Notes under the pieces: generated by a model
What the model saw: only the letters and a program-made list of their open reading frames with translations
What the model was told of the DNA's origin: nothing
Databases searched by the model: none
Shown here: positions 1 to 64,000 of the stretch, piece after piece
Layout of the letters: every line of letters starts with the position of its first letter
Position numbering within the stretch: position 1 is the first letter of the stretch
NCBI RefSeq assembly: GCF_016101585.1
Contig: NZ_JACFQG010000002.1
Coordinates: 124,001 to 188,000 of the forward strand
Direction: 5' to 3'
Length of the DNA stretch: 64,000 bases
DNA from: Bifidobacterium polysaccharolyticum
GTDB lineage: Bacteria > Actinomycetota > Actinomycetes > Actinomycetales > Bifidobacteriaceae
Position numbers and translations under genes: made by a program

Positions 1-357
<357 letters not shown>

Positions 358-466
358 TCAGTCTACCGCATGGACGGACCCGACCTGTGGACGTGGATGC
401 CAAGGGTCGGCGCCGCCCTCACAGACGGCACCGACCTTGGATTGCATATGCCTTAGGACACGTGCC

Positions 467-2662
467 TTAAAGCATGCAGCTGACGCAGCCTTCGACCTCG
501 GTGCCTTCCAGCGCCTGCTGGCGAATCCTGATGTAGTAGAGGGTCTTGATCCCCTTGCGCCAGGCGTAGATCTGAGCCTTGTTCAGATCGCGGGTGGTGG
601 CTGTGTCGGGGAAGAAGAGGGTCAGCGAGAGCCCCTGGTCCACATGCTGAGTGGCCTCGGCATAGGTGTCCACGATCTTCTTCCAGCCAATCTCGTAGGC
701 GTCCTCGAAGTAGTCCAGGTTCTCGTTGGTCATGTAGGGAGCCGGGTAGTAGACGCGCCCGATCTTGCCCTCCTTGCGGATCTCGATCTTGGAGGCGATC
801 GGGTGGATGGAGCTGGTGGAGTGGTTGATGTAGGAGATGGACCCGGTCGGGGGGACGGCCTGGAGGTTCTGGTTGTAGATCCCGTCCTTGAGGATGGCCG
901 CCTGGAGTTCCTTCCAGTCCTCAACCGTGGGAATGTGGACCTTGTACTGGTCGAAGAGGTCCTTGATCCGCTGGGTCCTGGGCTCCAGGGAGCGGCTGCC
1001 CTCAGTGTACTTGTCGAAGTAGTTCCCCTGGCCGGCAGGCTTGGCATAGTCGGACTTGGCGAAGGAGGCGAAGGCCTTCCCCCGCTCCACGGCCAGGGCA
1101 TGGGAGGCTCTGTAGGCATGGTAGGCCACGGTCATGAAGTACATGTCGGTGAAGTCCAGCCCCTCCTCGGACCCGTAGTGGATGCCCTCACGGGCCAGGA
1201 AGCCATGGAGGTTCATCTGACCCAGACCGATGGCATGACCCTCGTCGTTGCCCCGCTTGATGGAGGGAACAGCCTCGATGTTGGTGTGGTCAGAGACGGA
1301 TGTCAGGGCCCGCACCGAGGTTTCTACCGTGTCGGCCAGACCGCCGTCCATGGCCTTGGCGATGTTGAGGGATCCCAGGTTGCATGAGATGTCGCGGCCG
1401 ATATGCTCATAGTTCAGATTCTCGGAGTAGGTGCTGGGCTCCTGGACCTGCAGGATCTCCGAGCAGAGGTTGGACATGGTGATCCGGCCGTCGATGGGGT
1501 TGGCCTTGTTGACCGTGTCCTCGAAGAGGATGTAGGGGTAGCCGGACTCGAACTGGATCTCGGCCAGGGTCATGAAGAAGTCACGGGCATCGATGTACTT
1601 CTTGTGAATCCGCTTGTCCTTGACCATCTCCTCGTAGTGCTCGGTGATGGGGATGTCAGCGAAGGGCTTGCCGTAGACCCGCTCCACGTCGTAGGGCGAG
1701 AAGAGAGCCATGGGCTCCTTGCGCTTGGCCAGCTCGAAGGTGATGTCGGGAATGACCACGCCCAGGGCCAGGGATTTGATGCGGATCTTCTCGTCCGCGT
1801 TCTCCCGCTTGGTGTCCAGGAAACGCATGATGTCAGGATGGTGGGCCGACAGGTAGACGGCGCCGGCACCCTGACGGGCACCCAGCTGGTTGGCATAGGA
1901 GAAGGAGTCCTCCAGGAGCTTCATGACCGGGACCACGCCGCTGGACTGGTTCTCGATGTGCTTGATGGGCGCGCCCATCTCGCGCAGGTTGCTGAGCAGC
2001 AGGGCCACGCCACCGCCCCTCTTGGACAGCTGCAAGGCAGCGTTGACGCCGCGGGAGATCGACTCCATGTTGTCCTCGATGCGCACCAGGAAGCAGGAGA
2101 CCGGCTCGCCGCGCTGGGCCTTGCCCAGGTTCAGGAAGGTTGGGGTGGCGGGCTGGAAGCGTCCGGAGATGATCTCATCCGTGTACTTCATGGCGGCCTG
2201 CTCATCCCCGTCGGCCAGCTCCAGGGCCACGGCCACACAGCGCTGGGGGAAGTCCTCCAGGTAGCGCTTGCCGTCGAAAGTCTTCAACGCATAGGAGGTA
2301 TAGAACTTGAAGGCGCCCAGGAAGGTCTCGAACTCAAAGCCGCTCTCGGCCGCATGCTTGTAGATCCTGTCCAGGAACTCAGGAGTGTAGCGCTCGAAGA
2401 CCTTCCGATCGTAGTACTCGTGATCCAGGAGGTAGGCAATCCTCTCGGCCGTGGAGGGGAAAGTCATGGTGTTGGGCCGCACGTGCCGGTCCATGTACTG
2501 GCGCTCGGCCTCGCGGTCCTTGTCGAACTGAATCCTTCCGTCCTTGTCGTACAGGTTCAGCATGGCGTTCAGGGCATGGTAGTCGTGAGCCGGATCGAAG
2601 GTCTCCTCATCCTCGGATGCGGTCCTATCCAGGGCCAGGGACGTGTCCTCGTTTGCTCCCAT
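467..2662 (-). CDS. nrdE: Ribonucleoside-diphosphate reductase large (catalytic) subunit NrdE
   Basis: Catalytic alpha subunit of class Ib ribonucleotide reductase, reducing NDPs to dNDPs in the cytoplasm. It is 731 residues from the chosen start, close to the usual ~700-720. Visible motifs are PVSCFL (first redox cysteine), [18 protein letters not shown] (radical Cys and Glu), ISCNLGSLN (second redox cysteine) and the C-terminal CVSCML pair (C726, C729) that takes electrons from NrdH redoxin. An in-frame ATG lies 15 bases further upstream. The second ATG at 2662 is preferred because AAAGGA sits 8 bases ahead of it, overlapping the first ATG. It follows nrdI by 51 bases. It is the only large subunit visible for two small subunits. 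No nrdH gene is seen in the window. Confidence 0.97.
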
Positions 2663-2713
2663 CGGGTGTCCTTTCATGAGTATTGCAGTGATAGTGCGTG
2701 TAATGAAATAGGC

Positions 2714-3211
2714 TCAGGACTCGGGGTGGTTGCGGAAGAAATCCACAACCCCGCGGCGGACCTTCTCCTGGTCCTCCTTGGTGCCCATGAGCTCGAAATA
2801 ATAGAGGAAAGGCACATTGCACTTGCGGGAGATGATGTCCCCCGCCATGCAGAAGGCCTCCCCGAAGTTGGTGTTGCCCGAGGCGATGACCCCGCGGATG
2901 CCGGCCCGGTTGGCCGGGTCGTTCAGGAAGCGCTTGATCTGCGGCATGACCGCCTTCTTGGCTGATCCGCCCCCATAGGTGGGGACGATCAGGATGTAGG
3001 GCTGCCGAATGTTGAGCGGTGGATCCTTGGGCCTCAGAGGGATGCGGAAGACGTCAATCCCCTCGTCATCCAAATGGCAGTTGGCGATGAACCGGGCGGT
3101 GTTGCGCGAGGCCGACGAGAAGTAGACCACGGCCCCCAGGCGCTGACCCTGGGCGGCGAACTCGGGAGCACTGAGCTCCGAATCAGTTCCGGCGGTCTGC
3201 TGTTGCTCCAT
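2714..3211 (-). CDS. nrdI: NrdI flavodoxin-like protein (paired with nrdE)
   Basis: FMN-binding flavodoxin-like protein that delivers an oxidant to NrdF during cofactor assembly. The 165-residue product shows VYFSSASRNTARF near the N-terminus (the FMN phosphate region), VPTYGGGS and SGNTNFGEAF, all typical of NrdI. The ATG at 3211 has AGGAGG a few bases upstream. It precedes nrdE on the same strand, and its upstream region carries a pair of NrdR-like boxes, so it is probably the first gene of an nrdI-nrdE-nrdF unit. A second NrdI at 4448-4936 is clearly diverged, so each NrdF may have its own activator. That pairing is inferred from gene order. Confidence 0.95.
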   Translation of the reverse strand: MEQQQTAGTDSELSAPEFAAQGQRLGAVVYFSSASRNTARFIANCHLDDEGIDVFRIPLRPKDPPLNIRQPYILIVPTYGGGSAKKAVMPQIKRFLNDPANRAGIRGVIASGNTNFGEAFCMAGDIISRKCNVPFLYYFELMGTKEDQEKVRRGVVDFFRNHPES

Positions 3212-3304
3212 GCTTCCTCCTGATCAGGCCATCCAGAGCCTGTCTTGACGGTGATGCCCGCCCTGAAGACGGACCGATCAGAACCCGCCCAGCGCGAGCC
3301 TGAA

Positions 3305-3351
3305 CTACTATATGTGCTATTGGTCTTGAAAACGGTGAGCATATATAGGGT
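3305..3351 (-). promoter_or_regulatory. Candidate NrdR box pair upstream of nrdI-nrdE
   Basis: Two AT-rich elements resemble the NrdR consensus (core CWATATATWG). One is around 3305-3320 with CTATATGTG. The other is around 3336-3351 with GCATATATAG. Their starts are 31 bases apart, about three helical turns, as is usual for NrdR. The match is weaker than at 4959-5006. The position, between the end of the upstream nrdF and the start of nrdI, implies a separate NrdR-controlled promoter. Confidence 0.55.
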
Positions 3352-3386
3352 TTTCTGTGCCCAATATCACAGCGGATCCAACTCGC

Positions 3387-4451
3387 CTAGAAGTCCCAGT
3401 CGTCGTCGTCAGTGGACTCGGAGTGCCCCATGACATAGGAGGAGCCCGAACCCGAGAAGAAATCGTGGTTCTCGTTGGCCGAGGGCGACAGAGCCGCCAG
3501 GATCTCCGAGCTGACATCGGTCTGGTCGGCCGCGAACCGGGCCGGGTAACCCAGGTTCATCAGCGCCTTGTTGGCATTGTAGCGAACGAAGGCGAAGACA
3601 TCCTCGACGAAGGGGAAGCCCTGATAAATCTGCCCGGAGTAGACCATCTCCAGGTCGTAGAGCTTGTCCAGCAAATCGTTGGTGAACTTCTCCAGCATGG
3701 TCTGGTCGGCCTGGGTCCTCTCCTCCAGACCCCGCTGATACTTGTAGCCCGAGTAATAGCCATGGATGGCCTTGTCTCGCAGAATCAGGCGGATCATGTC
3801 GGCCGTGTTCATCAGCTTGGCATGACTGGAGAAGTAGAGAGGCAGGTAGAAGCCCGCATAGAGCATCAGCGAGGAGAGCATGGTGGAGGCCACCTTACGC
3901 TTCAGGGGATCCTCGCTGACGTACTCGTGCAGGACCGTGTGGACGCGCTCCTGGAGCACGTCGTTGGCCACGGCCCAGCGGTAGGCCTTGTCGATCTCCT
4001 CGCTGGAGCAGAGGGTGGAGAAGACCGAGGAGTAGGAGCGGGCATGGACCGACTGCATGAAGGCGATGTTGGTGTAGATGGCCTGCTCCTGCTCGGTACG
4101 AGCGTGATCGATCTGCACCAGCTCGCCGATGGTGGCCTGGGTGGTGTCCAGCATGGTCAGTCCGGTGAAGACGCGGACCGTGGTCTGGCGCTCGTGATCG
4201 GTCAGGGTGTTCCAGGATGGGATGTCGTTGGACAGGGGCACCTTCTCGGGCAGCCAGAAGTTGGAGACCAGTCGGTTCCAGACCTCCAGATCCTTCTCGT
4301 CGGTGATGTTGTTCCAGTTGACCGGGCGAATCCTGGCCTCAGGGGTAACACGGTACTGGGGCGGGGTGATGGATTGGCGCATCATCTCGTCGTCGGCATA
4401 GACACCGGCCTCTGACTTGGTGCTTTCTTGTGTGCTTTCCTGCTGGCTCAT
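3387..4451 (-). CDS. nrdF: NrdF with QSK ligand substitutions: predicted metal-free class Ie small subunit
   Basis: A 354-residue NrdF with the full fold and C-terminus ([19 protein letters not shown], then DDDDWDF). Compared with canonical NrdF, three of the four carboxylate metal ligands are changed. The second ligand Glu is Gln at residue 133 ([10 protein letters not shown]), the third is Ser at 193 ([11 protein letters not shown]), and the fourth is Lys at 227 (RDKAIHGYY). The first Asp (D102), both histidines (H136, H230) and the radical Tyr (Y140) remain. I checked the codons: CAG, TCC, AAG. This Q-S-K set is the known signature of class Ie R2, which works without metal using a DOPA radical made from the Tyr with the help of NrdI. 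Its ATG overlaps the stop of a dedicated nrdI (ATGA), so the two are translationally coupled. The class Ie assignment rests on motif comparison, not experiment. Confidence 0.93.
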
Positions 4452-4936
4452 GACAAAACCGCCTTTCGTGAATCAGTCGACTGCTGCTGGAGCTGCACTC
4501 CCATTCCGGCCAGAATGGCCCTCACCGCCTGTACATCCTCCGCGGTGCCCAGCAGCTCGAATCGATAGAGCTCAGGGACGCCGCACCGGCGGGCTATCAG
4601 CGGGCCGGCCGCGCAATAGGCGCTGCCGAAGTTCCGGTTGCCCGAGGTGACGACTCCGCGGATCAGTCCGCGGTTGACCGGATTGTTCAGGAAGTGGATC
4701 ACCTGCTTGGGCACGGCTCCCTTGGCTGACCCGCCGCCATAGGTGGGCACCAGCAGAAGGTAGGGCGCATCCATAACGGGCATGGGCTGGCGCCGCTCGT
4801 ACAGGGGGATGCGGATGGGCTCCTCCACGCCCAGCCGCTGCACAAAGCGGTGGGTGTTGTTGGAGACGCTGGAGAAGTACACCAGCTTGGAGGCACCATC
4901 GGGAGGATCGTGCCGATCCACATCTGCTGAGGACAT
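4448..4936 (-). CDS. nrdI: Second NrdI, coupled to the class Ie NrdF
   Basis: A 162-residue flavodoxin-like NrdI with [28 protein letters not shown] and [11 protein letters not shown]. In class Ie systems NrdI is needed to convert the radical tyrosine of NrdF to DOPA, and the stop-start overlap with the QSK-type nrdF fits that role. The reading frame is open to 4996, but the ATG at 4936 is preferred. It has GGAG upstream, and the longer N-terminus would run through the NrdR-like boxes. It differs widely from the nrdI at 2714-3211 outside the core motifs, so it is not a recent copy. It appears to be the first gene of a two-gene nrdI-nrdF unit. Confidence 0.94.
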
Positions 4937-4958
4937 AGGGACTGTTGCTCCTTGGTAA

Positions 4959-5006
4959 ACACTATATATTGGATAGGCTTGGCCAGCCAACCACAATATA
5001 TAGGTT
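4959..5006 (-). promoter_or_regulatory. NrdR box pair upstream of the class Ie nrdI-nrdF unit
   Basis: Two strong matches to the NrdR consensus lie 23 bases before the nrdI start: ACACTATATATTGGAT at 4959-4974 and CCACAATATATAGGTT at 4991-5006. They start 32 bases apart, the three-turn spacing expected for cooperative NrdR binding. NrdR is the ATP/dATP-sensing repressor of ribonucleotide reductase genes. No nrdR gene is in the window. Confidence 0.85.
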
Positions 5007-5116
5007 TATCCAAGACGACACAAGCTCACAGGAGCAAAACAGCCTTTGCTGTGACATTCCAGACAAGGACGGAGACGGCAATTATTTGCATTTACGCTCG
5101 CGGCAGTATGCGGCCT

Positions 5117-6256
5117 TCAGTCAGCAATCGGATCCTGCGGTAAACCCTGCCGACGCAGATCAGCGCAAACTTCCAGGACCCGGTCGTTGGCTTCCCGCTC
5201 CCCCACAGTGATGCGGATGCCCTCGCCGGGGAAGGTCCTGACCGACAAGCCTGCGTCGCGGAAGAGCTGATCAGCCTGTGCGGCGGCCTGGCCCAGAGGC
5301 AGCCAGTAGTAGTTGGCCCGAGGCTCAGGAATCTTCCACCCCTGCTCCTGCAAACCAGCCAGGATCCTGGCCCGTTCCTGCTTGAGTGCCTGGACCCGTT
5401 CGGCCAGGCGATCCTGTGCGTCCAGGCTGGCCATTGCCGCCGTCTGGGCCACATCGGTGACACCGAAGGGCAGGGCCACCTTGTTCATGCCGGCAATGAT
5501 CGGCTCGGCTGCCACGGCGTATCCGATCCGCAGACCAGCCAGTCCATAGGCCTTGGAGAAGGTCCGGGCCACTATCACATTGGGATGCTCACGCATGAGA
5601 GACAATCCGTCGGCTCGATCAGGGTCGTCGTTGAACTGTATATACGCCTCATCAAAGAGCACCGGCAGGTCTGCTGGCAGGGCCTGCAGGAGCCGTTCGG
5701 CCTGATTGCGATCGACGTTGGTCGCAGTCGGATTGTTGGGATTGTTGACAATGACCAGTCTGGTGTGGTCATTGACCGCGGCGATCATGGCCTCGATGTC
5801 ATGCCGCTCCTGCTTATCCAGGGGCACGGGCACCCCGGTGGCGCCAGCCGTGGTGACGATGATGGGATAGGCCTCGAAACTGCGCCAGGGATAGACCACC
5901 TGATCGCCATGACCGGCCACCAGGTCAACCAGCTGGGTGATGACCTCAGTGGATCCGCAGCCCAGCTGGATGCATGCTGGATCGACCCCGTGCAGCTTGG
6001 CCAGCCGCTCTACCAGACGGGTGCCGTGCATGTCCGGATAGCGGTTCAAATGGCCCAGGGCTTGCTCGGAGACGGTCTGAAGCACGCCGGGCAGGGGCGG
6101 ATAGGGGTTCTCATTACTGGAGATCTTGTAACTGGTCAACCCGGGAACGGCTGGTGCCGGACTGCCCTGCCGGTATCCGGGAAGGGAATCAATGCTGGCG
6201 CGATGACGATAGTACATGGGCACCATGTTAGTGGCCGCCACATGTCTCTGCGGCAT
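5117..6256 (-). CDS. Histidinol-phosphate/aromatic aminotransferase (HisC/Pat family)
   Basis: A 379-residue class I/II PLP aminotransferase. Seen are SSNENPYPPLP at the N-terminus, VIVNNPNNPTATN, the aspartate site LFDEAYIQF, and the Schiff-base lysine K235 in RTFSKAYGLAGLRIGY. C-terminal GIRITVGEREANDRVLE is typical of HisC-like enzymes. The family covers histidinol-phosphate transaminase and actinobacterial phenylalanine (Pat) transaminase. No histidine biosynthesis genes are adjacent, so an aromatic amino acid role is as likely as a histidine role. The start is uncertain: ATG codons at 6256 and 6226 both lack a strong ribosome site. The gene lies between the ribonucleotide reductase cluster and groES. 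Confidence 0.9.
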   Translation of the reverse strand: MPQRHVAATNMVPMYYRHRASIDSLPGYRQGSPAPAVPGLTSYKISSNENPYPPLPGVLQTVSEQALGHLNRYPDMHGTRLVERLAKLHGVDPACIQLGCGSTEVITQLVDLVAGHGDQVVYPWRSFEAYPIIVTTAGATGVPVPLDKQERHDIEAMIAAVNDHTRLVIVNNPNNPTATNVDRNQAERLLQALPADLPVLFDEAYIQFNDDPDRADGLSLMREHPNVIVARTFSKAYGLAGLRIGYAVAAEPIIAGMNKVALPFGVTDVAQTAAMASLDAQDRLAERVQALKQERARILAGLQEQGWKIPEPRANYYWLPLGQAAAQADQLFRDAGLSVRTFPGEGIRITVGEREANDRVLEVCADLRRQGLPQDPIAD

Positions 6257-6290
6257 CTGGTCCGCCGCACGGTCCTGACAAGACGCAAAT

Positions 6291-6321
6291 GGCCCCTGGT
6301 CCTTTCACAGGACCAGGGGCC
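6291..6321 (-). terminator. Hairpin downstream of groES
   Basis: A perfect 13-bp stem (GGCCCCTGGTCCT pairing with AGGACCAGGGGCC) with a 5-base loop begins 17 bases past the groES stop. On the minus strand only a short T run follows (ATTTGC), so termination may be partial. It separates groES from the aminotransferase gene. Confidence 0.7.
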
Positions 6322-6337
6322 ACTAATCACCGCCTCT

Positions 6338-6631
6338 TTACTTGAGGATGGCCAGAACGTCGCGCGCGGACACGATCAGGTAGTCCTCGCCGCCGTAGTT
6401 GACCTCGGTGCCGCCGTACTTGGAGTACAGAACCTTGTCGCCAACCTTGACATCCATGGGGATGCGCTCGCCCTTGTCGTCACGACGGCCGGGGCCTGCC
6501 GCCAGCACCTCGCCCTGCTGGGGCTTCTCCTTGGCGGTATCAGGAATGACCAGCCCGGAAGCGGTCTTAGTCTCCGCCTCAGCCTGCTTGATGACGATCT
6601 TGTCTTCCAACGGTGTGAGTGAAATCGACAC
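6338..6631 (-). CDS. groES: Co-chaperonin GroES (10 kDa)
   Basis: A 97-residue GroES, the heptameric lid of the GroEL chaperonin. It starts [15 protein letters not shown] and contains the mobile-loop region [21 protein letters not shown] and the end [18 protein letters not shown]. The GTG at 6631 is chosen because AGGAGG lies 7 bases upstream and the protein then begins exactly as in the family. The open frame extends 84 bases further but that part does not resemble GroES. A CIRCE operator lies 117 bases upstream, so HrcA repression under non-stress conditions is expected. No groEL follows, in keeping with the split groES/groEL arrangement common in actinobacteria. Confidence 0.97.
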
Positions 6632-6747
6632 TGTGGACCTCCTACATCTTGTGAGAACAGCCAATGAACCCACGCCGGAACGTCGATGAGAGGCTGACGA
6701 ACACTCACCACGCATTCCTTTGCGCTACAAGTCATAGTAGCGCGAAA

Positions 6748-6774
6748 TTAGCACTCTGCCAACTTGAGTGCTAA
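6748..6774 (-). promoter_or_regulatory. CIRCE operator (HrcA binding site) of groES
   Basis: A perfect CIRCE element: TTAGCACTC, nine bases, then GAGTGCTAA. It is the known operator of the heat-shock repressor HrcA and lies upstream of groES. It sits between groES and the downstream end of the GlpR-like gene. Confidence 0.95.
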
Positions 6775-6809
6775 CGCTGGTGGTGAAAGATGGATTGTCG
6801 ATTGGCCCC

Positions 6810-8264
6810 TCAGGACTTGGCTGACGGACGACGCCGGGCCAATATGGCCTCCACACCGATGGACAGGGAGTTCTCGCTACGGTCAGGCGCTTCGACCTGG
6901 GCCTGCATCTCCCTCTCATGGAAGTCGTCGGGCCGCCCATCGGCCTTCTTCTTTTCGGGGGGGCGGGCCACGGAGACCTGTCGGGTTGACTTGATCTCCA
7001 GGCTGTGGGGACCCTCATCTTCGTTGCTCTTGCCGTCCTTGTCCGCTTCCTCGCCGCGGGCCGATCCCAGGGAGAAGGAAATCAGATCCTGGCCTGCCGC
7101 CATGTCGAAAGCATCCAAGGCCGGAGAGGGATTGATGCGTTCGAGTTCGTTGGTGGCATCCTCCTGGGCCTTTGCCGAGGACGACGATGCCGCGGATTTG
7201 GAGGCCTGATCCGACGAGGCCTGGTGCTCTTTGCCGATAGACGCAGAAACCGATCCGGACTTACCTGAATGAGCAGCGGCGGATTGGGCAGGCATCGAGT
7301 GTGAAGAAGTCGGCCGGACTGCAGACTTCGAGGCAGCGGATTTGTCCATTGGCGACTTGGGCGTAGCAGATTTGGAGGCAGCCTTTTGGGCCTTTGAAGA
7401 TTTGGCAGCTGCTGGTTTGGAAGCCGCCGGTTGAGAAGCCGCTTGTTTGGCTGGGATCTGTTCAGAGGTCTTCTTGGTGACGGGCTGCCTGTTCGAGGTA
7501 TGTCCGGTCTGAGCAGCAGTCTTCTCGTTCGGCTTTACGGACCCGGCCGAACCCTTAGCCTTGCTGGTGCCGACTGCCGACTTTGCAGGCTTGGCGGAAT
7601 TGTGCTGCCTGGCCTTGAGTGCTGCCTGCTGATCAGCCTTGGCCTGAGCCAGCGTTTGACGAATCTCACCCTGGTCAAGCACATCCGTGGCAGTTTCCGT
7701 GCGGCCCTCATTCTTGGCCTGCACAGGCCTGTCGGAGGTCTTGCTCTTAGTCAGACTGGCCGCCTGCTGACGACGCTGCCTAGCACGCCGCTGAGCCAAA
7801 TTGCGCTCCCAAGTCCTAGCCTGGGCCGAAGCATGTGCGCCGGCGGCCAACACCACTATCACCAAGGCCAGAGGAATCAAAGTGAACCATGGGCTGTAAC
7901 CTACAAGGTAAGAGAGCCCAGCCACCAGCAGAGTGATGACCAACAGGGTAACGACCAGGATGCGACGACGGCGTATGGCCGCGCGGCGCAACTGTCTGAT
8001 CTGCTTGATGCGCTGGGCCTGACTCAGCCGGTTGCCATCCTGCTGCCCTTGCTGCATGACCAACCCTTTCACCGTCCTCGACTGCCTGTCGCAGAACCTC
8101 ATACCGTCTTCCCGACCCACCATGTGCAGGGAGGTGGAAAGCCTGTCCTGGCGATGCTCCGAGGCCCGCTTCATGCCCTTGACGGTGCGAAACGGCAGCC
8201 AACCCAGCACCAGAATCACTGCAATCACCAAAACCATGATGCTGCTGAGTGATTCATAAACCAT
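6810..8264 (-). CDS. GlpR/SepX-like divisome membrane protein
   Basis: A 484-residue membrane protein. Residues 1-25 form a first membrane segment, followed by LPFRTVKGMKRASEHRQDR, which resembles the start of actinobacterial GlpR/SepX proteins. Two more hydrophobic segments lie near residues 103-145 (RRRRILVVTLLVITLLVAG and FTLIPLALVIVVLAAGAHA). The rest is a long Ala/Ser/Lys-rich low-complexity cytoplasmic tail. GlpR anchors the MoeA-like protein Glp to FtsZ in Corynebacterium, and SepX stabilises Z-rings in Streptomyces. In mycobacteria the same gene sits next to rimJ, a MoeA-type gene, galU, 5-FTHF cyclo-ligase and fmdB. Most of that order is kept here but MoeA and galU are missing. The function is inferred from family and synteny; the tail is not conserved enough to judge. 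Confidence 0.72.
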   Translation of the reverse strand: MVYESLSSIMVLVIAVILVLGWLPFRTVKGMKRASEHRQDRLSTSLHMVGREDGMRFCDRQSRTVKGLVMQQGQQDGNRLSQAQRIKQIRQLRRAAIRRRRILVVTLLVITLLVAGLSYLVGYSPWFTLIPLALVIVVLAAGAHASAQARTWERNLAQRRARQRRQQAASLTKSKTSDRPVQAKNEGRTETATDVLDQGEIRQTLAQAKADQQAALKARQHNSAKPAKSAVGTSKAKGSAGSVKPNEKTAAQTGHTSNRQPVTKKTSEQIPAKQAASQPAASKPAAAKSSKAQKAASKSATPKSPMDKSAASKSAVRPTSSHSMPAQSAAAHSGKSGSVSASIGKEHQASSDQASKSAASSSSAKAQEDATNELERINPSPALDAFDMAAGQDLISFSLGSARGEEADKDGKSNEDEGPHSLEIKSTRQVSVARPPEKKKADGRPDDFHEREMQAQVEAPDRSENSLSIGVEAILARRRPSAKS

Positions 8265-8340
8265 AGGTACTACGTTAGTTGACGGTATGCCCCAAGCGGC
8301 AAGTCAAACCCAGCGTGTCGACCATGTCTGCCCCGGGGAT

Positions 8341-8994
8341 TCATAAACGGGCCAGCAGATCTGGATCGAATTGGTCGCTGATCCAGGCAAAGGTCAGGTG
8401 GTCCCGCCACTGTCCGTTTACATACATGTAGCTGCGACGCAGCCCCTCCGGCTCCATGCCCAGCTTTTGTACCACACGCAGGGACCGCTGGTTTTCAGGC
8501 AGAATCGCCACCTCCAGACGGTGCAGATGAGGCCCGCTCCTATCCTTGAAGACCCAATTCGCCACCATGGCCAAGGCCAGGGGCGCGAATCCGTGACCGA
8601 TCCAATCCTGGTCAACCCAGTAGCCCGCTACTGCCGTGCACATGGACCCATAGCGGATGGCGCCTAGGGAAATCTGCCCTACGATGCTCTGATGAAACTC
8701 CATCAGGAAGACCGCCGAAGTGCCCTCCTGCCGGGCACGCTCCAGCTCCTGCATCCACTGGGCATAGGTCATGCCAGGTCCGTGGCGGGGATCCCCCGAT
8801 TCCCATGGAGCCAGCCAATCACGATTCTTCCATCGAACCGCATTCCATGCTGATTGATCACCCTCGCGGATGGGTCTCAGCAGGAAGTCTCCATGGCCTG
8901 GAGGCGGGGTCAGACGATCGGGCAGATTCAGGGCATGGCCCGAGCGGGCCCGGGAACCCCGCCAGACCTGACGGAAGGTATGCAGAACCGACAT
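8341..8994 (-). CDS. GNAT acetyltransferase, RimJ/RimL-like
   Basis: A 217-residue GNAT-fold N-acetyltransferase of the group that acetylates protein N-termini, such as ribosomal protein S5 by RimJ. Core features are FLLRPIREGDQSAWNAVR, YWVDQDWIGHGFAPLALA (acetyl-CoA loop), RLEVAILPENQRSLRVVQKL and GMEPEGLRRSYMYVNGQWRDH, all standard for RimJ-type enzymes. It is transcribed toward the GlpR-like gene and divergently from the cyclo-ligase gene 79 bases away. The same neighbourhood occurs in mycobacteria. The substrate cannot be told from sequence. Confidence 0.88.
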   Translation of the reverse strand: MSVLHTFRQVWRGSRARSGHALNLPDRLTPPPGHGDFLLRPIREGDQSAWNAVRWKNRDWLAPWESGDPRHGPGMTYAQWMQELERARQEGTSAVFLMEFHQSIVGQISLGAIRYGSMCTAVAGYWVDQDWIGHGFAPLALAMVANWVFKDRSGPHLHRLEVAILPENQRSLRVVQKLGMEPEGLRRSYMYVNGQWRDHLTFAWISDQFDPDLLARL

Positions 8995-9073
8995 GATTCC
9001 ATGTTCTCACCGAACGGCAACTGAAGCAGACAGGCGTCCATCCGAGAGAGCCCCTACTGGTAGAACTGAGGAC

Positions 9074-9751
9074 ATGAACGAGCAGGAACGCATCGATATG
9101 GACAAGCAAGATCGGCGTGGCCGTGTGCTTGAAGACCGAAGGCACATCGATCAAGCCCAATGCCTGGATGCGGGCCGCAAGCTGGCCTATCTGCTGGCCG
9201 ACCATGTGCTCCCCAGAGTCGAACGCTCCCGAAGCGACCAGAGCCTGACCGTGGCCGCCTTTGCCTCCATTCGGGGGGAGATAGCCATGGACCCCAGTCT
9301 TGACCTTCTGCTGGGCCGGGGATACCAGGTGCTCATTCCCATGCTGGGCACGGGCACCCAAGTAGGCTGGGGATGCCTGCAATCAGAGCATGATCTGGAT
9401 GGCATGAAGCGGATTCCCGGCTGGCGGCCGGACGAACCCGATATGCCGGCACTGCCAGCTCAGGCTTTGAATCAGGCTGATCTGATCCTGGTGCCGGCAC
9501 TGGCCATCGACCATACCGGCATTCGTCTGGGTCGGGGCGGCGGCTGGTATGACCGGGCTTTGGCCTTGTGCGCTGAACAGACCCCAGTGGTGGGCATCTG
9601 CTGGCCCGGCGAATTCGTCGAAGATCCTCTGCCCCATCTGGACCATGATCTTCCTGTGGATGCCGTCCTGACGCCCGAAGGTTTCACGCCCACAGCCGCA
9701 GGTCTGTCACGGAGGCCCGGAGCGGACCATAATGGTGATGAACAAGACTGA
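9074..9751 (+). CDS. 5-formyltetrahydrofolate cyclo-ligase
   Basis: About 225 residues. It matches MTHFS enzymes that convert 5-formyl-THF to 5,10-methenyl-THF with ATP hydrolysis. Seen are TVAAFASIRGEIAM, a central YQVLIPML, LILVPALAIDHTGIRLGRGGGWYDRAL (the family hallmark with the Gly-rich loop), and VDAVLTPEGF. The frame is open from 8993, but that would overlap the divergent rimJ start; ATG 9074 or 9098 (AGGAA upstream) is more likely. It is followed closely by an fmdB-type zinc-ribbon gene, the same pair as in mycobacteria. Confidence 0.92.
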   Translation: MNEQERIDMDKQDRRGRVLEDRRHIDQAQCLDAGRKLAYLLADHVLPRVERSRSDQSLTVAAFASIRGEIAMDPSLDLLLGRGYQVLIPMLGTGTQVGWGCLQSEHDLDGMKRIPGWRPDEPDMPALPAQALNQADLILVPALAIDHTGIRLGRGGGWYDRALALCAEQTPVVGICWPGEFVEDPLPHLDHDLPVDAVLTPEGFTPTAAGLSRRPGADHNGDEQD

Positions 9752-9852
9752 CGAGAGGCCCGGTGCCGATTCTTCTGGTCGAAGCCACCACTAGGATATT
9801 GGGTGTTGAACCAATCGTCGCGCGAACCGACCATCAGCGGAGGGAAAGAACG

Positions 9853-10068
9853 GTGCCCACCTATCATTATCGTTGCAAGAACTGCGGATACGACTTTACC
9901 AAGGAGCAGTCTTTCAACGACGAACCCATCACCATCTGCCCCAAGTGCGGGCAGCAGCAGGTCCGCAAGGTCTTCTCCGCAGTGCCTATCGAGTTCAAGG
10001 GCCATGGCTTCTACCGGACCGACGGAGCCTCATCTTCCTCCTCTTCGAGCTCCACAAGCAGCAAGTAG
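9853..10068 (+). CDS. FmdB-family zinc ribbon protein
   Basis: A 71-residue protein starting PTYHYRCKNCGYDFTKEQ with two CxxC knuckles (CKNC and CPKC), followed by a conserved RKVFSAVPIEFKGHGFYRTD and a Ser-rich tail. This is the FmdB/putative regulatory zinc-ribbon family. A mycobacterial member has been linked to chaperone activity, but no molecular function is firmly set. The GTG start at 9853 is chosen because homologous sequence begins there; the open frame goes back to 9763 without resemblance. It lies 101 bases after the cyclo-ligase gene. Confidence 0.9.
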   Translation: MPTYHYRCKNCGYDFTKEQSFNDEPITICPKCGQQQVRKVFSAVPIEFKGHGFYRTDGASSSSSSSSTSSK

Positions 10069-10140
10069 ACCAAGAGGCACATTCGACCACATCGACCATG
10101 CGGACCCATACGCCGGACAACATTCTGGCAGGCTGGGGGC

Positions 10141-11568
10141 ATGGTCGATTTTCCCATCTTCACCAAGAAGAACAAGCCTTCAACGGTCACCAGCACCCTG
10201 ACTCGCCGACGGCGGCTTTTTCGGATACGGCGCGTAGTGGCCGCCCTAGCATTGGGGCTGGCAGTCTTCTGTGCCCTGCAGATCCTGGTCCAGGCGCAGG
10301 GCCGCCTGTCTGTATTGGTCGCCGCTCGGCCTATTGCACGCGGCTCAGCCATCGAGCCTGCCATGGTTCGGACGCGGATCCTGCATGGCAGGGAACAGCT
10401 GCCCGGCCTGATCGCTTCATTTGGGCAAGTACGCGGACAGAGGCTGATGGTCAGCGTCCGCACAGGGCAACCGCTGACCACGGCCATGATCAGCAACAGA
10501 CCGACACAGCCGGCCGGGACCACCGCAGTGACCGTCCACCTGGCCGACGATCCGGGAGACCTGCAGGCCGGCGATCAGGTGAGTTTGCTAGCCGCGGGGG
10601 ACTGCCCGGCCGACAACAGTCCGCATCCCACCCAATCCAGTTCCCTGCCGCCATCCTCCAAGCGAGACCAACCCGGTTCCGATAGGGTGCCGGGACTTAC
10701 CCACAGTCGACAAGTCAACGACGTACAGACACCGGCTCCCAGGCAGGCCTCAAGTGGCGGACGCTGCATGATAGCCGAGCAGGCACTGGCTTTACAACCA
10801 GCACAGACCGTTCCCAGGAATCAATCCAATCCAGACGGGCGGGAAGGCGACCAAGTCCGGCAAGGATCCCAGTCCGTCTTCGCTCTGGATGCCAATCAGG
10901 CCCTGCTCTTGTTGTCGCTGGATCCATCCACCCCTGTCATTGCCATTCGCCCCGACAGAACTCCTGCACCGACACCCTCCAATCATGTCGGAAAACCGAA
11001 ACCATCCTGCGCCCGCGATAATGGAGGAAGAAGGAGGCATGGGCGCTCCATGCCTTACATCAGCTACGGAAGGATGCAGGATGGCCTCGATCAATCAGGT
11101 GGCGGCCAAGGATACCGCCGAAGCAGTGCACAAGATCTCGCAGATCAGCAACAAGGGCGTGCTGGGCGAATTCAAGCAGTTCATCTCGCGCGGATCCATG
11201 GTGGATATGGCCGTGGGCGTGGTCATGGGTTCAGCGGTGACCAGCGTGGTAAACGCCATCGTCAACAATCTGATCAGCCCCCTGATCGCCATGATCTTCG
11301 GCAAACCGGACCTGTCGGGGCTCCTTACCATCAGCTACCGGAACGCCACCATCTCTTTCGGTGCCATTCTGATGGCCCTGCTCAACTTCCTCTTGATCGC
11401 CATCGCTGTTTACTTCTGCATCATTATGCCCATCAACAAGCTGCGGCAACTGAGCAGGGCCGCCTCGGGCATCAAGGACCAGCCCAACGCACCCAGCCCC
11501 CAGGACCAGAGCCTGCAGCTGTTGCGCCAGATCGCCGCCGACATCCACCAGTCAACAGGTGCAGATAG
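10141..11568 (+). CDS. SAF-domain (CpaB/RcpC-like) membrane-anchored protein with anomalous overrun into mscL
   Basis: The N-terminal ~275 residues look genuine: basic cytoplasmic stretch, one membrane segment (VVAALALGLAVFCALQIL, about residues 31-50), then an SAF domain with LSVLVAARPIARGSAIEPAMV and a final DANQALLLLSLDPSTPVIAI. CpaB/RcpC proteins help assemble Flp/Tad pili, but no tad genes are seen here. After about residue 280 the sequence no longer looks like a protein of this family, and the frame runs 488 bases into mscL in another frame. A lost stop or a frameshift near 10960-11020 would explain this; frame 3 has a TAA near 11020. The real end may therefore be near 11000. Confidence 0.7.
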   Translation: MVDFPIFTKKNKPSTVTSTLTRRRRLFRIRRVVAALALGLAVFCALQILVQAQGRLSVLVAARPIARGSAIEPAMVRTRILHGREQLPGLIASFGQVRGQRLMVSVRTGQPLTTAMISNRPTQPAGTTAVTVHLADDPGDLQAGDQVSLLAAGDCPADNSPHPTQSSSLPPSSKRDQPGSDRVPGLTHSRQVNDVQTPAPRQASSGGRCMIAEQALALQPAQTVPRNQSNPDGREGDQVRQGSQSVFALDANQALLLLSLDPSTPVIAIRPDRTPAPTPSNHVGKPKPSCARDNGGRRRHGRSMPYISYGRMQDGLDQSGGGQGYRRSSAQDLADQQQGRAGRIQAVHLARIHGGYGRGRGHGFSGDQRGKRHRQQSDQPPDRHDLRQTGPVGAPYHQLPERHHLFRCHSDGPAQLPLDRHRCLLLHHYAHQQAAATEQGRLGHQGPAQRTQPPGPEPAAVAPDRRRHPPVNRCR

Positions 11569-11608
11569 TCAAGATGCCGGAACCGGTCTGCCGACGGGAC
11601 AGAATTAG
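11081..11608 (+). CDS. mscL: Large-conductance mechanosensitive channel MscL
   Basis: A 175-residue MscL, a homopentameric membrane pore that opens on hypo-osmotic shock. GVLGEFKQFISRGSMVDMAV is the conserved N-terminal helix. The first membrane helix follows with VGVVMGSAVTSVVNAIVNNL, and the second is FGAILMALLNFLLIAIAVYF. The C-terminal helix is longer than usual and Gln/Asp-rich. ATG 11081 is preferred, with AAGGA seven bases upstream; the frame is open further back but unrelated. In mycobacteria mscL also lies near the fmdB/cyclo-ligase pair. Confidence 0.95.
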   Translation: MASINQVAAKDTAEAVHKISQISNKGVLGEFKQFISRGSMVDMAVGVVMGSAVTSVVNAIVNNLISPLIAMIFGKPDLSGLLTISYRNATISFGAILMALLNFLLIAIAVYFCIIMPINKLRQLSRAASGIKDQPNAPSPQDQSLQLLRQIAADIHQSTGADSQDAGTGLPTGQN

Positions 11609-11617
11609 AACCAGTAG

Positions 11618-11851
11618 TCAGTCGCCACGCTCATTGGGGAAGAGTCCCCAATGCGGCGGCAGCTCACCCAGGATCCGTCGGTCATCCCCGTCAAGACGAT
11701 CCTGGGTACAGACCTGGTCCTGAGGATCCTCCTCGATGCCGTCAACATCGAACCGTTCCGTGCCTGGGCGAACCACCCGGCGATGCCGACGTCGTCGTGA
11801 AGCTGCAGGATTACCGGCCTGATTTCCTCGGTCTAGCTGATTATCCGCCAT
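11618..11851 (-). CDS. Small charged protein coupled to the helicase-like gene
   Basis: A 77-residue hydrophilic protein with a basic patch (ASRRRRHRRVVRP) followed by an acidic second half ending ILGELPPHWGLFPNERGD. The ATG at 11851 overlaps the TGA of the helicase-like gene, so it is translationally coupled to it. I do not recognise a named family. The acidic stretch and LPPHWG ending look like a small conserved actinobacterial protein, but this is an impression. It is convergent with mscL, with only 9 bases between their stops. Confidence 0.7.
   Translation of the reverse strand: MADNQLDRGNQAGNPAASRRRRHRRVVRPGTERFDVDGIEEDPQDQVCTQDRLDGDDRRILGELPPHWGLFPNERGD
11632..11653. other. Perfect hairpin at the mscL/77-aa gene convergence
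   Basis: CATTGGGGA, a four-base loop AGAG, then TCCCCAATG forms a perfect 9-bp stem. It begins 24 bases past the mscL stop and lies inside the 3' end of the convergent 77-aa gene. No T tract follows on either strand, so it may protect or weakly terminate transcripts rather than act as a classical terminator. Confidence 0.5.
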
Positions 11852-14800
11852 CAACGCGCCTGATGGTAGATATCGGCAAGGCGAGCGACGATCCTATCGG
11901 CTTCCTTATCAGGGTTGACAAAGGCCGAAACGCTCCAGACCGTCATGACCGACCAGCCAAGATACTGCAGGTCCTCGGTGGTGAACCGGTGACGCTCCCT
12001 GGTGGACTGAGTGTGCATGAACTCGGCATCGTCGGTCAGCACGGCCAAGGCATAGGGCTTGTTCTTGAGCCCCACCACCAATGGAATTCGAGGTGCCTGG
12101 TCATAACCGTAATCCAGGGCAACATCCAACCCTCGGGTCCGCAGCCGCTGGGCCAAATCCCGGAAGAGCACATTGGTAGACTGCTCGGCCTGCTCGGGCC
12201 GGACCGGCTCCGCGTCAGGATGCTCAGCCCAGGTCAACAGATCCTTGAGCAGACGCGGCCCGGGCTGGTGAAGACGGTCATCCTCCATATCCTCAGCAGA
12301 GAAAGCTGCGACAATGTCCAGATTCCGATCAGGCAAGACCAGAGCATCCAGCAGCATGCCCTTGCCCCTTTCGCCTTCCAGATCGCCAAACTGCTGCAGG
12401 AGACGGCCATGGGTGGTCTTGGCAAAACCCAGAGTGAGGATCACGTCAGTAGCCCGGGCACCGCAGACCTCGTCAATGCCGACAATGCGTACGTGCCTCA
12501 GGAACTTGGCGAAAACCCTGTCCTTGGCGGCTGCCGACTTGAGTTCAGCGCCCAGCCGGGAGCGATGGGTAGCTGACAGGGTGACCACAGTCAGCAGGTA
12601 ACTGTTCGGTACCAGGGAAAAAGATCCGGCCTTGCGCTTGAGCATGTCAACGACAGCAGCGACCTCCTGCTGGCTGGACTCGACCAGACCCGTGGCCATG
12701 ACCGGGACGCCAGCACCCTCCACCCTGGTCAGGGTCACCCTGCCAGGCTCCCGGCAATCGGGCACAGGCGCCGACAAATCCCCATAGCCGTGATCCTTCA
12801 GGAAGGCGTCCAGACGAATCGAGCGGCGCGAAGGCCGGGCTTTGACAGTGACCGGAACCAGACGGTCGATCAGCTGCAACAGGCCATCCGAGGTTACGGT
12901 CGGCCGGTGGGCGATGACTGCCACCTGCCGGGCCCGAGCCAGCACAGTCAGGACCTGGATGGAAGGCATATGGGCCCCGGCGTCGATGATGACCGTATCG
13001 GCCAGCTGTGTCGGATTGGTTCTGGTCGCCAGCGTGGCAGGAGTCGCGATGATGATGGGCTTGGCCGCCGACAGTATGCTGGGATGGGCCTGTTGGAAGA
13101 CCGGAAGGGAGGCACCAGGGTTGCCTGCCAGCATGGTGTGCAGCTGATTGGCCTCCTGTGTGCGCGAGAAGAGCAGCTCGGACAGACGCTTTTCGCTCTC
13201 CTGGGCAACCATGGGCCCTATGCTGGCCACGTGCTGTGCATCCACCTGGCTAAAGCGGTCGGCCGCGTTGGATAAGGCGGAACCGTCCTGGTTGGAGATG
13301 ATCTGCGAGGAACGCATGATGTCGTCAAAGACCGTGGTCCACCACGCCAGCTGCAGTTCGGCCCGTACCGCCTTACCTTCAACCTGTCGGTTGCGCAGAT
13401 CCTGGACCAGGCCATCCAGACCCGCCTTGTTGAATTCACCCTCCAAAGCGCAGCGTTCAGGCAAAGTATCCAGGGCTGTATGGTCGTCAAAGAGGGCCTT
13501 GAGCCGCTCCTCCACCTTGTTGAGGTCCATGGTCTCCAGATCACCGCCAGCCGGAGTTGAGTCCAGGACGGTGTCCAGAGCTGTCATGTCACGAATCAGA
13601 GATTCCTGAGTGTCAATGATGACGTCCAGCTTGGGTGGCAGGACCGGCCAGCCGCCGTGGGGGACGAAGGTCCGCCACTGCTCGGCCTGCTTTGAGACCA
13701 CCACCAGCGACTCGTGCAGATCCTCGACCTGCGCACCAGGCCTGAGCAGGCTCTTAGCCTCCTTGACAAGACGTCGACGCTCCCAGAACCCCAGATTCGT
13801 GCCATCAGCCTTGCGATCGGCCTTGGACTTGGTGGCCTCGATCATGGCGGGAATGTCGCGTTCGAAGATGGAGGGCTGGAAGACATCCAGAACACGGCGC
13901 AGGTTCTTGAGGACCACCACCTGCCGTCCCCAATCCTTGACGGTGGCCGGCACGGGGAATCCACAGGTCTCTACAGTAGATTTGACCTGCTCACGGGTGT
14001 CCGGCAGAAGCCGCTGCAGAAGACGAACCACACGGGAGTAAGCATCCACGGCCTCGTTATCGTTGATCAGTGTGGCACCGAACCAGGGAGTGTCTTGGGG
14101 GCCGATGACGAATTCGCCCAGCTCGGCAGCCCTCTCCAGCTTGTCCGCCCAGGCATCCAACTCGGGCTGCAGGTTGTGGGCCGTGGCCGCACCCAAACGG
14201 ACACGGGTGGCAGGATGCGTAGGCATGTTGGCAATGTTGGCCAGATTCTGAATCGTCTGGTAGGCCGAAACTCCCCAGCCCGAATCCACTCCATGAAGAT
14301 CGCCCAGGTAACGGGTCAGCCGGGAACGGACACCCACAAGCTCGTCAGCCACCTGATCGAAGTGCTCACTGGCCTTGCCGGGTTTGAAGCCTACCGCATC
14401 GATCAAACGCTGATCCAGGACGCGGCCCAGTTGGTCGTCGGTCAGGTCAAGGGCCATGCCAGCCATCCCGGCAGCTTCCAGACGGTGTTGGAAGCGCCGC
14501 TTCTCCTCCACCACACAGGGCACATAGAGCACTGTCCTGCCTGCGGTGACGCAACGCGAGGCAATGGCCAAAGCATCGTCGGCGCTGTGGCGGCCGGTCT
14601 GTTCATCCACAAGCACGCTATGCCCGGTCGCCACCAGCTGGGCTGCATAACGGACCCGGTTGGCCACATCTCCGGACTCGAATTCGCTGTGAGGATCCGC
14701 ATCGAAGGGACTGTAGTCGGGCACGGATCTGCCCTTGAGCCGCTCGGAAGCCGCCTGGTCGCCTGCCAAAGCATCCAGCAGATCGTTACCGGTGGACCCG

Positions 14801-15573
14801 ACAGTCATCCGGTCCAGAATCCGGAGGCTTTCACCAAGCAGCTGGGCCGATGGCTCGATGAAACACCCTAGGACAATTTTCCGTTCGATGGTGAAGTCGC
14901 TGATATGCGGCGTGATCAGGGCCGTCATGTCCTTGAACAGCGATGAAGTTTCTGGCGTGCCGCCCTGATAATGGGAGGCGGAAAACAGGCGGTCAGGATC
15001 CAGGGTGATGCCTCGCTCGCGCATGGCCGATATCAAGGCAGGATTAAGATCCACCTTGCCTGTGAATCTGATGGAGGCTCTGGAGGTTCCCTGTGTGCTC
15101 TCATCAATACGCACGGGGTAGAGCAGAACAGGCATGTCGCGCCCCTGCCAGGCAGCCACTCCTACCACCATGGAGAGCTGGGCAAAGCCGCTGGCACGCT
15201 CCTTGGCGGCTTGATCGTCCAGAACCCGCTCCATGCGCCGGTGGGCCGCGCGCAGCATGCCCCGGTCTCGGAAGAGTGCATCCAGATGGACCTGGCCGCT
15301 GGCGAAAAGCTGTGCAATGCCTGAAGGATGCGCATGTGACAGGTCCATCTGCGCGGCCAGCTGCGATACGCTCTCCAGAGGAGTCAATCCCACCTGGTTC
15401 TGGTATTCCTGGCGCCATCCTCGAATTCGATCCAGAGGAGTCAGCGGAGCTTTGACCTCTTCCGCCGCACGGTCGGGGGAGGATTCGGCCACTGATGCCT
15501 GTGCATCCTCGGTACGTTTGCCCTGTTCCGATCCCCCGGTGCTCATTACCGTCTCGCTCATCCGTCTACTCAC
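11851..15573 (-). CDS. Giant helicase-like protein with degenerate motifs (predicted catalytically inactive)
   Basis: 1240 residues with the layout of DUF4011/UvrD-like SF1 helicases carrying a C-terminal restriction-endonuclease-like (MTES_1575-type) domain. The motifs are eroded. The Walker A position (about residues 320-332) reads VDEQTGRHSAD, with the expected GKS Lys-Ser replaced. The Walker B position (about 857-865) reads TVIIDAGAHMP instead of a DEASQ-type motif. The motif VI region near 1065 reads GKGMLLDALVLPDR without the NVAITRAR arginines. In the terminal domain (about 1130-1238) the expected Asp and Glu are Pro and Thr (RIPLVVGLK, YALAVLTDDAE). It starts at a GTG that overlaps the FHA gene stop and ends overlapping a 77-aa gene. 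A structural or scaffolding role is more likely than unwinding. The alignment was done by eye. Confidence 0.75.
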   Translation of the reverse strand: MSRRMSETVMSTGGSEQGKRTEDAQASVAESSPDRAAEEVKAPLTPLDRIRGWRQEYQNQVGLTPLESVSQLAAQMDLSHAHPSGIAQLFASGQVHLDALFRDRGMLRAAHRRMERVLDDQAAKERASGFAQLSMVVGVAAWQGRDMPVLLYPVRIDESTQGTSRASIRFTGKVDLNPALISAMRERGITLDPDRLFSASHYQGGTPETSSLFKDMTALITPHISDFTIERKIVLGCFIEPSAQLLGESLRILDRMTVGSTGNDLLDALAGDQAASERLKGRSVPDYSPFDADPHSEFESGDVANRVRYAAQLVATGHSVLVDEQTGRHSADDALAIASRCVTAGRTVLYVPCVVEEKRRFQHRLEAAGMAGMALDLTDDQLGRVLDQRLIDAVGFKPGKASEHFDQVADELVGVRSRLTRYLGDLHGVDSGWGVSAYQTIQNLANIANMPTHPATRVRLGAATAHNLQPELDAWADKLERAAELGEFVIGPQDTPWFGATLINDNEAVDAYSRVVRLLQRLLPDTREQVKSTVETCGFPVPATVKDWGRQVVVLKNLRRVLDVFQPSIFERDIPAMIEATKSKADRKADGTNLGFWERRRLVKEAKSLLRPGAQVEDLHESLVVVSKQAEQWRTFVPHGGWPVLPPKLDVIIDTQESLIRDMTALDTVLDSTPAGGDLETMDLNKVEERLKALFDDHTALDTLPERCALEGEFNKAGLDGLVQDLRNRQVEGKAVRAELQLAWWTTVFDDIMRSSQIISNQDGSALSNAADRFSQVDAQHVASIGPMVAQESEKRLSELLFSRTQEANQLHTMLAGNPGASLPVFQQAHPSILSAAKPIIIATPATLATRTNPTQLADTVIIDAGAHMPSIQVLTVLARARQVAVIAHRPTVTSDGLLQLIDRLVPVTVKARPSRRSIRLDAFLKDHGYGDLSAPVPDCREPGRVTLTRVEGAGVPVMATGLVESSQQEVAAVVDMLKRKAGSFSLVPNSYLLTVVTLSATHRSRLGAELKSAAAKDRVFAKFLRHVRIVGIDEVCGARATDVILTLGFAKTTHGRLLQQFGDLEGERGKGMLLDALVLPDRNLDIVAAFSAEDMEDDRLHQPGPRLLKDLLTWAEHPDAEPVRPEQAEQSTNVLFRDLAQRLRTRGLDVALDYGYDQAPRIPLVVGLKNKPYALAVLTDDAEFMHTQSTRERHRFTTEDLQYLGWSVMTVWSVSAFVNPDKEADRIVARLADIYHQAR

Positions 15574-17162
15574 TTCCGCACGGCGTTCAGATATTCGTGA
15601 TACCCCTCATTGTTTTGCAGGGCCGCATCGATGTCCCGGTCGCCCTGGGCCTCCAACCAGGCGTAAAGATCATCATAAAGGGCCGGGTTCATGGCCAGGA
15701 AAGGCAGCAGCTGCCGATGCTTGGCCATGGCGAACTGCATGGCGAAGTCCCCGGTTCGCTTGGCATCATCAGAACTCATCCCGTCCACCTCTATGGCTTC
15801 CTGGCCACGGTCATAGTCGCCCTTCGAAACCCGTTCGAAGACGGATCCGGGCTCAAAGGCCGGCTGGTATTGATGGTCATCATCCGGCTTTTCCGCTGGA
15901 TCAGGAAGCCGGGACTGATCCGGTTCCTCCTTGGACAGGCGTGCCAGCTCTACAGCTCCCAGCGGGGTGAACCCCTGTGCTGAGCCTGATTCGCCCCCCC
16001 GGCCTTGTCTGGACTGGCCGTCTGCATGGCCTTTGTAGTCGGAAGAGGCGCTACCATCCTGTTGACCACGATCATCACTAGCATTCTGGCCATAGCGTTC
16101 CTGATCAGGAGCGGATTCAGCGGAACGCGAGCGACGAGCATCAGCGAAAAGGTCACGGTCGACCGGCTGCCTGTCCTCCTCCTGGGTGCCGACCAGCGGC
16201 AGACCCTGCTCGGATTCGTCCTCCTGCCACGGTAGGGGTCGGCGGTCTTCGTCACGAAAGTCCTGAGACTGGAAGTCCCCTTCACGCCGGCCACCCTCGC
16301 GGTCTTCGATTTCTTTGTCATCCGGCTGGTCGGCATAGGCCCTGCGACGGTCCGCTACCTGACCATCTGCCGAGCCAGTACCTGCCGATCCCTTGTCAGT
16401 CTGGCCATGCTCTGCTGAATCAGGATCGTCATAATACCGCGCTTGCGAGTCACGCGTATTCGCAGACGCTGATCTTCCGGAGAAAGGCGGCGACGCGCTA
16501 TCCTCCGAGTCGCGAGCAACTGAGGCAGACCTGGGACGATCTTGTGAAATTCCGTCCGCCTCTTGGGAAGAATCGGCTGTCTTGGCGGCACCCAGGGCCA
16601 TATCATGAAGGGCAGTGACCCGGTTGCGAACCCCGTCGGCCTTGAAGATGCCGGTGGGCTCGCCGGCGCGCATGTCCAGGATGTCGTCAACGGACATGTC
16701 GGCTGCATCAGGCTCCACCGTGCCGCGGGGCTGTGTGGAGTATGAGAAGAGGTCAGGTACCCGGAGCGAGGGATCGGTTTGGTCTTCTTCGGGATTGCTG
16801 ATGCGCACGAAATCGACAGGAACATCACCGAACTGGAAACGAGCCGAGGTGCTGGACAGGGGGTAAGCGGCATCCACAGGCAGCCTGACCAGTGATCCGT
16901 CGGACTGGATCAGATAGGATCCGTTGGTGGAACCCATGTCGCGCAGGGTGGCCAAACCGTCCTGATCGACGGTGAAAATGGCATGTCGTTTTGACATGGA
17001 TTTAGTCTGATCGGTCACCTCCAGACGACGCCGACCGTCATCGGGCAACGGACGCAGAGGCTTGCGGCCGATCTCGACGGTCTCGCCAGGCTTGAGCCGG
17101 GTCTCTTCCACCCCATTGAACTTGATTATCCACACCTGCCCCGGTCGCCGATCGTCACTCAC
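15570..17162 (-). CDS. FHA-domain protein, first gene of the helicase-like operon
   Basis: A 530-residue cytoplasmic protein. Residues about 25-105 form an FHA phosphothreonine-binding domain with VEIGRKPLRP, SMSKRHAIFTV and LRDMGSTNGSYL, which are the GR, SxxH and NG binding motifs. Residues about 150-420 are acidic, Asp/Arg/Ser-rich and probably disordered. The C-terminal part (DFAMQFAMAKHRQLLPFLAM, then NPALYDDLYAWLEAQGDRDI) resembles a single unit of actinobacterial variant leucine-rich repeats. It starts at GTG 17162 with GGGAGG 8 bases upstream. Its stop overlaps the helicase-like gene start (GTGA), so the two are coupled. It may recruit Ser/Thr-kinase targets to the helicase-like partner; this is inference. 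Confidence 0.85.
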   Translation of the reverse strand: MSDDRRPGQVWIIKFNGVEETRLKPGETVEIGRKPLRPLPDDGRRRLEVTDQTKSMSKRHAIFTVDQDGLATLRDMGSTNGSYLIQSDGSLVRLPVDAAYPLSSTSARFQFGDVPVDFVRISNPEEDQTDPSLRVPDLFSYSTQPRGTVEPDAADMSVDDILDMRAGEPTGIFKADGVRNRVTALHDMALGAAKTADSSQEADGISQDRPRSASVARDSEDSASPPFSGRSASANTRDSQARYYDDPDSAEHGQTDKGSAGTGSADGQVADRRRAYADQPDDKEIEDREGGRREGDFQSQDFRDEDRRPLPWQEDESEQGLPLVGTQEEDRQPVDRDLFADARRSRSAESAPDQERYGQNASDDRGQQDGSASSDYKGHADGQSRQGRGGESGSAQGFTPLGAVELARLSKEEPDQSRLPDPAEKPDDDHQYQPAFEPGSVFERVSKGDYDRGQEAIEVDGMSSDDAKRTGDFAMQFAMAKHRQLLPFLAMNPALYDDLYAWLEAQGDRDIDAALQNNEGYHEYLNAVRK

Positions 17163-17350
17163 GTTTTCGACCTCCCAAATCTGCAGCCGCCTTCACTCGG
17201 TACTATCGCCTATTCTGTCATGAAACCCAGAGATAGGATTGATTGCGTGCCGAATTAACTGATAAAGGACACATGAAGGACTGGCAGACATGCCGGAGCA
17301 GTGAGCCTTCCCTGCAGGCAAGGCTTGGGCATCGAAGTGAACCGCATAAA

Positions 17351-17405
17351 ATGGCGGCCGCCCTGGCTCCGGATAAAACCATCAGAGTCAATCAGCGGCC
17401 GCCAT
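17351..17405 (-). terminator. Terminator hairpin downstream of GH30 genes
   Basis: An 11-bp perfect stem (ATGGCGGCCGC with GCGGCCGCCAT) around a 33-base loop starts 8 bases past the GH30 stop. On the minus strand the stem is followed by TTTTATG. The FHA gene begins 189 bases further on. Confidence 0.6.
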
Positions 17406-17412
17406 CATCGAA

Positions 17413-18948
17413 TCAGCCCTGGTCGTCCTCTCCCTCATCGTGGTCATCAGCTGGGTGCGGAGTCATATGGACAACGAATTGGTCATCCTCCGGCACCCTA
17501 CTGCGGTTTACGTGGTCGGAGTCTGACACATGACAGGAGACCGTCCCGAAAGCCGGTACACTCACCGGTCGCCAGCTGGCGCCCCAGCCATTGACGGTCA
17601 GGGCTGCCCGGATAGGCTCTCCGGTCGGGTTGTAGAGGATTACGCTGAGCTCGCCGTCGTCGCGAACGAAGGCGACCGAGCCCAGACCGCCTGTCCTGCC
17701 GTCGCGGGTATAGCTGGTGGAGGCCACCCTGCGAGCGCCGACCGGCACATCCTGCCCGAAATTACGGAGCATGAAGTATTCCAGATTGCGCTTGACACCG
17801 CCAGTTTGGGAATCGATGGTGATGACCCCGCGCCGGCCCATAGTCCGCGCCCAGCTGGGCAGACCCTGCTCATCCAGAGCCAGATTCCACAGGTCAATCA
17901 TGCCCACGCCCTGGCGGACCAGTCCGATGCCGATCTCTCCGAACATGACATGGCTGGCCTCGTCCACCTGCTCGTCCAGCATGCAGCGCCGCTCACTCAT
18001 GACCGAGCGCCATCCGGGGAACTGTCTGGTGGCATTCACGACCCACTTGGGCAGGCCGGAATATGTATGCATAGCCGTACCGGCAAAGCTCTGAGCTTCG
18101 ACAGGGGTCATATAGTCGCTGACCGGACGGCTGAAGAACCTCAGGCCGTCATCACCGAAGAAGATCTCCACCTCGGGGAAGCTACGATCCAGTGCCGGAC
18201 GCAGGTAGTCCACACCCCAGCGCACCAGCTCCTCAGGGGTCCAAATCGTCATAGGCCAGGGTGGATTGTTTGAGGGCTCGTTCTGCATGGTCACTGCTGC
18301 AATGGGGATCCCCAGCTTCTGATAGGCCTCGATAAAGCGGACAAAATAGCGGGCATAGGCCGCATCGACCGTGTCCTGTCGACGATAGCCGTTGCCGCAG
18401 TATTGCCCCAGCCGCAGACGACCAGCCCCGTCCAGCCGACCGCTGTCCTTCATCCAGGCGGGTGCGCTCCAGGGAGAGGCCAGAATCCGCACGCCCGGGT
18501 TGATGGCCATGATCTCCTGGAGGACGGGGACCACGTACTTCATGTCCCTGGTGGCTTCGGGCGAGCCCGGCTTCCCCTGCCCAATGGAGAAGTAGGTCAT
18601 GCCCGAATCCGACATCACCCCCTCGGGCAGATCATCATAGGAGTAGTAGCGCTGGCTGGAGAAGTCGCAGGACCCCATGGAGATCCTCAAGGTGGACAGG
18701 CCCGCCTGAGCCGGGTCGAAGAGCTCGGTCAGAATCCGATGCCGTTGGTCGGCATCCATGGCCGTCATGAACAGGTAGGCGCTGGAGTCCGTCAGAGCAG
18801 CACCGGCCCCCTCCCAGTACTGGTAGCGTCTGGTTGGATCAATGACGATGGGTACGGCTGCGCCTGGTCCATTCGTCGTCTCAGGGATCGTTATCGGTTC
18901 TCGCCGCTGGGACAGATCCCCTGCCGTCGCGGTCCAGATCTCCTTCAT
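17413..18948 (-). CDS. GH30-family glycoside hydrolase (second of tandem pair)
   Basis: A 511-residue intracellular-looking GH30 enzyme (glucosylceramidase/beta-glycosidase clan), without a signal peptide. It starts MKEIWTATAGDLSQR at ATG 18948 with AAGGAG upstream; the frame extends back to 19065 into its neighbour. The predicted acid/base is E224 (MQNEPSNNPPWP) and the nucleophile E319 (SVMSERRCML). After the TIM barrel, the C-terminal beta-domain (SVILYNPTGEPIRAALTVNG, WRPVSVPAFGTVSCHVSDS) is the usual GH30 side domain. It shares most of its architecture with the GH30 gene 52 bases upstream, and the two appear co-transcribed. Exact substrate (beta-glucoside, beta-1,6-glucan or beta-xyloside) cannot be told. 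Confidence 0.9.
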   Translation of the reverse strand: MKEIWTATAGDLSQRREPITIPETTNGPGAAVPIVIDPTRRYQYWEGAGAALTDSSAYLFMTAMDADQRHRILTELFDPAQAGLSTLRISMGSCDFSSQRYYSYDDLPEGVMSDSGMTYFSIGQGKPGSPEATRDMKYVVPVLQEIMAINPGVRILASPWSAPAWMKDSGRLDGAGRLRLGQYCGNGYRRQDTVDAAYARYFVRFIEAYQKLGIPIAAVTMQNEPSNNPPWPMTIWTPEELVRWGVDYLRPALDRSFPEVEIFFGDDGLRFFSRPVSDYMTPVEAQSFAGTAMHTYSGLPKWVVNATRQFPGWRSVMSERRCMLDEQVDEASHVMFGEIGIGLVRQGVGMIDLWNLALDEQGLPSWARTMGRRGVITIDSQTGGVKRNLEYFMLRNFGQDVPVGARRVASTSYTRDGRTGGLGSVAFVRDDGELSVILYNPTGEPIRAALTVNGWGASWRPVSVPAFGTVSCHVSDSDHVNRSRVPEDDQFVVHMTPHPADDHDEGEDDQG

Positions 18949-19000
18949 AATCGTATTTCTCCTTCCGCCGGAATCTTTCCCGGTTTGCAGAATCCGAGCC

Positions 19001-20542
19001 TTAGTCCTGTCCGGGAGCCTTGTCATCCACGGTGTACTCAGGCAATTGCAGAGCGAAATCCTCATCTTCGGGCACTGCCGAATCGTTGATCCGCTCGCTT
19101 GTCGTCGCGTGCATGGTAACGGTCCCCCAGGCTGGCACGGTCACGCCCTGCCAGCGGTTCCCCCAGCCGTTAATGGTGACAGCCGCCTTGATAGGCTTGC
19201 CCGTGGGGTTGTAGATATGGGCGGCGATGGACCCGTCCGGTGCCAGGAAGGCCACGGAGCCCAGAGAGCCGCTCCAGCCGTCCGGTGTGTAGTTGCTGGA
19301 GTCGATCACCACCGAGCCCGGCTCTACGTCCTGGCCGAAGCTGCGGAGCATGAAATACTCCAGGTTCCTGCGGACCTTGCCGCTGCCATGATCGATGGTG
19401 ACTACCCCGCGTCTGCCGTCGGCACCGATCTGGTTGGGCAGCCCCCGCTCGTCCAGGGCCATGTTCCACAGGGTGATGAAGGAAGAGCCATGGCGGACCA
19501 GCCAGTTGCCGATGACCCCGGACATGATGTGTGCGGCATCCTCCGGGGTCTGGTCCAGCATGCAGCGACGCTCGGTCATGCCGTAGAGCCACTGCGGATA
19601 GACCCGGTTGGCATAGTCCAGATTCGGGTAGTCGTTGTCGTAGGTGTGCAAGGTAAGACCGTCGATGGACCGAGCCTGCTCTGCGGTGACATCCTTGTCG
19701 ACCGGTCCGGTCAGGCAATGCGCCGAGTCATCGTTGATGAAGATGCGCACCTGGGGGTGCCGACGGTCCAGCGCAGGCCTCAAGAAACGGTGGGCAAAGT
19801 CGGCCTGCTGGGCCAGCGTCCAGAGCATGGCCGGCCATGGAGCTGCATTGGAGGGCTCGTTCTGTACAGTGACCGCCCAGATGGGGATGCCTATGGCCTC
19901 CATCTCGTCGATGTAGCGGGCGAAGTAACGAGCATAGGCCCCTTCGACAGAGTCCTCCAACGGATCATAGCCGTTGCCTGTCCACTCATTGAAACGAAGA
20001 TGGCCACCCATGCACAGGTGGCCGGTATTCTTCATCCAGGCTGGTGCAGTCCAAGGGGATGCGATGATCTTCACGGCAGGATTGATGGACAGTATCTCTT
20101 GCACGACGGGGATGATGTACTTGTAGTCCTTGGTGGCGTCCGGAGCACCCGGCTCGCCCTCGCCCAGGGAGAACCTGGTCAGATCCTTGTCATGCTCGCC
20201 GAAGGGGATGTCGTCATAGGTGTAGTAGGGCTGGGAGGACGGCTCGCAGGAGCCCAGCGGAATGCGGATGACCGAAAAACCGCCCTTGTCAGGGTTGAAC
20301 ATGTCGTCCAGAAGGGCATGTCTTTGCAGCGCGGATTGGCTGCCCCAGATCAGCGAGGCCGCTGCATCGGTGATTGCGGCTCCAGCCCCGAGCCAGGGCT
20401 GATGCCGCTGGCAGGGGTCGATGACGATGGGCTTGGCGTCCTTGGGCCTCTCCCCCATCGGCGGGGTTTGCAGAGGCCGGCGGCGATCGGTCAGGTCACC
20501 AGAGGTCACGGTCCAGAACTGGTTGGTGAAGGTGATGGTCAT
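19001..20542 (-). CDS. GH30-family glycoside hydrolase (first of tandem pair)
   Basis: A 513-residue paralogue of the next gene. It begins MTITFTNQFWTVTSGDLTDRR at ATG 20542, preceded by GAGAGAG; the long upstream extension in frame is not protein-like. Predicted acid/base is E229 (VQNEPSNAAPWP) and nucleophile E324 (GMTERRCMLDQ). The HPWLGAGAAITDAAASLIW segment and the C-terminal VAHIYNPTGKPIK-like beta-domain (here AAHIYNPTGKPIKAAVTING) are GH30 features. No signal peptide is seen, so it acts inside the cell on imported sugars or glycosides. No transporter lies directly beside it. Confidence 0.9.
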   Translation of the reverse strand: MTITFTNQFWTVTSGDLTDRRRPLQTPPMGERPKDAKPIVIDPCQRHQPWLGAGAAITDAAASLIWGSQSALQRHALLDDMFNPDKGGFSVIRIPLGSCEPSSQPYYTYDDIPFGEHDKDLTRFSLGEGEPGAPDATKDYKYIIPVVQEILSINPAVKIIASPWTAPAWMKNTGHLCMGGHLRFNEWTGNGYDPLEDSVEGAYARYFARYIDEMEAIGIPIWAVTVQNEPSNAAPWPAMLWTLAQQADFAHRFLRPALDRRHPQVRIFINDDSAHCLTGPVDKDVTAEQARSIDGLTLHTYDNDYPNLDYANRVYPQWLYGMTERRCMLDQTPEDAAHIMSGVIGNWLVRHGSSFITLWNMALDERGLPNQIGADGRRGVVTIDHGSGKVRRNLEYFMLRSFGQDVEPGSVVIDSSNYTPDGWSGSLGSVAFLAPDGSIAAHIYNPTGKPIKAAVTINGWGNRWQGVTVPAWGTVTMHATTSERINDSAVPEDEDFALQLPEYTVDDKAPGQD

Positions 20543-20795
20543 GATTGCTCTCTCGTTGTCATATCTGGGCATCGGCGTCGTGGTCGATAGGACAGGGCTT
20601 AGCTTAGCAGCGAACACAATCACAAACAAACTGTTTCGATCAACTTCGATCATTACGTTTGCAAGGTCATCTCTATGCTTCTGAGTAGCGAAAACTAAGG
20701 TCACGACTGCAAAGCGCATGTGCCCATACACATCGGGTGCAGATTGGCTCAGAGCAGCCTATTCACCCCGCGCGCACAGCCGACAGGATGTATAA
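20543..20795. other. GH30 promoter region, no gene
   Basis: This 253-base AT-richer stretch separates the GH30 pair from the rplJL terminator. I see no convincing gene. On the minus strand it holds TGATCGAAGTTGATCGAAA around 20635-20653, a direct repeat of TGATCGAA with a 10-base period. It could be a regulator site for the GH30 genes, but this is a weak suggestion. Confidence 0.4.
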
Positions 20796-20835
20796 GAAAA
20801 AGCCCCGCACCGTCATTAACGGTTTGGGGCTTTTT
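20796..20835 (-). terminator. Rho-independent terminator of rplJ-rplL
   Basis: AAAAAGCCCC and GGGGCTTTTT flank an inner stem (ACCG/CGGT with a short loop). On the minus strand a clean GC stem ends in TTTTTC, 29 bases after the rplL stop. It is a classical terminator. Confidence 0.92.
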
Positions 20836-20864
20836 AACATGCAAGGGCTCAGAAGAGCCGATGA

Positions 20865-21245
20865 CTACTTGAGCTCGACGGTGGCGCCGGCCTCTTCCAG
20901 CTGAGCCTTGGCCTTGTCGGCGTCTTCCTTCTTGGCGCCTTCCAGGACGGCCTTGGGAGCACCGTCAACCAGAGCCTTGGCGTCGGCCAGACCCAGGTTG
21001 GTGATGGCCTTGACGGCCTTGATGACCTGAATCTTCTTGTCGCCGATGGCGGAGAGGACGACGTCGAACTCGGTCTTCTCCTCCTCGGCCGGAGCAGCGG
21101 CACCGGGGGCGGCAGCGGCCACGGCCACAGGGGCGGAGGCCTCGACGTCGAACTCGTCCTCGAACTTCTTGACGAAGTCGGACAGCTCGACCAGAGTCAT
21201 TTCCTTGAACGCGTCGATGAGCTCGTCAGCGGAGAGCTTGGCCAT
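20865..21245 (-). CDS. rplL: Ribosomal protein L7/L12
   Basis: 126 residues, the acidic stalk protein of the 50S subunit that recruits translation GTPases. It has the N-terminal dimerisation helix ([20 protein letters not shown]), an Ala/Pro-rich hinge (residues about 37-55), and the C-terminal domain [20 protein letters not shown] through [22 protein letters not shown]. Length and sequence are normal. It follows rplJ by 103 bases in the standard order and ends at a strong terminator. Confidence 0.98.
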
Positions 21246-21348
21246 AATGGCTTCCTTTCATTTGTGGCGACCGGCATTGACTGGTAGGCCGATCACCGAA
21301 CATCTTTTTTTGCGTTTACCGTATGAATCCGGGCCAATGGCCGTGAAC

Positions 21349-21870
21349 TCAGGCGGCCTTTTCCTGCTTCTCGCGCAGGGCGTCGAACGTGCGCACGGCC
21401 TTGGTAGGCACAGCGACGAACAGGTTGGCGGCCTTGGACATGGTGCCCTTGAGCGCGCCGGCCATCCGGGAGAGCAGAACATCGCGGGATTCCAGATCCG
21501 CGATTTTCTCCATGGCATCCGCGTCAGCAACAGCTCCATCAATGAAGCCGCCCTTGACGATCAGTGCCGGGTTGTCCTTGGCGAAATCACGCAGCGTCTT
21601 GGCGGCATTGACGTAATCACCCTTGACGAAGGTGATGGCGCAGGGGCCGGCAAGCATCTCATCGAGACCCTCGATTCCAGCCTCTTTGGCCGCAATCCGG
21701 GCTAGCGTGTTCTTCGCCACGTTGTAGGAAGTATCGCGGCCTAGCTTGTTTCGCAGATCGGCGACCTGCGGAACACTGAGCCCGCGGTACTCGGTGAGGA
21801 TGATGGCATCGGCGTCACGGAACTTGTCCGTCAGCCTGGCGACAGCCTCTTCCTTTTCGGGCCTTTTCAT
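21349..21870 (-). CDS. rplJ: Ribosomal protein L10
   Basis: 173 residues, the stalk base protein that carries L7/L12 dimers. It begins MKRPEKEEAVARLTDKFRD at ATG 21870; the frame is open further upstream through the leader but that part is not L10. Conserved are AIILTEYRGLSVPQVADLR, YNVAKNTLARIAAKEAGI and the C-terminal helix RTFDALREKQEKAA that binds L7/L12. It is driven by a near-consensus promoter 195 bases upstream through a structured leader. Confidence 0.97.
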   Translation of the reverse strand: MKRPEKEEAVARLTDKFRDADAIILTEYRGLSVPQVADLRNKLGRDTSYNVAKNTLARIAAKEAGIEGLDEMLAGPCAITFVKGDYVNAAKTLRDFAKDNPALIVKGGFIDGAVADADAMEKIADLESRDVLLSRMAGALKGTMSKAANLFVAVPTKAVRTFDALREKQEKAA

Positions 21871-22064
21871 GGCGTTCCTTCCTAGACAGACCTCTGGAGG
21901 GAGCCGGACGACTGAGCATGGCGGGCAAAAAGAAAGCCCTGCCGACAGGCAGAGCGGAAAACAGGTCGCAAGGACCGATTTGAAACTCAACCTGTGCTGG
22001 CTCGATCAACCGAACTTAGGAGACCCAAGGGTCCCGACCAACGGTCTTTGGTATGCAAGGGCTA
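21871..22064 (-). promoter_or_regulatory. L10 leader (autoregulatory 5' UTR) with attenuator-like hairpin
   Basis: The 190-base untranslated leader of rplJL fits the known L10 leader, where L10(L12)4 binds the mRNA to repress its own synthesis. Within it, GCTCTGCC-TGTC-GGCAGGGC (21936-21955) followed by TTTCTTTTTG on the minus strand forms a terminator-like hairpin. This suggests attenuation as well as translational control. The full fold was not computed. Confidence 0.65.
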
Positions 22065-22093
22065 ACAATACACAGATCAGAAAAGACTGTCAA
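22065..22093 (-). promoter_or_regulatory. Promoter of rplJ-rplL
   Basis: On the minus strand, TTGACA (22088-22093), a 17-base spacer and TATTGT (22065-22070) form a near-consensus sigma-70 type promoter. The -35 element overlaps the TGA stop of the upstream alpha-L-rhamnosidase gene (22090-22092). Confidence 0.85.
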
Positions 22094-24801
22094 GCCTGCG
22101 CGTGCGGCAGCACCAGATGGTGATGGCCGCAGGGCAGCGCATCCGCAAGCAACGATCCCGCTCTGCAACGAATGCCGGCCACCCGATTGTCGGCATCCAA
22201 GGCCTTCAGCATGATTGGCGACCCGTCCAGCAATGCCTCGACCTGACCCCCTGGCCTGACACCACATATAGGCGGGAGGACCAAATGACCCCGACAGCCC
22301 TGCGGCACCACCAGGTCCAGATCGATATCCGGCAGGGGGACAAACCCTGGCCTGCTATCCGCTTTTCCTGTAATCCTATAGGAGATATGGATGTCCCCAG
22401 TGGGCACGGGCATGGTCAGCTCGGCCCTGCCCAGACCTCCAGGTTGGAGCGCGACAACGAATTCTCGGTACCCGGGTTTCAAAGGCCGCAGCCCCATCAG
22501 CCCGCTGGAAATCAGCCAGACAGGTGAGGCCCCCCATGGGTGCGAATAGGTGGTGTTGGATTTGATCGATGGGTCCCAGGCCTCCATGGTGCCTCCAGCA
22601 CCCTGGTCCAGCATATGCTTCCAGGTGCGGATACCGTCACCTGCCGAAAGCAGAGCCAAGGCATCAGCCCCTAGACCCGATCGATAAAGTCCATCCAAAA
22701 GCACGGCGGCCGCATAGGCGCTGCAGGCCATCCCTCTACGACGCAGATAGGCACCGACCGCCTCCAGACGAGCGGGATCAGAGGGAGGCGCAAAAGCCAG
22801 GACAAAGGCCGAGGCATGCATGGCACAGTGATCGATGGGCGGGCCGTCGGGACCGTCTAGCAGGCCATCCCGGTAGGCGCCGACCGCTGGATCGTAGAGC
22901 CGCTCATTCAAGGCCTCCTGCATTTTTCGGGACACCTCTGCCAGACGGGCAGCTCTGCTGCGACGGCCCAAGGCCCGCGACAGACGAGCCATGGCTTTAT
23001 AAGCAGCACTGGCCAGTGCGTTGATGACCGTATTGACACGGCCGAAGACATATCCATCGCGTTCAACGGGCGGCCAGTCGACCAGGTCGCCATCCATCTG
23101 GCTGGAAGTGCCGGGGTCCTTGACGATCAATCCGCTGTCTTGGTCCAGATATTTGTCTGGCAGCAGTCTCATCAGCCGTTCGTACTGGGCCGCCGCCTGG
23201 GTCAGATCCCCGGTGTGCATCCAGGCATCGTGCACAGCCAAAATGCTGTAGAGGGGCCACTCGGTGGGCCAGGTTCTGTTGGCGATGAGATAGTCCACAC
23301 TGTAACGGCCCAGGGCGGGCGCATCATCCAGCACCATATGAGCCCGCTGCTGGATCCAGGCATCAGCCTCATAGGGAGCCCGTTCCCGAGTCCAGGAATC
23401 TACGTAGATGTCAGCGTTGAGTCCCCTGATGGTGTTCCGCCCCAGCTGCCAGACCTCATCCAACAGAGGCCTGTCGCAATGGAACCTGGCGTGGTCGTCA
23501 TATACGGGAGACTCAAGGCACTCTGCCCACAGGCCCCCGTCAGACAGGCTCGCCAGCAACCCTTCAGGGTCAGATTCCGCAGGCCAGATCAGCTCCAGAT
23601 ATCGAAAGACCCGGATCCCCCAAGTCTGTGCCCGGTTGCTGCCAGGTTGCAGCCGCCAGCGATCCTGATAGACGTTGGAGGTGGCCAGACGGTAACGAAC
23701 GCCTCCTTGGCCGTCCAGGACCTCCCCGTAGCGGACGGTCAGATCCAAATGTTGCGACAGATCCACCCGAAGCCCGATGCCGCCCAACCGCACGGAGCCG
23801 AAGTCCAGCAGAAGATGGCCAGGAGCAGCCGCCAAAACCCTATGAGCTTTCACCCGAGTCAGTCTGGTGCCATCCGCAGGAGCGGCAAGGCACTTGGAGA
23901 ATGAGGGCCGAATCCGAATCTTCCGCCAGGCAGAGTCGTCAAAGCCCGGCCGAGAAAAACCCCAAGGATATCGGGACAGGTCGATGTCCTCAGCCGGAGC
24001 CTGATAGTAGGTTGTGCCGATGGACGCGCTGTCAGGAAAGGCCTTGGCACCGCTAATAGCCTTCCATTCGGCGTCCGTGCCGTAGTGCTCCACACTGCCG
24101 TCAGGCCGGCCCACATCCAACTGGGCCTGAAAGCGTCGGCCTTCCATGGCATAGGCCACCACGCCCAGAACATTCTCCGCTCCCGGACGCAAGAGGCCGG
24201 TGACATCGTAGCCCCTGTAACGATCCTCTCCATCCAAGGGAAATACCGGTCCACAGCCCAGAAAGCGCCCATTGAGCCATAGTCGGTAGACAAACTGACG
24301 CGCAGGTACGGTGCTGTCAGCGGTCGCGTACAGACTAGCCCAGAGGATCGGCCCCGGGGGCAGCCGGATCACACCACGCATCAGCGCCCAACCTTTGGCA
24401 TTGCCCTGAGGACCTGAGGAGTTCTTTTCGTCCTCTTCGGACCAAATGGCTCGAGCGTGCCAGACCAGGCCAGGCCCCGTGCCAAAGGTGATGGGTTCAG
24501 ACCCTATCAACCGACGGCCCTGTGCATCCAGCAGAAGAACGGTCAGCCAATACCGTCGCGAAGGATCCATATCAGGTCCAGGCAGACGGCTTCCATTAAG
24601 CTCGTCCGCAGGTTGGATGCCAGTGTCTGCAAGTATCCGCCCCTTAGGTTGTTCGAAGACTCGTACCCTAGCGAAACGGACTTTATCCGCCCAGGACGGC
24701 AAAGGATCCAGCCTCCACCTGACCGTGGGCCTGGTCCCCGGCTCGATATCCACAGGACGGTCCCGGTCCTCGATCAGCACCTGCAAAGGCTCACAGCCCA
24801 T
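22090..24801 (-). CDS. GH78 alpha-L-rhamnosidase
   Basis: 903 residues without signal peptide, so cytoplasmic. It has the GH78 order: N-terminal beta domains (FARVRVFEQPKGRILADTGI onward), a carbohydrate-binding-like domain with LYATADSTVPARQFVYRLWL and NGRFLGCGPVFP, and an (alpha/alpha)6 barrel with YVDSWTRERAPYEADAWIQ. The Glu of the RER motif fits the general acid region. GGTMEAWDPSIKSNTTYSHP supplies the likely catalytic base. Family enzymes remove terminal alpha-L-rhamnose from plant glycosides and oligosaccharides. ATG 24801 follows AAGGAGG by 10 bases. It is the last gene of a YesL/ABC transporter locus, which likely imports the rhamnoside. No rhamnose catabolic genes are in the window. 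Confidence 0.92.
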   Translation of the reverse strand: MGCEPLQVLIEDRDRPVDIEPGTRPTVRWRLDPLPSWADKVRFARVRVFEQPKGRILADTGIQPADELNGSRLPGPDMDPSRRYWLTVLLLDAQGRRLIGSEPITFGTGPGLVWHARAIWSEEDEKNSSGPQGNAKGWALMRGVIRLPPGPILWASLYATADSTVPARQFVYRLWLNGRFLGCGPVFPLDGEDRYRGYDVTGLLRPGAENVLGVVAYAMEGRRFQAQLDVGRPDGSVEHYGTDAEWKAISGAKAFPDSASIGTTYYQAPAEDIDLSRYPWGFSRPGFDDSAWRKIRIRPSFSKCLAAPADGTRLTRVKAHRVLAAAPGHLLLDFGSVRLGGIGLRVDLSQHLDLTVRYGEVLDGQGGVRYRLATSNVYQDRWRLQPGSNRAQTWGIRVFRYLELIWPAESDPEGLLASLSDGGLWAECLESPVYDDHARFHCDRPLLDEVWQLGRNTIRGLNADIYVDSWTRERAPYEADAWIQQRAHMVLDDAPALGRYSVDYLIANRTWPTEWPLYSILAVHDAWMHTGDLTQAAAQYERLMRLLPDKYLDQDSGLIVKDPGTSSQMDGDLVDWPPVERDGYVFGRVNTVINALASAAYKAMARLSRALGRRSRAARLAEVSRKMQEALNERLYDPAVGAYRDGLLDGPDGPPIDHCAMHASAFVLAFAPPSDPARLEAVGAYLRRRGMACSAYAAAVLLDGLYRSGLGADALALLSAGDGIRTWKHMLDQGAGGTMEAWDPSIKSNTTYSHPWGASPVWLISSGLMGLRPLKPGYREFVVALQPGGLGRAELTMPVPTGDIHISYRITGKADSRPGFVPLPDIDLDLVVPQGCRGHLVLPPICGVRPGGQVEALLDGSPIMLKALDADNRVAGIRCRAGSLLADALPCGHHHLVLPHAQA

Positions 24802-24855
24802 TCCAGCGAATCCTCCTTGAGCCTGCTTTTAAATACAACTGTTCTTCATGAACCG

Positions 24856-25749
24856 CTATTGCCGGTAGTCCTGCAGCGCAGTGAAGGAGGAGCCCTTGGC
24901 TCCAGCGTCAGGCAGTCCATACATGGCCTGGACACCCGGGTCCCCGCTCTCACGGGCCATCTGTTGGAAGAAGGGATCGGCCTGCCACCGCACAGCCGCC
25001 CAGACCAGATACCAGATTAGACCTGTGGCCAGAAGAGCCACCAGGATGGGCGAGCGCATCAGCCCCCAGGCATATCCAGCGAGGACCGCCAGCGACAGAA
25101 CCATCATGTACCAACGGCGCACCGACAGGAGGAGGCCATTGACCAACACCTTGCGGATGCGCGCCCGAGGATATTCCACCAGCAGTACCAGAGAGACCAA
25201 GGCGGTCTGAACCAGGAGCAGCAGGCATACCAGGATGGGGAGGAACAGAATCTGGCCCCATGAGAGCTGCGATGCAATCTGCAGATCATAGATCAGCGCG
25301 AAGGCGATGAGCCCCAGAGGCAGCCAAGTCGCCCATGACCTCAGGGCCAGAACCTTGTAGGCCCGCCAGTATGCACGGAAGAATCCATAGACCGTACCCG
25401 AATCCACATAGGGTTTCGCTATCCAATCCGGCAGAGACTGCCCATGCTCTGTCATGGAATCCACGGCCTGCCGCCTGGCCCGGGCAGAGGCCGATGACAG
25501 GCCTGGATGATCGCGATAGATGGCAAAGAGGGCAGCCAGACCAGGCGCGGACAGTACGACTGACAGCAGATAAGTCGGGAAGTACTGCAGATCTCTCAGA
25601 AAGATCAGTACAGCAGCCATAGGCAGCATCCCCAGCAGGGAGCAGCACCCAGCACCCAGCACCACAGCAATGGAGTTGGTGATCCCCAAGAGGGCCCGCA
25701 TGGCGTAGCCCTTGGCGGGACGCCCCTGGTCGCCATCGCTTCCAGCCAA
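24856..25749 (-). CDS. YesL-like (DUF624) membrane protein
   Basis: About 297 residues with five or six membrane segments, e.g. ITNSIAVVLGAGCCSLLG, TYLLSVVLSAPGLAAL, WLPLGLIAFALIYDL, LFLPILVCLLLLVQTALVS and ILVALLATGLIWYLVWAA. YesL-family proteins accompany ABC transporters and hydrolases for plant cell-wall sugars such as rhamnogalacturonan; the molecular role is unknown. The likely start is TTG at 25749 with AAAGG upstream, three bases after the permease stop; ATG 25701 is an alternative. Its place in a rhamnosidase operon agrees with the family. Confidence 0.82.
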   Translation of the reverse strand: MAGSDGDQGRPAKGYAMRALLGITNSIAVVLGAGCCSLLGMLPMAAVLIFLRDLQYFPTYLLSVVLSAPGLAALFAIYRDHPGLSSASARARRQAVDSMTEHGQSLPDWIAKPYVDSGTVYGFFRAYWRAYKVLALRSWATWLPLGLIAFALIYDLQIASQLSWGQILFLPILVCLLLLVQTALVSLVLLVEYPRARIRKVLVNGLLLSVRRWYMMVLSLAVLAGYAWGLMRSPILVALLATGLIWYLVWAAVRWQADPFFQQMARESGDPGVQAMYGLPDAGAKGSSFTALQDYRQ

Positions 25750-25752
25750 GAT

Positions 25753-26628
25753 TCAGCCTTTCATACCGGATGTCGCAATGCCGGCGATGAACTGCTTCTG
25801 ACCGATGAGGAAGACGATCAGAATGGGCAGGACCGAAAGAACCGAGCCGGTCATAATCATGGCAAAATCAGCATTGTACTGGGAGATAAAGAGCTTGAGG
25901 CCCAGCTGGATCGTGTAGAGCTTCTGGGAACGCAAGTAAATCAGCGGACCCATATAATCGTTCCACGTATTGGTGAAAGTAATGATGGCCAAGGCCGCTA
26001 GGGACGGTCCCGACAGGGGAAGCATAATGCGCCAGTAGATGCCAAACTCACTGAGCCCATCCAATCGGCCCGCCTCAGACAGATCCTCAGGTATGGTGTC
26101 GTAGAACTGCTTCATCATGAAAACACCGAAGGCTCCAAAGGCTTGCAGAAGGATGATAGACCATCTGGTATCGGAGAGACCGACGGCGGAAACCAGCTTG
26201 AACTGCGGAATCATGTAGGCCTGCCAGGGAACGGCCATGGTGGCGATGTAGATCAGGAAGAGGGTGGTACGTCCCCTGAAGGGGATCTTCGAGAAGCCAT
26301 AGGCGGCGAAGGACCCGGTGAAGACCTGCAGGAGGGTCACAATCACAGCGAAGAAGATGGTGTTGAGCAACCAAGTCGTCATATCCGACTTGGTCCAGAT
26401 GGCTGCGTAATTCTCCCAGTGCCAGACCGATGGGAACCACTTGATGGGGATGGCATAGACCTCATTGTTGGGTTTGAGGGAGGAGAGGAACATCCAGAAG
26501 AAGGGCAGGAGCACGAAGGCGGATACAGCAATCATGGCCAGATACCCGATGACGGTGCCGACGATCTTGGCCGGGGAGACCTGCTTCTTGTTCCAAGGAA
26601 TGTCTGCAGAGACTGTATTGGTGGACAT
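25753..26628 (-). CDS. ABC sugar transporter permease, MalG-like
   Basis: 291 residues with six predicted membrane helices. The EAA loop reads EAGRLDGLSEFGIYWRIMLP, which docks to the ATPase. It starts MSTNTVSADIPWNKKQVSPAK with AAGGAGG upstream. Together with the permease at 26633-27622 and the lipoprotein at 27753-29105 it forms a CUT1-type importer. No ATPase gene is present, so it presumably uses a shared MsiK-like ATPase encoded elsewhere. Context suggests a rhamnose-containing oligosaccharide or glycoside as substrate. Confidence 0.93.
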   Translation of the reverse strand: MSTNTVSADIPWNKKQVSPAKIVGTVIGYLAMIAVSAFVLLPFFWMFLSSLKPNNEVYAIPIKWFPSVWHWENYAAIWTKSDMTTWLLNTIFFAVIVTLLQVFTGSFAAYGFSKIPFRGRTTLFLIYIATMAVPWQAYMIPQFKLVSAVGLSDTRWSIILLQAFGAFGVFMMKQFYDTIPEDLSEAGRLDGLSEFGIYWRIMLPLSGPSLAALAIITFTNTWNDYMGPLIYLRSQKLYTIQLGLKLFISQYNADFAMIMTGSVLSVLPILIVFLIGQKQFIAGIATSGMKG

Positions 26629-26632
26629 GATC

Positions 26633-27622
26633 TCAGTCCTCCTTCAGGTTGTTGTACCAGAACTGGAAGAGCGTGACTACCATGCATATGGCCAGAAGAA
26701 CCAGGGAGACGGTCGAAGCATAGCCGAAGTCACCACGCTCGAAGGCCACACGGTAGATGTACTGCGCCAGAACCAGGGTGCTGGTGCCGGGTCCGCCATC
26801 GGTCATAACCAGTGTCAGATCAAGAATCTTGAAGGATCCGATGGTCAGGGTGACCATGACGAAGAAAAGCGTGGGGCGCATCATGGGAACGGTCACATGC
26901 CAGAAGCGCTGCCATCCGTTTGTGCCATCGAGCTCAGCAGCCTCATAGAGCTCGGAGGGGATGGTCTGCAGACCTGCCAGGAGCAGGATCATATAGTAGC
27001 CGACCTCTCGCCAGGTACCCACGACGATGACCGCAGGCATGGCCCAGGTCGTCGAGCCCAGCCACCCGGGGGGATTGCTGATGAAAAGCCGCAGGAAGGA
27101 GTTTATAGGGCCGGACTTGGGGTCGAAGAGCATGCCCCAAACCTGGGCCGCAGCCACTATGGAAGTGATGTAGGGGAAGAAGGCCACCGTTCTGAAGAAA
27201 GCGCGTCCGCGCAGCTTGGAATTGAGCAGGACGGCCAGAGCGAAGGCCAGGACCAGGGTCAGGGGGATGTGGACTATCGAATAGTAGATGGTATTCCACA
27301 CCGAGGTCATGAAAATCTTGTCGTGGGATAGCCTGACCCAGTTCTTCACGCCGTTCAAGACGGGGTTGCCGAAGGCCGACCACTTGGTAAAAGCTATATA
27401 AAAGAGCGTAAGAGTGGGCAGGAGAGTCAGGCAGATAAAACCTATGAAATTCGGTGATATGAATATCAAACCATTGCGCAGGTTCCTTCGTGAAATCGCC
27501 TTAGCATTGAACTTGCCCTGCTTGGCACTCGGGGCTCGGCGTCCGCCGCCGGGCCTATGAGACCCTGTTTTGTGATCAGCGACCGCCTGTCGATCGTCGA
27601 TCACACCGATTTCTTCTGACAT
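26633..27622 (-). CDS. ABC sugar transporter permease, MalF/UgpA-like
   Basis: 329 residues. A basic, disordered N-terminus (about 45 residues) precedes six membrane helices beginning NGLIFISPNFIGFICLTLLP. The EAA loop is EAAELDGTNGWQRFWHVTVP. It has GGAGAGG before the ATG at 27622. Only four bases separate it from the next permease. It is the partner subunit of the importer in the rhamnosidase locus. Confidence 0.93.
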   Translation of the reverse strand: MSEEIGVIDDRQAVADHKTGSHRPGGGRRAPSAKQGKFNAKAISRRNLRNGLIFISPNFIGFICLTLLPTLTLFYIAFTKWSAFGNPVLNGVKNWVRLSHDKIFMTSVWNTIYYSIVHIPLTLVLAFALAVLLNSKLRGRAFFRTVAFFPYITSIVAAAQVWGMLFDPKSGPINSFLRLFISNPPGWLGSTTWAMPAVIVVGTWREVGYYMILLLAGLQTIPSELYEAAELDGTNGWQRFWHVTVPMMRPTLFFVMVTLTIGSFKILDLTLVMTDGGPGTSTLVLAQYIYRVAFERGDFGYASTVSLVLLAICMVVTLFQFWYNNLKED

Positions 27623-27699
27623 CTGTGCCTCTCCTTACTACCATCATGCGTCATGGGTTCGGGCAGTCCACGGCCGCCCTTACTCCAACTGGCTCAGTA

Positions 27700-27735
27700 G
27701 GAGGCTTCAGGACCTGTATGCATCCTGAAGCCTCC
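27700..27735 (-). other. Strong intercistronic hairpin between binding-protein and permease genes
   Basis: A perfect 13-bp stem (GGAGGCTTCAGGA with TCCTGAAGCCTCC) and 10-base loop begins 18 bases past the binding-protein stop. There is no T tract on the minus strand. Such hairpins commonly protect the upstream mRNA and reduce read-through, giving more binding protein than permease. Confidence 0.75.
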
Positions 27736-27752
27736 TCATCCGTCACCAGGAA

Positions 27753-29105
27753 CTACTCGTCCAGCACGCCCTGGTCCTTGACGTTCTGGGTTGCTTCCTT
27801 GAGCCCATCGGACGGGGACTTGGCGCCGGTCATGATCGAGGAGTGGGTGTCCTTGAGGAGGGAGTTGATGGTGTCCGTGGCCGTGGCCACGGGGGCTTCC
27901 ATCTTCATGTCGTGCTTGCTCCATGCATCCTTGGAGGCCTGGTCGGAGGCCATGCCCTCAGGAGAGAAGAAAATCTCGGTCACCTTGTCGTCGATGTAAG
28001 CGGGGGTGGTGGAGAGCTTGGCCAACTCAAGAGCGCCGCCTTGGCCACTGGCCCACTTCACGAACTCCTTGGCAGCAGCCAGTTTCTGGCCGGTGGCCTT
28101 GGAAGAGACTGCCAGGCTGGTGGGGCTGCCGAAGGTGATCGGGGTCTTGGGCAGCTTCTTGTCGGGGTTCTGGGGAGCCGGAGCCATGCCCCAGCTGAAT
28201 TTCTCGGCTTCACCAGACTGTTGCTGGCTGACAAGGGTGGCGGCGTACCAAGTGCCCATGGGCATCATAGCGGCCTTCTGAGTGCCGAACTGCGCCTGAT
28301 ACTGAACCTTGTTGGTGAATGAGGTGTTCCAGTCGATCGTATACTTGTCCTTCTGCCACTCCAAGGCCCTCTTGTAGAAGGGCTCCATGTATGAGAAGTC
28401 GGCCTTGAGGAAGGTGCTGTCTGCCGACTTGCCGCACTGTGCCAGAGCGAAGGACTGCACCACGGACTGCCAATTGTGCATGTACATGGGGTAGACGCTG
28501 TTGGCATCGTAACCTGCTGCCGGCAGCTTCTCCTTGAGTTCCTTGGCAGCCTTGGTGTAATCATCCCAGGTCCACTTGGCGTTCGGCTCTTCAACCCCGG
28601 CCTTCTTGAACATGTCCTTGTTATAGAAGAGGACCCAGGTATCACTGCGGTAGGGCAGGGCGAAGTACTTGCCATTGTGCTCATAGCCGTTCAGATCAAT
28701 GTGCTTGTTGCCCTGGTAACCCTTGGCGATGTCGGAGATATCCGCCAGTCCCTGTGAGTCTGAATAGGTGACGTACTTGAGCATGTTCTTGATGGGGAAG
28801 ACATCGGGCTGGGCGCCAGAGGAGATGTCCGCCGTCAGCTGCTTGTCATAGTCATCAGCGGAGTACTGCTTGACGTTGACAGTCACGTTGGGGTGGGCTT
28901 TATGGAAGCCGTTAGCCAGAGTCTTGAACTCGGGGGTCATGTCCAAAGACCACCCTGCGAAGGTGATGGCTGTTTTGGCCTTGCTGTCGAATCCGTCACT
29001 GCCTGAGGAGGCTTGCTTGCTTGAGCCACCACCGCCGCAGCCAGCCAGCAGCATGATGCCCGCAGTAGTCACCGCCAGAGCCTTGGTTACAGTTTTCACG
29101 TTCAT
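27753..29105 (-). CDS. ABC transporter sugar-binding lipoprotein
   Basis: About 450 residues. The signal peptide VTKALAVTTAGIMLLAGC ends in a lipobox with the lipidated Cys followed by GGGGSS, so it is anchored on the outer face of the membrane. The mature part has the extracellular solute-binding family 1 fold (FAGWSLDMTPEFKTLANGFH, YALPYRSDTWVLFYNKDMF-type segment, NAKWTWDDYTKAAKEL). Of two ATGs, 29105 is preferred with AAAGGG six bases upstream. It is the first gene of the rhamnosidase locus and divergent from a regulator gene. Confidence 0.93.
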   Translation of the reverse strand: MNVKTVTKALAVTTAGIMLLAGCGGGGSSKQASSGSDGFDSKAKTAITFAGWSLDMTPEFKTLANGFHKAHPNVTVNVKQYSADDYDKQLTADISSGAQPDVFPIKNMLKYVTYSDSQGLADISDIAKGYQGNKHIDLNGYEHNGKYFALPYRSDTWVLFYNKDMFKKAGVEEPNAKWTWDDYTKAAKELKEKLPAAGYDANSVYPMYMHNWQSVVQSFALAQCGKSADSTFLKADFSYMEPFYKRALEWQKDKYTIDWNTSFTNKVQYQAQFGTQKAAMMPMGTWYAATLVSQQQSGEAEKFSWGMAPAPQNPDKKLPKTPITFGSPTSLAVSSKATGQKLAAAKEFVKWASGQGGALELAKLSTTPAYIDDKVTEIFFSPEGMASDQASKDAWSKHDMKMEAPVATATDTINSLLKDTHSSIMTGAKSPSDGLKEATQNVKDQGVLDE

Positions 29106-29413
29106 GGTCATCCCTTTCCTTCGGCGACAATGCCGGGGAAGAGGCCGGATGTGGCCGACCCCTCTCTCGTTCCAGATTCGTCACAGTCCCTAGGTGAACC
29201 CTTGTTGGCTTACCTGCCCATGATGATTCCGAACGAACAAAACCAGACTAAATGGTCGGAAAATGACCTGAAGAGTTTGTTGCAGTCTGTTTCCATCACT
29301 CTTAGGAGATAACTCTGGTATACACTATGAAGGCTAGGCAAGTTAGAAAATCAGGGATGTTGGCCGTCGTGACTGCCCTCATCAGCATCGTAGTAAAGCA
29401 TCGAGGCCGGAGC

Positions 29414-30748
29414 ATGAATCAAAGAGAATCAGGGGCAGGAAGTAAAAAACAGGACCCCGCCGATGGGTCCTTTCCAAAGCCCCCGGCGGCAGGATGGCTC
29501 CCGGCTCAAAGACGAGAGCTGATTCTCAACGCACTTCTTAGAGACAGCGTAGTCAGAGTGCCCTACCTGGCGCAGATGATGGGCACCACTGAAATAACCA
29601 TCAGAAGGGATTTGAACAATCTGGCCAGAGCTGGTCTCGTCAGACGAGTGCGCGGAGGTGCCCTGGCCGTCAAATCCCTGGATCCCCAAGGCCAATCAGC
29701 CGAAACGTTTACAGTCTCTTCCTCTTACGATTCTGGCCTGGCCTTGACTGGAATACCAAAGTCATCTGTCGGAACGAAAGTCGCCTCGAAAAAGAAAGCC
29801 AGAAGACTCAATAAAGAAGCAAGAACCAGCAGCGGAAACACCGACGGCAAAACCAGTGCTAACGTGTCAAGCCTTACCATGGATAATGCCTCCAGCCAGG
29901 ATGGAACTACTGTCGTTCGTCGAAGCCGAATCGGTGTAGCCCTACCCGAACCCAGCTTCATCTGGCCCTCAGTGACCGATGCGATTAGACGTATGGCAGC
30001 TGAACAATTCGACCTGGAGATCGTGGCCAAGGAAACTTCCTACGAGACCTTTCCCGAGGTAGATATCCTGGATGATCTGGCTGCTGATCCACAGATGCTT
30101 GGACTGATCATGGCCCCCAGCATTGAACCGGATGTCGCACCGGAAACCTGGCAGTGGCTGACCGAGTGCCAACTGCCTGTAACCATTCTGGAACGCCATC
30201 CGCCACAATGGCTGCCCGGATTCTTCGACTCGGTTCATACTGACCATCCAGCCGGAGTCCGCCGAGGACTGCAACATTTCCGTCAGCACGGCCACCACCG
30301 TGTGGGACTGGCTCTGGGCAGCACCCCCACCGCAGGCGATATCGAGCTGGGCTGGCGGTTGATGATGAAAGAAGGAGGCGGGCTTGAACAGACCTTCCTG
30401 CTCAAGGACAAGCAGCCATATGTGGCCGAGGATGTCGAGCTGATCGTCCAGACGATTCTGGAGACACAAACCACGGCTGTCCTGGTCCATCCAGACTACC
30501 TGTCCATCGCTCTGGTCCAGGCCCTGGAAAGACGGGGGTGCCACATTCCCAATGATCTATCCATGATCACTATCGACGGCTACACCAAGCGCCTGACCGT
30601 CTTGCGATCCTCGGCCCAGGATCTGGCGTCCGCTGCCCTGCGCCTCCAGGTGCGGCGGATACAAGATCCGGACCAGCGTATCGAGCACGTCTACATCGAG
30701 CCCGCACTCATTGACAGGGGATCAGTTGCCGATATGGCTGACAAGTAG
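29414..30748 (+). CDS. Hybrid regulator: DeoR-type HTH fused to a LacI-type sugar-binding domain
   Basis: About 444 residues from ATG 29414 (GAGG upstream); ATG 29327 is possible but its ribosome site is 18 bases away. Residues about 30-80 are a DeoR-family winged helix (QRRELILNALLRDSVVRVPY, TEITIRRDLNNLARAGLVRR). A Lys/Ser-rich linker follows. From RRSRIGVALPEPSFIWPSVT onward it is a LacI/GalR-like periplasmic-binding domain (RHGHHRVGLALGSTP, CHIPNDLSMITIDGY). True LacI regulators have a different N-terminal HTH. It is divergent from the transporter-rhamnosidase operon, so it probably controls that operon in response to the sugar. The effector is unknown. Confidence 0.88.
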   Translation: MNQRESGAGSKKQDPADGSFPKPPAAGWLPAQRRELILNALLRDSVVRVPYLAQMMGTTEITIRRDLNNLARAGLVRRVRGGALAVKSLDPQGQSAETFTVSSSYDSGLALTGIPKSSVGTKVASKKKARRLNKEARTSSGNTDGKTSANVSSLTMDNASSQDGTTVVRRSRIGVALPEPSFIWPSVTDAIRRMAAEQFDLEIVAKETSYETFPEVDILDDLAADPQMLGLIMAPSIEPDVAPETWQWLTECQLPVTILERHPPQWLPGFFDSVHTDHPAGVRRGLQHFRQHGHHRVGLALGSTPTAGDIELGWRLMMKEGGGLEQTFLLKDKQPYVAEDVELIVQTILETQTTAVLVHPDYLSIALVQALERRGCHIPNDLSMITIDGYTKRLTVLRSSAQDLASAALRLQVRRIQDPDQRIEHVYIEPALIDRGSVADMADK

Positions 30749-30769
30749 ACATCATCTGCTTAGGGTCTG

Positions 30770-30800
30770 CATGGAGCAACTGACAACCAGCTGCTCCATG
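30770..30800 (+). terminator. Hairpin after the hybrid regulator gene
   Basis: CATGGAGCA pairs perfectly with TGCTCCATG around a 13-base loop, 22 bases after the stop. No T tract follows, so termination strength is uncertain. It separates this gene from the convergent nucleosidase gene. Confidence 0.45.
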
Positions 30801-30945
30801 AACCGGTCAAGACCAGAGTGGCCGCAATAACCATGTAGTTGATGAATAATCAGCCAACGAATGCACAAGCGAAGGCCGTCAAGCCCCAGTCAACAGCCTT
30901 CAATAGGCAAAAGGCCCTAAAGCAGGGAATCCTTGCTGTCAGCAC

Positions 30946-31680
30946 TCAGAGCTCGCGCACGATGCCCAGCACCAGCCTGGCGGCCGTGTCCGCATATTCG
31001 GAGATGTCGAACTCCCGGAAAACCTCGTAGTCGGTGTCGGCGTTGTCGCTCAGAGCGCGGATAACCAGTGCCGGCACCTTGTTACGGGCCGCCACATGGC
31101 AGACAGCCGCACCCTCCATCTCGACTGCGTCGGCCCCGGTCTGCTCCTTGACTTGAGCGATCTTCTCCGGGCTGTCCACAAAGTAGTTACCGGTCGCAAT
31201 TGTGCCGACGATATGCTTGATCCCCATGGCATCCAAGGTCCGATCAGCCAGATCCAGCAGGTGAGGGTCTGAGTGGAACTCCTCCGTGCCGGGGGCTGAC
31301 TGGGCCACCAATCGCATGTCGGTATCCAGGTAGCGCAGGGTGCCTCCAAGAACCACGTCATTGATGTGCAGGTCCTTGTTCAGGTTGCCGGCGATGCCGG
31401 AGAAGATAACAGCCCTGGGATGGAAGGCATCGATCAGATACTGTGTGGTGGCGGCAATGTTGACGGTGCCCATGCCGCCCACGGTGGCAGCCAGCCGAAC
31501 CAGGCCGTGTGATCCATCAAGGGTGCCGCTTATGACCTTTAATCCGGCATCGCCGGCATGGGAATCCTGATCCGCCTGTTTCAGGCCTTGGCCGATCAGA
31601 GCCACCTCCTCATCCATGGCTCCTATGATGGCAACCGGCCGCTGATCTTCGCCCTCCATGGAATCGCCTGCTTCACTCAT
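30946..31680 (-). CDS. 5'-methylthioadenosine/S-adenosylhomocysteine nucleosidase
   Basis: 244 residues. It cleaves adenine from MTA and SAH, feeding methionine recycling and autoinducer-2 precursor formation. Motifs: VAIIGAMDEEVALI (base-binding Glu), GGMGTVNIAATTQYL, VIFSGIAGNLN, AVEMEGAAVCHVA (substrate Glu) and RALSDNAD (catalytic Asp). ATG 31680 is preferred with AAGGAG 7 bases upstream; an ATG six codons earlier lacks one. It stands alone between the regulator gene and the DAHP synthases. Confidence 0.95.
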   Translation of the reverse strand: MSEAGDSMEGEDQRPVAIIGAMDEEVALIGQGLKQADQDSHAGDAGLKVISGTLDGSHGLVRLAATVGGMGTVNIAATTQYLIDAFHPRAVIFSGIAGNLNKDLHINDVVLGGTLRYLDTDMRLVAQSAPGTEEFHSDPHLLDLADRTLDAMGIKHIVGTIATGNYFVDSPEKIAQVKEQTGADAVEMEGAAVCHVAARNKVPALVIRALSDNADTDYEVFREFDISEYADTAARLVLGIVREL

Positions 31681-31745
31681 ATCTGACTCCTTACCCATGA
31701 TTTCACCCGCAACTGCGGCCCGACCAGCCTACTGCAGACCGCAAG

Positions 31746-32966
31746 TCAACGAGCCGTGCCGCGACGACGGTCCACTGCCTCCGCCAGCTCCTCCAGCAGG
31801 TCCTGAGTATCAGGCCAAGAGATACAGCGGTCGGTGATCGAACACCCGTAAACCAGTTGGTCCAGCGGAGCCGGCTTCTGATTGCCACCACGTATGAAAC
31901 TCTCCATCATCAGCCCGGTAAAGCCCTCCTCGCCATCGCCTATTCGCTGGGCCAACTCATGGACAACCTGGATCTGGCGCCGCTCATCCTTGCCGGAATT
32001 GCCGTGGGAGGCATCGATGATCAGTCCGTGGGCAGCCGCGCTGTCCTTGGGCATGCGCTGGCGCAGCACGGCAAGGGCCGCCCGCACCGAGTCCTGATCG
32101 TAGTTGGGGCCGGACTTGGAGCCGCGAAGAACCAAATGGCAGTCGGGATTGCCCATGGTCGCTACGGCTGCGGCCTGACCTTCGTGGTCTATCCCGAAGA
32201 AAGTGTGACGCTGAGAGGCCGCATAGCAGGAATCAATAGCCACATCCACGCTGCCGTCCGTAGCGTTTTTGAAGCCGATGGGCATGGACATGCCGCTGGC
32301 CAGCTGCCGATGAACCTGGCTCTCCGTATTCCGAGCACCGATGGCCCCCCAGCTGACCGCATCAGAAATATACTGGGGCGATGTGGGCTCAAGAAATTCC
32401 GTGGCCGCTGGGAGCCCAGTCTCCAGCACACCCAGAAGAATCCGCCGTGCCAGGACCAGGCCCTTTTGGATGTTGTGGCTGCCATCCAGATCGGGGTCGT
32501 TGATCAGGCCCTTCCAACCGACCGTGGTCCGAGGCTTCTCGAAGTAGACCCGCATGACAATCAGCAGCCGATCCTTCAACCGCTCATTGACGGCCGACAG
32601 ACGACGAGCATAGTCCAGCGCGGCATCAGGGTCATGGATGGAGCAGGGACCCACAATGACCAGCAACCGGTCGTCCCGCCCATGCAAACAGTCCACAATC
32701 TCCTGCCGGGAGCGGATGACCAGATCCTTGGCCGGCCCATCCAAGGGGTATCGGGTCAGCATCTGCGCGGGTGAAGGCAGGCGGTCAAGCTCAAAGACCC
32801 GCCTGTTGACGATCCGCCCTATGCCTACCTCGTCCTCCCACCTGGGCACGTTCCCGGTCTGCAGGGGGTTGACGCCCGCCGCCAGCGCCTTGTGCACCAG
32901 TTCAACCTCGTAGGCCTTGCTGGGTCGGGGTAGGGGCTCCTGTGGCTCATCCTTCATCCGACTCAT
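31746..32966 (-). CDS. 3-deoxy-7-phosphoheptulonate (DAHP) synthase, class I, copy A
   Basis: 406 residues, AroFGH-type. It joins phosphoenolpyruvate and erythrose-4-phosphate in the first step of the shikimate pathway. Family motifs are LVIVGPCSIHDPDAALDYA, VMRVYFEKPRTTVGWKGLI, DAVSWGAIGARNTESQVHR, PIGFKNATDGSVDVA and IDASHGNSGKD. The start ATG overlaps the stop of copy B (ATGA), so they are translationally coupled. The two copies probably differ in feedback by aromatic amino acids; which amino acid cannot be told. Confidence 0.95.
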   Translation of the reverse strand: MSRMKDEPQEPLPRPSKAYEVELVHKALAAGVNPLQTGNVPRWEDEVGIGRIVNRRVFELDRLPSPAQMLTRYPLDGPAKDLVIRSRQEIVDCLHGRDDRLLVIVGPCSIHDPDAALDYARRLSAVNERLKDRLLIVMRVYFEKPRTTVGWKGLINDPDLDGSHNIQKGLVLARRILLGVLETGLPAATEFLEPTSPQYISDAVSWGAIGARNTESQVHRQLASGMSMPIGFKNATDGSVDVAIDSCYAASQRHTFFGIDHEGQAAAVATMGNPDCHLVLRGSKSGPNYDQDSVRAALAVLRQRMPKDSAAAHGLIIDASHGNSGKDERRQIQVVHELAQRIGDGEEGFTGLMMESFIRGGNQKPAPLDQLVYGCSITDRCISWPDTQDLLEELAEAVDRRRGTAR

Positions 32967-34108
32967 GCTTTCTTCCTTTCCCGACGAGCTTGCACAGCAT
33001 CAGCCAGGATCTGCAACAGTTCCTCGGTCCTGTCCCAGGAAATGCAGGCATCGGTGACGGACCGGCCGAAGACCAGCTGATTTAGCGGAGCCGGTTTCTG
33101 GTGACCACCCTCAAGAAAACTCTCCATCATGATGCCCGACAGGCCCTGCTCGCCCTTGGCGAGACGGTCTGCCAGCTCCTCGACCACCTGGGCCTCACGT
33201 ACGGGGTCCTTGCCGCAGTTACCGTGGGCTGCATCCACGATCAGACCTCGGCAGGCCCCGGGGCCCAACGGCGCCTGATGTATGGCCTCCAGGGCGGATC
33301 GGACGGATTCCGGATCGTAATTGGGACCATGACCAGAACCGCGCAGAATGATGTGGCAGTCAGGGTTGCCCCTGGTCTCGGCAGCGATGACATGGCCGTC
33401 CAGGTTGATGGACAGGAAGTGATGTTCGGATGCCGCAGCCAGGCAGGAATCGACCGCAGCCTCTATGCTGCCATCGGTCGAGTTCTTGAAGCCCATGGGC
33501 ATGGACATGCCGCTGGCCAACTCCCTGTGAACCTGGCTCTCTGTGTTCCGAGCCCCGATGGCCCCCCAACTGACCGCGTCGGAAAGATACTGTGGGGTGA
33601 TGGGGTCCAGCCACTCCGTGGCTGCCGGAATCCCCTGGCCCAGGACCTGCCAAAGCACCTGGCGGGCCAGGCGAATCCCCTTGCGGATGTTGAATGTTCC
33701 ATCCAGGTCGGGGTCATTGATCAGCCCCTTCCAGCCGACCGTAGTCCGGGGCTTCTCGAAGTAGACCCTCATGACGATCAGCAGCCGATCCTTCAACCGC
33801 TCATTGACGGCCGACAGACGACGTGCATACTCCAGAGCAGCCTCCGGGTCGTGGATGGAACAGGGGCCGGTGATGACCAGCAGCCTGTCGTCCCGTCCAT
33901 GCAGAACTTCGCGAATGGCCTGGCGGGAGTCCCTTACCAGACTCATCCGCTCCGGGTCCAAGGGTCGCGAGCGCAGAAAAACCCTAGGGGCCGGGATTGG
34001 GTCCAGCTGACGAATGTTGACATCCACTGTTTCGGGAAAGACGGCCGTATCGGCAAAATACTGCCGCTCCTCTTCCGGGACGATATCCGGTTCCTTGACG
34101 AATGCCAC
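32963..34108 (-). CDS. 3-deoxy-7-phosphoheptulonate (DAHP) synthase, class I, copy B
   Basis: 381 residues from the GTG at 34108, which has AGGAG 8 bases upstream; the open frame extends to 34168. Motifs LVITGPCSIHDPEAALEYA, VMRVYFEKPRTTVGWKGLI, DAVSWGAIGARNTESQVHR, GFKNSTDGSIEAAVD and VDAAHGNCGKD mark it as the same class as copy A. It is first in the two-gene operon. A central block is almost identical at DNA level to copy A although the ends have diverged. Confidence 0.95.
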   Translation of the reverse strand: MAFVKEPDIVPEEERQYFADTAVFPETVDVNIRQLDPIPAPRVFLRSRPLDPERMSLVRDSRQAIREVLHGRDDRLLVITGPCSIHDPEAALEYARRLSAVNERLKDRLLIVMRVYFEKPRTTVGWKGLINDPDLDGTFNIRKGIRLARQVLWQVLGQGIPAATEWLDPITPQYLSDAVSWGAIGARNTESQVHRELASGMSMPMGFKNSTDGSIEAAVDSCLAAASEHHFLSINLDGHVIAAETRGNPDCHIILRGSGHGPNYDPESVRSALEAIHQAPLGPGACRGLIVDAAHGNCGKDPVREAQVVEELADRLAKGEQGLSGIMMESFLEGGHQKPAPLNQLVFGRSVTDACISWDRTEELLQILADAVQARRERKKA

Positions 34109-34263
34109 GGTCGCTCTCCTCTCTGTCGTACTGCGACGATTACGCCCGAATTCCTTATGACCGCCCACATCCGGGCCAATGTGGACAGTCCGTTCCCGCG
34201 ATCCTTATAGACCACGGGGACGAACAGTTTGATGGATAAAAGTGGATGAATTAGTGCAGTAGC

Positions 34264-35628
34264 TCAGGCCAAGGCACCCATGGGGTCCCAGGCGGGCAGC
34301 ATGATGGCATCCTGGTCGAAGGCCTGGCGATACTCCTCGGACAGCATGGACTTGGGTACGGCCACCTCGTAGACATACTGGCTGAACCAGTCGTCGCTCA
34401 TGGTGAAGTAGCCCTTGTTGGCGATCTCTTCGCCCCAGGAGTTCTCCACCCGCCAGCGGTTGGTGGTCCGGCCGTCATCGGCCACGTCCACGCCCACGAA
34501 TGCCATGGCGTGGTTCTGGGCCGAGTCGCCGAAGCGCACCCGCTGCTCCTTGTCCATGTCGAAGTCCACACCGTAGACCCGGCCATACTCGAACAGGTCG
34601 GTGGCCCACTGGCCGGCCTTGCGGTCCATCATGGGGTGGCAGTCGGCGCCGAACCAGACCGGCAGACCCTGCTCGCTCATCAGACGACGTGCGCAGTCCT
34701 TCATGACCTCCACCGGAACGTTCAGATACTCGGTGGGATCGCCGCCAGCCACGTTGCCCAGGTGCTCGATGCCGATCTTGCGGCCTTTGGGGTGCTCGGG
34801 GCGCGGATCGTCGACCAGGCAGACATAGTCCTCAAGTCCGGCATTCACGTAGCGCTTCCAGAACTCCTGCGGGGTAATCCGCCCATCCCGGTGGAAGACG
34901 CCATCCTTGTCGGTCCACTCCCAGTCGAAGCTGGTGGGCGGAGTGCCCAGATGAATGGTCAGCATACGATGACCGGCCTCCAGGGTCCTATCGATGATCT
35001 CGTCGATGCCGTCTGGGTTGGCCACCATGTGAGCCGTGGCCTGGTGGAGCAGACGACGCAGCTGATCGTTCATCTGGCCGGTGTCCTGGGAGGAGGCGGT
35101 CTCGGGATAGAACTGCTTGGGCACTGCGCCGTACTTCTTATAGATGTTCATGGCCATGATCCACTGGCCGCCATCGCCCATGACATCGCCCATCAGGAAG
35201 CGCATGAGCTGGGAGTCGACGGGCTCGCCTGCACGCACCAGAGCCGCTACGTCGCGCAGGAAGTAGTTGACGCGCTCGAGCTTGTCGTAGTACATGGCGT
35301 AGTTCTGGGACAGCTCGAAGTCGCCCATGGGGTTGGCGGTGCTTTCGTCATCAATGTTCAGAGCCTTGCGGGCCACGAATCGTGCCACGTTCAAGGAGCT
35401 GAAGAGCCAGCAGCGACCGGAATGCGCCTGCGAGGTGACCGTGCCGTTGTCGATGCTAACCGAAAATCGGTGCTGCAGCAGGCGGGAGCGATTATAGTTG
35501 TGGGCTACTTCGTCGATGCCTACCTGGGTGACGGCGTTCATGGCGACGTGGTTGGCCTCACGCTCGTCGAAGGCGGTGCGCAGGCCCTCCAAACGGGTCT
35601 GATCCAGTGGTGTCAGTGCTGATGTCAT
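34264..35628 (-). CDS. pepC: Aminopeptidase C (bleomycin hydrolase family, C1B)
   Basis: 454 residues, the normal size for cytoplasmic PepC, a hexameric cysteine aminopeptidase. The catalytic Cys is C73 in QAHSGRCWLFSSLN. The catalytic His lies in QNHAMAFVGVDV and the Asn in WRVENSWGEE. The C-terminus ends in an Ala-rich tail (WDPMGALA), as expected, since the terminal residue sits in the active site. ATG 35628 has AAGGA 8 bases upstream. It is a single gene with no partner in operon. Confidence 0.96.
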   Translation of the reverse strand: MTSALTPLDQTRLEGLRTAFDEREANHVAMNAVTQVGIDEVAHNYNRSRLLQHRFSVSIDNGTVTSQAHSGRCWLFSSLNVARFVARKALNIDDESTANPMGDFELSQNYAMYYDKLERVNYFLRDVAALVRAGEPVDSQLMRFLMGDVMGDGGQWIMAMNIYKKYGAVPKQFYPETASSQDTGQMNDQLRRLLHQATAHMVANPDGIDEIIDRTLEAGHRMLTIHLGTPPTSFDWEWTDKDGVFHRDGRITPQEFWKRYVNAGLEDYVCLVDDPRPEHPKGRKIGIEHLGNVAGGDPTEYLNVPVEVMKDCARRLMSEQGLPVWFGADCHPMMDRKAGQWATDLFEYGRVYGVDFDMDKEQRVRFGDSAQNHAMAFVGVDVADDGRTTNRWRVENSWGEEIANKGYFTMSDDWFSQYVYEVAVPKSMLSEEYRQAFDQDAIMLPAWDPMGALA

Positions 35629-35740
35629 ACGGTCTGTCCTTGTTTCCTTTCATGCGGATGTATCTGCATCCCTGCATCCAGCATAGCGGGAATCGGTCAT
35701 CGTGGGTTCGTCTGGAGGAGGATGTGGACAGCTGCACCTA

Positions 35741-36757
35741 TCAAGCCAGGGAGAAGCGCTGAGCCGCATTGACCACGGCCAGGACCACCAGGACAGCCAG
35801 CCCAAGGGAGATCCAGCCCTTATAGGTGCCAGGGCGTGAGCGATTGGCGTGCAAACGGTCTGCCAGCTGTCCCCAAATCAGCCAGAGGACGACCAGTCCC
35901 CCAACCAGGCCCAGAAGGGTCATTCCCTGGTTGATCAGCGTGCCGGTGCGGGCCGGCACCGTCTGGGTCAGCCACATCATGGCGTCGGCCAGGACCAGGT
36001 TGTTGAAGATATGCAAAGCCATGGACCAGAGGATGGAGTATTCCATGGCGATGAAACCCAGAACCAGGCCCAACAGGAAGGTGAACAGACTCTGGGTGAT
36101 GTCCCCGTGCAGGCAGGCGAAGATAAAGGAGGAGGTGACGATGGCGAAGGTTCGCCCGTAGGGTCTGAGCCTGCCCATGACCACGCCGCGCAGCAGGAAC
36201 TCCTCGACGACGGGGACCAGGATAGCCGTGTCCAGTGGCGACAGGAACCCATGCTGACCCGCAGCGATCTGCGAAGTGGTGGAATGGTAAACCAGCCCCA
36301 GTGCCTGGGAGCCCTGGTTGACCACCCATGTGAAGCCAGTTTCGATGCTGCTGGCCAGCATGATCAGCAGGATGGCCCCGACCAGTACGGCTGGACCAGG
36401 GTTGGCCTGAGCCTTGTACCGCACCGGGTTGGAGCCGCGGCCGAGCAGATCCTGGCCGCGGGTGCCGAAGAGGAAGACCAGCATGACCAGATCGCCCAGC
36501 AGATCACCTAGCCCCGGCTGACGGGCAATGCCCAGGGCCGCAGCCACCGAGGGCAGATTCAGAACCCCTGCGATCAGATTGGCCACCAACAGATACACCA
36601 GGGCGTAGAGGGATTGCAGGTCCACCCCCCGACGCACCTGGGCGCTCCACGAGCGTGAGGGCCCTGGAGATGCACTCGATTCGCCCTGTTTGCCCGCATC
36701 CGCATCGGTCGAATCTGTGGCGGGTGACTCTGATAATGAGTGATTTGGTTGCTGCAT
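35741..36757 (-). CDS. CPBP-family intramembrane metalloprotease
   Basis: 338 residues, with about eight membrane helices. The CPBP (CAAX/Abi) motifs are present: EEFLLRGVVMGRL with the Glu pair and Arg, FIFACLHGDITQSL with the His, and HIFNNLVLADAMM. The first ~50 residues are hydrophilic. ATG 36757 is preferred (GGGAG 7 bases upstream) over the frame start at 36823. Substrates of bacterial CPBP proteases are mostly unknown; some confer self-immunity to bacteriocins. No bacteriocin gene is visible nearby. Confidence 0.88.
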   Translation of the reverse strand: MQQPNHSLSESPATDSTDADAGKQGESSASPGPSRSWSAQVRRGVDLQSLYALVYLLVANLIAGVLNLPSVAAALGIARQPGLGDLLGDLVMLVFLFGTRGQDLLGRGSNPVRYKAQANPGPAVLVGAILLIMLASSIETGFTWVVNQGSQALGLVYHSTTSQIAAGQHGFLSPLDTAILVPVVEEFLLRGVVMGRLRPYGRTFAIVTSSFIFACLHGDITQSLFTFLLGLVLGFIAMEYSILWSMALHIFNNLVLADAMMWLTQTVPARTGTLINQGMTLLGLVGGLVVLWLIWGQLADRLHANRSRPGTYKGWISLGLAVLVVLAVVNAAQRFSLA

Positions 36758-36890
36758 GATGCTCTCCCAACCCTGTGGACCCCATGGCCTGCGCCCTTCA
36801 CCACTGACTCTAGGCCAGAGCAAGGGTTCGGATCGAGATTGACGCCCATGCCGGTTTCGGCATGAGATCGGGCAACTTCAAGGCAAGAAA

Positions 36891-36924
36891 AAAGCCGGGT
36901 TGCAGATCATGCCTGCAATCCGGC
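36891..36924 (-). terminator. Terminator of the DivIVA-like gene
   Basis: GCCGGGTTGCAG and CTGCAATCCGGC form a 12-bp stem with one wobble pair and a 7-base loop. On the minus strand it is followed by TTTTTTC. It lies 26 bases after the stop of the coiled-coil gene. Confidence 0.9.
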
Positions 36925-36949
36925 CCTTACGAACAGTGAAGTTCGTTGA

Positions 36950-38674
36950 TCAGTCCCGATCGGTCGAGGTCACGCCATCATTGACCGGCGGAATGACCGT
37001 GGTCTCCTGGTCAGTGACCACCTTCTCCACCTGCACACCCTTGGCCTGGGCCGGCGCATCACCGGTCTGGTCGGATGCATCGGGCAGTTCCCCCGGTGCC
37101 GGGGAGGGCAGGACCTGAGTCGGCATATTGGCCGAGGATCGGACAGTCACAGCCGCACTGGTCTCATCTTCGGAATTGCCGGCTGAATCAGCTGCCACGT
37201 CATCAGTTGCCAGGTCATCGGCTGGCTGACTCGCTGCGACCGGATCGTCCAATGCCTGAGGGGTTTCTTCCTGGGTGTCGGCAAGGGGCTGGCCTACGCC
37301 ATCATCCTCGCTTTCAGCCTTCGTCGCTGGGGCCGGCAATGGATCAGCGGCAGGCACCGCGTTGACCACGGGCACGCTTGGCGCCTGCCCCTCGTCCTGG
37401 TCATTGACCACAGTCTCATCATGGAAGCCGTCGAAGTTGCCGAAGGACTTGGAGAAGATGTTCCGCAACTCATCGACCCGAGAGGTAATGGTGGCTTCCC
37501 GGTGCTGCAGCTTGGTGATGTGGTCCTTGAGCCCGTCCAGCTCAGCCTGTGCGGCCTTGCGTTGAGCCTCGACCTCGGCCTGGGCGCGCTGCTTGGCCTC
37601 CTCCAGCAGCTGGCTGGCCTTGCGCTCGGACTCCTCGCGCTTGAAGGAGGCGAACGAATCGGCATCCTTGCGGGTGGCCTTGGCCTGCTCAATCAGCTCC
37701 TGGGTCTCCTTCTCGGTCTTGACCCGCCGCTCCTCCAGGCTCTTGAGCAGCTCGCCCACCTTCTTGGTGGCATCCTCCTGCTGGGCGGCGATGTCGGAGC
37801 GCACCTGCTCGGCCTCGGCGTTGACCTTGGCCATGGTCTCGGCGCTGGTGACCTTGGAATCGTCCACAATCTGCTGGGCTTCCGACTTGGCCTTGTCAGT
37901 GATCTCAGAAGCCTGCCTGCGGGCGTCATTCAGGCTCTTGGAGACCTGCTCGCGCACGTCGGCCAGCTTCTTGTTGGCATCGGCCAGGGCCTTCTGAATC
38001 TGATCGTTGGCATCCTTCTTGAGCTTGGCGATCTCCTCGTCGCTCTTGCGTCGCTTGTCGGCGATCTCCTTGGCGGCCTTGGCCTTCTGCTCGGACAGTT
38101 CCTTGTCCTGGGTGGCCTTGTTGGTGGCCAGCCGCTTCTCATGCTCTTCGCGGGAGTTCTGCAGCTCCAGATCCAGGGCCTGGCGACGTTCGGCCACCAC
38201 TTTGTCGGCCGCGGACTTGCTCTGTTCGCTCTGCTGCTTGGCGGTGGTGGTGACGGTCCTGGCTTCGTCGTTGGCGGCCTCGACGATGGACTTGGCCTTG
38301 GCGTTGGCCTCGTCCACGATGTGCTTGGCTTCAAGCTGGGCCTCGTTGACCAGGGTCGTCGCCTTCTCCTGGGCGGAGGTCTTAGTGGATGCCGCATCCT
38401 GCTTGGCGCGGTTGAGCAGCTCGGTGCTGGTCTGCTCGGCCGAAGCCAGCAGCTGTTGGGCGTTGGCTCCAAGGGAGGCGAAGGAGTTGCGAGGCTGCTC
38501 GACCTTGCGGGACTTGGCCTCCTGGAGTTCCGCCTCCAGCTTCAGAATGCGATCGTCATCGGCCTTGATCTGCTGACGCAGCCGGGCAAGATTGCTCCGC
38601 GAGGCCGCCAGGGCCTGGTCGACCCGCTCCTTGTCATAGCCTCGCAGGACAACGGGAAACTGATCTTCGGCCAT
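36950..38674 (-). CDS. DivIVA-like coiled-coil protein
   Basis: 574 residues from ATG 38674 (AGGAG 9 bases upstream). The start EDQFPVVLRGYDKERVDQAL is a DivIVA-type N-terminal motif that binds curved membrane. Residues about 20-400 are almost continuous heptad-like coiled coil rich in Ala/Glu/Lys. The last ~150 residues are Pro/Ala/Asp-rich and unstructured. Actinobacterial DivIVA/Wag31 organises polar growth, but this long form is closer to the Scy/FilP-like or cell-division-initiation coiled-coil proteins. A role as polar or septal scaffold is inferred from the domain. It is monocistronic with a strong terminator. Confidence 0.82.
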   Translation of the reverse strand: MAEDQFPVVLRGYDKERVDQALAASRSNLARLRQQIKADDDRILKLEAELQEAKSRKVEQPRNSFASLGANAQQLLASAEQTSTELLNRAKQDAASTKTSAQEKATTLVNEAQLEAKHIVDEANAKAKSIVEAANDEARTVTTTAKQQSEQSKSAADKVVAERRQALDLELQNSREEHEKRLATNKATQDKELSEQKAKAAKEIADKRRKSDEEIAKLKKDANDQIQKALADANKKLADVREQVSKSLNDARRQASEITDKAKSEAQQIVDDSKVTSAETMAKVNAEAEQVRSDIAAQQEDATKKVGELLKSLEERRVKTEKETQELIEQAKATRKDADSFASFKREESERKASQLLEEAKQRAQAEVEAQRKAAQAELDGLKDHITKLQHREATITSRVDELRNIFSKSFGNFDGFHDETVVNDQDEGQAPSVPVVNAVPAADPLPAPATKAESEDDGVGQPLADTQEETPQALDDPVAASQPADDLATDDVAADSAGNSEDETSAAVTVRSSANMPTQVLPSPAPGELPDASDQTGDAPAQAKGVQVEKVVTDQETTVIPPVNDGVTSTDRD

Positions 38675-38818
38675 GGAAACACTCCTCTTCGCCACCAAGA
38701 CATGCCGGCCCGTGACAAAGATGTCTTCGGTCCGGTGGATTTACCTCGACTCTACCCCATGCCAGGCCGAAATTTGCTGTCTGACAAGCTGCCGACACAC
38801 TGACCTTACATACGGGGC

Positions 38819-39547
38819 TCAGGCAATCAGAATAGGGCTGGAGGAAGGCCTCCGGTAATAGCGAATGGTCTCATTGACCACCTCGCGCACAGCCTGTATC
38901 TGCTGATCCAGGGGCAGGCCGCGCTCCTGTCCGCCGCTTTCGTTGACCAGGGGAAGGCTGACGAACCCGGCCAGGACATCCTTGTGCCCTGCAGCCCATG
39001 CCAGCAGGTTGTAGAAAAGCGCGTTGCAGACATAGGTGCCCGCGTCCGAGCTGAGTGTGGCCGGGATGCCGCAGGTGCCAAAGTCGTGCAGGATGGCCCT
39101 CAGCGGCAGACGGGTCCAGTAAGCGGCAGGACCCTGGGGATCGATGGGCAGACGGCTGGTCCGACGAACGGCATCCTGGGACTCCTTCTCACCTAGGTTG
39201 TCACGGTCGGTTGCGTCGTCCTCCTTGAGATTGACAGCGCAACGCTCCATGGCGATGCCACGAGCCCGACGCTTGAGCCCTGTGGCGATGATGATATCGG
39301 GGTGCACCCGCTCTATGGCCTCATGCAGTATGGGCCAGGCCTTGGCGAAGCTGACGGGCATGATGACGGAGGAAATAGTCAAGTCCACGCCCTCCAGAGG
39401 ATCTTCCTCGGTTGGACCGACCTTTCGCATGCCCTCCATTCCATGTTCGGCCAGAGCCTGTGAGACCTGGCTGGAGGGGTTGACGTCAACACCCTCGTAA
39501 TGGTCGTATCCGGCGACGATGACCTTGATCTGCTCCATGTGCCCCAT
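38819..39547 (-). CDS. Pyroglutamyl-peptidase-like protein lacking the catalytic His
   Basis: 242 residues of peptidase family C15 (Pcp), which removes N-terminal pyroglutamate. The start VIVAGYDHYEGVDVNPSSQV, the Glu (E101 in AMERCAVNL) and the Cys (C174 in AGTYVCNALFY) are in place, as is GPAAYWTRLPL. The catalytic His, normally in a GFIHIP-type motif, is Ser here (S197 in AGFVSLPLV; codon AGC checked). Some insertions make it longer than the usual ~215. It may be inactive, altered in chemistry, or use another residue. It follows ispD by 13 bases, so the two are probably co-transcribed. Confidence 0.88.
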   Translation of the reverse strand: MGHMEQIKVIVAGYDHYEGVDVNPSSQVSQALAEHGMEGMRKVGPTEEDPLEGVDLTISSVIMPVSFAKAWPILHEAIERVHPDIIIATGLKRRARGIAMERCAVNLKEDDATDRDNLGEKESQDAVRRTSRLPIDPQGPAAYWTRLPLRAILHDFGTCGIPATLSSDAGTYVCNALFYNLLAWAAGHKDVLAGFVSLPLVNESGGQERGLPLDQQIQAVREVVNETIRYYRRPSSSPILIA

Positions 39548-39560
39548 GGTACACAGGGCT

Positions 39561-40352
39561 TCACCCGGCCAGGGAGCTCGCTATCCATTCAGCCATGGGC
39601 ACGTCCGAGGGCAGGGTGATCTTCATGTTGGTCACGCTGCCGGCCACGATGGCCACCGGCTCCTCAGGCAAGTGGTCCACCACAACCCTGGTGTCATCAG
39701 TGGGATGGAAGTCGGGGTCCGCAGCGGCCAGGTCGTAGGCCTTGCGGAGGGTGCCGAAGCGGAAGGCCTGCGGGGTCTGAGCCCGGAACATGTTGTCGCG
39801 GTCGGGCACCTGACGCACCACCTTGCGCTCACCCAGGTCGCCGGCAATCAGCATGGTGTCACTCGAGGCCACGGCCACGGTTGCGGCGTTGAATGTATCC
39901 AAGGCATCGATGCAACCATTGATGGACTCCTGGCTGACGAAGGGGCGTACCGCATCGTGGATGAGCAGCTTGGCATCCTGGGGAATCTCCGCATCAGCCA
40001 GGGTCTGCAGGGCCGCCTCGGTGCTGTCCATGCGCTCGACGCCGCCCTGGATGACCATGCGGACCTTGTCGTAGGTGTCAGCACCCACGATGGCCTCGAC
40101 AGACTCCCGAACCCGATCGTTGACCACGACCAGAATGTCGGTGACGCGGGCATTGGATTGGAAGGCGTCAATTGACCAGGTGATGATGGGTTTGCCGCCC
40201 ACCTGCACCAGCTGCTTGGGGTTGTTCTCGTCAAACCGAACGCCCAGACCGGCCGCAAGAATCACCGCTACAACTGGCTGGATCTGCTCCTCCGGCTCTG
40301 CGTTATCCTGACTGGCCTCGGACGGGGCTGCTGATGCTCTGCTCTCACTCAT
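39561..40352 (-). CDS. ispD: 2-C-methyl-D-erythritol 4-phosphate cytidylyltransferase
   Basis: About 263 residues. It makes CDP-methylerythritol in the MEP isoprenoid pathway. Motifs: VVAVILAAGLGVRF (nucleotide loop), NPKQLVQVGGKPIITWSIDA, ERMDSTEAALQTL, LIHDAVRPFVSQ and RAQTPQAFRFGTL. A hydrophilic N-terminal extension of about 30 residues precedes the domain. Start choice is open between GTG 40370 and ATG 40352. No ispF is adjacent; the downstream gene is the Pcp-like protein. Confidence 0.94.
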   Translation of the reverse strand: MSESRASAAPSEASQDNAEPEEQIQPVVAVILAAGLGVRFDENNPKQLVQVGGKPIITWSIDAFQSNARVTDILVVVNDRVRESVEAIVGADTYDKVRMVIQGGVERMDSTEAALQTLADAEIPQDAKLLIHDAVRPFVSQESINGCIDALDTFNAATVAVASSDTMLIAGDLGERKVVRQVPDRDNMFRAQTPQAFRFGTLRKAYDLAAADPDFHPTDDTRVVVDHLPEEPVAIVAGSVTNMKITLPSDVPMAEWIASSLAG

Positions 40353-40472
40353 ACACTCAACGGTACTCACGCGAGGACAAGGAAGGGCGCAGACCCGGCG
40401 CTATCTGCACCGAACATCTGCACCCGAGGCCTGCTCCGGCTGCCAGAAACCGGATCGATCAATCTCACGGCT

Positions 40473-41453
40473 TCAGTCATCGGCCAGAATAAGGGCCAGC
40501 ATGCGCCCCTCCCCAGCCTTGTTGGCCAGCGAGGCCCGGCGGTGGGAATACCAGAGTGGGTTCTCCAGGGTGCACAGCGGTCGGTGCAGATCCTCAAGAC
40601 GCTTTGGTAGGGAGGGACCCTCACTGTCCTGGCTGCACAGCTCTTCCAGGTCCGGGTCCTGACGCAGATAGCTGGTCGCAGCGCCAATCCGGGGGGCGGA
40701 GTCCACAATATTGGTCACTCCTGCCGCCTTCAGTTCCACGATGGCAGCAGTGGCGATGTCGATGGCGATTCCGCCGAACCTGCATGGTCCAGATGCGCCG
40801 GGGAAACGCTTCTCGAAGTTATCGGCCAGGTCCGAACCCACCTGATAGCAGTCCGCGCAGATGCGAGGTCCAAGGGTTGCCACGATCCTGGACGGGTCAG
40901 CACCCTTGTCGGCCATGGCCTGGACTGTTGACGGAATGACTCCAGCCACCAGACCCCGACGGCCGCAGTGGGCCGCCCCCATCACGCCGGCCTGAGGGTC
41001 GGCCAGAAGCACGGGAAGGCAGTCAGCGGCGAAGATGCCCAAGGCCAAGTCGCGACGGGTGGTCACCTGAGCATCGGCCTCGCAACGCCCCTGGGGCTGA
41101 CCTTGGTCGGCATCCCAGACCTGGGCTGAGTGAACCTGATCCACCAGGACCATGGGACGGTTCAGCTGGCGACCCAGAGCCTGACGGTTGGCGGCAACCG
41201 CCTGCGGGTCATCGCCTCCCTTGCCGCCCAGATTCAGCTGGGCATAATCACCTGAGGAGACCCCGCCCAGCCTGGTGGTGTAGACCACCTTGATCCCTGG
41301 CGCCAGGGCGATGGGAATGGTGACCGGAATTGGCCGACCCTGATCGTCCAGCGACGACAGGGGGCTGCTGTCCAGCAGGGTCCGTTCCCGATCCCAGGCT
41401 TCTCCCTGAACGCTCTGGGAGTTATGCTCGCTTGGTTTAGGCTTGAGGCTCAT
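40473..41453 (-). CDS. YfiH/LACC1-family protein (purine nucleoside phosphorylase/laccase-like)
   Basis: 326 residues of the DUF152 family, which in several bacteria acts as a purine nucleoside phosphorylase and adenosine deaminase. The metal-ligand motifs are seen: LVDQVHSAQVWDADQG, IFAADCLPVLLAD and MGAAHCGRRGLVAG, then GPRICADCYQVG. A 40-residue hydrophilic N-terminal extension and a longer C-terminus are present. The start ATG overlaps the stop of the aldo/keto reductase gene (ATGA). Confidence 0.88.
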   Translation of the reverse strand: MSLKPKPSEHNSQSVQGEAWDRERTLLDSSPLSSLDDQGRPIPVTIPIALAPGIKVVYTTRLGGVSSGDYAQLNLGGKGGDDPQAVAANRQALGRQLNRPMVLVDQVHSAQVWDADQGQPQGRCEADAQVTTRRDLALGIFAADCLPVLLADPQAGVMGAAHCGRRGLVAGVIPSTVQAMADKGADPSRIVATLGPRICADCYQVGSDLADNFEKRFPGASGPCRFGGIAIDIATAAIVELKAAGVTNIVDSAPRIGAATSYLRQDPDLEELCSQDSEGPSLPKRLEDLHRPLCTLENPLWYSHRRASLANKAGEGRMLALILADD

Positions 41454-42331
41454 GCAGTCGCCGCCTGGTTCAGGCGGTCCATCTCCTCTTCGCTCAGCTC
41501 CGTGTCGGCCGCCTGCAGGGAGTCAAGAATGGTGGCCGCCCTGTGGGCCCCGGGAACCACGAAGACGTTGCGGTTCTGGGACAGCTCCCAGGCCAGGACC
41601 ACGCGCTGGTGGGAGACACCGCGCTCCTGGGCCACCTGACGGAAGGTGTCATAACGGGTTTCGTCCTTGGGCGCTCGGAAGCCTCCCAAGGGGCTCCAGC
41701 AGACGAAGGCCAGACCCAGCTCGGCCGCATGGTCCAACTCCTGGCGGGAGCTGGTGAAGGTGGGCGAGAACTGGTTCTGCACGGCCACGAGGTCATCGCC
41801 CAGAATCTGACGAGCCAGGTCCATCCGCTCAATGTCTACGTTGGAGACGCCCAGGGTCCGGGCCACGCCCTGCTTGGCCAACTCGGCCATGGCCTCCAAG
41901 GACTCCTGGTAGGGCACCTGCGGATCAGGCCGGTGCATGTAGAGCAGATCGATGGTGTCCACGCCCAGGGCCTGAGCGGACTCCTTGGCGTGTCTGATCA
42001 GGCTCTCCGGTCGACCGTCCACAGCCCAGGTTGGCCGACCATCGGTGAAGTTGCGGTAGTGCCCAACCTTGGTGGCCACCAGCACATCCTGACGGGGTCC
42101 CTTCCAGGAGTCCAAAGCCTGGCGAACCAGTCGTTCATTGGTCTGCTCAGGACCACCTGACTCGTAGTAGGACCAGGCAGTATCCAGATGTCGGCAACCG
42201 GCATCCAAAGCCTGATGGATAACGTCGATGGCCGTTGCCTGGTCCGGCTTGCCCTCGATGGACAATCCCATGCAACCCAGTCCGACCGCTGTCGTAGTAA
42301 AGGGCCCCAAGGCCCGCATCGACGATGTCAT
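41450..42331 (-). CDS. Aldo/keto reductase
   Basis: 293 residues, NADPH-dependent AKR barrel. The catalytic tetrad is visible: Asp in RHLDTAWSYY, Tyr in the same motif, Lys in VATKVGHY and His in LLYMHRPDPQ. VGLGCMGLS marks the beginning and VVPGAHRAATILDSLQA the cofactor-binding end. GGGAG lies 7 bases before ATG 42331. It is coupled to the YfiH-like gene, but that does not reveal its substrate. Confidence 0.92.
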   Translation of the reverse strand: MTSSMRALGPFTTTAVGLGCMGLSIEGKPDQATAIDVIHQALDAGCRHLDTAWSYYESGGPEQTNERLVRQALDSWKGPRQDVLVATKVGHYRNFTDGRPTWAVDGRPESLIRHAKESAQALGVDTIDLLYMHRPDPQVPYQESLEAMAELAKQGVARTLGVSNVDIERMDLARQILGDDLVAVQNQFSPTFTSSRQELDHAAELGLAFVCWSPLGGFRAPKDETRYDTFRQVAQERGVSHQRVVLAWELSQNRNVFVVPGAHRAATILDSLQAADTELSEEEMDRLNQAATA

Positions 42332-42409
42332 ACATGTACTCCCGTCTTGTAGATTGATGCCAGCTTCAATGCCGCCGGCTTCCTATCGAGCTTAGCTTGT
42401 GGCCCAGTA

Positions 42410-44662
42410 TCAACGACCGCCGAAGGAACCACCACCGGAGCCACCACCGGAACCACCGAAGGAACCACCACCGGAGCCAAACCCACCAATACCACTGCCA
42501 GAACTGTTGCCGCTGGCCTGGCCGATCAGGCCGCCGATCTGTTCGAGTCCCTGGGTCAACTGGGTACCCAGATCAACCACCCCGCCTTGGCCAAGCATTG
42601 AATTTGCAGCCAATGCTTCAGGGCCACTCACGGAGGAAGCCACCGGAACATTCTGGCTGTAAGGCAGGAAGGTACAGTAGAGCAGGCTCCCGCGCGCATT
42701 ATTATTCAGCCAGTCGAAGTCGGTCAGTTCAGGGCTGGCCTGTGCCAGCTGAGCGACAACCCGATCACTTATACCGAAGGCCGCAGCGTAAACCAGGTAG
42801 CGGTCCCAGAGCACCAGATCCTCCACGCCCCGGTGGCTAAAATCGCTGAAGTCCAGCAGATAGCGCCGAAGCCCTGACACCTGACCAGCCATGAGCTGTC
42901 CATTCCTGCTGAGCACTTGCCAACTACCATAACGAATGGAGAATGCTGCAACAGCCACCAGAAACACGGCCAATGGCGCACGTACCAGCACGGTGCCCGG
43001 CAGGAATCCAGCCAGCAGGATGAAAGCGGCCAAGAGCACGGCCAGGAAGGGCAAGATCTGTATACCATGACGATAGGCACGCAGGTCAGCATTGTTGGTC
43101 TCATACTTGACGGCCTTGTCGAAAGCCTCCAGATAGACCTTGCCATGATTAGCTTCGGTGCTGGAGAAGAGAGCAATCATCTCGTACAGGTCGAAACGTT
43201 CATCCTTGGAGCCCATCAGAGCGGAAGCACCTTCCAGCATGGTCAGGCAGGCTTCCTCGCTTAAGGACAGGGCCAGGGAGGCTCGATCCTGACTGCAGAC
43301 CGGATTAATGACCACCTCCATGGACTGCCGTTTGCCTTTGTGGAGCAGCGAGCGCATCACCTTAGTCAGGGAACCTCCGCCGGAATTCGCCCGGTCCTCA
43401 TACTTGACCGGAATCAGAGCGATGGCCCGCTTGGAGGCCAGGGAGAGAATGGTGGCTGACAATTGCCTGCCAATAGGGGATTCTCGGGTCAGCATCAAAT
43501 CGTTGATAACAGCGGCCACGGCCGGTGACAGATCAGGAGGCTGACGGTAGTAGATAATATCGCCTCGGTACTGGGAGTCTCCATAGGTGCGGAAGGCCTG
43601 CCAGAGCATCACTACAATCAGCGCGATAGCAGCTAAGACGGTCAGTACACCAGCCAAAAGTCCGATCCGCGCCCGTCTGGTCTGCTCGGCGTGCCAGTGC
43701 TCATACTGCTGGCGCTCCTGCTTGATGATGCGATCACGCGCCGGTTGAGAGTCGGTCCTGACCACCGAGGAAACCCTCTTCGCATCGAAGAGAGCCACCA
43801 AATCCAGATGCTGACCTGGCCCGATCCGGTCAGCTGAAAAGTGGATACGGCTGTCATCGCCCACCTGGTAGGAACCCTTACCAGCGAAATGGAGCCAGGC
43901 CTTGGCATCCTTGTCCTTCTCTGTTCCTATAAGCTTGGGAAGCCTGACATCAGCGCTCATATGCTCGACGGAAATCTGGTTGGTGTCGCCCACGGGCTCC
44001 CATTGGAATTCAGCCACATCGGGATGGGCAGTAGTGACACCGTGGAAGGTCATGTCGATGCGGAAGCGCCGGCCTGAATCCTCGGCAATCTGCGGAATGT
44101 TCCAACCCAGCTCCACCTGACACCGGTCCCCCTGGGCGCCGCAGGCGGATCCTTGGTCCGAGTCGCCCGGCTTGTAGGATTCCAATCCTGAGTCCGAGAC
44201 TGTGCCCATATACCAGGTGCCAGCCATGGTCTTATCCCAGTCGGGAACCTGATCGAGGTTATCAGGATCCGTCGGCGGATCGGCTTGCCTATATGTAGAG
44301 CCATTGGTCAGGTCGCGCACGCTTATGTCACTGATGCCCGTCAGCCGGTCAGGCTTGATCTGATAACGCTGGTAGAGCTCCCTCCAGGGACGTTTGTCGC
44401 CGTTGTCGTCCTCACGGGAGTTCATGGTTACGGTCAGGTCCTGACTGATGCGCAAATCGCCGTTATCCAGGACCTGGACATCATAGTCCACTGAATCGTA
44501 TACCAGGTCCGGCCAATTCTTGTTGAAGATAAGCAGAGCAGCGACTATGCACGTCACCAAGGCTGCCACCAAAGCCAGTGCCAAGGCTCGGAAAAAGCGG
44601 GAAGTGCTCCAGGAGGGATGGCCTGAGACCGGTTTCCCGGAGGAGGCCGCTGGTGCGTTCAC
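42410..44662 (-). CDS. DUF2207 membrane protein with Gly/Ser tail
   Basis: 750 residues. After an N-terminal membrane helix (residues about 23-46), a large extracytoplasmic DUF2207 domain follows (YDSVDYDVQVLDNGDLRISQ onward, up to about residue 320). Then a membrane helix (GLLAGVLTVLAAIALIVVML), a cytoplasmic part, a helix pair near residues 545-590, and a C-terminal Gly/Ser/Phe-rich tail typical of YgcG/DUF2207 proteins. It starts in overlap with lemA (ATGA), a common pairing. The function of the pair is not established; a role at the cell envelope is assumed. Confidence 0.88.
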   Translation of the reverse strand: MNAPAASSGKPVSGHPSWSTSRFFRALALALVAALVTCIVAALLIFNKNWPDLVYDSVDYDVQVLDNGDLRISQDLTVTMNSREDDNGDKRPWRELYQRYQIKPDRLTGISDISVRDLTNGSTYRQADPPTDPDNLDQVPDWDKTMAGTWYMGTVSDSGLESYKPGDSDQGSACGAQGDRCQVELGWNIPQIAEDSGRRFRIDMTFHGVTTAHPDVAEFQWEPVGDTNQISVEHMSADVRLPKLIGTEKDKDAKAWLHFAGKGSYQVGDDSRIHFSADRIGPGQHLDLVALFDAKRVSSVVRTDSQPARDRIIKQERQQYEHWHAEQTRRARIGLLAGVLTVLAAIALIVVMLWQAFRTYGDSQYRGDIIYYRQPPDLSPAVAAVINDLMLTRESPIGRQLSATILSLASKRAIALIPVKYEDRANSGGGSLTKVMRSLLHKGKRQSMEVVINPVCSQDRASLALSLSEEACLTMLEGASALMGSKDERFDLYEMIALFSSTEANHGKVYLEAFDKAVKYETNNADLRAYRHGIQILPFLAVLLAAFILLAGFLPGTVLVRAPLAVFLVAVAAFSIRYGSWQVLSRNGQLMAGQVSGLRRYLLDFSDFSHRGVEDLVLWDRYLVYAAAFGISDRVVAQLAQASPELTDFDWLNNNARGSLLYCTFLPYSQNVPVASSVSGPEALAANSMLGQGGVVDLGTQLTQGLEQIGGLIGQASGNSSGSGIGGFGSGGGSFGGSGGGSGGGSFGGR

Positions 44663-45243
44663 TGTCCGAAGTCCACAACGGGCGCCTGGCGGCTGCCCTC
44701 GTCGGCCTGGAAGTACTGGGCCTGACGGAAGTGGAAGAGGGAGGCGATGATGTTTGAGGGGACCGTCTCGATGCGGGTGTTGAACTTCTGGACCACGTCA
44801 TTGTAGAACTGCCTGGCGTAGGCGATCTTGTCCTCCAGGTCCTTGAGCTGGCGCTGCAAGTCCAGGAAGTTCTGGTTGGCCTTGAGCTCAGGGTAGGCCT
44901 CCGCCCGAGCCATCAGAGTGACCAGGGATTGACCCAGTCTCTGCTCGGCATCGGCACGGGCCTGCATCTGGTCTCCGCCAGCTGTCTGGGCCTGAGCCAC
45001 GTCGGCGCGGGCCTTGGTCACCTCCTCCAGGACGGAGGACTCGTGTGAAGCGTAACCCTTGACCGTCTGGACCAGATTGGGCACCAGGTCGGCACGCTGC
45101 TTGAGCTGGACGTCAATCTGGGCCCAGCCATTGGCTACTCGGTTGCGCAGATTGACCAAACCGTTGTAAGCCCCGATGCCCCAGATGACCAGCAACACGA
45201 CCAGCAGGACAATGACGATAAGCACGATCAGTGATACGGACAT
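44659..45243 (-). CDS. LemA family protein
   Basis: 194 residues with one N-terminal membrane helix (LIVLIVIVLLVVLLVIWGIG) and the LemA helical core: YNGLVNLRNRVANGWAQIDV, KQRADLVPNLVQTVKGYASH, ARAEAYPELKANQNFLDLQR and ARQFYNDVVQKFNTRIETVP. The length is standard. It is the first gene of a two-gene unit with the DUF2207 protein. LemA proteins are membrane-anchored with unknown biochemical role. Confidence 0.95.
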   Translation of the reverse strand: MSVSLIVLIVIVLLVVLLVIWGIGAYNGLVNLRNRVANGWAQIDVQLKQRADLVPNLVQTVKGYASHESSVLEEVTKARADVAQAQTAGGDQMQARADAEQRLGQSLVTLMARAEAYPELKANQNFLDLQRQLKDLEDKIAYARQFYNDVVQKFNTRIETVPSNIIASLFHFRQAQYFQADEGSRQAPVVDFGQ

Positions 45244-45274
45244 ATTCCAATTCTCTCACGGAAGGGTCTGCAGA

Positions 45275-45310
45275 CAAAACAGGACCCCGCCCATTAGAAC
45301 GGGGTCCTGT
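45275..45310 (-). terminator. Terminator of pnp
   Basis: ACAGGACCCCG and CGGGGTCCTGT form a perfect 11-bp stem with a 10-base loop, followed on the minus strand by TTTTG. It lies 42 bases after the pnp stop and before lemA. Confidence 0.88.
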
Positions 45311-45351
45311 CGGAAGACACCGAATCAATCAACATCCGGCATCAGTAGGAA

Positions 45352-48132
45352 TCAATCCTCACTGTCGAAGGGGTCGAAGTCCCTGCGCACCCGGCGACGG
45401 GGACGCTCGGAACGCTCCTCCCTGTCGGCACGGTACTCGTCGTAGTGCTCGTCGGCCGCATAGCGCGGATTCTCCCTGCGGCCACGATAGCCGCCACGTC
45501 CGGAAGAGCGACGCTCATGACGGCCGCCACGGTCACTGCGGTCTTCACGCTCGGCACGGCTACCACGGCCGCGACGCTCGCCACGGCCCCGGCCGCCACG
45601 ATCCTCGTCATCGTCGCGGGAGACCCGACGACGATCGCGACGGGAGCCACGGTCCTCGTCCTCGAACCAGTCTCCGCCATCCTCATAGTCGCGGTCGCGG
45701 CTCTGACGACGGTGCCGGGGACGATCCTCCTGGTCCTCGTCGTCGTAGTAGCGATCATCATGATCTGAGCGAGAGCGGCGCGGTGCCTCATACCGATCCT
45801 CGCGCTCGGAGGAACGGCTGCGGCGATCACGATGATCACGGTCGCCACGACCACTGCGATCACGACGATCACCGCCACGGTCACGACGGTCTGTGCGGCC
45901 TCCACGATCACGGCCTCCTGCGGACTCCTGGTCCTCGAAGCCGGGAATGGCCAGGGAGATCTTGCCGCGGTCATCCACGCCCTGGACGATAACCTCGACG
46001 GTGTCGCCCTCCTTGAGGACGTCCTCCACGGAGTCGATGCGCTCGCCGTTGGCCAGGTTGCGGATCTGCGAGATGTGCAGAAGTCCGTCGGTGCCCGGTG
46101 TCAGGTTGACGAAAGCGCCGAAGCTGGTGATCTTGACCACCTTGCCGTTGAAGGTCTCCCCCGCCTCGGGCACGTGTGGGTTGGCGATCTGGTCGATGAC
46201 CTCCTTGGCCTTGGCTGCAGCCTCGCCGCCTTCGGAGGCGATGTAGACCGTGCCGTCGTCCTCGATGGAGACATCGGCGCCGGTGTCCTCCTGGATCTGG
46301 TTGATCATCTTGCCCTTGGGGCCGATGACCTCGCCGATCTTGTCGACCGGAACCTGAGTGGTGATGATGCGCGGCGCATAGGGGCTCATCTCGGCGGGTC
46401 CGTCGATGCACTCGTTGATGACATCCAGGATGGTGGCCCGGGCTTCCTTGGCCTGCTGCAGGGCGGCGGCCAGGATGTCGGCGGGAATGCCGTCCAGCTT
46501 GGTGTCCAGCTGCAGGGAGGTGATGAACTCGGAGGTGCCGGCCACCTTGAAGTCCATATCGCCGAAGGCATCCTCGGCACCCAGAATGTCAGTCAGGGTC
46601 TTGTAGGTGGGCCGACCGTCGACCTCGCCCGTGACCAGGCCCATGGCGATGCCCGCTACAGGGGCCTTCAGGGGCACGCCGGCAGCCAGCAGGGACAGGG
46701 TGGAGGCGCAGACGGAGCCCATGGAGGTGGACCCGTTGGAGCCGATGGCCTCGGAGACCTGACGGATGGCGTAGGGGAACTCCTCGCGGCTGGGCAGAAC
46801 CGGGATCAGAGCGCGCTCGGCCAGGTTGCCATGGCCTACTTCGCGGCGCTTGGGCGAACCCACGCGGCCGGTCTCGCCGGTCGAATAGGGCGGCATCTCG
46901 TAGTTGTGCATGTAACGCTTGGTGGTGGGGCCGGACAGGGCGTCGATGGTCTGCTCCATCTTCAGCATGTTCAGAGTCGTAACGCCCAGCACTTGGGTCT
47001 CGCCACGCTGGAAGAGTGCGGAACCGTGCACGCGGGGCACCACGTCCACCTCGGCGGACAGGGTGCGGATGTCGCGCAGACCACGGCCATCGATGCGGTA
47101 GTCCTGGGTCAGGATGCGGCGGCGGACAATCTGGCGCTGAAGCTCCTTGAAGGCGTTGCCCAGCTCCTTGTCCTTCTCGGCCTCGTCCATGTCGGTGAAC
47201 TCGTCGGCCAGAGCCTCGCGGACCTTCTCCTTGATCTCGTGGATTCGATCCTGGCGGGGCAGCTTCTCCGCGATGGACAGGGCCTGGTCCAGGTCGGCAT
47301 GAGCCACCTGGTCGATGCGAGCATAAAGCTCGTCAGTGTACTCGGGGAAGAGCTGGAAGTCCTTGGTGGGCTTGGCGGCCTTGGCCTTGAGCTCGCTCTG
47401 GGCCTCGCACAGAACCTTGATGAAGGGCTTGGCAGCCTCAAGACCCTGGGCGACAACCTCTTCGTCGGGCTTGATCTGGCCCTCGTCATAAATCAGGCTC
47501 CAGGCGTTCTTGCCGGCACCGGCCTCGATCATGGCGATGGCGACGTCCCCGCCCTCGACCACACGACCGGCCACGACCAGCTCGAAAACGGCGCGCTCGC
47601 GCTCGCTCCAGCGCGGGAAGGCCACCCACTGGCCATCGATCAGGGCCAGGCGCAGACCCGAGACCGGACCCTCGAAGGGCAGACCTGAGATCAGGGTGGA
47701 GGCAGAGGCGGCGTTCAGGGCCAGCACGTCGTAGGCATCCTCGGGGTTGACAGCCAGGATGGTCTCCACAACCTGGACCTCGTTGCGCAGAGTGTGCGGG
47801 AAGAGGGGGCGTAGGGGGCGATCAATCAGCCGGCAGGCCAGGATAGCCTCGTTTGAGGGCCGACCCTCGCGACGGAAGAAGGAGCCGGGAATCTTGCCCG
47901 CGGCATACATCTTCTCTTCCACATCGACGGTCAGCGGGAAGAAGTCGTAGTTCTCCTTGGGGCTGGACCCGGCGGTGGTGGTGGACAGCACCATGGAATC
48001 GTCATCAAGATAGGCGGCTACTGCCCCATCCGCCTGCTGGGCGAGACGACCCGTCTCGAAGCGCAACGTGCGCTTGCCATATGATCCGTTATCGATCGTG
48101 GCTTCTACAGCCGTGATTTCGGGACCCTCCAT
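45352..48132 (-). CDS. pnp: Polynucleotide phosphorylase with long Arg/Asp/Gly-rich C-terminal tail
   Basis: 926 residues. PNPase degrades RNA from the 3' end by phosphorolysis. Domains in order: first RNase PH-like, helical domain, second RNase PH-like ([35 protein letters not shown]), KH domain ([20 protein letters not shown]) and S1 domain ([20 protein letters not shown]). After about residue 732 comes a ~195-residue tail packed with RDR, RGG and DDR repeats, much longer than in E. coli PNPase. ATG 48132 has AGGAGG 6 bases upstream. It follows rpsO, the classical rpsO-pnp order, but with a terminator between. PNPase often autoregulates its own mRNA. Confidence 0.97.
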
Positions 48133-48347
48133 AGGGTTCCTCCTTTTGTTTACTGCTTGTTTACTACCTGATGTCAGGATGCTCGGCGTCACTTAACCGC
48201 CGGAGATCCTTGTACTTCGGTCTGGTCCTGCCGAACCCCATGTTCGGCGATTTTCATTCCTTGCGGACCAGCCTTGCATTTCAATTCGGCACCATCTTCT
48301 GCAACCCCATCCCGGGATCGACGGTACCTGGTTCAGTCATGCAAAAG

Positions 48348-48370
48348 CGCCCGAGCGCTAGGCCCGGGCG
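48348..48370 (-). terminator. Terminator between rpsO and pnp
   Basis: CGCCCG and CGGGCG form the stem on either side of a GC-rich loop that can extend the pairing. On the minus strand it is followed by CTTTTGC. It lies 13 bases after the rpsO stop, so only part of the transcripts should reach pnp, as in the E. coli rpsO-pnp operon. Confidence 0.75.
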
Positions 48371-48382
48371 AAAGCATGCATA

Positions 48383-48652
48383 TCAGTGGCGCAGTCCAAG
48401 ACGCTCCACCAGGGAACGGTAGCGGTTGATATCCACCTTCTTGAGGTAATCCAGCAACCGACGACGATGACCGACCATGAGCAGCAGACCACGACGTGAA
48501 TGATGATCGTGCTGATGCTGCTTGAGGTGCTCTGTCAGGTCGGAGATTCGCTTGCTCAGCAGAGCCACCTGGACCTCGGGGGAACCGGTATCGCCCTCGT
48601 GGGTCGCGTATTCCTTGACGATTGCCTGCTTCTGCTCACTCGTAAGAGCCAC
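48383..48652 (-). CDS. rpsO: Ribosomal protein S15
   Basis: 89 residues, the standard size. [40 protein letters not shown] and [20 protein letters not shown] are the S15 signature that binds the 16S rRNA three-way junction. ATG 48652 is preceded by AGGAGGAGCC. It is expressed from a promoter with a -10 TATAAT about 90 bases upstream. Confidence 0.98.
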
Positions 48653-48741
48653 GGCTCCTCCTCTTGCATTCTTCCGTTACGCGGTGCACCAGCCCTATGC
48701 TGAAGCGCTCTCGATCCGCGGGCGAAACACGCCAAAAACCC

Positions 48742-48747
48742 ATTATA
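48742..48747 (-). promoter_or_regulatory. Candidate -10 element of the rpsO promoter
   Basis: The minus strand reads TATAAT here, about 90 bases before the rpsO start. I cannot find a convincing -35 at 16-18 bases, so the promoter may be weakly defined or activator-assisted. Confidence 0.4.
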
Positions 48748-48817
48748 CACAGCGATGGGACCGGAGGCGGGAATGGTAGGAGGAACGGATTCATCCCCGA
48801 CGGACTCGGTGATGAGG

Positions 48818-49534
48818 TCAGGCCGCGGTGATCAAGCCTCCGAAGAGGACGATGGCGATGGCCGCCAGCTCGATGATGAAGAATAAGGAGAGCGCGGACC
48901 AGCTGTGGGTCAGCGTGTTCCATGGGGAATCCTTGCGCACACAGACCAGGATGGCTACGAAGACGACCGCAAAGACCGCCACGCCCAGGCCAGCGGCGAT
49001 GATGCCCAGATTAGCCGCGTTGGCCAGGATGGCCTGATGCTGGTAGACCACGAAGGTGCTGTACCAGAAGTTCATCTTGAGCAGGCAGAGGCCGGCGATC
49101 AGCTGTTCGGCGGCCAGGCCCAGCACGAAGACCACCCGCCAGAACCAGGAGGACGACTCGATGATGGACATGCCGATCCCCATAAAGGTCAGCACGGTCA
49201 CCGTCCAGGCAATCAGGGCTATGCCGCGCGGGTCCAGGACCGAGGCATAGTGGAGCACGCCCTGGGTGTGGTTGATGGCCAGCGAGCGCCCGTATCCATA
49301 TGGAATGACGATGGCCAAGAGGACCGCCAGCGCGAAGACGACCCAACGGACCGGGCGGGCACGGCGCTGCTCAATCTCAGCCAGAGAATATTCCGAATCC
49401 GGAATAGTCGCTTCAGGGTGGGCCGAAACCTTGTTCACAGCAGTCGCGTCATCCAGGTGCGATGTCACAGATGCAGAACCGGCTGAAGCGCTTCTGCCAG
49501 ATTCCGCGCCACCTGCATCGTCGAATTGCTCCAT
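48818..49534 (-). CDS. Membrane protein of unknown function, five helices
   Basis: 238 residues from ATG 49534, with GGAGG about 11 bases ahead; the open frame goes back to 49600. The first ~70 residues are hydrophilic and acidic. Then come five or so membrane segments, including RWVVFALAVLLAIVIPYGYG, IALIAWTVTVLTFMGIGMSI, VVFVLGLAAEQLIAGLCLL, LGIIAAGLGVAVFAVVFVAI and LFFIIELAAIAIVLFGGLIT. I do not recognise a family. It is monocistronic, between rpsO and the LacI-type regulator. Confidence 0.75.
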   Translation of the reverse strand: MEQFDDAGGAESGRSASAGSASVTSHLDDATAVNKVSAHPEATIPDSEYSLAEIEQRRARPVRWVVFALAVLLAIVIPYGYGRSLAINHTQGVLHYASVLDPRGIALIAWTVTVLTFMGIGMSIIESSSWFWRVVFVLGLAAEQLIAGLCLLKMNFWYSTFVVYQHQAILANAANLGIIAAGLGVAVFAVVFVAILVCVRKDSPWNTLTHSWSALSLFFIIELAAIAIVLFGGLITAA

Positions 49535-49786
49535 CGGCGACCACACCTCCAAGTCCGCTACTCGTGGACACATCGCATACAAGCTTATACCGGGCGGCAC
49601 ACCCGCGCCTAGGAATGCAAAAGCCGTAGCGTAGGCATGACGCAGTGGCCATCCGCTTCAGTTGTCACATTCCTCTGCCGCTCATTTTTCATCGCTGCAT
49701 AACTAAGATATACACATCCACACGCAGCAAAAAGTCAGACCCTATGCAGAAAAACCTCCAAGCACCAAGAGCAGAGCAACCATCGA

Positions 49787-50833
49787 TCAATGAGGTTTGG
49801 AAGCGGATCCACGAATGATCAATTTGCCATGGATGTCCATTCTCATATCTTCGTTATTCTCATCTGTGACCATTTCATCTTCTTCTTGTTCCCTGCCGTT
49901 GATCTGCCGGAGCAACAAGTCGACACTGGATCTGCCTGCCTCCGCAAAATTTTGCCTTAGCGTAGTCAGCGGCGGATCCCAGTAGCCGGAAAGAGGATGC
50001 CCATCGAAACCCACCACACTGACATCTTCAGGCACCCGCTTACCCATATCGCGCAGACCGCTGATCACACCTATGGCAAGTTCATCATTGCCAGCAAACA
50101 CAGCAGTCACATCTTCCTTCAACGCGAGTGCTCTGCCTATATCGCGCGCTTCACCTGGATCCCAGGTTGAATAGATCGGTTCAGGGACCCTGGCTCCCAT
50201 GTCCCGCAGGGCTTTCGCCCAACCCTGCATACGTCTGTTGGTTTTCGACTTGACAGGAACCGCTACATGATACACAGTCTCATGTCCTAGTGAAAGCAGA
50301 TACCTGGTGATGATTTCACCACCGTCTTTATCGCACAAGGAAATGTCGGGAAAGCCATCTGCTTTCTCACCCGTGATCATCACATAAGGCACATCCAGCG
50401 GGAAAATATCGTGAAGTCTCATGTCGACCATATCCGGATACATGAAGAGCACGCCTAATGGCTGCTGGTCAAGAGCAGCGTTCAACGTATGTCTGATATC
50501 CACGACCTTGTTGGTCTCAGGCACACAAATAGTAACTGCCAATCCTTTTTCACGAGCCTTCTGCTCTATGCCGCCAAGCATAAGAGTGGGGCCAAGCTGC
50601 GATGAATCGATGGCAATGACTGCGATGGACGGATTGATCTCGCTTGCCAAGGCCTGTGCTATACGACTAGGCCTATAGTGCAATCGGTTTACTGCGTCGC
50701 CGATCCGCTTGCGATTCGCGCTACTGACATAACCGCCATTGAGAAAGCGGGAGACGGAAGAGATGGAAACATTGGCCATTTCTGCCACGTCCTTTATAGA
50801 AGCGCTTTGCCTGTTATGTCTCTTCACAGCCAC
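49787..50833 (-). CDS. LacI-family transcriptional regulator of the GH36/ABC locus
   Basis: 348 residues. The N-terminal HTH SIKDVAEMANVSISSVSRFL and hinge region NRLHYRPSRIAQALASEI are typical LacI-family features. The effector domain follows (IAVIAIDSSQLGPTLMLGGI, VFAGNDELAIGVISGLRDMG, PEDVSVVGFDGHPLSGYWDP). It starts at GTG 50833 with a weak ribosome site. It is the last gene of the alpha-galactosidase/transporter run, and the perfect operator-like palindromes upstream of GH36 make it the likely repressor. The inducing sugar is unknown. Confidence 0.92.
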   Translation of the reverse strand: MAVKRHNRQSASIKDVAEMANVSISSVSRFLNGGYVSSANRKRIGDAVNRLHYRPSRIAQALASEINPSIAVIAIDSSQLGPTLMLGGIEQKAREKGLAVTICVPETNKVVDIRHTLNAALDQQPLGVLFMYPDMVDMRLHDIFPLDVPYVMITGEKADGFPDISLCDKDGGEIITRYLLSLGHETVYHVAVPVKSKTNRRMQGWAKALRDMGARVPEPIYSTWDPGEARDIGRALALKEDVTAVFAGNDELAIGVISGLRDMGKRVPEDVSVVGFDGHPLSGYWDPPLTTLRQNFAEAGRSSVDLLLRQINGREQEEDEMVTDENNEDMRMDIHGKLIIRGSASKPH

Positions 50834-50941
50834 CTACCATCATCAAGGTCATACCTTGCCCTAGCAAAAAGCTGAAAAACAAAGCCAGGGAATGCCACAA
50901 CCAATGTAACTGGACTTCACCAATTATAGGTTTTTATTGGC

Positions 50942-50984
50942 AGACCCCTTGCTGATCCGATTTTGAGAATTCAGCAAGGGGTCT
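50942..50984 (-). terminator. Hairpin after the ABC permease genes
   Basis: AGACCCCTTGCTGA and TCAGCAAGGGGTCT form a perfect 14-bp stem with a 15-base loop, 28 bases after the permease stop. On the minus strand it is followed by GCCAATAAAAA, without a T tract. It may stop or slow transcription before the LacI gene. Confidence 0.65.
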
Positions 50985-51011
50985 CTCTAGTACCGAGAAT
51001 TACACCAATCT

Positions 51012-51905
51012 CTACTTGACTGCTCCTCCGGTAATGCCAGAGATTATCTTCTTCTGGGCAACCGCAAAAATAATCAGCAGCGGAAGGCTCATTAAGATAA
51101 TGTAGGCAAAAATCAAATGCCAATTGTTAAGGTGCAAGCCAGCGCTAGCCACGTTGTACAGATTGAGCGGCAGGGTATCTAGCTTCCCTGACAAAATGAA
51201 CAGGGCATAGAAGACATCATTCCATATATAAAGTATCAACAGTATGGTCGCAGCCGACAAAGTTGGCCCGAGCAGCGGCAGAACAATGGTGAAGAAAATC
51301 CTCATCGGCGACGCACCGTCCAACCTGGCCGATTCCTCAAGGGATATGGGGATGGTCCTTATGAAGCCGGTGACGAAGAAAATAACCGTCGACAGATAAA
51401 TACCGACGTATATGCAGATCATGCCAATCGCGGTACCAGCTAGACCCATCATTTTCAATAACATCATTACCGACACCACTGCCGGAGGCAAAATCAACCC
51501 GGAGATGCAGAGTGCGTAAACAATAGACATGGCTTTAGTTGTTCGCCTGGCAAGTATCCAGGAAGCCATGGCGCCAAAAATCAAAGCAAGCACCACTGAT
51601 GGAACAGTCACCAGAATACTGCCGAAGAAGGCGGGGATCATTTTCCCCTCAGTGATGACCGTTCTGAAATTATCAATAAGGTACCAATGGGTGGGCAATG
51701 ACAAAGAAAGCTTCAAGGCCTCGGCCTGATTCTTCCCTGCAGTGATAATCAGCAGATAGAACGGCAGCCCAAGAGCCAAAACCACTAGCACGACGAGCAT
51801 GATCGTATGCAGCAGGTGCCTGCCTTTAACCCGTTTGCTCTTATTAGGCACACCTTTAGATGGCTCCTTGCGCAACCCCTGCGAATCATATGATGCCATG
51901 GTCAT
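51012..51905 (-). CDS. ABC sugar transporter permease, MalG-like (GH36 locus)
   Basis: 297 residues with a basic N-terminus and six membrane helices. The EAA loop is EESARLDGASPMRIFFTIVL. Its ATG overlaps the stop of the MalF-like gene (ATGA), so the two are coupled. With its partner and the lipoprotein it forms a CUT1 importer that needs an external ATPase. By context the substrate is an alpha-galactoside such as raffinose, stachyose or melibiose. The sequence is AT-richer than the chromosomal genes to its left. Confidence 0.92.
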   Translation of the reverse strand: MTMASYDSQGLRKEPSKGVPNKSKRVKGRHLLHTIMLVVLVVLALGLPFYLLIITAGKNQAEALKLSLSLPTHWYLIDNFRTVITEGKMIPAFFGSILVTVPSVVLALIFGAMASWILARRTTKAMSIVYALCISGLILPPAVVSVMMLLKMMGLAGTAIGMICIYVGIYLSTVIFFVTGFIRTIPISLEESARLDGASPMRIFFTIVLPLLGPTLSAATILLILYIWNDVFYALFILSGKLDTLPLNLYNVASAGLHLNNWHLIFAYIILMSLPLLIIFAVAQKKIISGITGGAVK

Positions 51906-52840
51906 AGTATCTTCTCCTCACGCTTGCGAAGATAGGTGATTACGGGAACGGCCATAATCATCACCACAAGGAATAGAATTAAACTCATCGTCGTTGACTG
52001 GGCATAGGTACCTTGGCCAAATGTCCTCCAAACGAAGAGATTGAAAATCTCAGTCGAACCACCCGGGCCACCATCAGTCATAGCCTGGATAGTGTCGAAA
52101 CCGTTCATGGATCCCAGCAGTGCAGTTGCCGCATTGAAGGTGACCGCAGGCGCAAGCAACGGAAACTTGATCTTCCAGAACATTTGAAAAGAGTTGGCGC
52201 CGTCTACTGTGGCAGCTTCCAATACTTCAGGATCAATTGTCTTGAGACCGGCGAGATAAATGATCATGGCCAAGCCTGCCCATTTCCATCCTTGAATCGC
52301 CGAGACAAGAACAATGGTCCAAGTAGTGCTACCTAGCCAAGCGATGCTGATTGCGTGACCTGAGATAGCTCCCAAAAGTTGGTTCAACGCTCCATGAGGT
52401 TGAAGGATGGCCTGCCAAACATAACCGACTGCAAGAGCCGACATCAGAACAGGAATGAAAAAGAGCACCCGGGCAATCTTGTTCTGGACAGTATCTTCTT
52501 CCAAGAAGACGGCGAGAGCCAAACCAAAGACATTTTGGAAGAAAGCCTCGCATATAGCAAAAACAAGCGTGGTCCTCAAGTCTCTTAGAAGCATGCCATT
52601 TTTGAAAAGAGCAGCAAAATTATCAAACCCATTAAAGGATATAGACGGATTAAAAGACGACCAGTTAGTAAAAGCAAGAACAAAATTCACCAAAGTGGGC
52701 AACAAAAAGAACACCAGGAGCATGATTCCAGCCGGTGCCAGGAACCGCAAAGGATAGTTCTGACGAAGCAATGTCAGTCTGTTGTGACGCACCTGGGAGG
52801 TACCAATACGACCCGTGTGCCACGTCTTGTGTAACTGCAT
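51902..52840 (-). CDS. ABC sugar transporter permease, MalF-like (GH36 locus)
   Basis: 312 residues. A ~30-residue hydrophilic start precedes six helices, first LRFLAPAGIMLLVFFLLPTL. The EAA loop is EAATVDGANSFQMFWKIKFP. GAGG lies 9 bases before ATG 52840. It follows the binding-protein gene by about 100 bases and overlaps the next permease. Confidence 0.92.
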   Translation of the reverse strand: MQLHKTWHTGRIGTSQVRHNRLTLLRQNYPLRFLAPAGIMLLVFFLLPTLVNFVLAFTNWSSFNPSISFNGFDNFAALFKNGMLLRDLRTTLVFAICEAFFQNVFGLALAVFLEEDTVQNKIARVLFFIPVLMSALAVGYVWQAILQPHGALNQLLGAISGHAISIAWLGSTTWTIVLVSAIQGWKWAGLAMIIYLAGLKTIDPEVLEAATVDGANSFQMFWKIKFPLLAPAVTFNAATALLGSMNGFDTIQAMTDGGPGGSTEIFNLFVWRTFGQGTYAQSTTMSLILFLVVMIMAVPVITYLRKREEKIL

Positions 52841-52941
52841 GATAGAAACCTCTTAAGCCAGGTAATACGGGAAACGGTGACGGACAAAGCTACCTATATT
52901 CTTGGGCACTATGCCCGCCACCATGTGTTAAGGAACATCAA

Positions 52942-54309
52942 TCAGAACCCACTGACCCCCTGGGCCTTGGCGACCTCATCAAACTGGTCCTGCGTGGTCT
53001 GCGCCACTTGCTGTGCACTCATTGTGCCATTGACCATATTGGCCAAGTTGATGTATAGGTCAGGATTCGCCAAAGCAAGCGACTGCATAGAACCGACACT
53101 GTTGCTTATGGAGTCATTGGCATCAATCAAAGCCTGCGGCACGGATCCCGGCGTCTTTACCGTGGAGAGTATGGAAGTGGTGTTCTGGCTGTTGATGAAG
53201 TCACTATACCCGTCTCCCATCAGATAAGCCAGGAACTGACGTGACGCCGCTTCACGCTTGGCATCGCCGGTCTTGAAAGCAACCAATCCATTGGTCTCCT
53301 CAGGGACCACAGTAGCTATTGTTCCCTTTTTGGAAATGGGGAAGAAACCGATTTTCTGATCCAGGACCTGTTTACTGTTGCCTGCCATAGCCGCAACACC
53401 AAGGAAGAGGCTGAGGTTACCGAAGATCATGCCTGTCTTGCCATTCAATAGGGCTTGCTCTTCCATCACATCAGTTGCAGAACCGATATCAGCGTTGAAC
53501 AGCTTCTTCTTCTCGATCATATCGCGATATTCCTCGATGGCTGACATCACATTGGTATCGGTGAATTTCTCTTTGCGTGTATTGATGCGGTTCCAAAGTC
53601 CTTTCTTGGCGGCTTCCGCCAGCTGAACTTGAACAGCCCACTGCGTACCCCATTGGGCTCCACCCATGTCATAGAAAGGCGATTCGACTCCTGCAGGCGG
53701 ATTCTGTTTTATTTTCTCAGCTGTGTCTATCAGTTCATCCCAATTCTTGGGCAGCTTATCGACACCTGCAGCTTTGAACACCCCTTTGTTGTAATAGACT
53801 CCTAATACCGAAGGTGCAGTGAATAACACGGAATACCGTGACTTCTTATAGACACCTGCCGCATTAGCAAATCCCTTTTTATAATTCTTGACGAATGGAG
53901 CGCTATCTAGTTTTTGGATCTTGTTCTGCGATACCAAACCTGCCAACATTGAAGCAGTTGGCTGCCAGACACCGATATCGGGTACATCCCCAGTGGCAAT
54001 TTTCGTCTGTGCATTATTTTTGTACACATCGGCGATGACGGAGATCTTTACCTGAGCACCTGTCTTGGCTTCAAAGTTTTTAACTACCTTATCGAAAGTG
54101 GTCTTCGAGTTGGGGGACACCCACAAAACCAGCTTTGTGCCATCCAATTTAGTGCTAGCAGCCGGCCAGTCACCTTCGTTATCAGAATCTGAACCTTTGG
54201 CTGCCGTCGGATTGGAACAGCCTGATCCCAAAAGCAACATAGAGCACGCTAATGCTCCTATTAAGGCGATTTTGCCTTTCTTAAAGAGGGAATTTTGAGA
54301 TATCATCAT
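52942..54309 (-). CDS. ABC transporter sugar-binding lipoprotein (GH36 locus)
   Basis: 455 residues. The signal peptide KGKIALIGALACSMLLLGSG runs into the lipidated Cys of SGCSNPT. The mature part is an extracellular solute-binding family 1 domain (LVLWVSPNSKTTFDKVVKNF, FTAPSVLGVYYNKGVFKAAG, LPKNWDELIDTAEKIKQNPP). ATG 54309 is chosen with AAGGA six bases upstream; the frame start at 54342 has none. It follows the GH36 gene by 93 bases. It supplies the importer of the locus with its ligand. Confidence 0.92.
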   Translation of the reverse strand: MMISQNSLFKKGKIALIGALACSMLLLGSGCSNPTAAKGSDSDNEGDWPAASTKLDGTKLVLWVSPNSKTTFDKVVKNFEAKTGAQVKISVIADVYKNNAQTKIATGDVPDIGVWQPTASMLAGLVSQNKIQKLDSAPFVKNYKKGFANAAGVYKKSRYSVLFTAPSVLGVYYNKGVFKAAGVDKLPKNWDELIDTAEKIKQNPPAGVESPFYDMGGAQWGTQWAVQVQLAEAAKKGLWNRINTRKEKFTDTNVMSAIEEYRDMIEKKKLFNADIGSATDVMEEQALLNGKTGMIFGNLSLFLGVAAMAGNSKQVLDQKIGFFPISKKGTIATVVPEETNGLVAFKTGDAKREAASRQFLAYLMGDGYSDFINSQNTTSILSTVKTPGSVPQALIDANDSISNSVGSMQSLALANPDLYINLANMVNGTMSAQQVAQTTQDQFDEVAKAQGVSGF

Positions 54310-54402
54310 TGATTTCCTTTCTTTTAATCTTGTCCGCGGCAATTCCCCCGAATGCTGCTTGCGGCTCGAATAAGCAACGATGCTGCTGCACCGTTGAATT
54401 CC

Positions 54403-56541
54403 TCACCGTGAAAGATCGATCGAAAAAAGTCGCGCCGCATACTGGCGGGAAGGTAGAGAGATCGACAATGTGCCGGATTCTACATTCCAGGAATAACGCC
54501 AGGATCTGTTATCCAAGGAAGTCGGGAAAATGATCCGAACATTTCCTTTTCGGCCAGCGCCATTAGGAATCGGCAACGTGATATTTGAACGTTCTGTTCC
54601 CCTGACCCAGACTGCAAGCAGACAAACTTCACCATCCATCATCCCCAGTGTCACTATGTCATCGGTCCACTGTGGCAATCCCAACGGCCAGCAGGGCGAG
54701 GAGTTGATCAGATGAGGCCTCACCGTAGTCTTATAGACATCAATGGACTGTCGAATCAGCGCTTTTTGAGACGCTGTAAACGTGTTGAGATATCCAGACA
54801 GAAAATAATGACCAAGCATGGTGTTCATCAATGCGAAGGCAAAGTTTTCATCATCCATGGACTGCTCAGGATAAGCCCAATTGCCTGCCTGTTCTGGCAA
54901 CATAGTCATTGGCGCTGCCGTAGAAATTGTCGGGTATAGCCGATAATCCTGCTGATCCGATGTGGACAAGAGCTGAAAGTGTGAAGCCTGGGCAAAGTCA
55001 GTACGCATACCGCCAGCGGAGCAGCTTTCCAGAATCAGCTTGGGATGCCGTCTGTACAAACCATCTATCCAGCGCAGATAAGCCCTGTTATGCTCCAGGA
55101 GTCCATCACCTGAGCTATCCGAATCATAAGTCGTGCCAGAGCCTGGACGGATGTTAAAATCAAATTTGAAGTAACCTATATCGTAGTCTTCAATTAGACG
55201 ATCGATTACATCATCCATTCGTTTCACGACTGCAGGGTTTCTGTAATCGAGCATTAATCTTTTCTGCTCTATAAGCCGTTTGCCATCGTGTTGAAAGAAA
55301 CAGGAGTCCGGCAATTCGGAGGCTATTGGGCTATCGATACCGACGGATTCGGGCTCAAGCCACAGCCCAGGAATCATTCCACGATCGCGTATGGCATCGA
55401 CAACCTGATGCAAGCCATTGGGAAAACGTTTCAAGGAAGGAACCCACTCGCCTACAGAGGGCCACCAATCACCAGAGTCGTCATACCATCCGCAATCGAT
55501 GCAAAACACATCGATATCCAGATATCCTGCCTCCTCGATCAAGGGTATCAGTTTTTCTGTGGTCGGATCCCCGTTGATGGTATTCATATAATCATTAAAA
55601 ATAATGAGCGATTGGGATGCTCTCCCCATCTGCTTCCTGATAATGCGCCGATAACTTGTCAGTGCTTCGATGGCGGAGTCGAAGGAATCCCCCAATGTGA
55701 CAGACACAGGAACCGATGTGAACTGTTCACCACTCCGCAGGCACTTAGACCATGTATGGTTCTTCCAATTGGGGCCTGAAAGAGCAAAATATCCGTCTTC
55801 CCTGTCTTGACCGATCTCCCATCTCCAAGCGCCGTTATGTTCGATCTGAAAAGCCCAGCACATATGCAGCTTCTTTGATTCCAATACACCAACAGGAGAT
55901 GAGGTACCCGTCGAAAAGGTTCCTTCGGATATGACGGCATGACAGCCCTGTGGATCACGTTTTGCGAGCGAGGCATGCAAATCAGGGCAGTAATGGCGGA
56001 CGGGGGTGCGAGTCCATCTACCCTCGCCAGTGCACTCATTGGTACATTCGTAAACCACCCAAGATGATAAGTCAGTAATTCCGCTGTCGTCCGTAGTCCC
56101 GAAAGATGCGCTCCACGGCACAACGGATTCCAATATCAAAGAGTCGTCGCCAATATTGGTCACATCCACTATGGATCGTACGGTCCGTTGACCTTGAGGA
56201 ACAAACAAATGCAGATGGACAGCAATATCAAAACTGGGACTATTCATGTCCAGATAACAGTGACTTCCGTCCGATTCCTCAAGGCACTTGCATGATGTAT
56301 ACCGTAGAGACTGGCCAAGAGTAGTTTGTACTGATCGCGTATTGGTGATCCAGTGCCCTGTACCACGTCCAGAAGCCATGATTTCAACTAGAGGAATGGC
56401 ATGAGGCAAGGTTACCGACAAGCTCCGTTCTGCCTCTTTCCCGCTTTCCACTTCTACATGAGCCAAAGATATAGGGAACGAATCGCCATACACAAATGTC
56501 AGCGAAATGCGACCTGCCTGCCATTCGATTTGTTGTTTCAT
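54403..56541 (-). CDS. GH36-family alpha-galactosidase
   Basis: 712 residues from ATG 56541 (GGAGG 9 bases upstream), with no signal peptide. An N-terminal beta-sandwich precedes a TIM barrel. The predicted nucleophile is D461 in YFKFDFNIRPG and the acid/base D529 in STSDQQDYRL; LILESCSAGGMRTDFAQASH and FCIDCGWYDDSGDWWPSVGE are GH36 substrate-site motifs. The C-terminal beta domain ends the protein. Family enzymes remove alpha-galactose from raffinose-type sugars inside the cell; other GH36 activities (e.g. alpha-N-acetylgalactosaminidase) cannot be excluded. It is the first gene of a GH36-SBP-permease-permease-LacI run. Confidence 0.92.
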   Translation of the reverse strand: MKQQIEWQAGRISLTFVYGDSFPISLAHVEVESGKEAERSLSVTLPHAIPLVEIMASGRGTGHWITNTRSVQTTLGQSLRYTSCKCLEESDGSHCYLDMNSPSFDIAVHLHLFVPQGQRTVRSIVDVTNIGDDSLILESVVPWSASFGTTDDSGITDLSSWVVYECTNECTGEGRWTRTPVRHYCPDLHASLAKRDPQGCHAVISEGTFSTGTSSPVGVLESKKLHMCWAFQIEHNGAWRWEIGQDREDGYFALSGPNWKNHTWSKCLRSGEQFTSVPVSVTLGDSFDSAIEALTSYRRIIRKQMGRASQSLIIFNDYMNTINGDPTTEKLIPLIEEAGYLDIDVFCIDCGWYDDSGDWWPSVGEWVPSLKRFPNGLHQVVDAIRDRGMIPGLWLEPESVGIDSPIASELPDSCFFQHDGKRLIEQKRLMLDYRNPAVVKRMDDVIDRLIEDYDIGYFKFDFNIRPGSGTTYDSDSSGDGLLEHNRAYLRWIDGLYRRHPKLILESCSAGGMRTDFAQASHFQLLSTSDQQDYRLYPTISTAAPMTMLPEQAGNWAYPEQSMDDENFAFALMNTMLGHYFLSGYLNTFTASQKALIRQSIDVYKTTVRPHLINSSPCWPLGLPQWTDDIVTLGMMDGEVCLLAVWVRGTERSNITLPIPNGAGRKGNVRIIFPTSLDNRSWRYSWNVESGTLSISLPSRQYAARLFSIDLSR

Positions 56542-56616
56542 GTTCTGACCCTCCGGACAGCCTGCCTGTTCCCTTAGCAACATTGGCGGGATTACTGTCT
56601 ACACACTCGATATAAA

Positions 56617-56628
56617 GGAAACGCTTCC
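56617..56628 (-). promoter_or_regulatory. Second LacI-type operator upstream of GH36
   Basis: GGAAACGCTTCC, an almost perfect palindrome, is the core of the upstream operator with one change. It lies between the promoter and the gene start, centred 110 bases from the operator in the promoter. It could be an auxiliary site for DNA looping or a roadblock. Confidence 0.7.
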
Positions 56629-56716
56629 ATATAGAGTACGTTTCCAAGTTATTAAACTTCTCTTACATTTACTAATGTTTCATACTCTTTATCAGCTCTC
56701 CTTTGTAGCACTAACT

Positions 56717-56745
56717 ACAATAAACTGGAAGCGCTTCCATGTCAA
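56717..56745 (-). promoter_or_regulatory. GH36 operon promoter with LacI-type operator in its spacer
   Basis: On the minus strand: TTGACA (56740-56745), a 17-base spacer, then TATTGT (56717-56722). The spacer begins with the perfect 14-base palindrome TGGAAGCGCTTCCA (56726-56739), a LacI/CcpA-type operator. A bound repressor would block RNA polymerase directly. The likely ligand-binding repressor is the LacI protein at 49787-50833. Confidence 0.85.
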
Positions 56746-57617
56746 ATCCAGCTATTCGTGCCTTCACCCGGATCAAAAACACCGATTGGGCGCCTCAGAC
56801 GGTTTGCAAGCCGTGGTGGCGACCATATATTGTCACTTAACGAGACCAATCAATATCGAGCTGCACTCTGACATCGGCAAGAAAAGCAAGACTGCATCTC
56901 TGCTCAGGAGTGATTTAATATATGCGGCGATCGACTCTAAGTGCGACGAACGCTATTCTGTGCATTTCTGTATGATCTCGACTCTTGTTCAGCATTTTTC
57001 AACGAAAGTCAACAGACCGGAGCTATATCTCGGATATTCGCGCATCATGTATGCCTACAGCACGTATACCTACAGCACGTATATTCTGCCCCAGCAAATC
57101 AAACATCTAGTTTTTTACTCCTATCAATCTTGCAAAAGATAAATAACTTCGATTATTCAAGCTCCTGATATTGACCTGACCAAGCCAAGCAAACCAAGTG
57201 AAAAAGGTTGGGGATTGGATTCGGTTTACTGAATATATCTTGTCGTTTGCAAGAATGCCGACTTATTAGAAGAAGGTGTCAGAGCCAACATGTTAGCCCA
57301 TCATCAACCTAAAAAATTATTATACTCGGAAAGAAGAGCTCAACAAATGCGTTGACAGCTCTCGAACAGACGAGGCGTTATTCGATGACCCAATGCAAAA
57401 ACGAGTCATCAGAGTTCGCGGCTCTCCATATCAAAGAACACAGCTAGAAGATACACTCTCCTCAATTTGAGCAAACAGCTACAAATAGCATATATACAGA
57501 CAAGATCTAAAAGGGTCTTAGTCCGTGTCCCGAAGCATAGCGAAGCGCCGACAATAAGTCAGCACTTTTGGATGTAGAAAGTACTGAATGGGCTTTCCTC
57601 ATCTACAATTCTGCCGA
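56746..57617. other. AT-rich stretch without recognisable gene
   Basis: About 870 bases of visibly lower GC. The only longer open frame on the plus strand (56675-57142) starts within the operator region, lacks a good ribosome site and has an unlikely composition. I see a tandem TACAGCACGTATA-type repeat near 57056-57083 and nothing else. It may be a decayed remnant between the GH36 operon and the CRISPR region. Confidence 0.55.
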
Positions 57618-57645
57618 TGATCATCCCCACAGAAGTGAGGAGCGC
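57618..57645 (-). repeat. Orphan CRISPR-repeat-like sequence
   Basis: This 28-base sequence matches the array repeat at 21 of 28 positions by my count, including an unbroken GATCATCCCC and the ending GAGCxC. The stem changes partly compensate (GC to AC on one arm, GC to GT on the other). It stands 543 bases from the array, outside the 61-base phase, 36 bases before the 86-aa gene. It could be a fossil repeat or a crRNA-like RNA element. Confidence 0.55.
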
Positions 57646-57681
57646 AGTCCAGCAGGCAGAGACTCTGAGAGGAGAAAATGA

Positions 57682-57942
57682 ATGACGGATATCAGCTTTG
57701 ATGCCATGATGGCAGTTGCCCGACAATGCCTGGAAATAATCCGAGGCATCGATCAATTGATGGAGGACGACGCGGAGGATGCCCTCACAGCAGGCGAGCC
57801 GCTGGCAGCCATCGAGAGCGTGCTTGACGTCGCATATGGCCACCCCGAGCTGGTACGGCTTTTCCCGCCCGAAGTCAGGAAAATGGCCAACGACCCCGAG
57901 TTTATCGAGCTTGAACCCTTTAGGGAGTATCTGAATACATGA
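57682..57942 (+). CDS. Small acidic hypothetical protein next to the CRISPR array
   Basis: An 86-residue acidic protein, probably all helical, with MAVARQCLEIIRGIDQLMED, DDAEDALTAGEPLAAIESVL and PPEVRKMANDPEFIELEPFR. GAGAGGAG lies 7 bases before the ATG, a strong ribosome site. No family is recognised. The size and acidity recall small immunity or antitoxin-like proteins, but there is no supporting partner gene. It is the only convincing gene between the GH36 operon and the array, and it reads toward the array. Confidence 0.68.
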   Translation: MTDISFDAMMAVARQCLEIIRGIDQLMEDDAEDALTAGEPLAAIESVLDVAYGHPELVRLFPPEVRKMANDPEFIELEPFREYLNT

Positions 57943-58187
57943 GCTCCAACTAACCCACTTGCACCTGATAAACATTGGGAAGTCCTCATTGGTCTTTTCA
58001 CGTTCGCAGTGCGGGCGTAAAGCCGCAACCACTGCAAACGCAAAGCTGATCGCGCACAGGCGGCATCCAGCAGAACGCGTGCTAAATGCCAATAATGAGG
58101 CACAATGGAAACACAACAGCAATCAAGAATTGCCTATCGTCTCAAATGCGAGAAGCGCTTGTATCTCCCATCAGTGGTAAGGGCTCG

Positions 58188-61100
58188 GAATTATCCCTGC
58201 TAATGCGGGGAGTCTTAATAGCTGGCAGTCCAGACCCTGGTACACCGGATCATCCCCGCGGACGCGAGGAGCACGTCTTGATATGGACCCCGGCCTGAGT
58301 AACCGCCGGATCATTCCATCGGATGCGGGGAGCACCCCGAGATGATCCAGGCCGGGCAGCATCCACGCGGATCATCCCCGTGGATGCGGGGAGCACGGTG
58401 TCGGTCCTGATGGTCTTGATAATGATGAAGGATCATCCCCGCGGATGCGGGGAGCACATGCCCGACAACCGAAGAAAAGACTGGGATAACGGATCATCCC
58501 CGCGGATGCGGGGAGCACAACGGAGCCAAAATGACCAAATACGTCAGTCTGGGATCATCCCCGCGGATGCGGGGAGCACTTGCGTACACTGGTCCCATAC
58601 AGGGGGCCAGGAGGATCATCCCCGCGGATGCGGGGAGCACTTAATGACCTCCTGGTAGACCGTACCGAACGAAGGATCATCCCCGCGGATGCGGGGAGCA
58701 CAGCGCGCTGAGGGTGCAGGAGGCTTCCCGCGCGGGATCATCCCCGCGGATGCGGGGAGCACGAGTATGAGGAAACCGAATTCGCAGAAAAGGAAGGATC
58801 ATCCCCGCGGATGCGGGGAGCACGGCTGCGGAACCTGGTCCTTGGTCAGGGCACTGGGATCATCCCCGCGGATGCGGGGAGCACTACCAATACCAGCAGC
58901 TCTCTACCATATAACAGGGATCATCCCCGCGGATGCGGGGAGCACTTGTCCTTGGGCATGTAGCGGTCGAGCATGATGGGATCATCCCCGCGGATGCGGG
59001 GAGCACGTATCGATTCATCCATTCGTGTTCCTCCTCTGGGGATCATCCCCGCGGATGCGGGGAGCACGCTACATCACCGCGAGAGGCGTTTCCGAAGCGG
59101 GGATCATCCCCGCGGATGCGGGGAGCACTTAGCTTTTCAAGTCTGAGCCCCAGTCCGAAGAGGATCATCCCCGCGGATGCGGGGAGCACCGTTTCGACGG
59201 GATCAAGTCCATCATTGCTCCAGGATCATCCCCGCGGATGCGGGGAGCACCTACTCCGTCGGCAACTCCGCGGACGCCAAAAAGGATCATCCCCGCGGAT
59301 GCGGGGAGCACTGGTACAGCAGGCTCTATCAACTGATAAAGGTGGGATCATCCCCGCGGATGCGGGGAGCACCAGGTCACCATCAGCGTCCTGCTCTTCG
59401 GCCAGGGATCATCCCCGCGGATGCGGGGAGCACCATGCAGGTGGAGGACGAGGCCGGCGTGCTGCAGGATCATCCCCGCGGATGCGGGGAGCACTGTCCC
59501 ATCTGCGAGGACCTGCCCAGAGGGCCAGGATCATCCCCGCGGATGCGGGGAGCACGAACTCAAACCTGCCACCTTGCACCTGATCCCGGGATCATCCCCG
59601 CGGATGCGGAGAGCACTCAGTGAGGATAGCCAAGATAGGCCCCCAGCACGGATCATCCCCGCGGATGCGGGGAGCACTTCTTCATCTCCATGGTCGTCAC
59701 GTCGGCAAAAGGATCATCCCCGCGGATGCGGGGAGCACGGCGCGCGTCTGGTTCTCGTCTGGTTCTCCTGCGGAGGATCATCCCCGCGGATGCGGGGAGC
59801 ACTTGAGCTCCTCATAGATTTTCGTTCCCGTGCCGGGATCATCCCCGCGGATGCGGGGAGCACCGGTTTCCCGTGCTGTCCACACTCGGACTAGGGGGAT
59901 CATCCCCGCGGATGCGGGGAGCACGGCAACGGAGGGAGTCTGGTATGTGAATCCCGAGGATCATCCCCGCTGATGCGGGGAGCACGAATTGTCGACCCTA
60001 GCCCGTTCCTTCATCTCGGGATCATCCCCGCGGATGCGGGGAGCACGCCCCGCAGGGTTCAAAACTCGACGGGCACACGGGATCATCCCCGCGGATGCGG
60101 GGAGCACTGAGCGGCACATCCTCAGGCCATTCATGGCTGGGGATCATCCCCGCGGATGCGGGGAGCACATATGGAAGACTACGAGCGGTCATCCGTGTGA
60201 AGGATCATCCCCGCGGATGCGGGGAGCACTCAGTAGTCAGCATTATATTCGGGATACTACAAGGATCATCCCCGCGGATGCGGGGAGCACTTTGCGGTAT
60301 ATGCCTTCACGGAATTTCGTTAAGGATCATCCCCGCGGATGCGGGGAGCACGTCCTACTGTGTAAGACCAACCACCCGCTGATAGGATCATCCCCGCGGA
60401 TGCGGGGAGCACTATGATGTGACGGCCTTGGGTCCGCAGCCATGGGGATCATCCCCGCGGATGCGGGGAGCACCTATCACAGCCTGGCGTAAAGTCACAC
60501 CATTAGGGATCATCCCCGCGGATGCGGGGAGCACCAGGTATAGGCCAAGGCTGGCGCGTCGGCAGAAGGATCATCCCCGCGGATGCGGGGAGCACAGAAG
60601 GGTGGTCAGTTTGCCGATGTCGACCTTGGGATCATCCCCGCGGATGCGGGGAGCACAAGGGAACCAACCTTACCGGCCGATAGTGCAGAGGATCATCCCC
60701 GCGGATGCGGGGAGCACTCTGCTCATCTAGCTGTGTTTCTGGTTGTTTTGGGATCATCCCCGCGGATGCGGGGAGCACGATGCCATAGGATACGCACACC
60801 TGCTTACCATAGGATCATCCCCGCGGATGCGGGGAGCACTCCTGCGGCTTCCCGTCCGCCTGATCGGATCGGGAGGCGAGGGATCATCCCCGCGGATGCG
60901 GGGAGCACCGTGGTTGTCCATTTGGCCAACGCCGTCTTCAAGGATCATCCCCGCGGATGCGGGGAGCACTGGACACGTTGCGCAAGGGGTTCAACGCGGC
61001 ACGGATCATCCCCGCGGATGCGGGGAGCACATACTATCCGTTCGGTACCTGATTGGGTACCGAGGATCATCCCCGCGGATGCGGGGAGCACTCGTTGTAT

Positions 61101-64000
61101 TTCACGCATTGGTCACATCCCGTGGGATCATCCTCGCGGATGCGGGGAGCACTCCGGCGAACCCCTCCATCTGTCCCAGGTCGTTGGATCATCCCCGCGG
61201 ATGCGGGGAGCACCCAGCAGACCAAGCCAGGATTGGAAAGTCAGGGGGATCATCCCCGCGGATGCGGGGAGCACTTGCCAGCAGCCTGAGCCTGGTTCAG
61301 CTGGCGGGGATCATCCCCGCGGATGCGGGGAGCACTCCTCCCAATCGTCCTCCTTCACATGCGAGGTGGGATCATCCCCGCGGATGCGGGGAGCACTCCG
61401 GGGCTACCTGCTTCTGAATCAGCTCCACAGGATCATCCCCGCGGATGCCGGGAGCACCAGCTAGCCAAAGACCAAAATTTGACCAACTCAGGATCATCCC
61501 CGCGGATGCGGGGAGCACATATCATAGAGATATGTGGGGGGGTTCCTCATAGGATCATCCCCGCGGATGCGGGGAGCACTTGAGGAGCTTGAAAACCTGC
61601 ACGGCAGTAGGGGGATCATCCCCGCGGATGCGGGGAGCACGTGCCGCAGGTCCTGCGCAACGGTGTGGATTCAGGATCATCCCCGCGGATGCGGGGAGCA
61701 CGATCCTGCCCGAACCCAAGGATGGGGATGATCAGGATCATCCCCGCGGATGCGGGGAGCACGCATCGGCTGCCGGTGCATCATCCGTCTTGGCCGGATC
61801 ATCCCCGCGGATGCGGGGAGCACATATGGTGGCCTTCGACTGATCGACCCTGCAGTGGATCATCCCCGCGGATGCGGGGAGCACGGACCGTCGTTGAGCA
61901 AGGCCAGAAGGTCTTCGGGATCATCCCCGCGGATGCGGGGAGCACTTCTCTATCCGTCTGATGGCCGCATTGAGATTAGGATCATCCCCGCGGATGCGGG
62001 GAGCACCAGGCAGAACCTGAAGTTTTCCTACACCACAGCGGATCATCCCCGCGGATGCGGGGAGCACCCTCGGAGGGCGAACGGCCAGCAGGAGCTCCGG
62101 GGATCATCCCCGCGGATGCGGGGAGCACAATGCGCACGAAACGATCCGACTATGGTAACAGGGATCATCCCCGCGGATGCGGGGAGCACCCCTCCGACCA
62201 CAAAACCGTCCGTCACTCCCACGGATCATCCCCGCGGATGCGGGGAGCACACTCCGACCCTGGCGTGGGGATCAAGTACATGCGGATCATCCCCGCGGAT
62301 GCGGGGAGCACGTTGAATCTGCTCTACATTGTCAAGCTGGCCGGGGATCATCCCCGCGGATGCGGGGAGCACCGTCTGCTGGTTAAGCACTCGATATAGA
62401 TACCAGGATCATCCCCGCGGATGCGGGGAGCACCTTTGATAACTCTGCTGCTGGGCTTGTTGGCGGGGATCATCCCCGCGGATGCGGGGAGCACATTTCC
62501 TGATCGACTTTAATATCCAGCGCGTGAGGATCATCCCCGCGGATGCGGGGAGCACCTCGTGATGGACTCGATAGGATGTAATTTTTCAGGATCATCCCCG
62601 CGGATGCGGGGAGCACACACCTTGTGCCACTTGCGCCAGTACAAGACCAGGATCATCCCCGCGGATGCGGGGAGCACGATGATGAGATCACCGTAGCCCA
62701 AAAACGCGCCGGATCATCCCCGCGGATGCGGGGAGCACCGTGTACTCAATCGGCAGACAATCGCCCAGAATGGATCATCCCCGCGGATGCGGGGAGCACT
62801 ATTAGATTGTTGTGGCTGCTGCTGAGGCACGTAGGATCATCCCCGCGGATGCGGGGAGCACTCGGTGTCGGTGGTGAGGATTTCAATGCTCTTAGGATCA
62901 TCCCCGCGGATGCGGGGAGCACACGTAAGTAATTAATGGTTTTAATGCCGGTGGCGGATCATCCCCGCGGATGCGGGGAGCACTAGTGTTCAGTTCCATA
63001 GCGCGCGACCCCGGTAGGATCATCCCCGCGGATGCGGGGAGCACTACGCGGCACAACGGCTGGGCACACTCAGCGCGGGATCATCCCCGCGGATGCGGGG
63101 AGCACGAGGATAGGTACAATGCCTTTACCTATATATCCGGATCATCCCCGCGGATGCGGGGAGCACTAACTATAGATGAGACAGATAGGCGACTCATGAG
63201 GATCATCCCCGCGGATGCGGGGAGCACCAGTAGGTCCAATTTGTTTGACATGCAACATTGGGATCATCCCCGCGGATGCGGGGAGCACGTCATCAACAGC
63301 GGCGACGAGCGTAACGCCACAGGATTATCCCCGCGGATGCGGGGAGCACGCAGGCAGCTGGGCGACCATGGCACCCTGGGCAGGATCATCCCCGCGGATG
63401 CGGGGAGCACTGGTCGCATCCGGACGAGGTAAAAATGACAGGAGGATCATCCCCGCGGATGCGGGGAGCACTTTCTTCAATCGTAATGATGATTATGTGT
63501 ATGAGGATCATCCCCGCGGATGCGGGGAGCACTCTTGTAGAGCGAAACGCAAGAGTACAGACGGGGGATCATCCCCGCGGATGCGGGGAGCACACCGGTG
63601 ACGCTCCCGTCCAGGCTGACGATGTGGGATCATCCCCGCGGATGCGGGGAGCACGCAAGGTGGATCTCAGCGACTTCTACGACAATGGGGATCATCCCCG
63701 CGGATGCGGGGAGCACCCTATGATACTACTTATAGCGTCCCATACGCCGGGATCATCCCCGCGGATGCGGGGAGCACTTTGACGGGGAGCGTATGCCTAG
63801 ACATGTGTGGGGATCATCCCCGCGGATGCGGGGAGCACGGGATAGAATCAGTGAGATGGGCAGTAATATCGGGATCATCCCCGCGGATGCGGGGAGCACG
63901 AGCAGCAGCAGAACAAGGTGCTTCAGGCCAAGGGATCATCCCCGCGGATGCGGGGAGCACGCTGTGTTGCCATCAACGTCGGTCTTGAACGTGGGATCAT
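58188..64000 (-). CRISPR. Type I-E CRISPR array, about 95 repeats in view, cut by the right edge
   Basis: A 28-base repeat (plus strand begins GGATCATCCCCGCGG and ends GGGGAGCAC) recurs every 61 bases with 33-base spacers. I count 95 repeats, the first strongly degenerate, plus a seven-base start of another at 63994. The stem CCCCGC/GCGGGG is inside each repeat. Read on the minus strand the repeat begins GTGCTCCCCGC, the form of type I-E repeats of actinobacteria, so transcription should run right to left from a leader beyond the right edge. Repeats at the left end are decayed (58188, 58247, 58308, 58369), as expected at the leader-distal end. Single-base variants occur at 59589, 59958, 61125, 61430 and 63322. 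Most spacers are 33 bases; exceptions are noted in the findings. No cas gene lies in the window. Confidence 0.98.

Follow-up and report, generated by a model that had tools for sequence, protein, structure and literature searches.

A class Ie (QSK-type) ribonucleotide reductase subunit gene beside a class Ib subunit gene and a single nrdE in Bifidobacterium

Does the nrdF(Ie) gene of this locus encode an ordinary class Ib subunit of ribonucleotide reductase (RNR), as its automatic annotation has it, or a metal-free radical subunit (R2), and what would such a subunit do next to a class Ib R2? The gene lies in the window, the whole stretch of 64,000 nucleotides of DNA that was analysed, whose source we take to be an asteroides-type Bifidobacterium from the bee gut, the habitat of its named relatives. 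Its ORF, whose strand was absent from the original prediction, runs from an ATG start without internal stops (Table 1). Read directly from the codons, the ligand and radical sites of the product are D102, Q133, H136, Y140, S193, K227 and H230. In an alignment with class Ib NrdF, Q133, S193 and K227 fall on three Glu ligand positions, so that Gln, Ser and Lys replace all three Glu metal ligands of class Ib, and the Asp (D102), both His (H136 and H230) and the radical Tyr (Y140) are retained. Codons and alignment thus agree with the original prediction, which had reported this replacement of metal-binding carboxylates and had dismissed a reading slip. Sequencing error is ruled out by the presence of the gene, at 97-99% identity, in 12 other genomes of the genus. 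It had also been foreseen that automatic annotation would see an ordinary NrdF, and NCBIfam 'class 1b ... subunit beta' models do score above their cut-offs; the class Ib label that the databases give to this product calls for correction.

Table 1. Positions of RNR genes, active-site codons and NrdR-type boxes in the window
Feature	Position	Strand	Description
nrdF(Ib), 331 aa	1..297, on to window position -698	minus	Start portion in window; DEHYEEH; PF00268 305 bits
nrdE, catalytic R1 subunit, 736 aa	467..2677	minus	TIGR04170 1160 bits; single PF02867 match in genome
nrdI2, 165 aa, native bifidobacterial NrdI type	2714..3211	minus	TIGR00333 138 bits
Weaker tandem NrdR-like boxes upstream of nrdI2	3305-3320 and 3336-3351	minus	Starts 31 bp apart; 10/16 and 11/16 matches
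nrdF(Ie), class Ie QSK R2 subunit, 354 aa	3387..4451	minus	DQHYSKH motif; 8RAG 608 bits; QSK clade 100/100
H230 codon CAT	3762-3764	minus	Codon read directly
K227 codon AAG	3771-3773	minus	Codon read directly
S193 codon TCC	3873-3875	minus	Codon read directly
Y140 codon TAC	4032-4034	minus	Codon read directly
H136 codon CAT	4044-4046	minus	Codon read directly
Q133 codon CAG	4053-4055	minus	Codon read directly
D102 codon GAC	4146-4148	minus	Codon read directly
nrdI1, flavoprotein NrdI, most likely 162 aa	4448..4936	minus	TIGR00333 147.7 bits, cut-off 74.65
Tandem NrdR-type boxes upstream of nrdI1	4959-4974 and 4991-5006	minus	Starts 32 bp apart; 2 and 3 mismatches to ACACWATATATWGTGT

Judged by its sequence, the nrdF(Ie) product belongs to class Ie, QSK subgroup, and motif, alignment, nearest solved structure and tree all back this assignment, which the original prediction had made from the motif. 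Among the 108 homologues scored in the R2 alignment (two further rows, one from a gene remnant and one from a highly divergent paralogue, were set aside), 52 show DQHYSKH at the seven sites and 56 show DEHYEEH, and no sequence is intermediate. About 20 more columns split the QSK from the class Ib rows with hardly an exception, among them E110 (Ala in class Ib), Y157 (Phe), L197 (Phe) and S234 (Ile). In a tree of these 108 proteins, based on 313 columns with the 3 diagnostic columns among them, every QSK row lies on one side of a branch with support of 100/100, and the window R2 groups with QSK rows of Bifidobacterium, Gardnerella and B. thermophilum (100/99). Among solved chains, 8RAG and 8RAH come closest, at 608 bits; both are the class Ie R2 of Gardnerella vaginalis, the first lacking DOPA and the second containing it. 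Class Ib chains come next at about 434 bits and lower. Residue numbers differ from those of the G. vaginalis protein by a constant offset of 10, giving Q143, S203, K237, D112, H146, Y150 and H240 (PMC11846895). An AlphaFold model of the window R2 (pLDDT 82.7) likewise has its best Foldseek E-value with 8RAG; because the global superposition is poor (rmsd 12.7), no active-site geometry was drawn from the model. Three of the six class Ib ligands, D-E-H-E-E-H, are replaced in the product, and the Q-S-K residues and the gene order I-F-I-E-F, not nrdFIE, place it outside the VPK subgroup as well. Mycoplasma and Aerococcus, which had been proposed as comparators, are both VPK and not QSK; the apt ones are Gardnerella and Bifidobacterium. 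The QSK class Ie enzyme is already a published kind, with 275 QSK sequences in 266 GTDB genomes, all from Actinomycetota, and one characterised member (John et al., 2025; PMC11846895). What is added here is another member and its genetic setting.

The residues on which the radical chemistry depends can be followed from Mesoplasma R2e, in which D88, Q91, Y126, L183, F187 and K213 move on gaining the radical, Y163 lies in the oxidant path, and W52 and Y325 form the relay (Lebrette et al., 2023; PMC7615503). They map at a constant +14 (13 for the tail) onto D102, Q105, Y140, L197, F201, K227, Y177, W66 and Y339 of the window R2. Among the 52 QSK rows, D102, Q105, Y140, Y177, L197, F201, K227 and W66 are kept in every one and Y339 in 51; in the class Ib rows, position 197 is Phe in 56/56 and position 227 is Glu in all. 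The relay and conformational gate set is present in the window R2 (W66, D226, Y339, Q105, Y177, L197, F201 and K227); with the mapped residues invariant in QSK rows, Y339 bar one row, the radical machinery is therefore complete. In the proposed mechanism, Y140 hydroxylated to DOPA would carry the radical with neither Mn nor Fe, the oxidant being supplied by reduced NrdI; K227 would fill the place of one metal ion and, with D102, gate proton transfer, and the radical would reach NrdE, the R1 subunit, by way of W66 and Y339.

The DOPA cofactor, the absence of metal and the activity itself are predicted by analogy with the 78%-identical G. vaginalis protein. That QSK R2 contains only trace Mn/Fe, shows no metal in the crystal and has the Lys ammonium at the Mn1 position; its Tyr is converted to DOPA when NrdI is co-expressed, CDP reduction requires both DOPA and reduced NrdI, a stable radical is absent after purification, and activity is low (PMC11846895). 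The same metal-free crystal and trace metal content make it barely credible that the window R2 is a class Ib variant using metal through the odd ligand set D102, H136 and H230, even though these two His and one Asp are still there.

nrdF(Ie) lies in a five-gene run on the minus strand, nrdI1-nrdF(Ie)-nrdI2-nrdE-nrdF(Ib), inside which the window begins. The normal class Ib nrdF of this cluster, whose product has all six metal ligands, and the second nrdI were missed by the original prediction. Genome-wide (2.23 Mb, 14 contigs, 99.98% complete), the RNR genes comprise two for R2, one for a PF02867 R1, one for class III NrdD, one for NrdR and one for NrdH, which is outside the cluster; neither a second R1 nor a class II enzyme was found in the genome. 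The two R2s are 58% identical overall, and in the C-terminal R1-docking tail 24 of the last 29 residues are identical. Because the genome has one class I R1, the simplest reading is that NrdE is shared, and from the sequences we infer that this single NrdE serves the products of both nrdF(Ie) and nrdF(Ib) as interchangeable radical subunits. The same view of R1 sharing has been taken for QSK genomes in which nrdF has no nrdE of its own (John et al.; PMC11846895). Since a class Ib R2 with a full set of metal ligands accompanies this R1 and the genome also encodes an anaerobic class III RNR, the organism is not reliant on class Ie alone. The original prediction took it as given that the organism can make DNA precursors without Mn and Fe, which by analogy is plausible; the metal-free subunit would come into use under an aerobic shortage of Mn or Fe, and the class III enzyme would take over under anoxia.

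Class Ie activity depends on reduced NrdI and O2. NrdI is encoded twice near nrdF(Ie), by nrdI1, which overlaps its start by 4 nt, and by nrdI2 downstream. The ATG at 4936 is the most likely start of nrdI1, supported by AAGGAG in the start region and by the same shorter start in locus L006; the longest ORF begins from a TTG at 4996. The two proteins are 48% identical. In the NrdI tree, NrdI2 falls in the bifidobacterial NrdI clade (100/99), and NrdI1, on a long branch, groups with NrdIs adjoining QSK nrdF in other Actinomycetota (95/79). NrdI1 would thus be the activator of the Ie subunit. It is not strictly required, because two sister genomes (G014 and G015) keep nrdF(Ie) without nrdI1; there, NrdI2 can probably serve both R2s. 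As to origin, a recent tandem copying of NrdI2 into NrdI1, that is, a common origin of bee-gut NrdI1s and NrdI2s alone, was rejected (AU p 0.005), and an older origin of NrdI1 within Bifidobacteriaceae was not (AU p 0.078).

Each nrdI is preceded by tandem boxes of NrdR type. Ahead of nrdI1, the two sites are the only hits in 18 kb, where chance would give 0.02, and the pair is kept in relatives. The pair ahead of nrdI2 is weak on its own and recurs at the same place with 11 and 12 matches in G014 and G015, 10 and 13 in genome G018, and 11 and 11 in locus L008. An NrdR gene is present in the genome, and these motifs suggest that nrdI1-nrdF(Ie) and nrdI2-nrdE-nrdF(Ib) form two transcription units, both under predicted NrdR control; readthrough from the former into the latter is possible. 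Scans for sigma-70 promoters and terminators gave chance level only and were left unused. NrdR senses nucleotides, not metals. Orphan nrdF(Ie) genes with no nrdI or nrdE nearby occur at L118, L121 and L123 (in G016, G023 and G024) and at L015 and L017, and an NrdR-like box pair lies at or just ahead of the starts of all five.

The nearest named relatives are Bifidobacterium choladohabitans, B. mellis and B. apousia, with 98-99% identity in the nrdF(Ie) product. In 13 of 27 genomes in the genus, nrdF(Ie) lies some 4.1 kb upstream of nrdF(Ib), the five-gene order having been read directly in 6 of them and deduced from spacing in 7; two others have the same arrangement minus nrdI1, three have nrdF(Ie) alone elsewhere, eight are class Ib only with neither an intact nrdF(Ie) nor a detected remnant, and one, G018, has fragments only. 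In this last genome, pieces of nrdF(Ie) covering residues 28-78, 257-306 and 280-354 lie directly upstream of nrdI2 (L120, 8506-8936) and the class Ib genes are intact; the metal-free R2 has here been lost in nature. nrdF(Ie) is under strong purifying selection, with dN/dS of 0.03-0.08, a little weaker than that on nrdF(Ib) (0.01-0.04) and on nrdE. This bears on the reading of the QSK gene as an inactive, decaying or structural R2 copy beside a class Ib R2 that does all the work. The full class Ib R2 in the cluster fits such a reading, as do the broken gene of G018 and the eight genomes without one, in which the subunit is dispensable. Against it, however, stand the low dN/dS, the invariant relay and gate residues, the gene's own NrdR boxes and overlapping NrdI gene, and the activity of the Gardnerella homologue, which is the only class I R2 of its organism (PMC11846895); an inactive copy is therefore highly improbable.

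Across the family (189 genomes), the codon pattern of the Gln motif was found in at least 50 genomes and that of the Glu motif in at least 101; the patterns overlook some genes, three orphan QSK genes of the genus among them, so that these counts are lower bounds. Outside the genus, the two patterns never occur in one genome (35 with Gln vs 74 with Glu), and a protein search of the 35 Gln-pattern genomes gave a single exception, G135, in whose 360-contig assembly a second R2 of canonical type lies on a different contig. Coexistence of the two R2s is thus nearly confined, within the family, to the genus of the window. A phage or plasmid origin of nrdF(Ie) was also considered and rejected: among the matches listed there is no QSK protein, the best plasmid and phage matches, at 57-62%, lie in the class Ib range, and 78 of 80 viral-contig matches have Glu at the Q133 site, the motif being unreadable in the other 2.

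Taken as a whole, the explanation that we hold to be very probably right is that nrdF(Ie) encodes a metal-free class Ie QSK R2 with a DOPA cofactor, that it shares NrdE with the class Ib R2 in two NrdR-controlled units, that NrdI1 is its activator, and that it is used when Mn or Fe is short and O2 is present. Its last element meets the most serious alternative, in which the class Ie R2 is active and has been selected for something other than metal shortage, for example exposure to superoxide or peroxide, or the dosage of a second copy. Both units seem to be under NrdR, a sensor of nucleotides and not of metals; a predicted capacity for respiration and genes for catalase and SOD in B. asteroides PRL2011 (PMC3447821) make oxidant exposure plausible; and under what conditions cells use class Ie is stated to be open in general (PMC8463856). 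The one point on the other side is that class Ie chemistry most directly removes the need for metal, with otherwise nothing against, and we consider this alternative unlikely but worth keeping in view. To return to use under metal shortage, class Ie is, to our knowledge, the only RNR subclass with a metal-free start of the radical. Organisms with class Ie as their sole RNR cannot reveal when it is used, since they run it all the time; the present cluster, where a metal-free R2 and one dependent on metal accompany a single R1, offers a test bed for the metal-shortage role, together with sister genomes that have lost one of the two. The side-by-side arrangement in a non-pathogenic bee symbiont is hence the useful part, the enzyme type itself being already published. 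A wider proposal, to which we give an even chance, is a two-cofactor RNR in which one NrdE is served alternately by the metal-free DOPA R2 with NrdI1 and by the dimetal R2 with NrdI2, with a separate tandem of NrdR boxes for each unit; no other bifidobacterial group would keep the two R2s next to each other, and the bee-gut genus would represent a natural halfway stage between lineages in which one has replaced the other. No papers on RNR in asteroides-type bifidobacteria were found in a search of mainly non-subscription literature; the gene-order supplement to PMC11846895 may already list I-F-I-E-F.

R2x, a highly divergent homologue of R2 with 30-43% identity to NrdF, was seen at L168-L179 (genomes G121, G064, G131, G124, G129, G123, G132, G127, G126, G122, G130 and G133) and at L135/L183 (G007). 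The former are 12 genomes outside the genus of the window, each with a QSK R2e as its only canonical R2. R2x follows nrdE wherever nrdE was read, and nrdI was seen with it directly in L169, L170, L172 and L179. Its ligand sites read E102, E/S133, H136, Y140, E/Q193, I/L227 and S230; Glu227, His230 and the radical-relay tail Tyr are lost, and the C-terminal EETSDDDWDF is kept. Its best profile matches are class Ib models, far under their cut-offs, and its model, of low confidence (pLDDT 55), has an R2 fold by Foldseek. dN/dS is mostly 0.1-0.3, and the gene is broken in L177. R2x may be a regulator or, much like yeast Rnr4, an R2 that binds R1 without being catalytic; a literature search gave no match for it. 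G007 has R2e and R2b and, in addition, R2x near a 199-aa nrdE fragment (L135, 6407-7006, 85% identity), as if the two had been acquired from a related species; the presence of the same stretch at both contig ends (L135/L183) is probably an assembly overlap. In another genome, G125, whose match coordinates are those of L017 (Bifidobacterium sp. ESL0682), nrdE falls into two ORFs and nrdF(Ie) is disrupted close to its C-terminus, which reflects either decay of the aerobic RNR or sequencing errors.

Among known systems, the closest is the QSK R2 of G. vaginalis (Bifidobacterium vaginale; 8RAG, 8RAH), which shares with the window R2 78% identity, the QSK triple, the retained D/H/H/Y, an N-terminal extension and the need for NrdI (PMC11846895). 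There, however, the QSK R2 is the sole class I R2, the gene order is nrdHIEF and the NrdI is of bifidobacterial type (PMC11846895), whereas in the window genome nrdF(Ie) follows its own divergent nrdI1, nrdH is elsewhere and a class Ib nrdF is in the cluster. The VPK R2s of Mesoplasma florum and Aerococcus urinae (6GP2, 8BT3, 6EBO, 7MMP) have the metal-free DOPA mechanism, gate and relay residues that align with those of the window R2, and an N-terminal extension shared in part with it; they differ in having Val-Pro-Lys instead of Gln-Ser-Lys, in their 48-51% identity and in the order nrdFIE (PMC11846895), and against the QSK profile they score under several class Ib chains. Finally, class Ib R2s with their NrdI, such as M. 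tuberculosis NrdF2 and the nrdF(Ib) product of the same cluster, share the fold, the R1-docking tail and the partnership with NrdI, but have Glu at all three positions and a dimetal centre.
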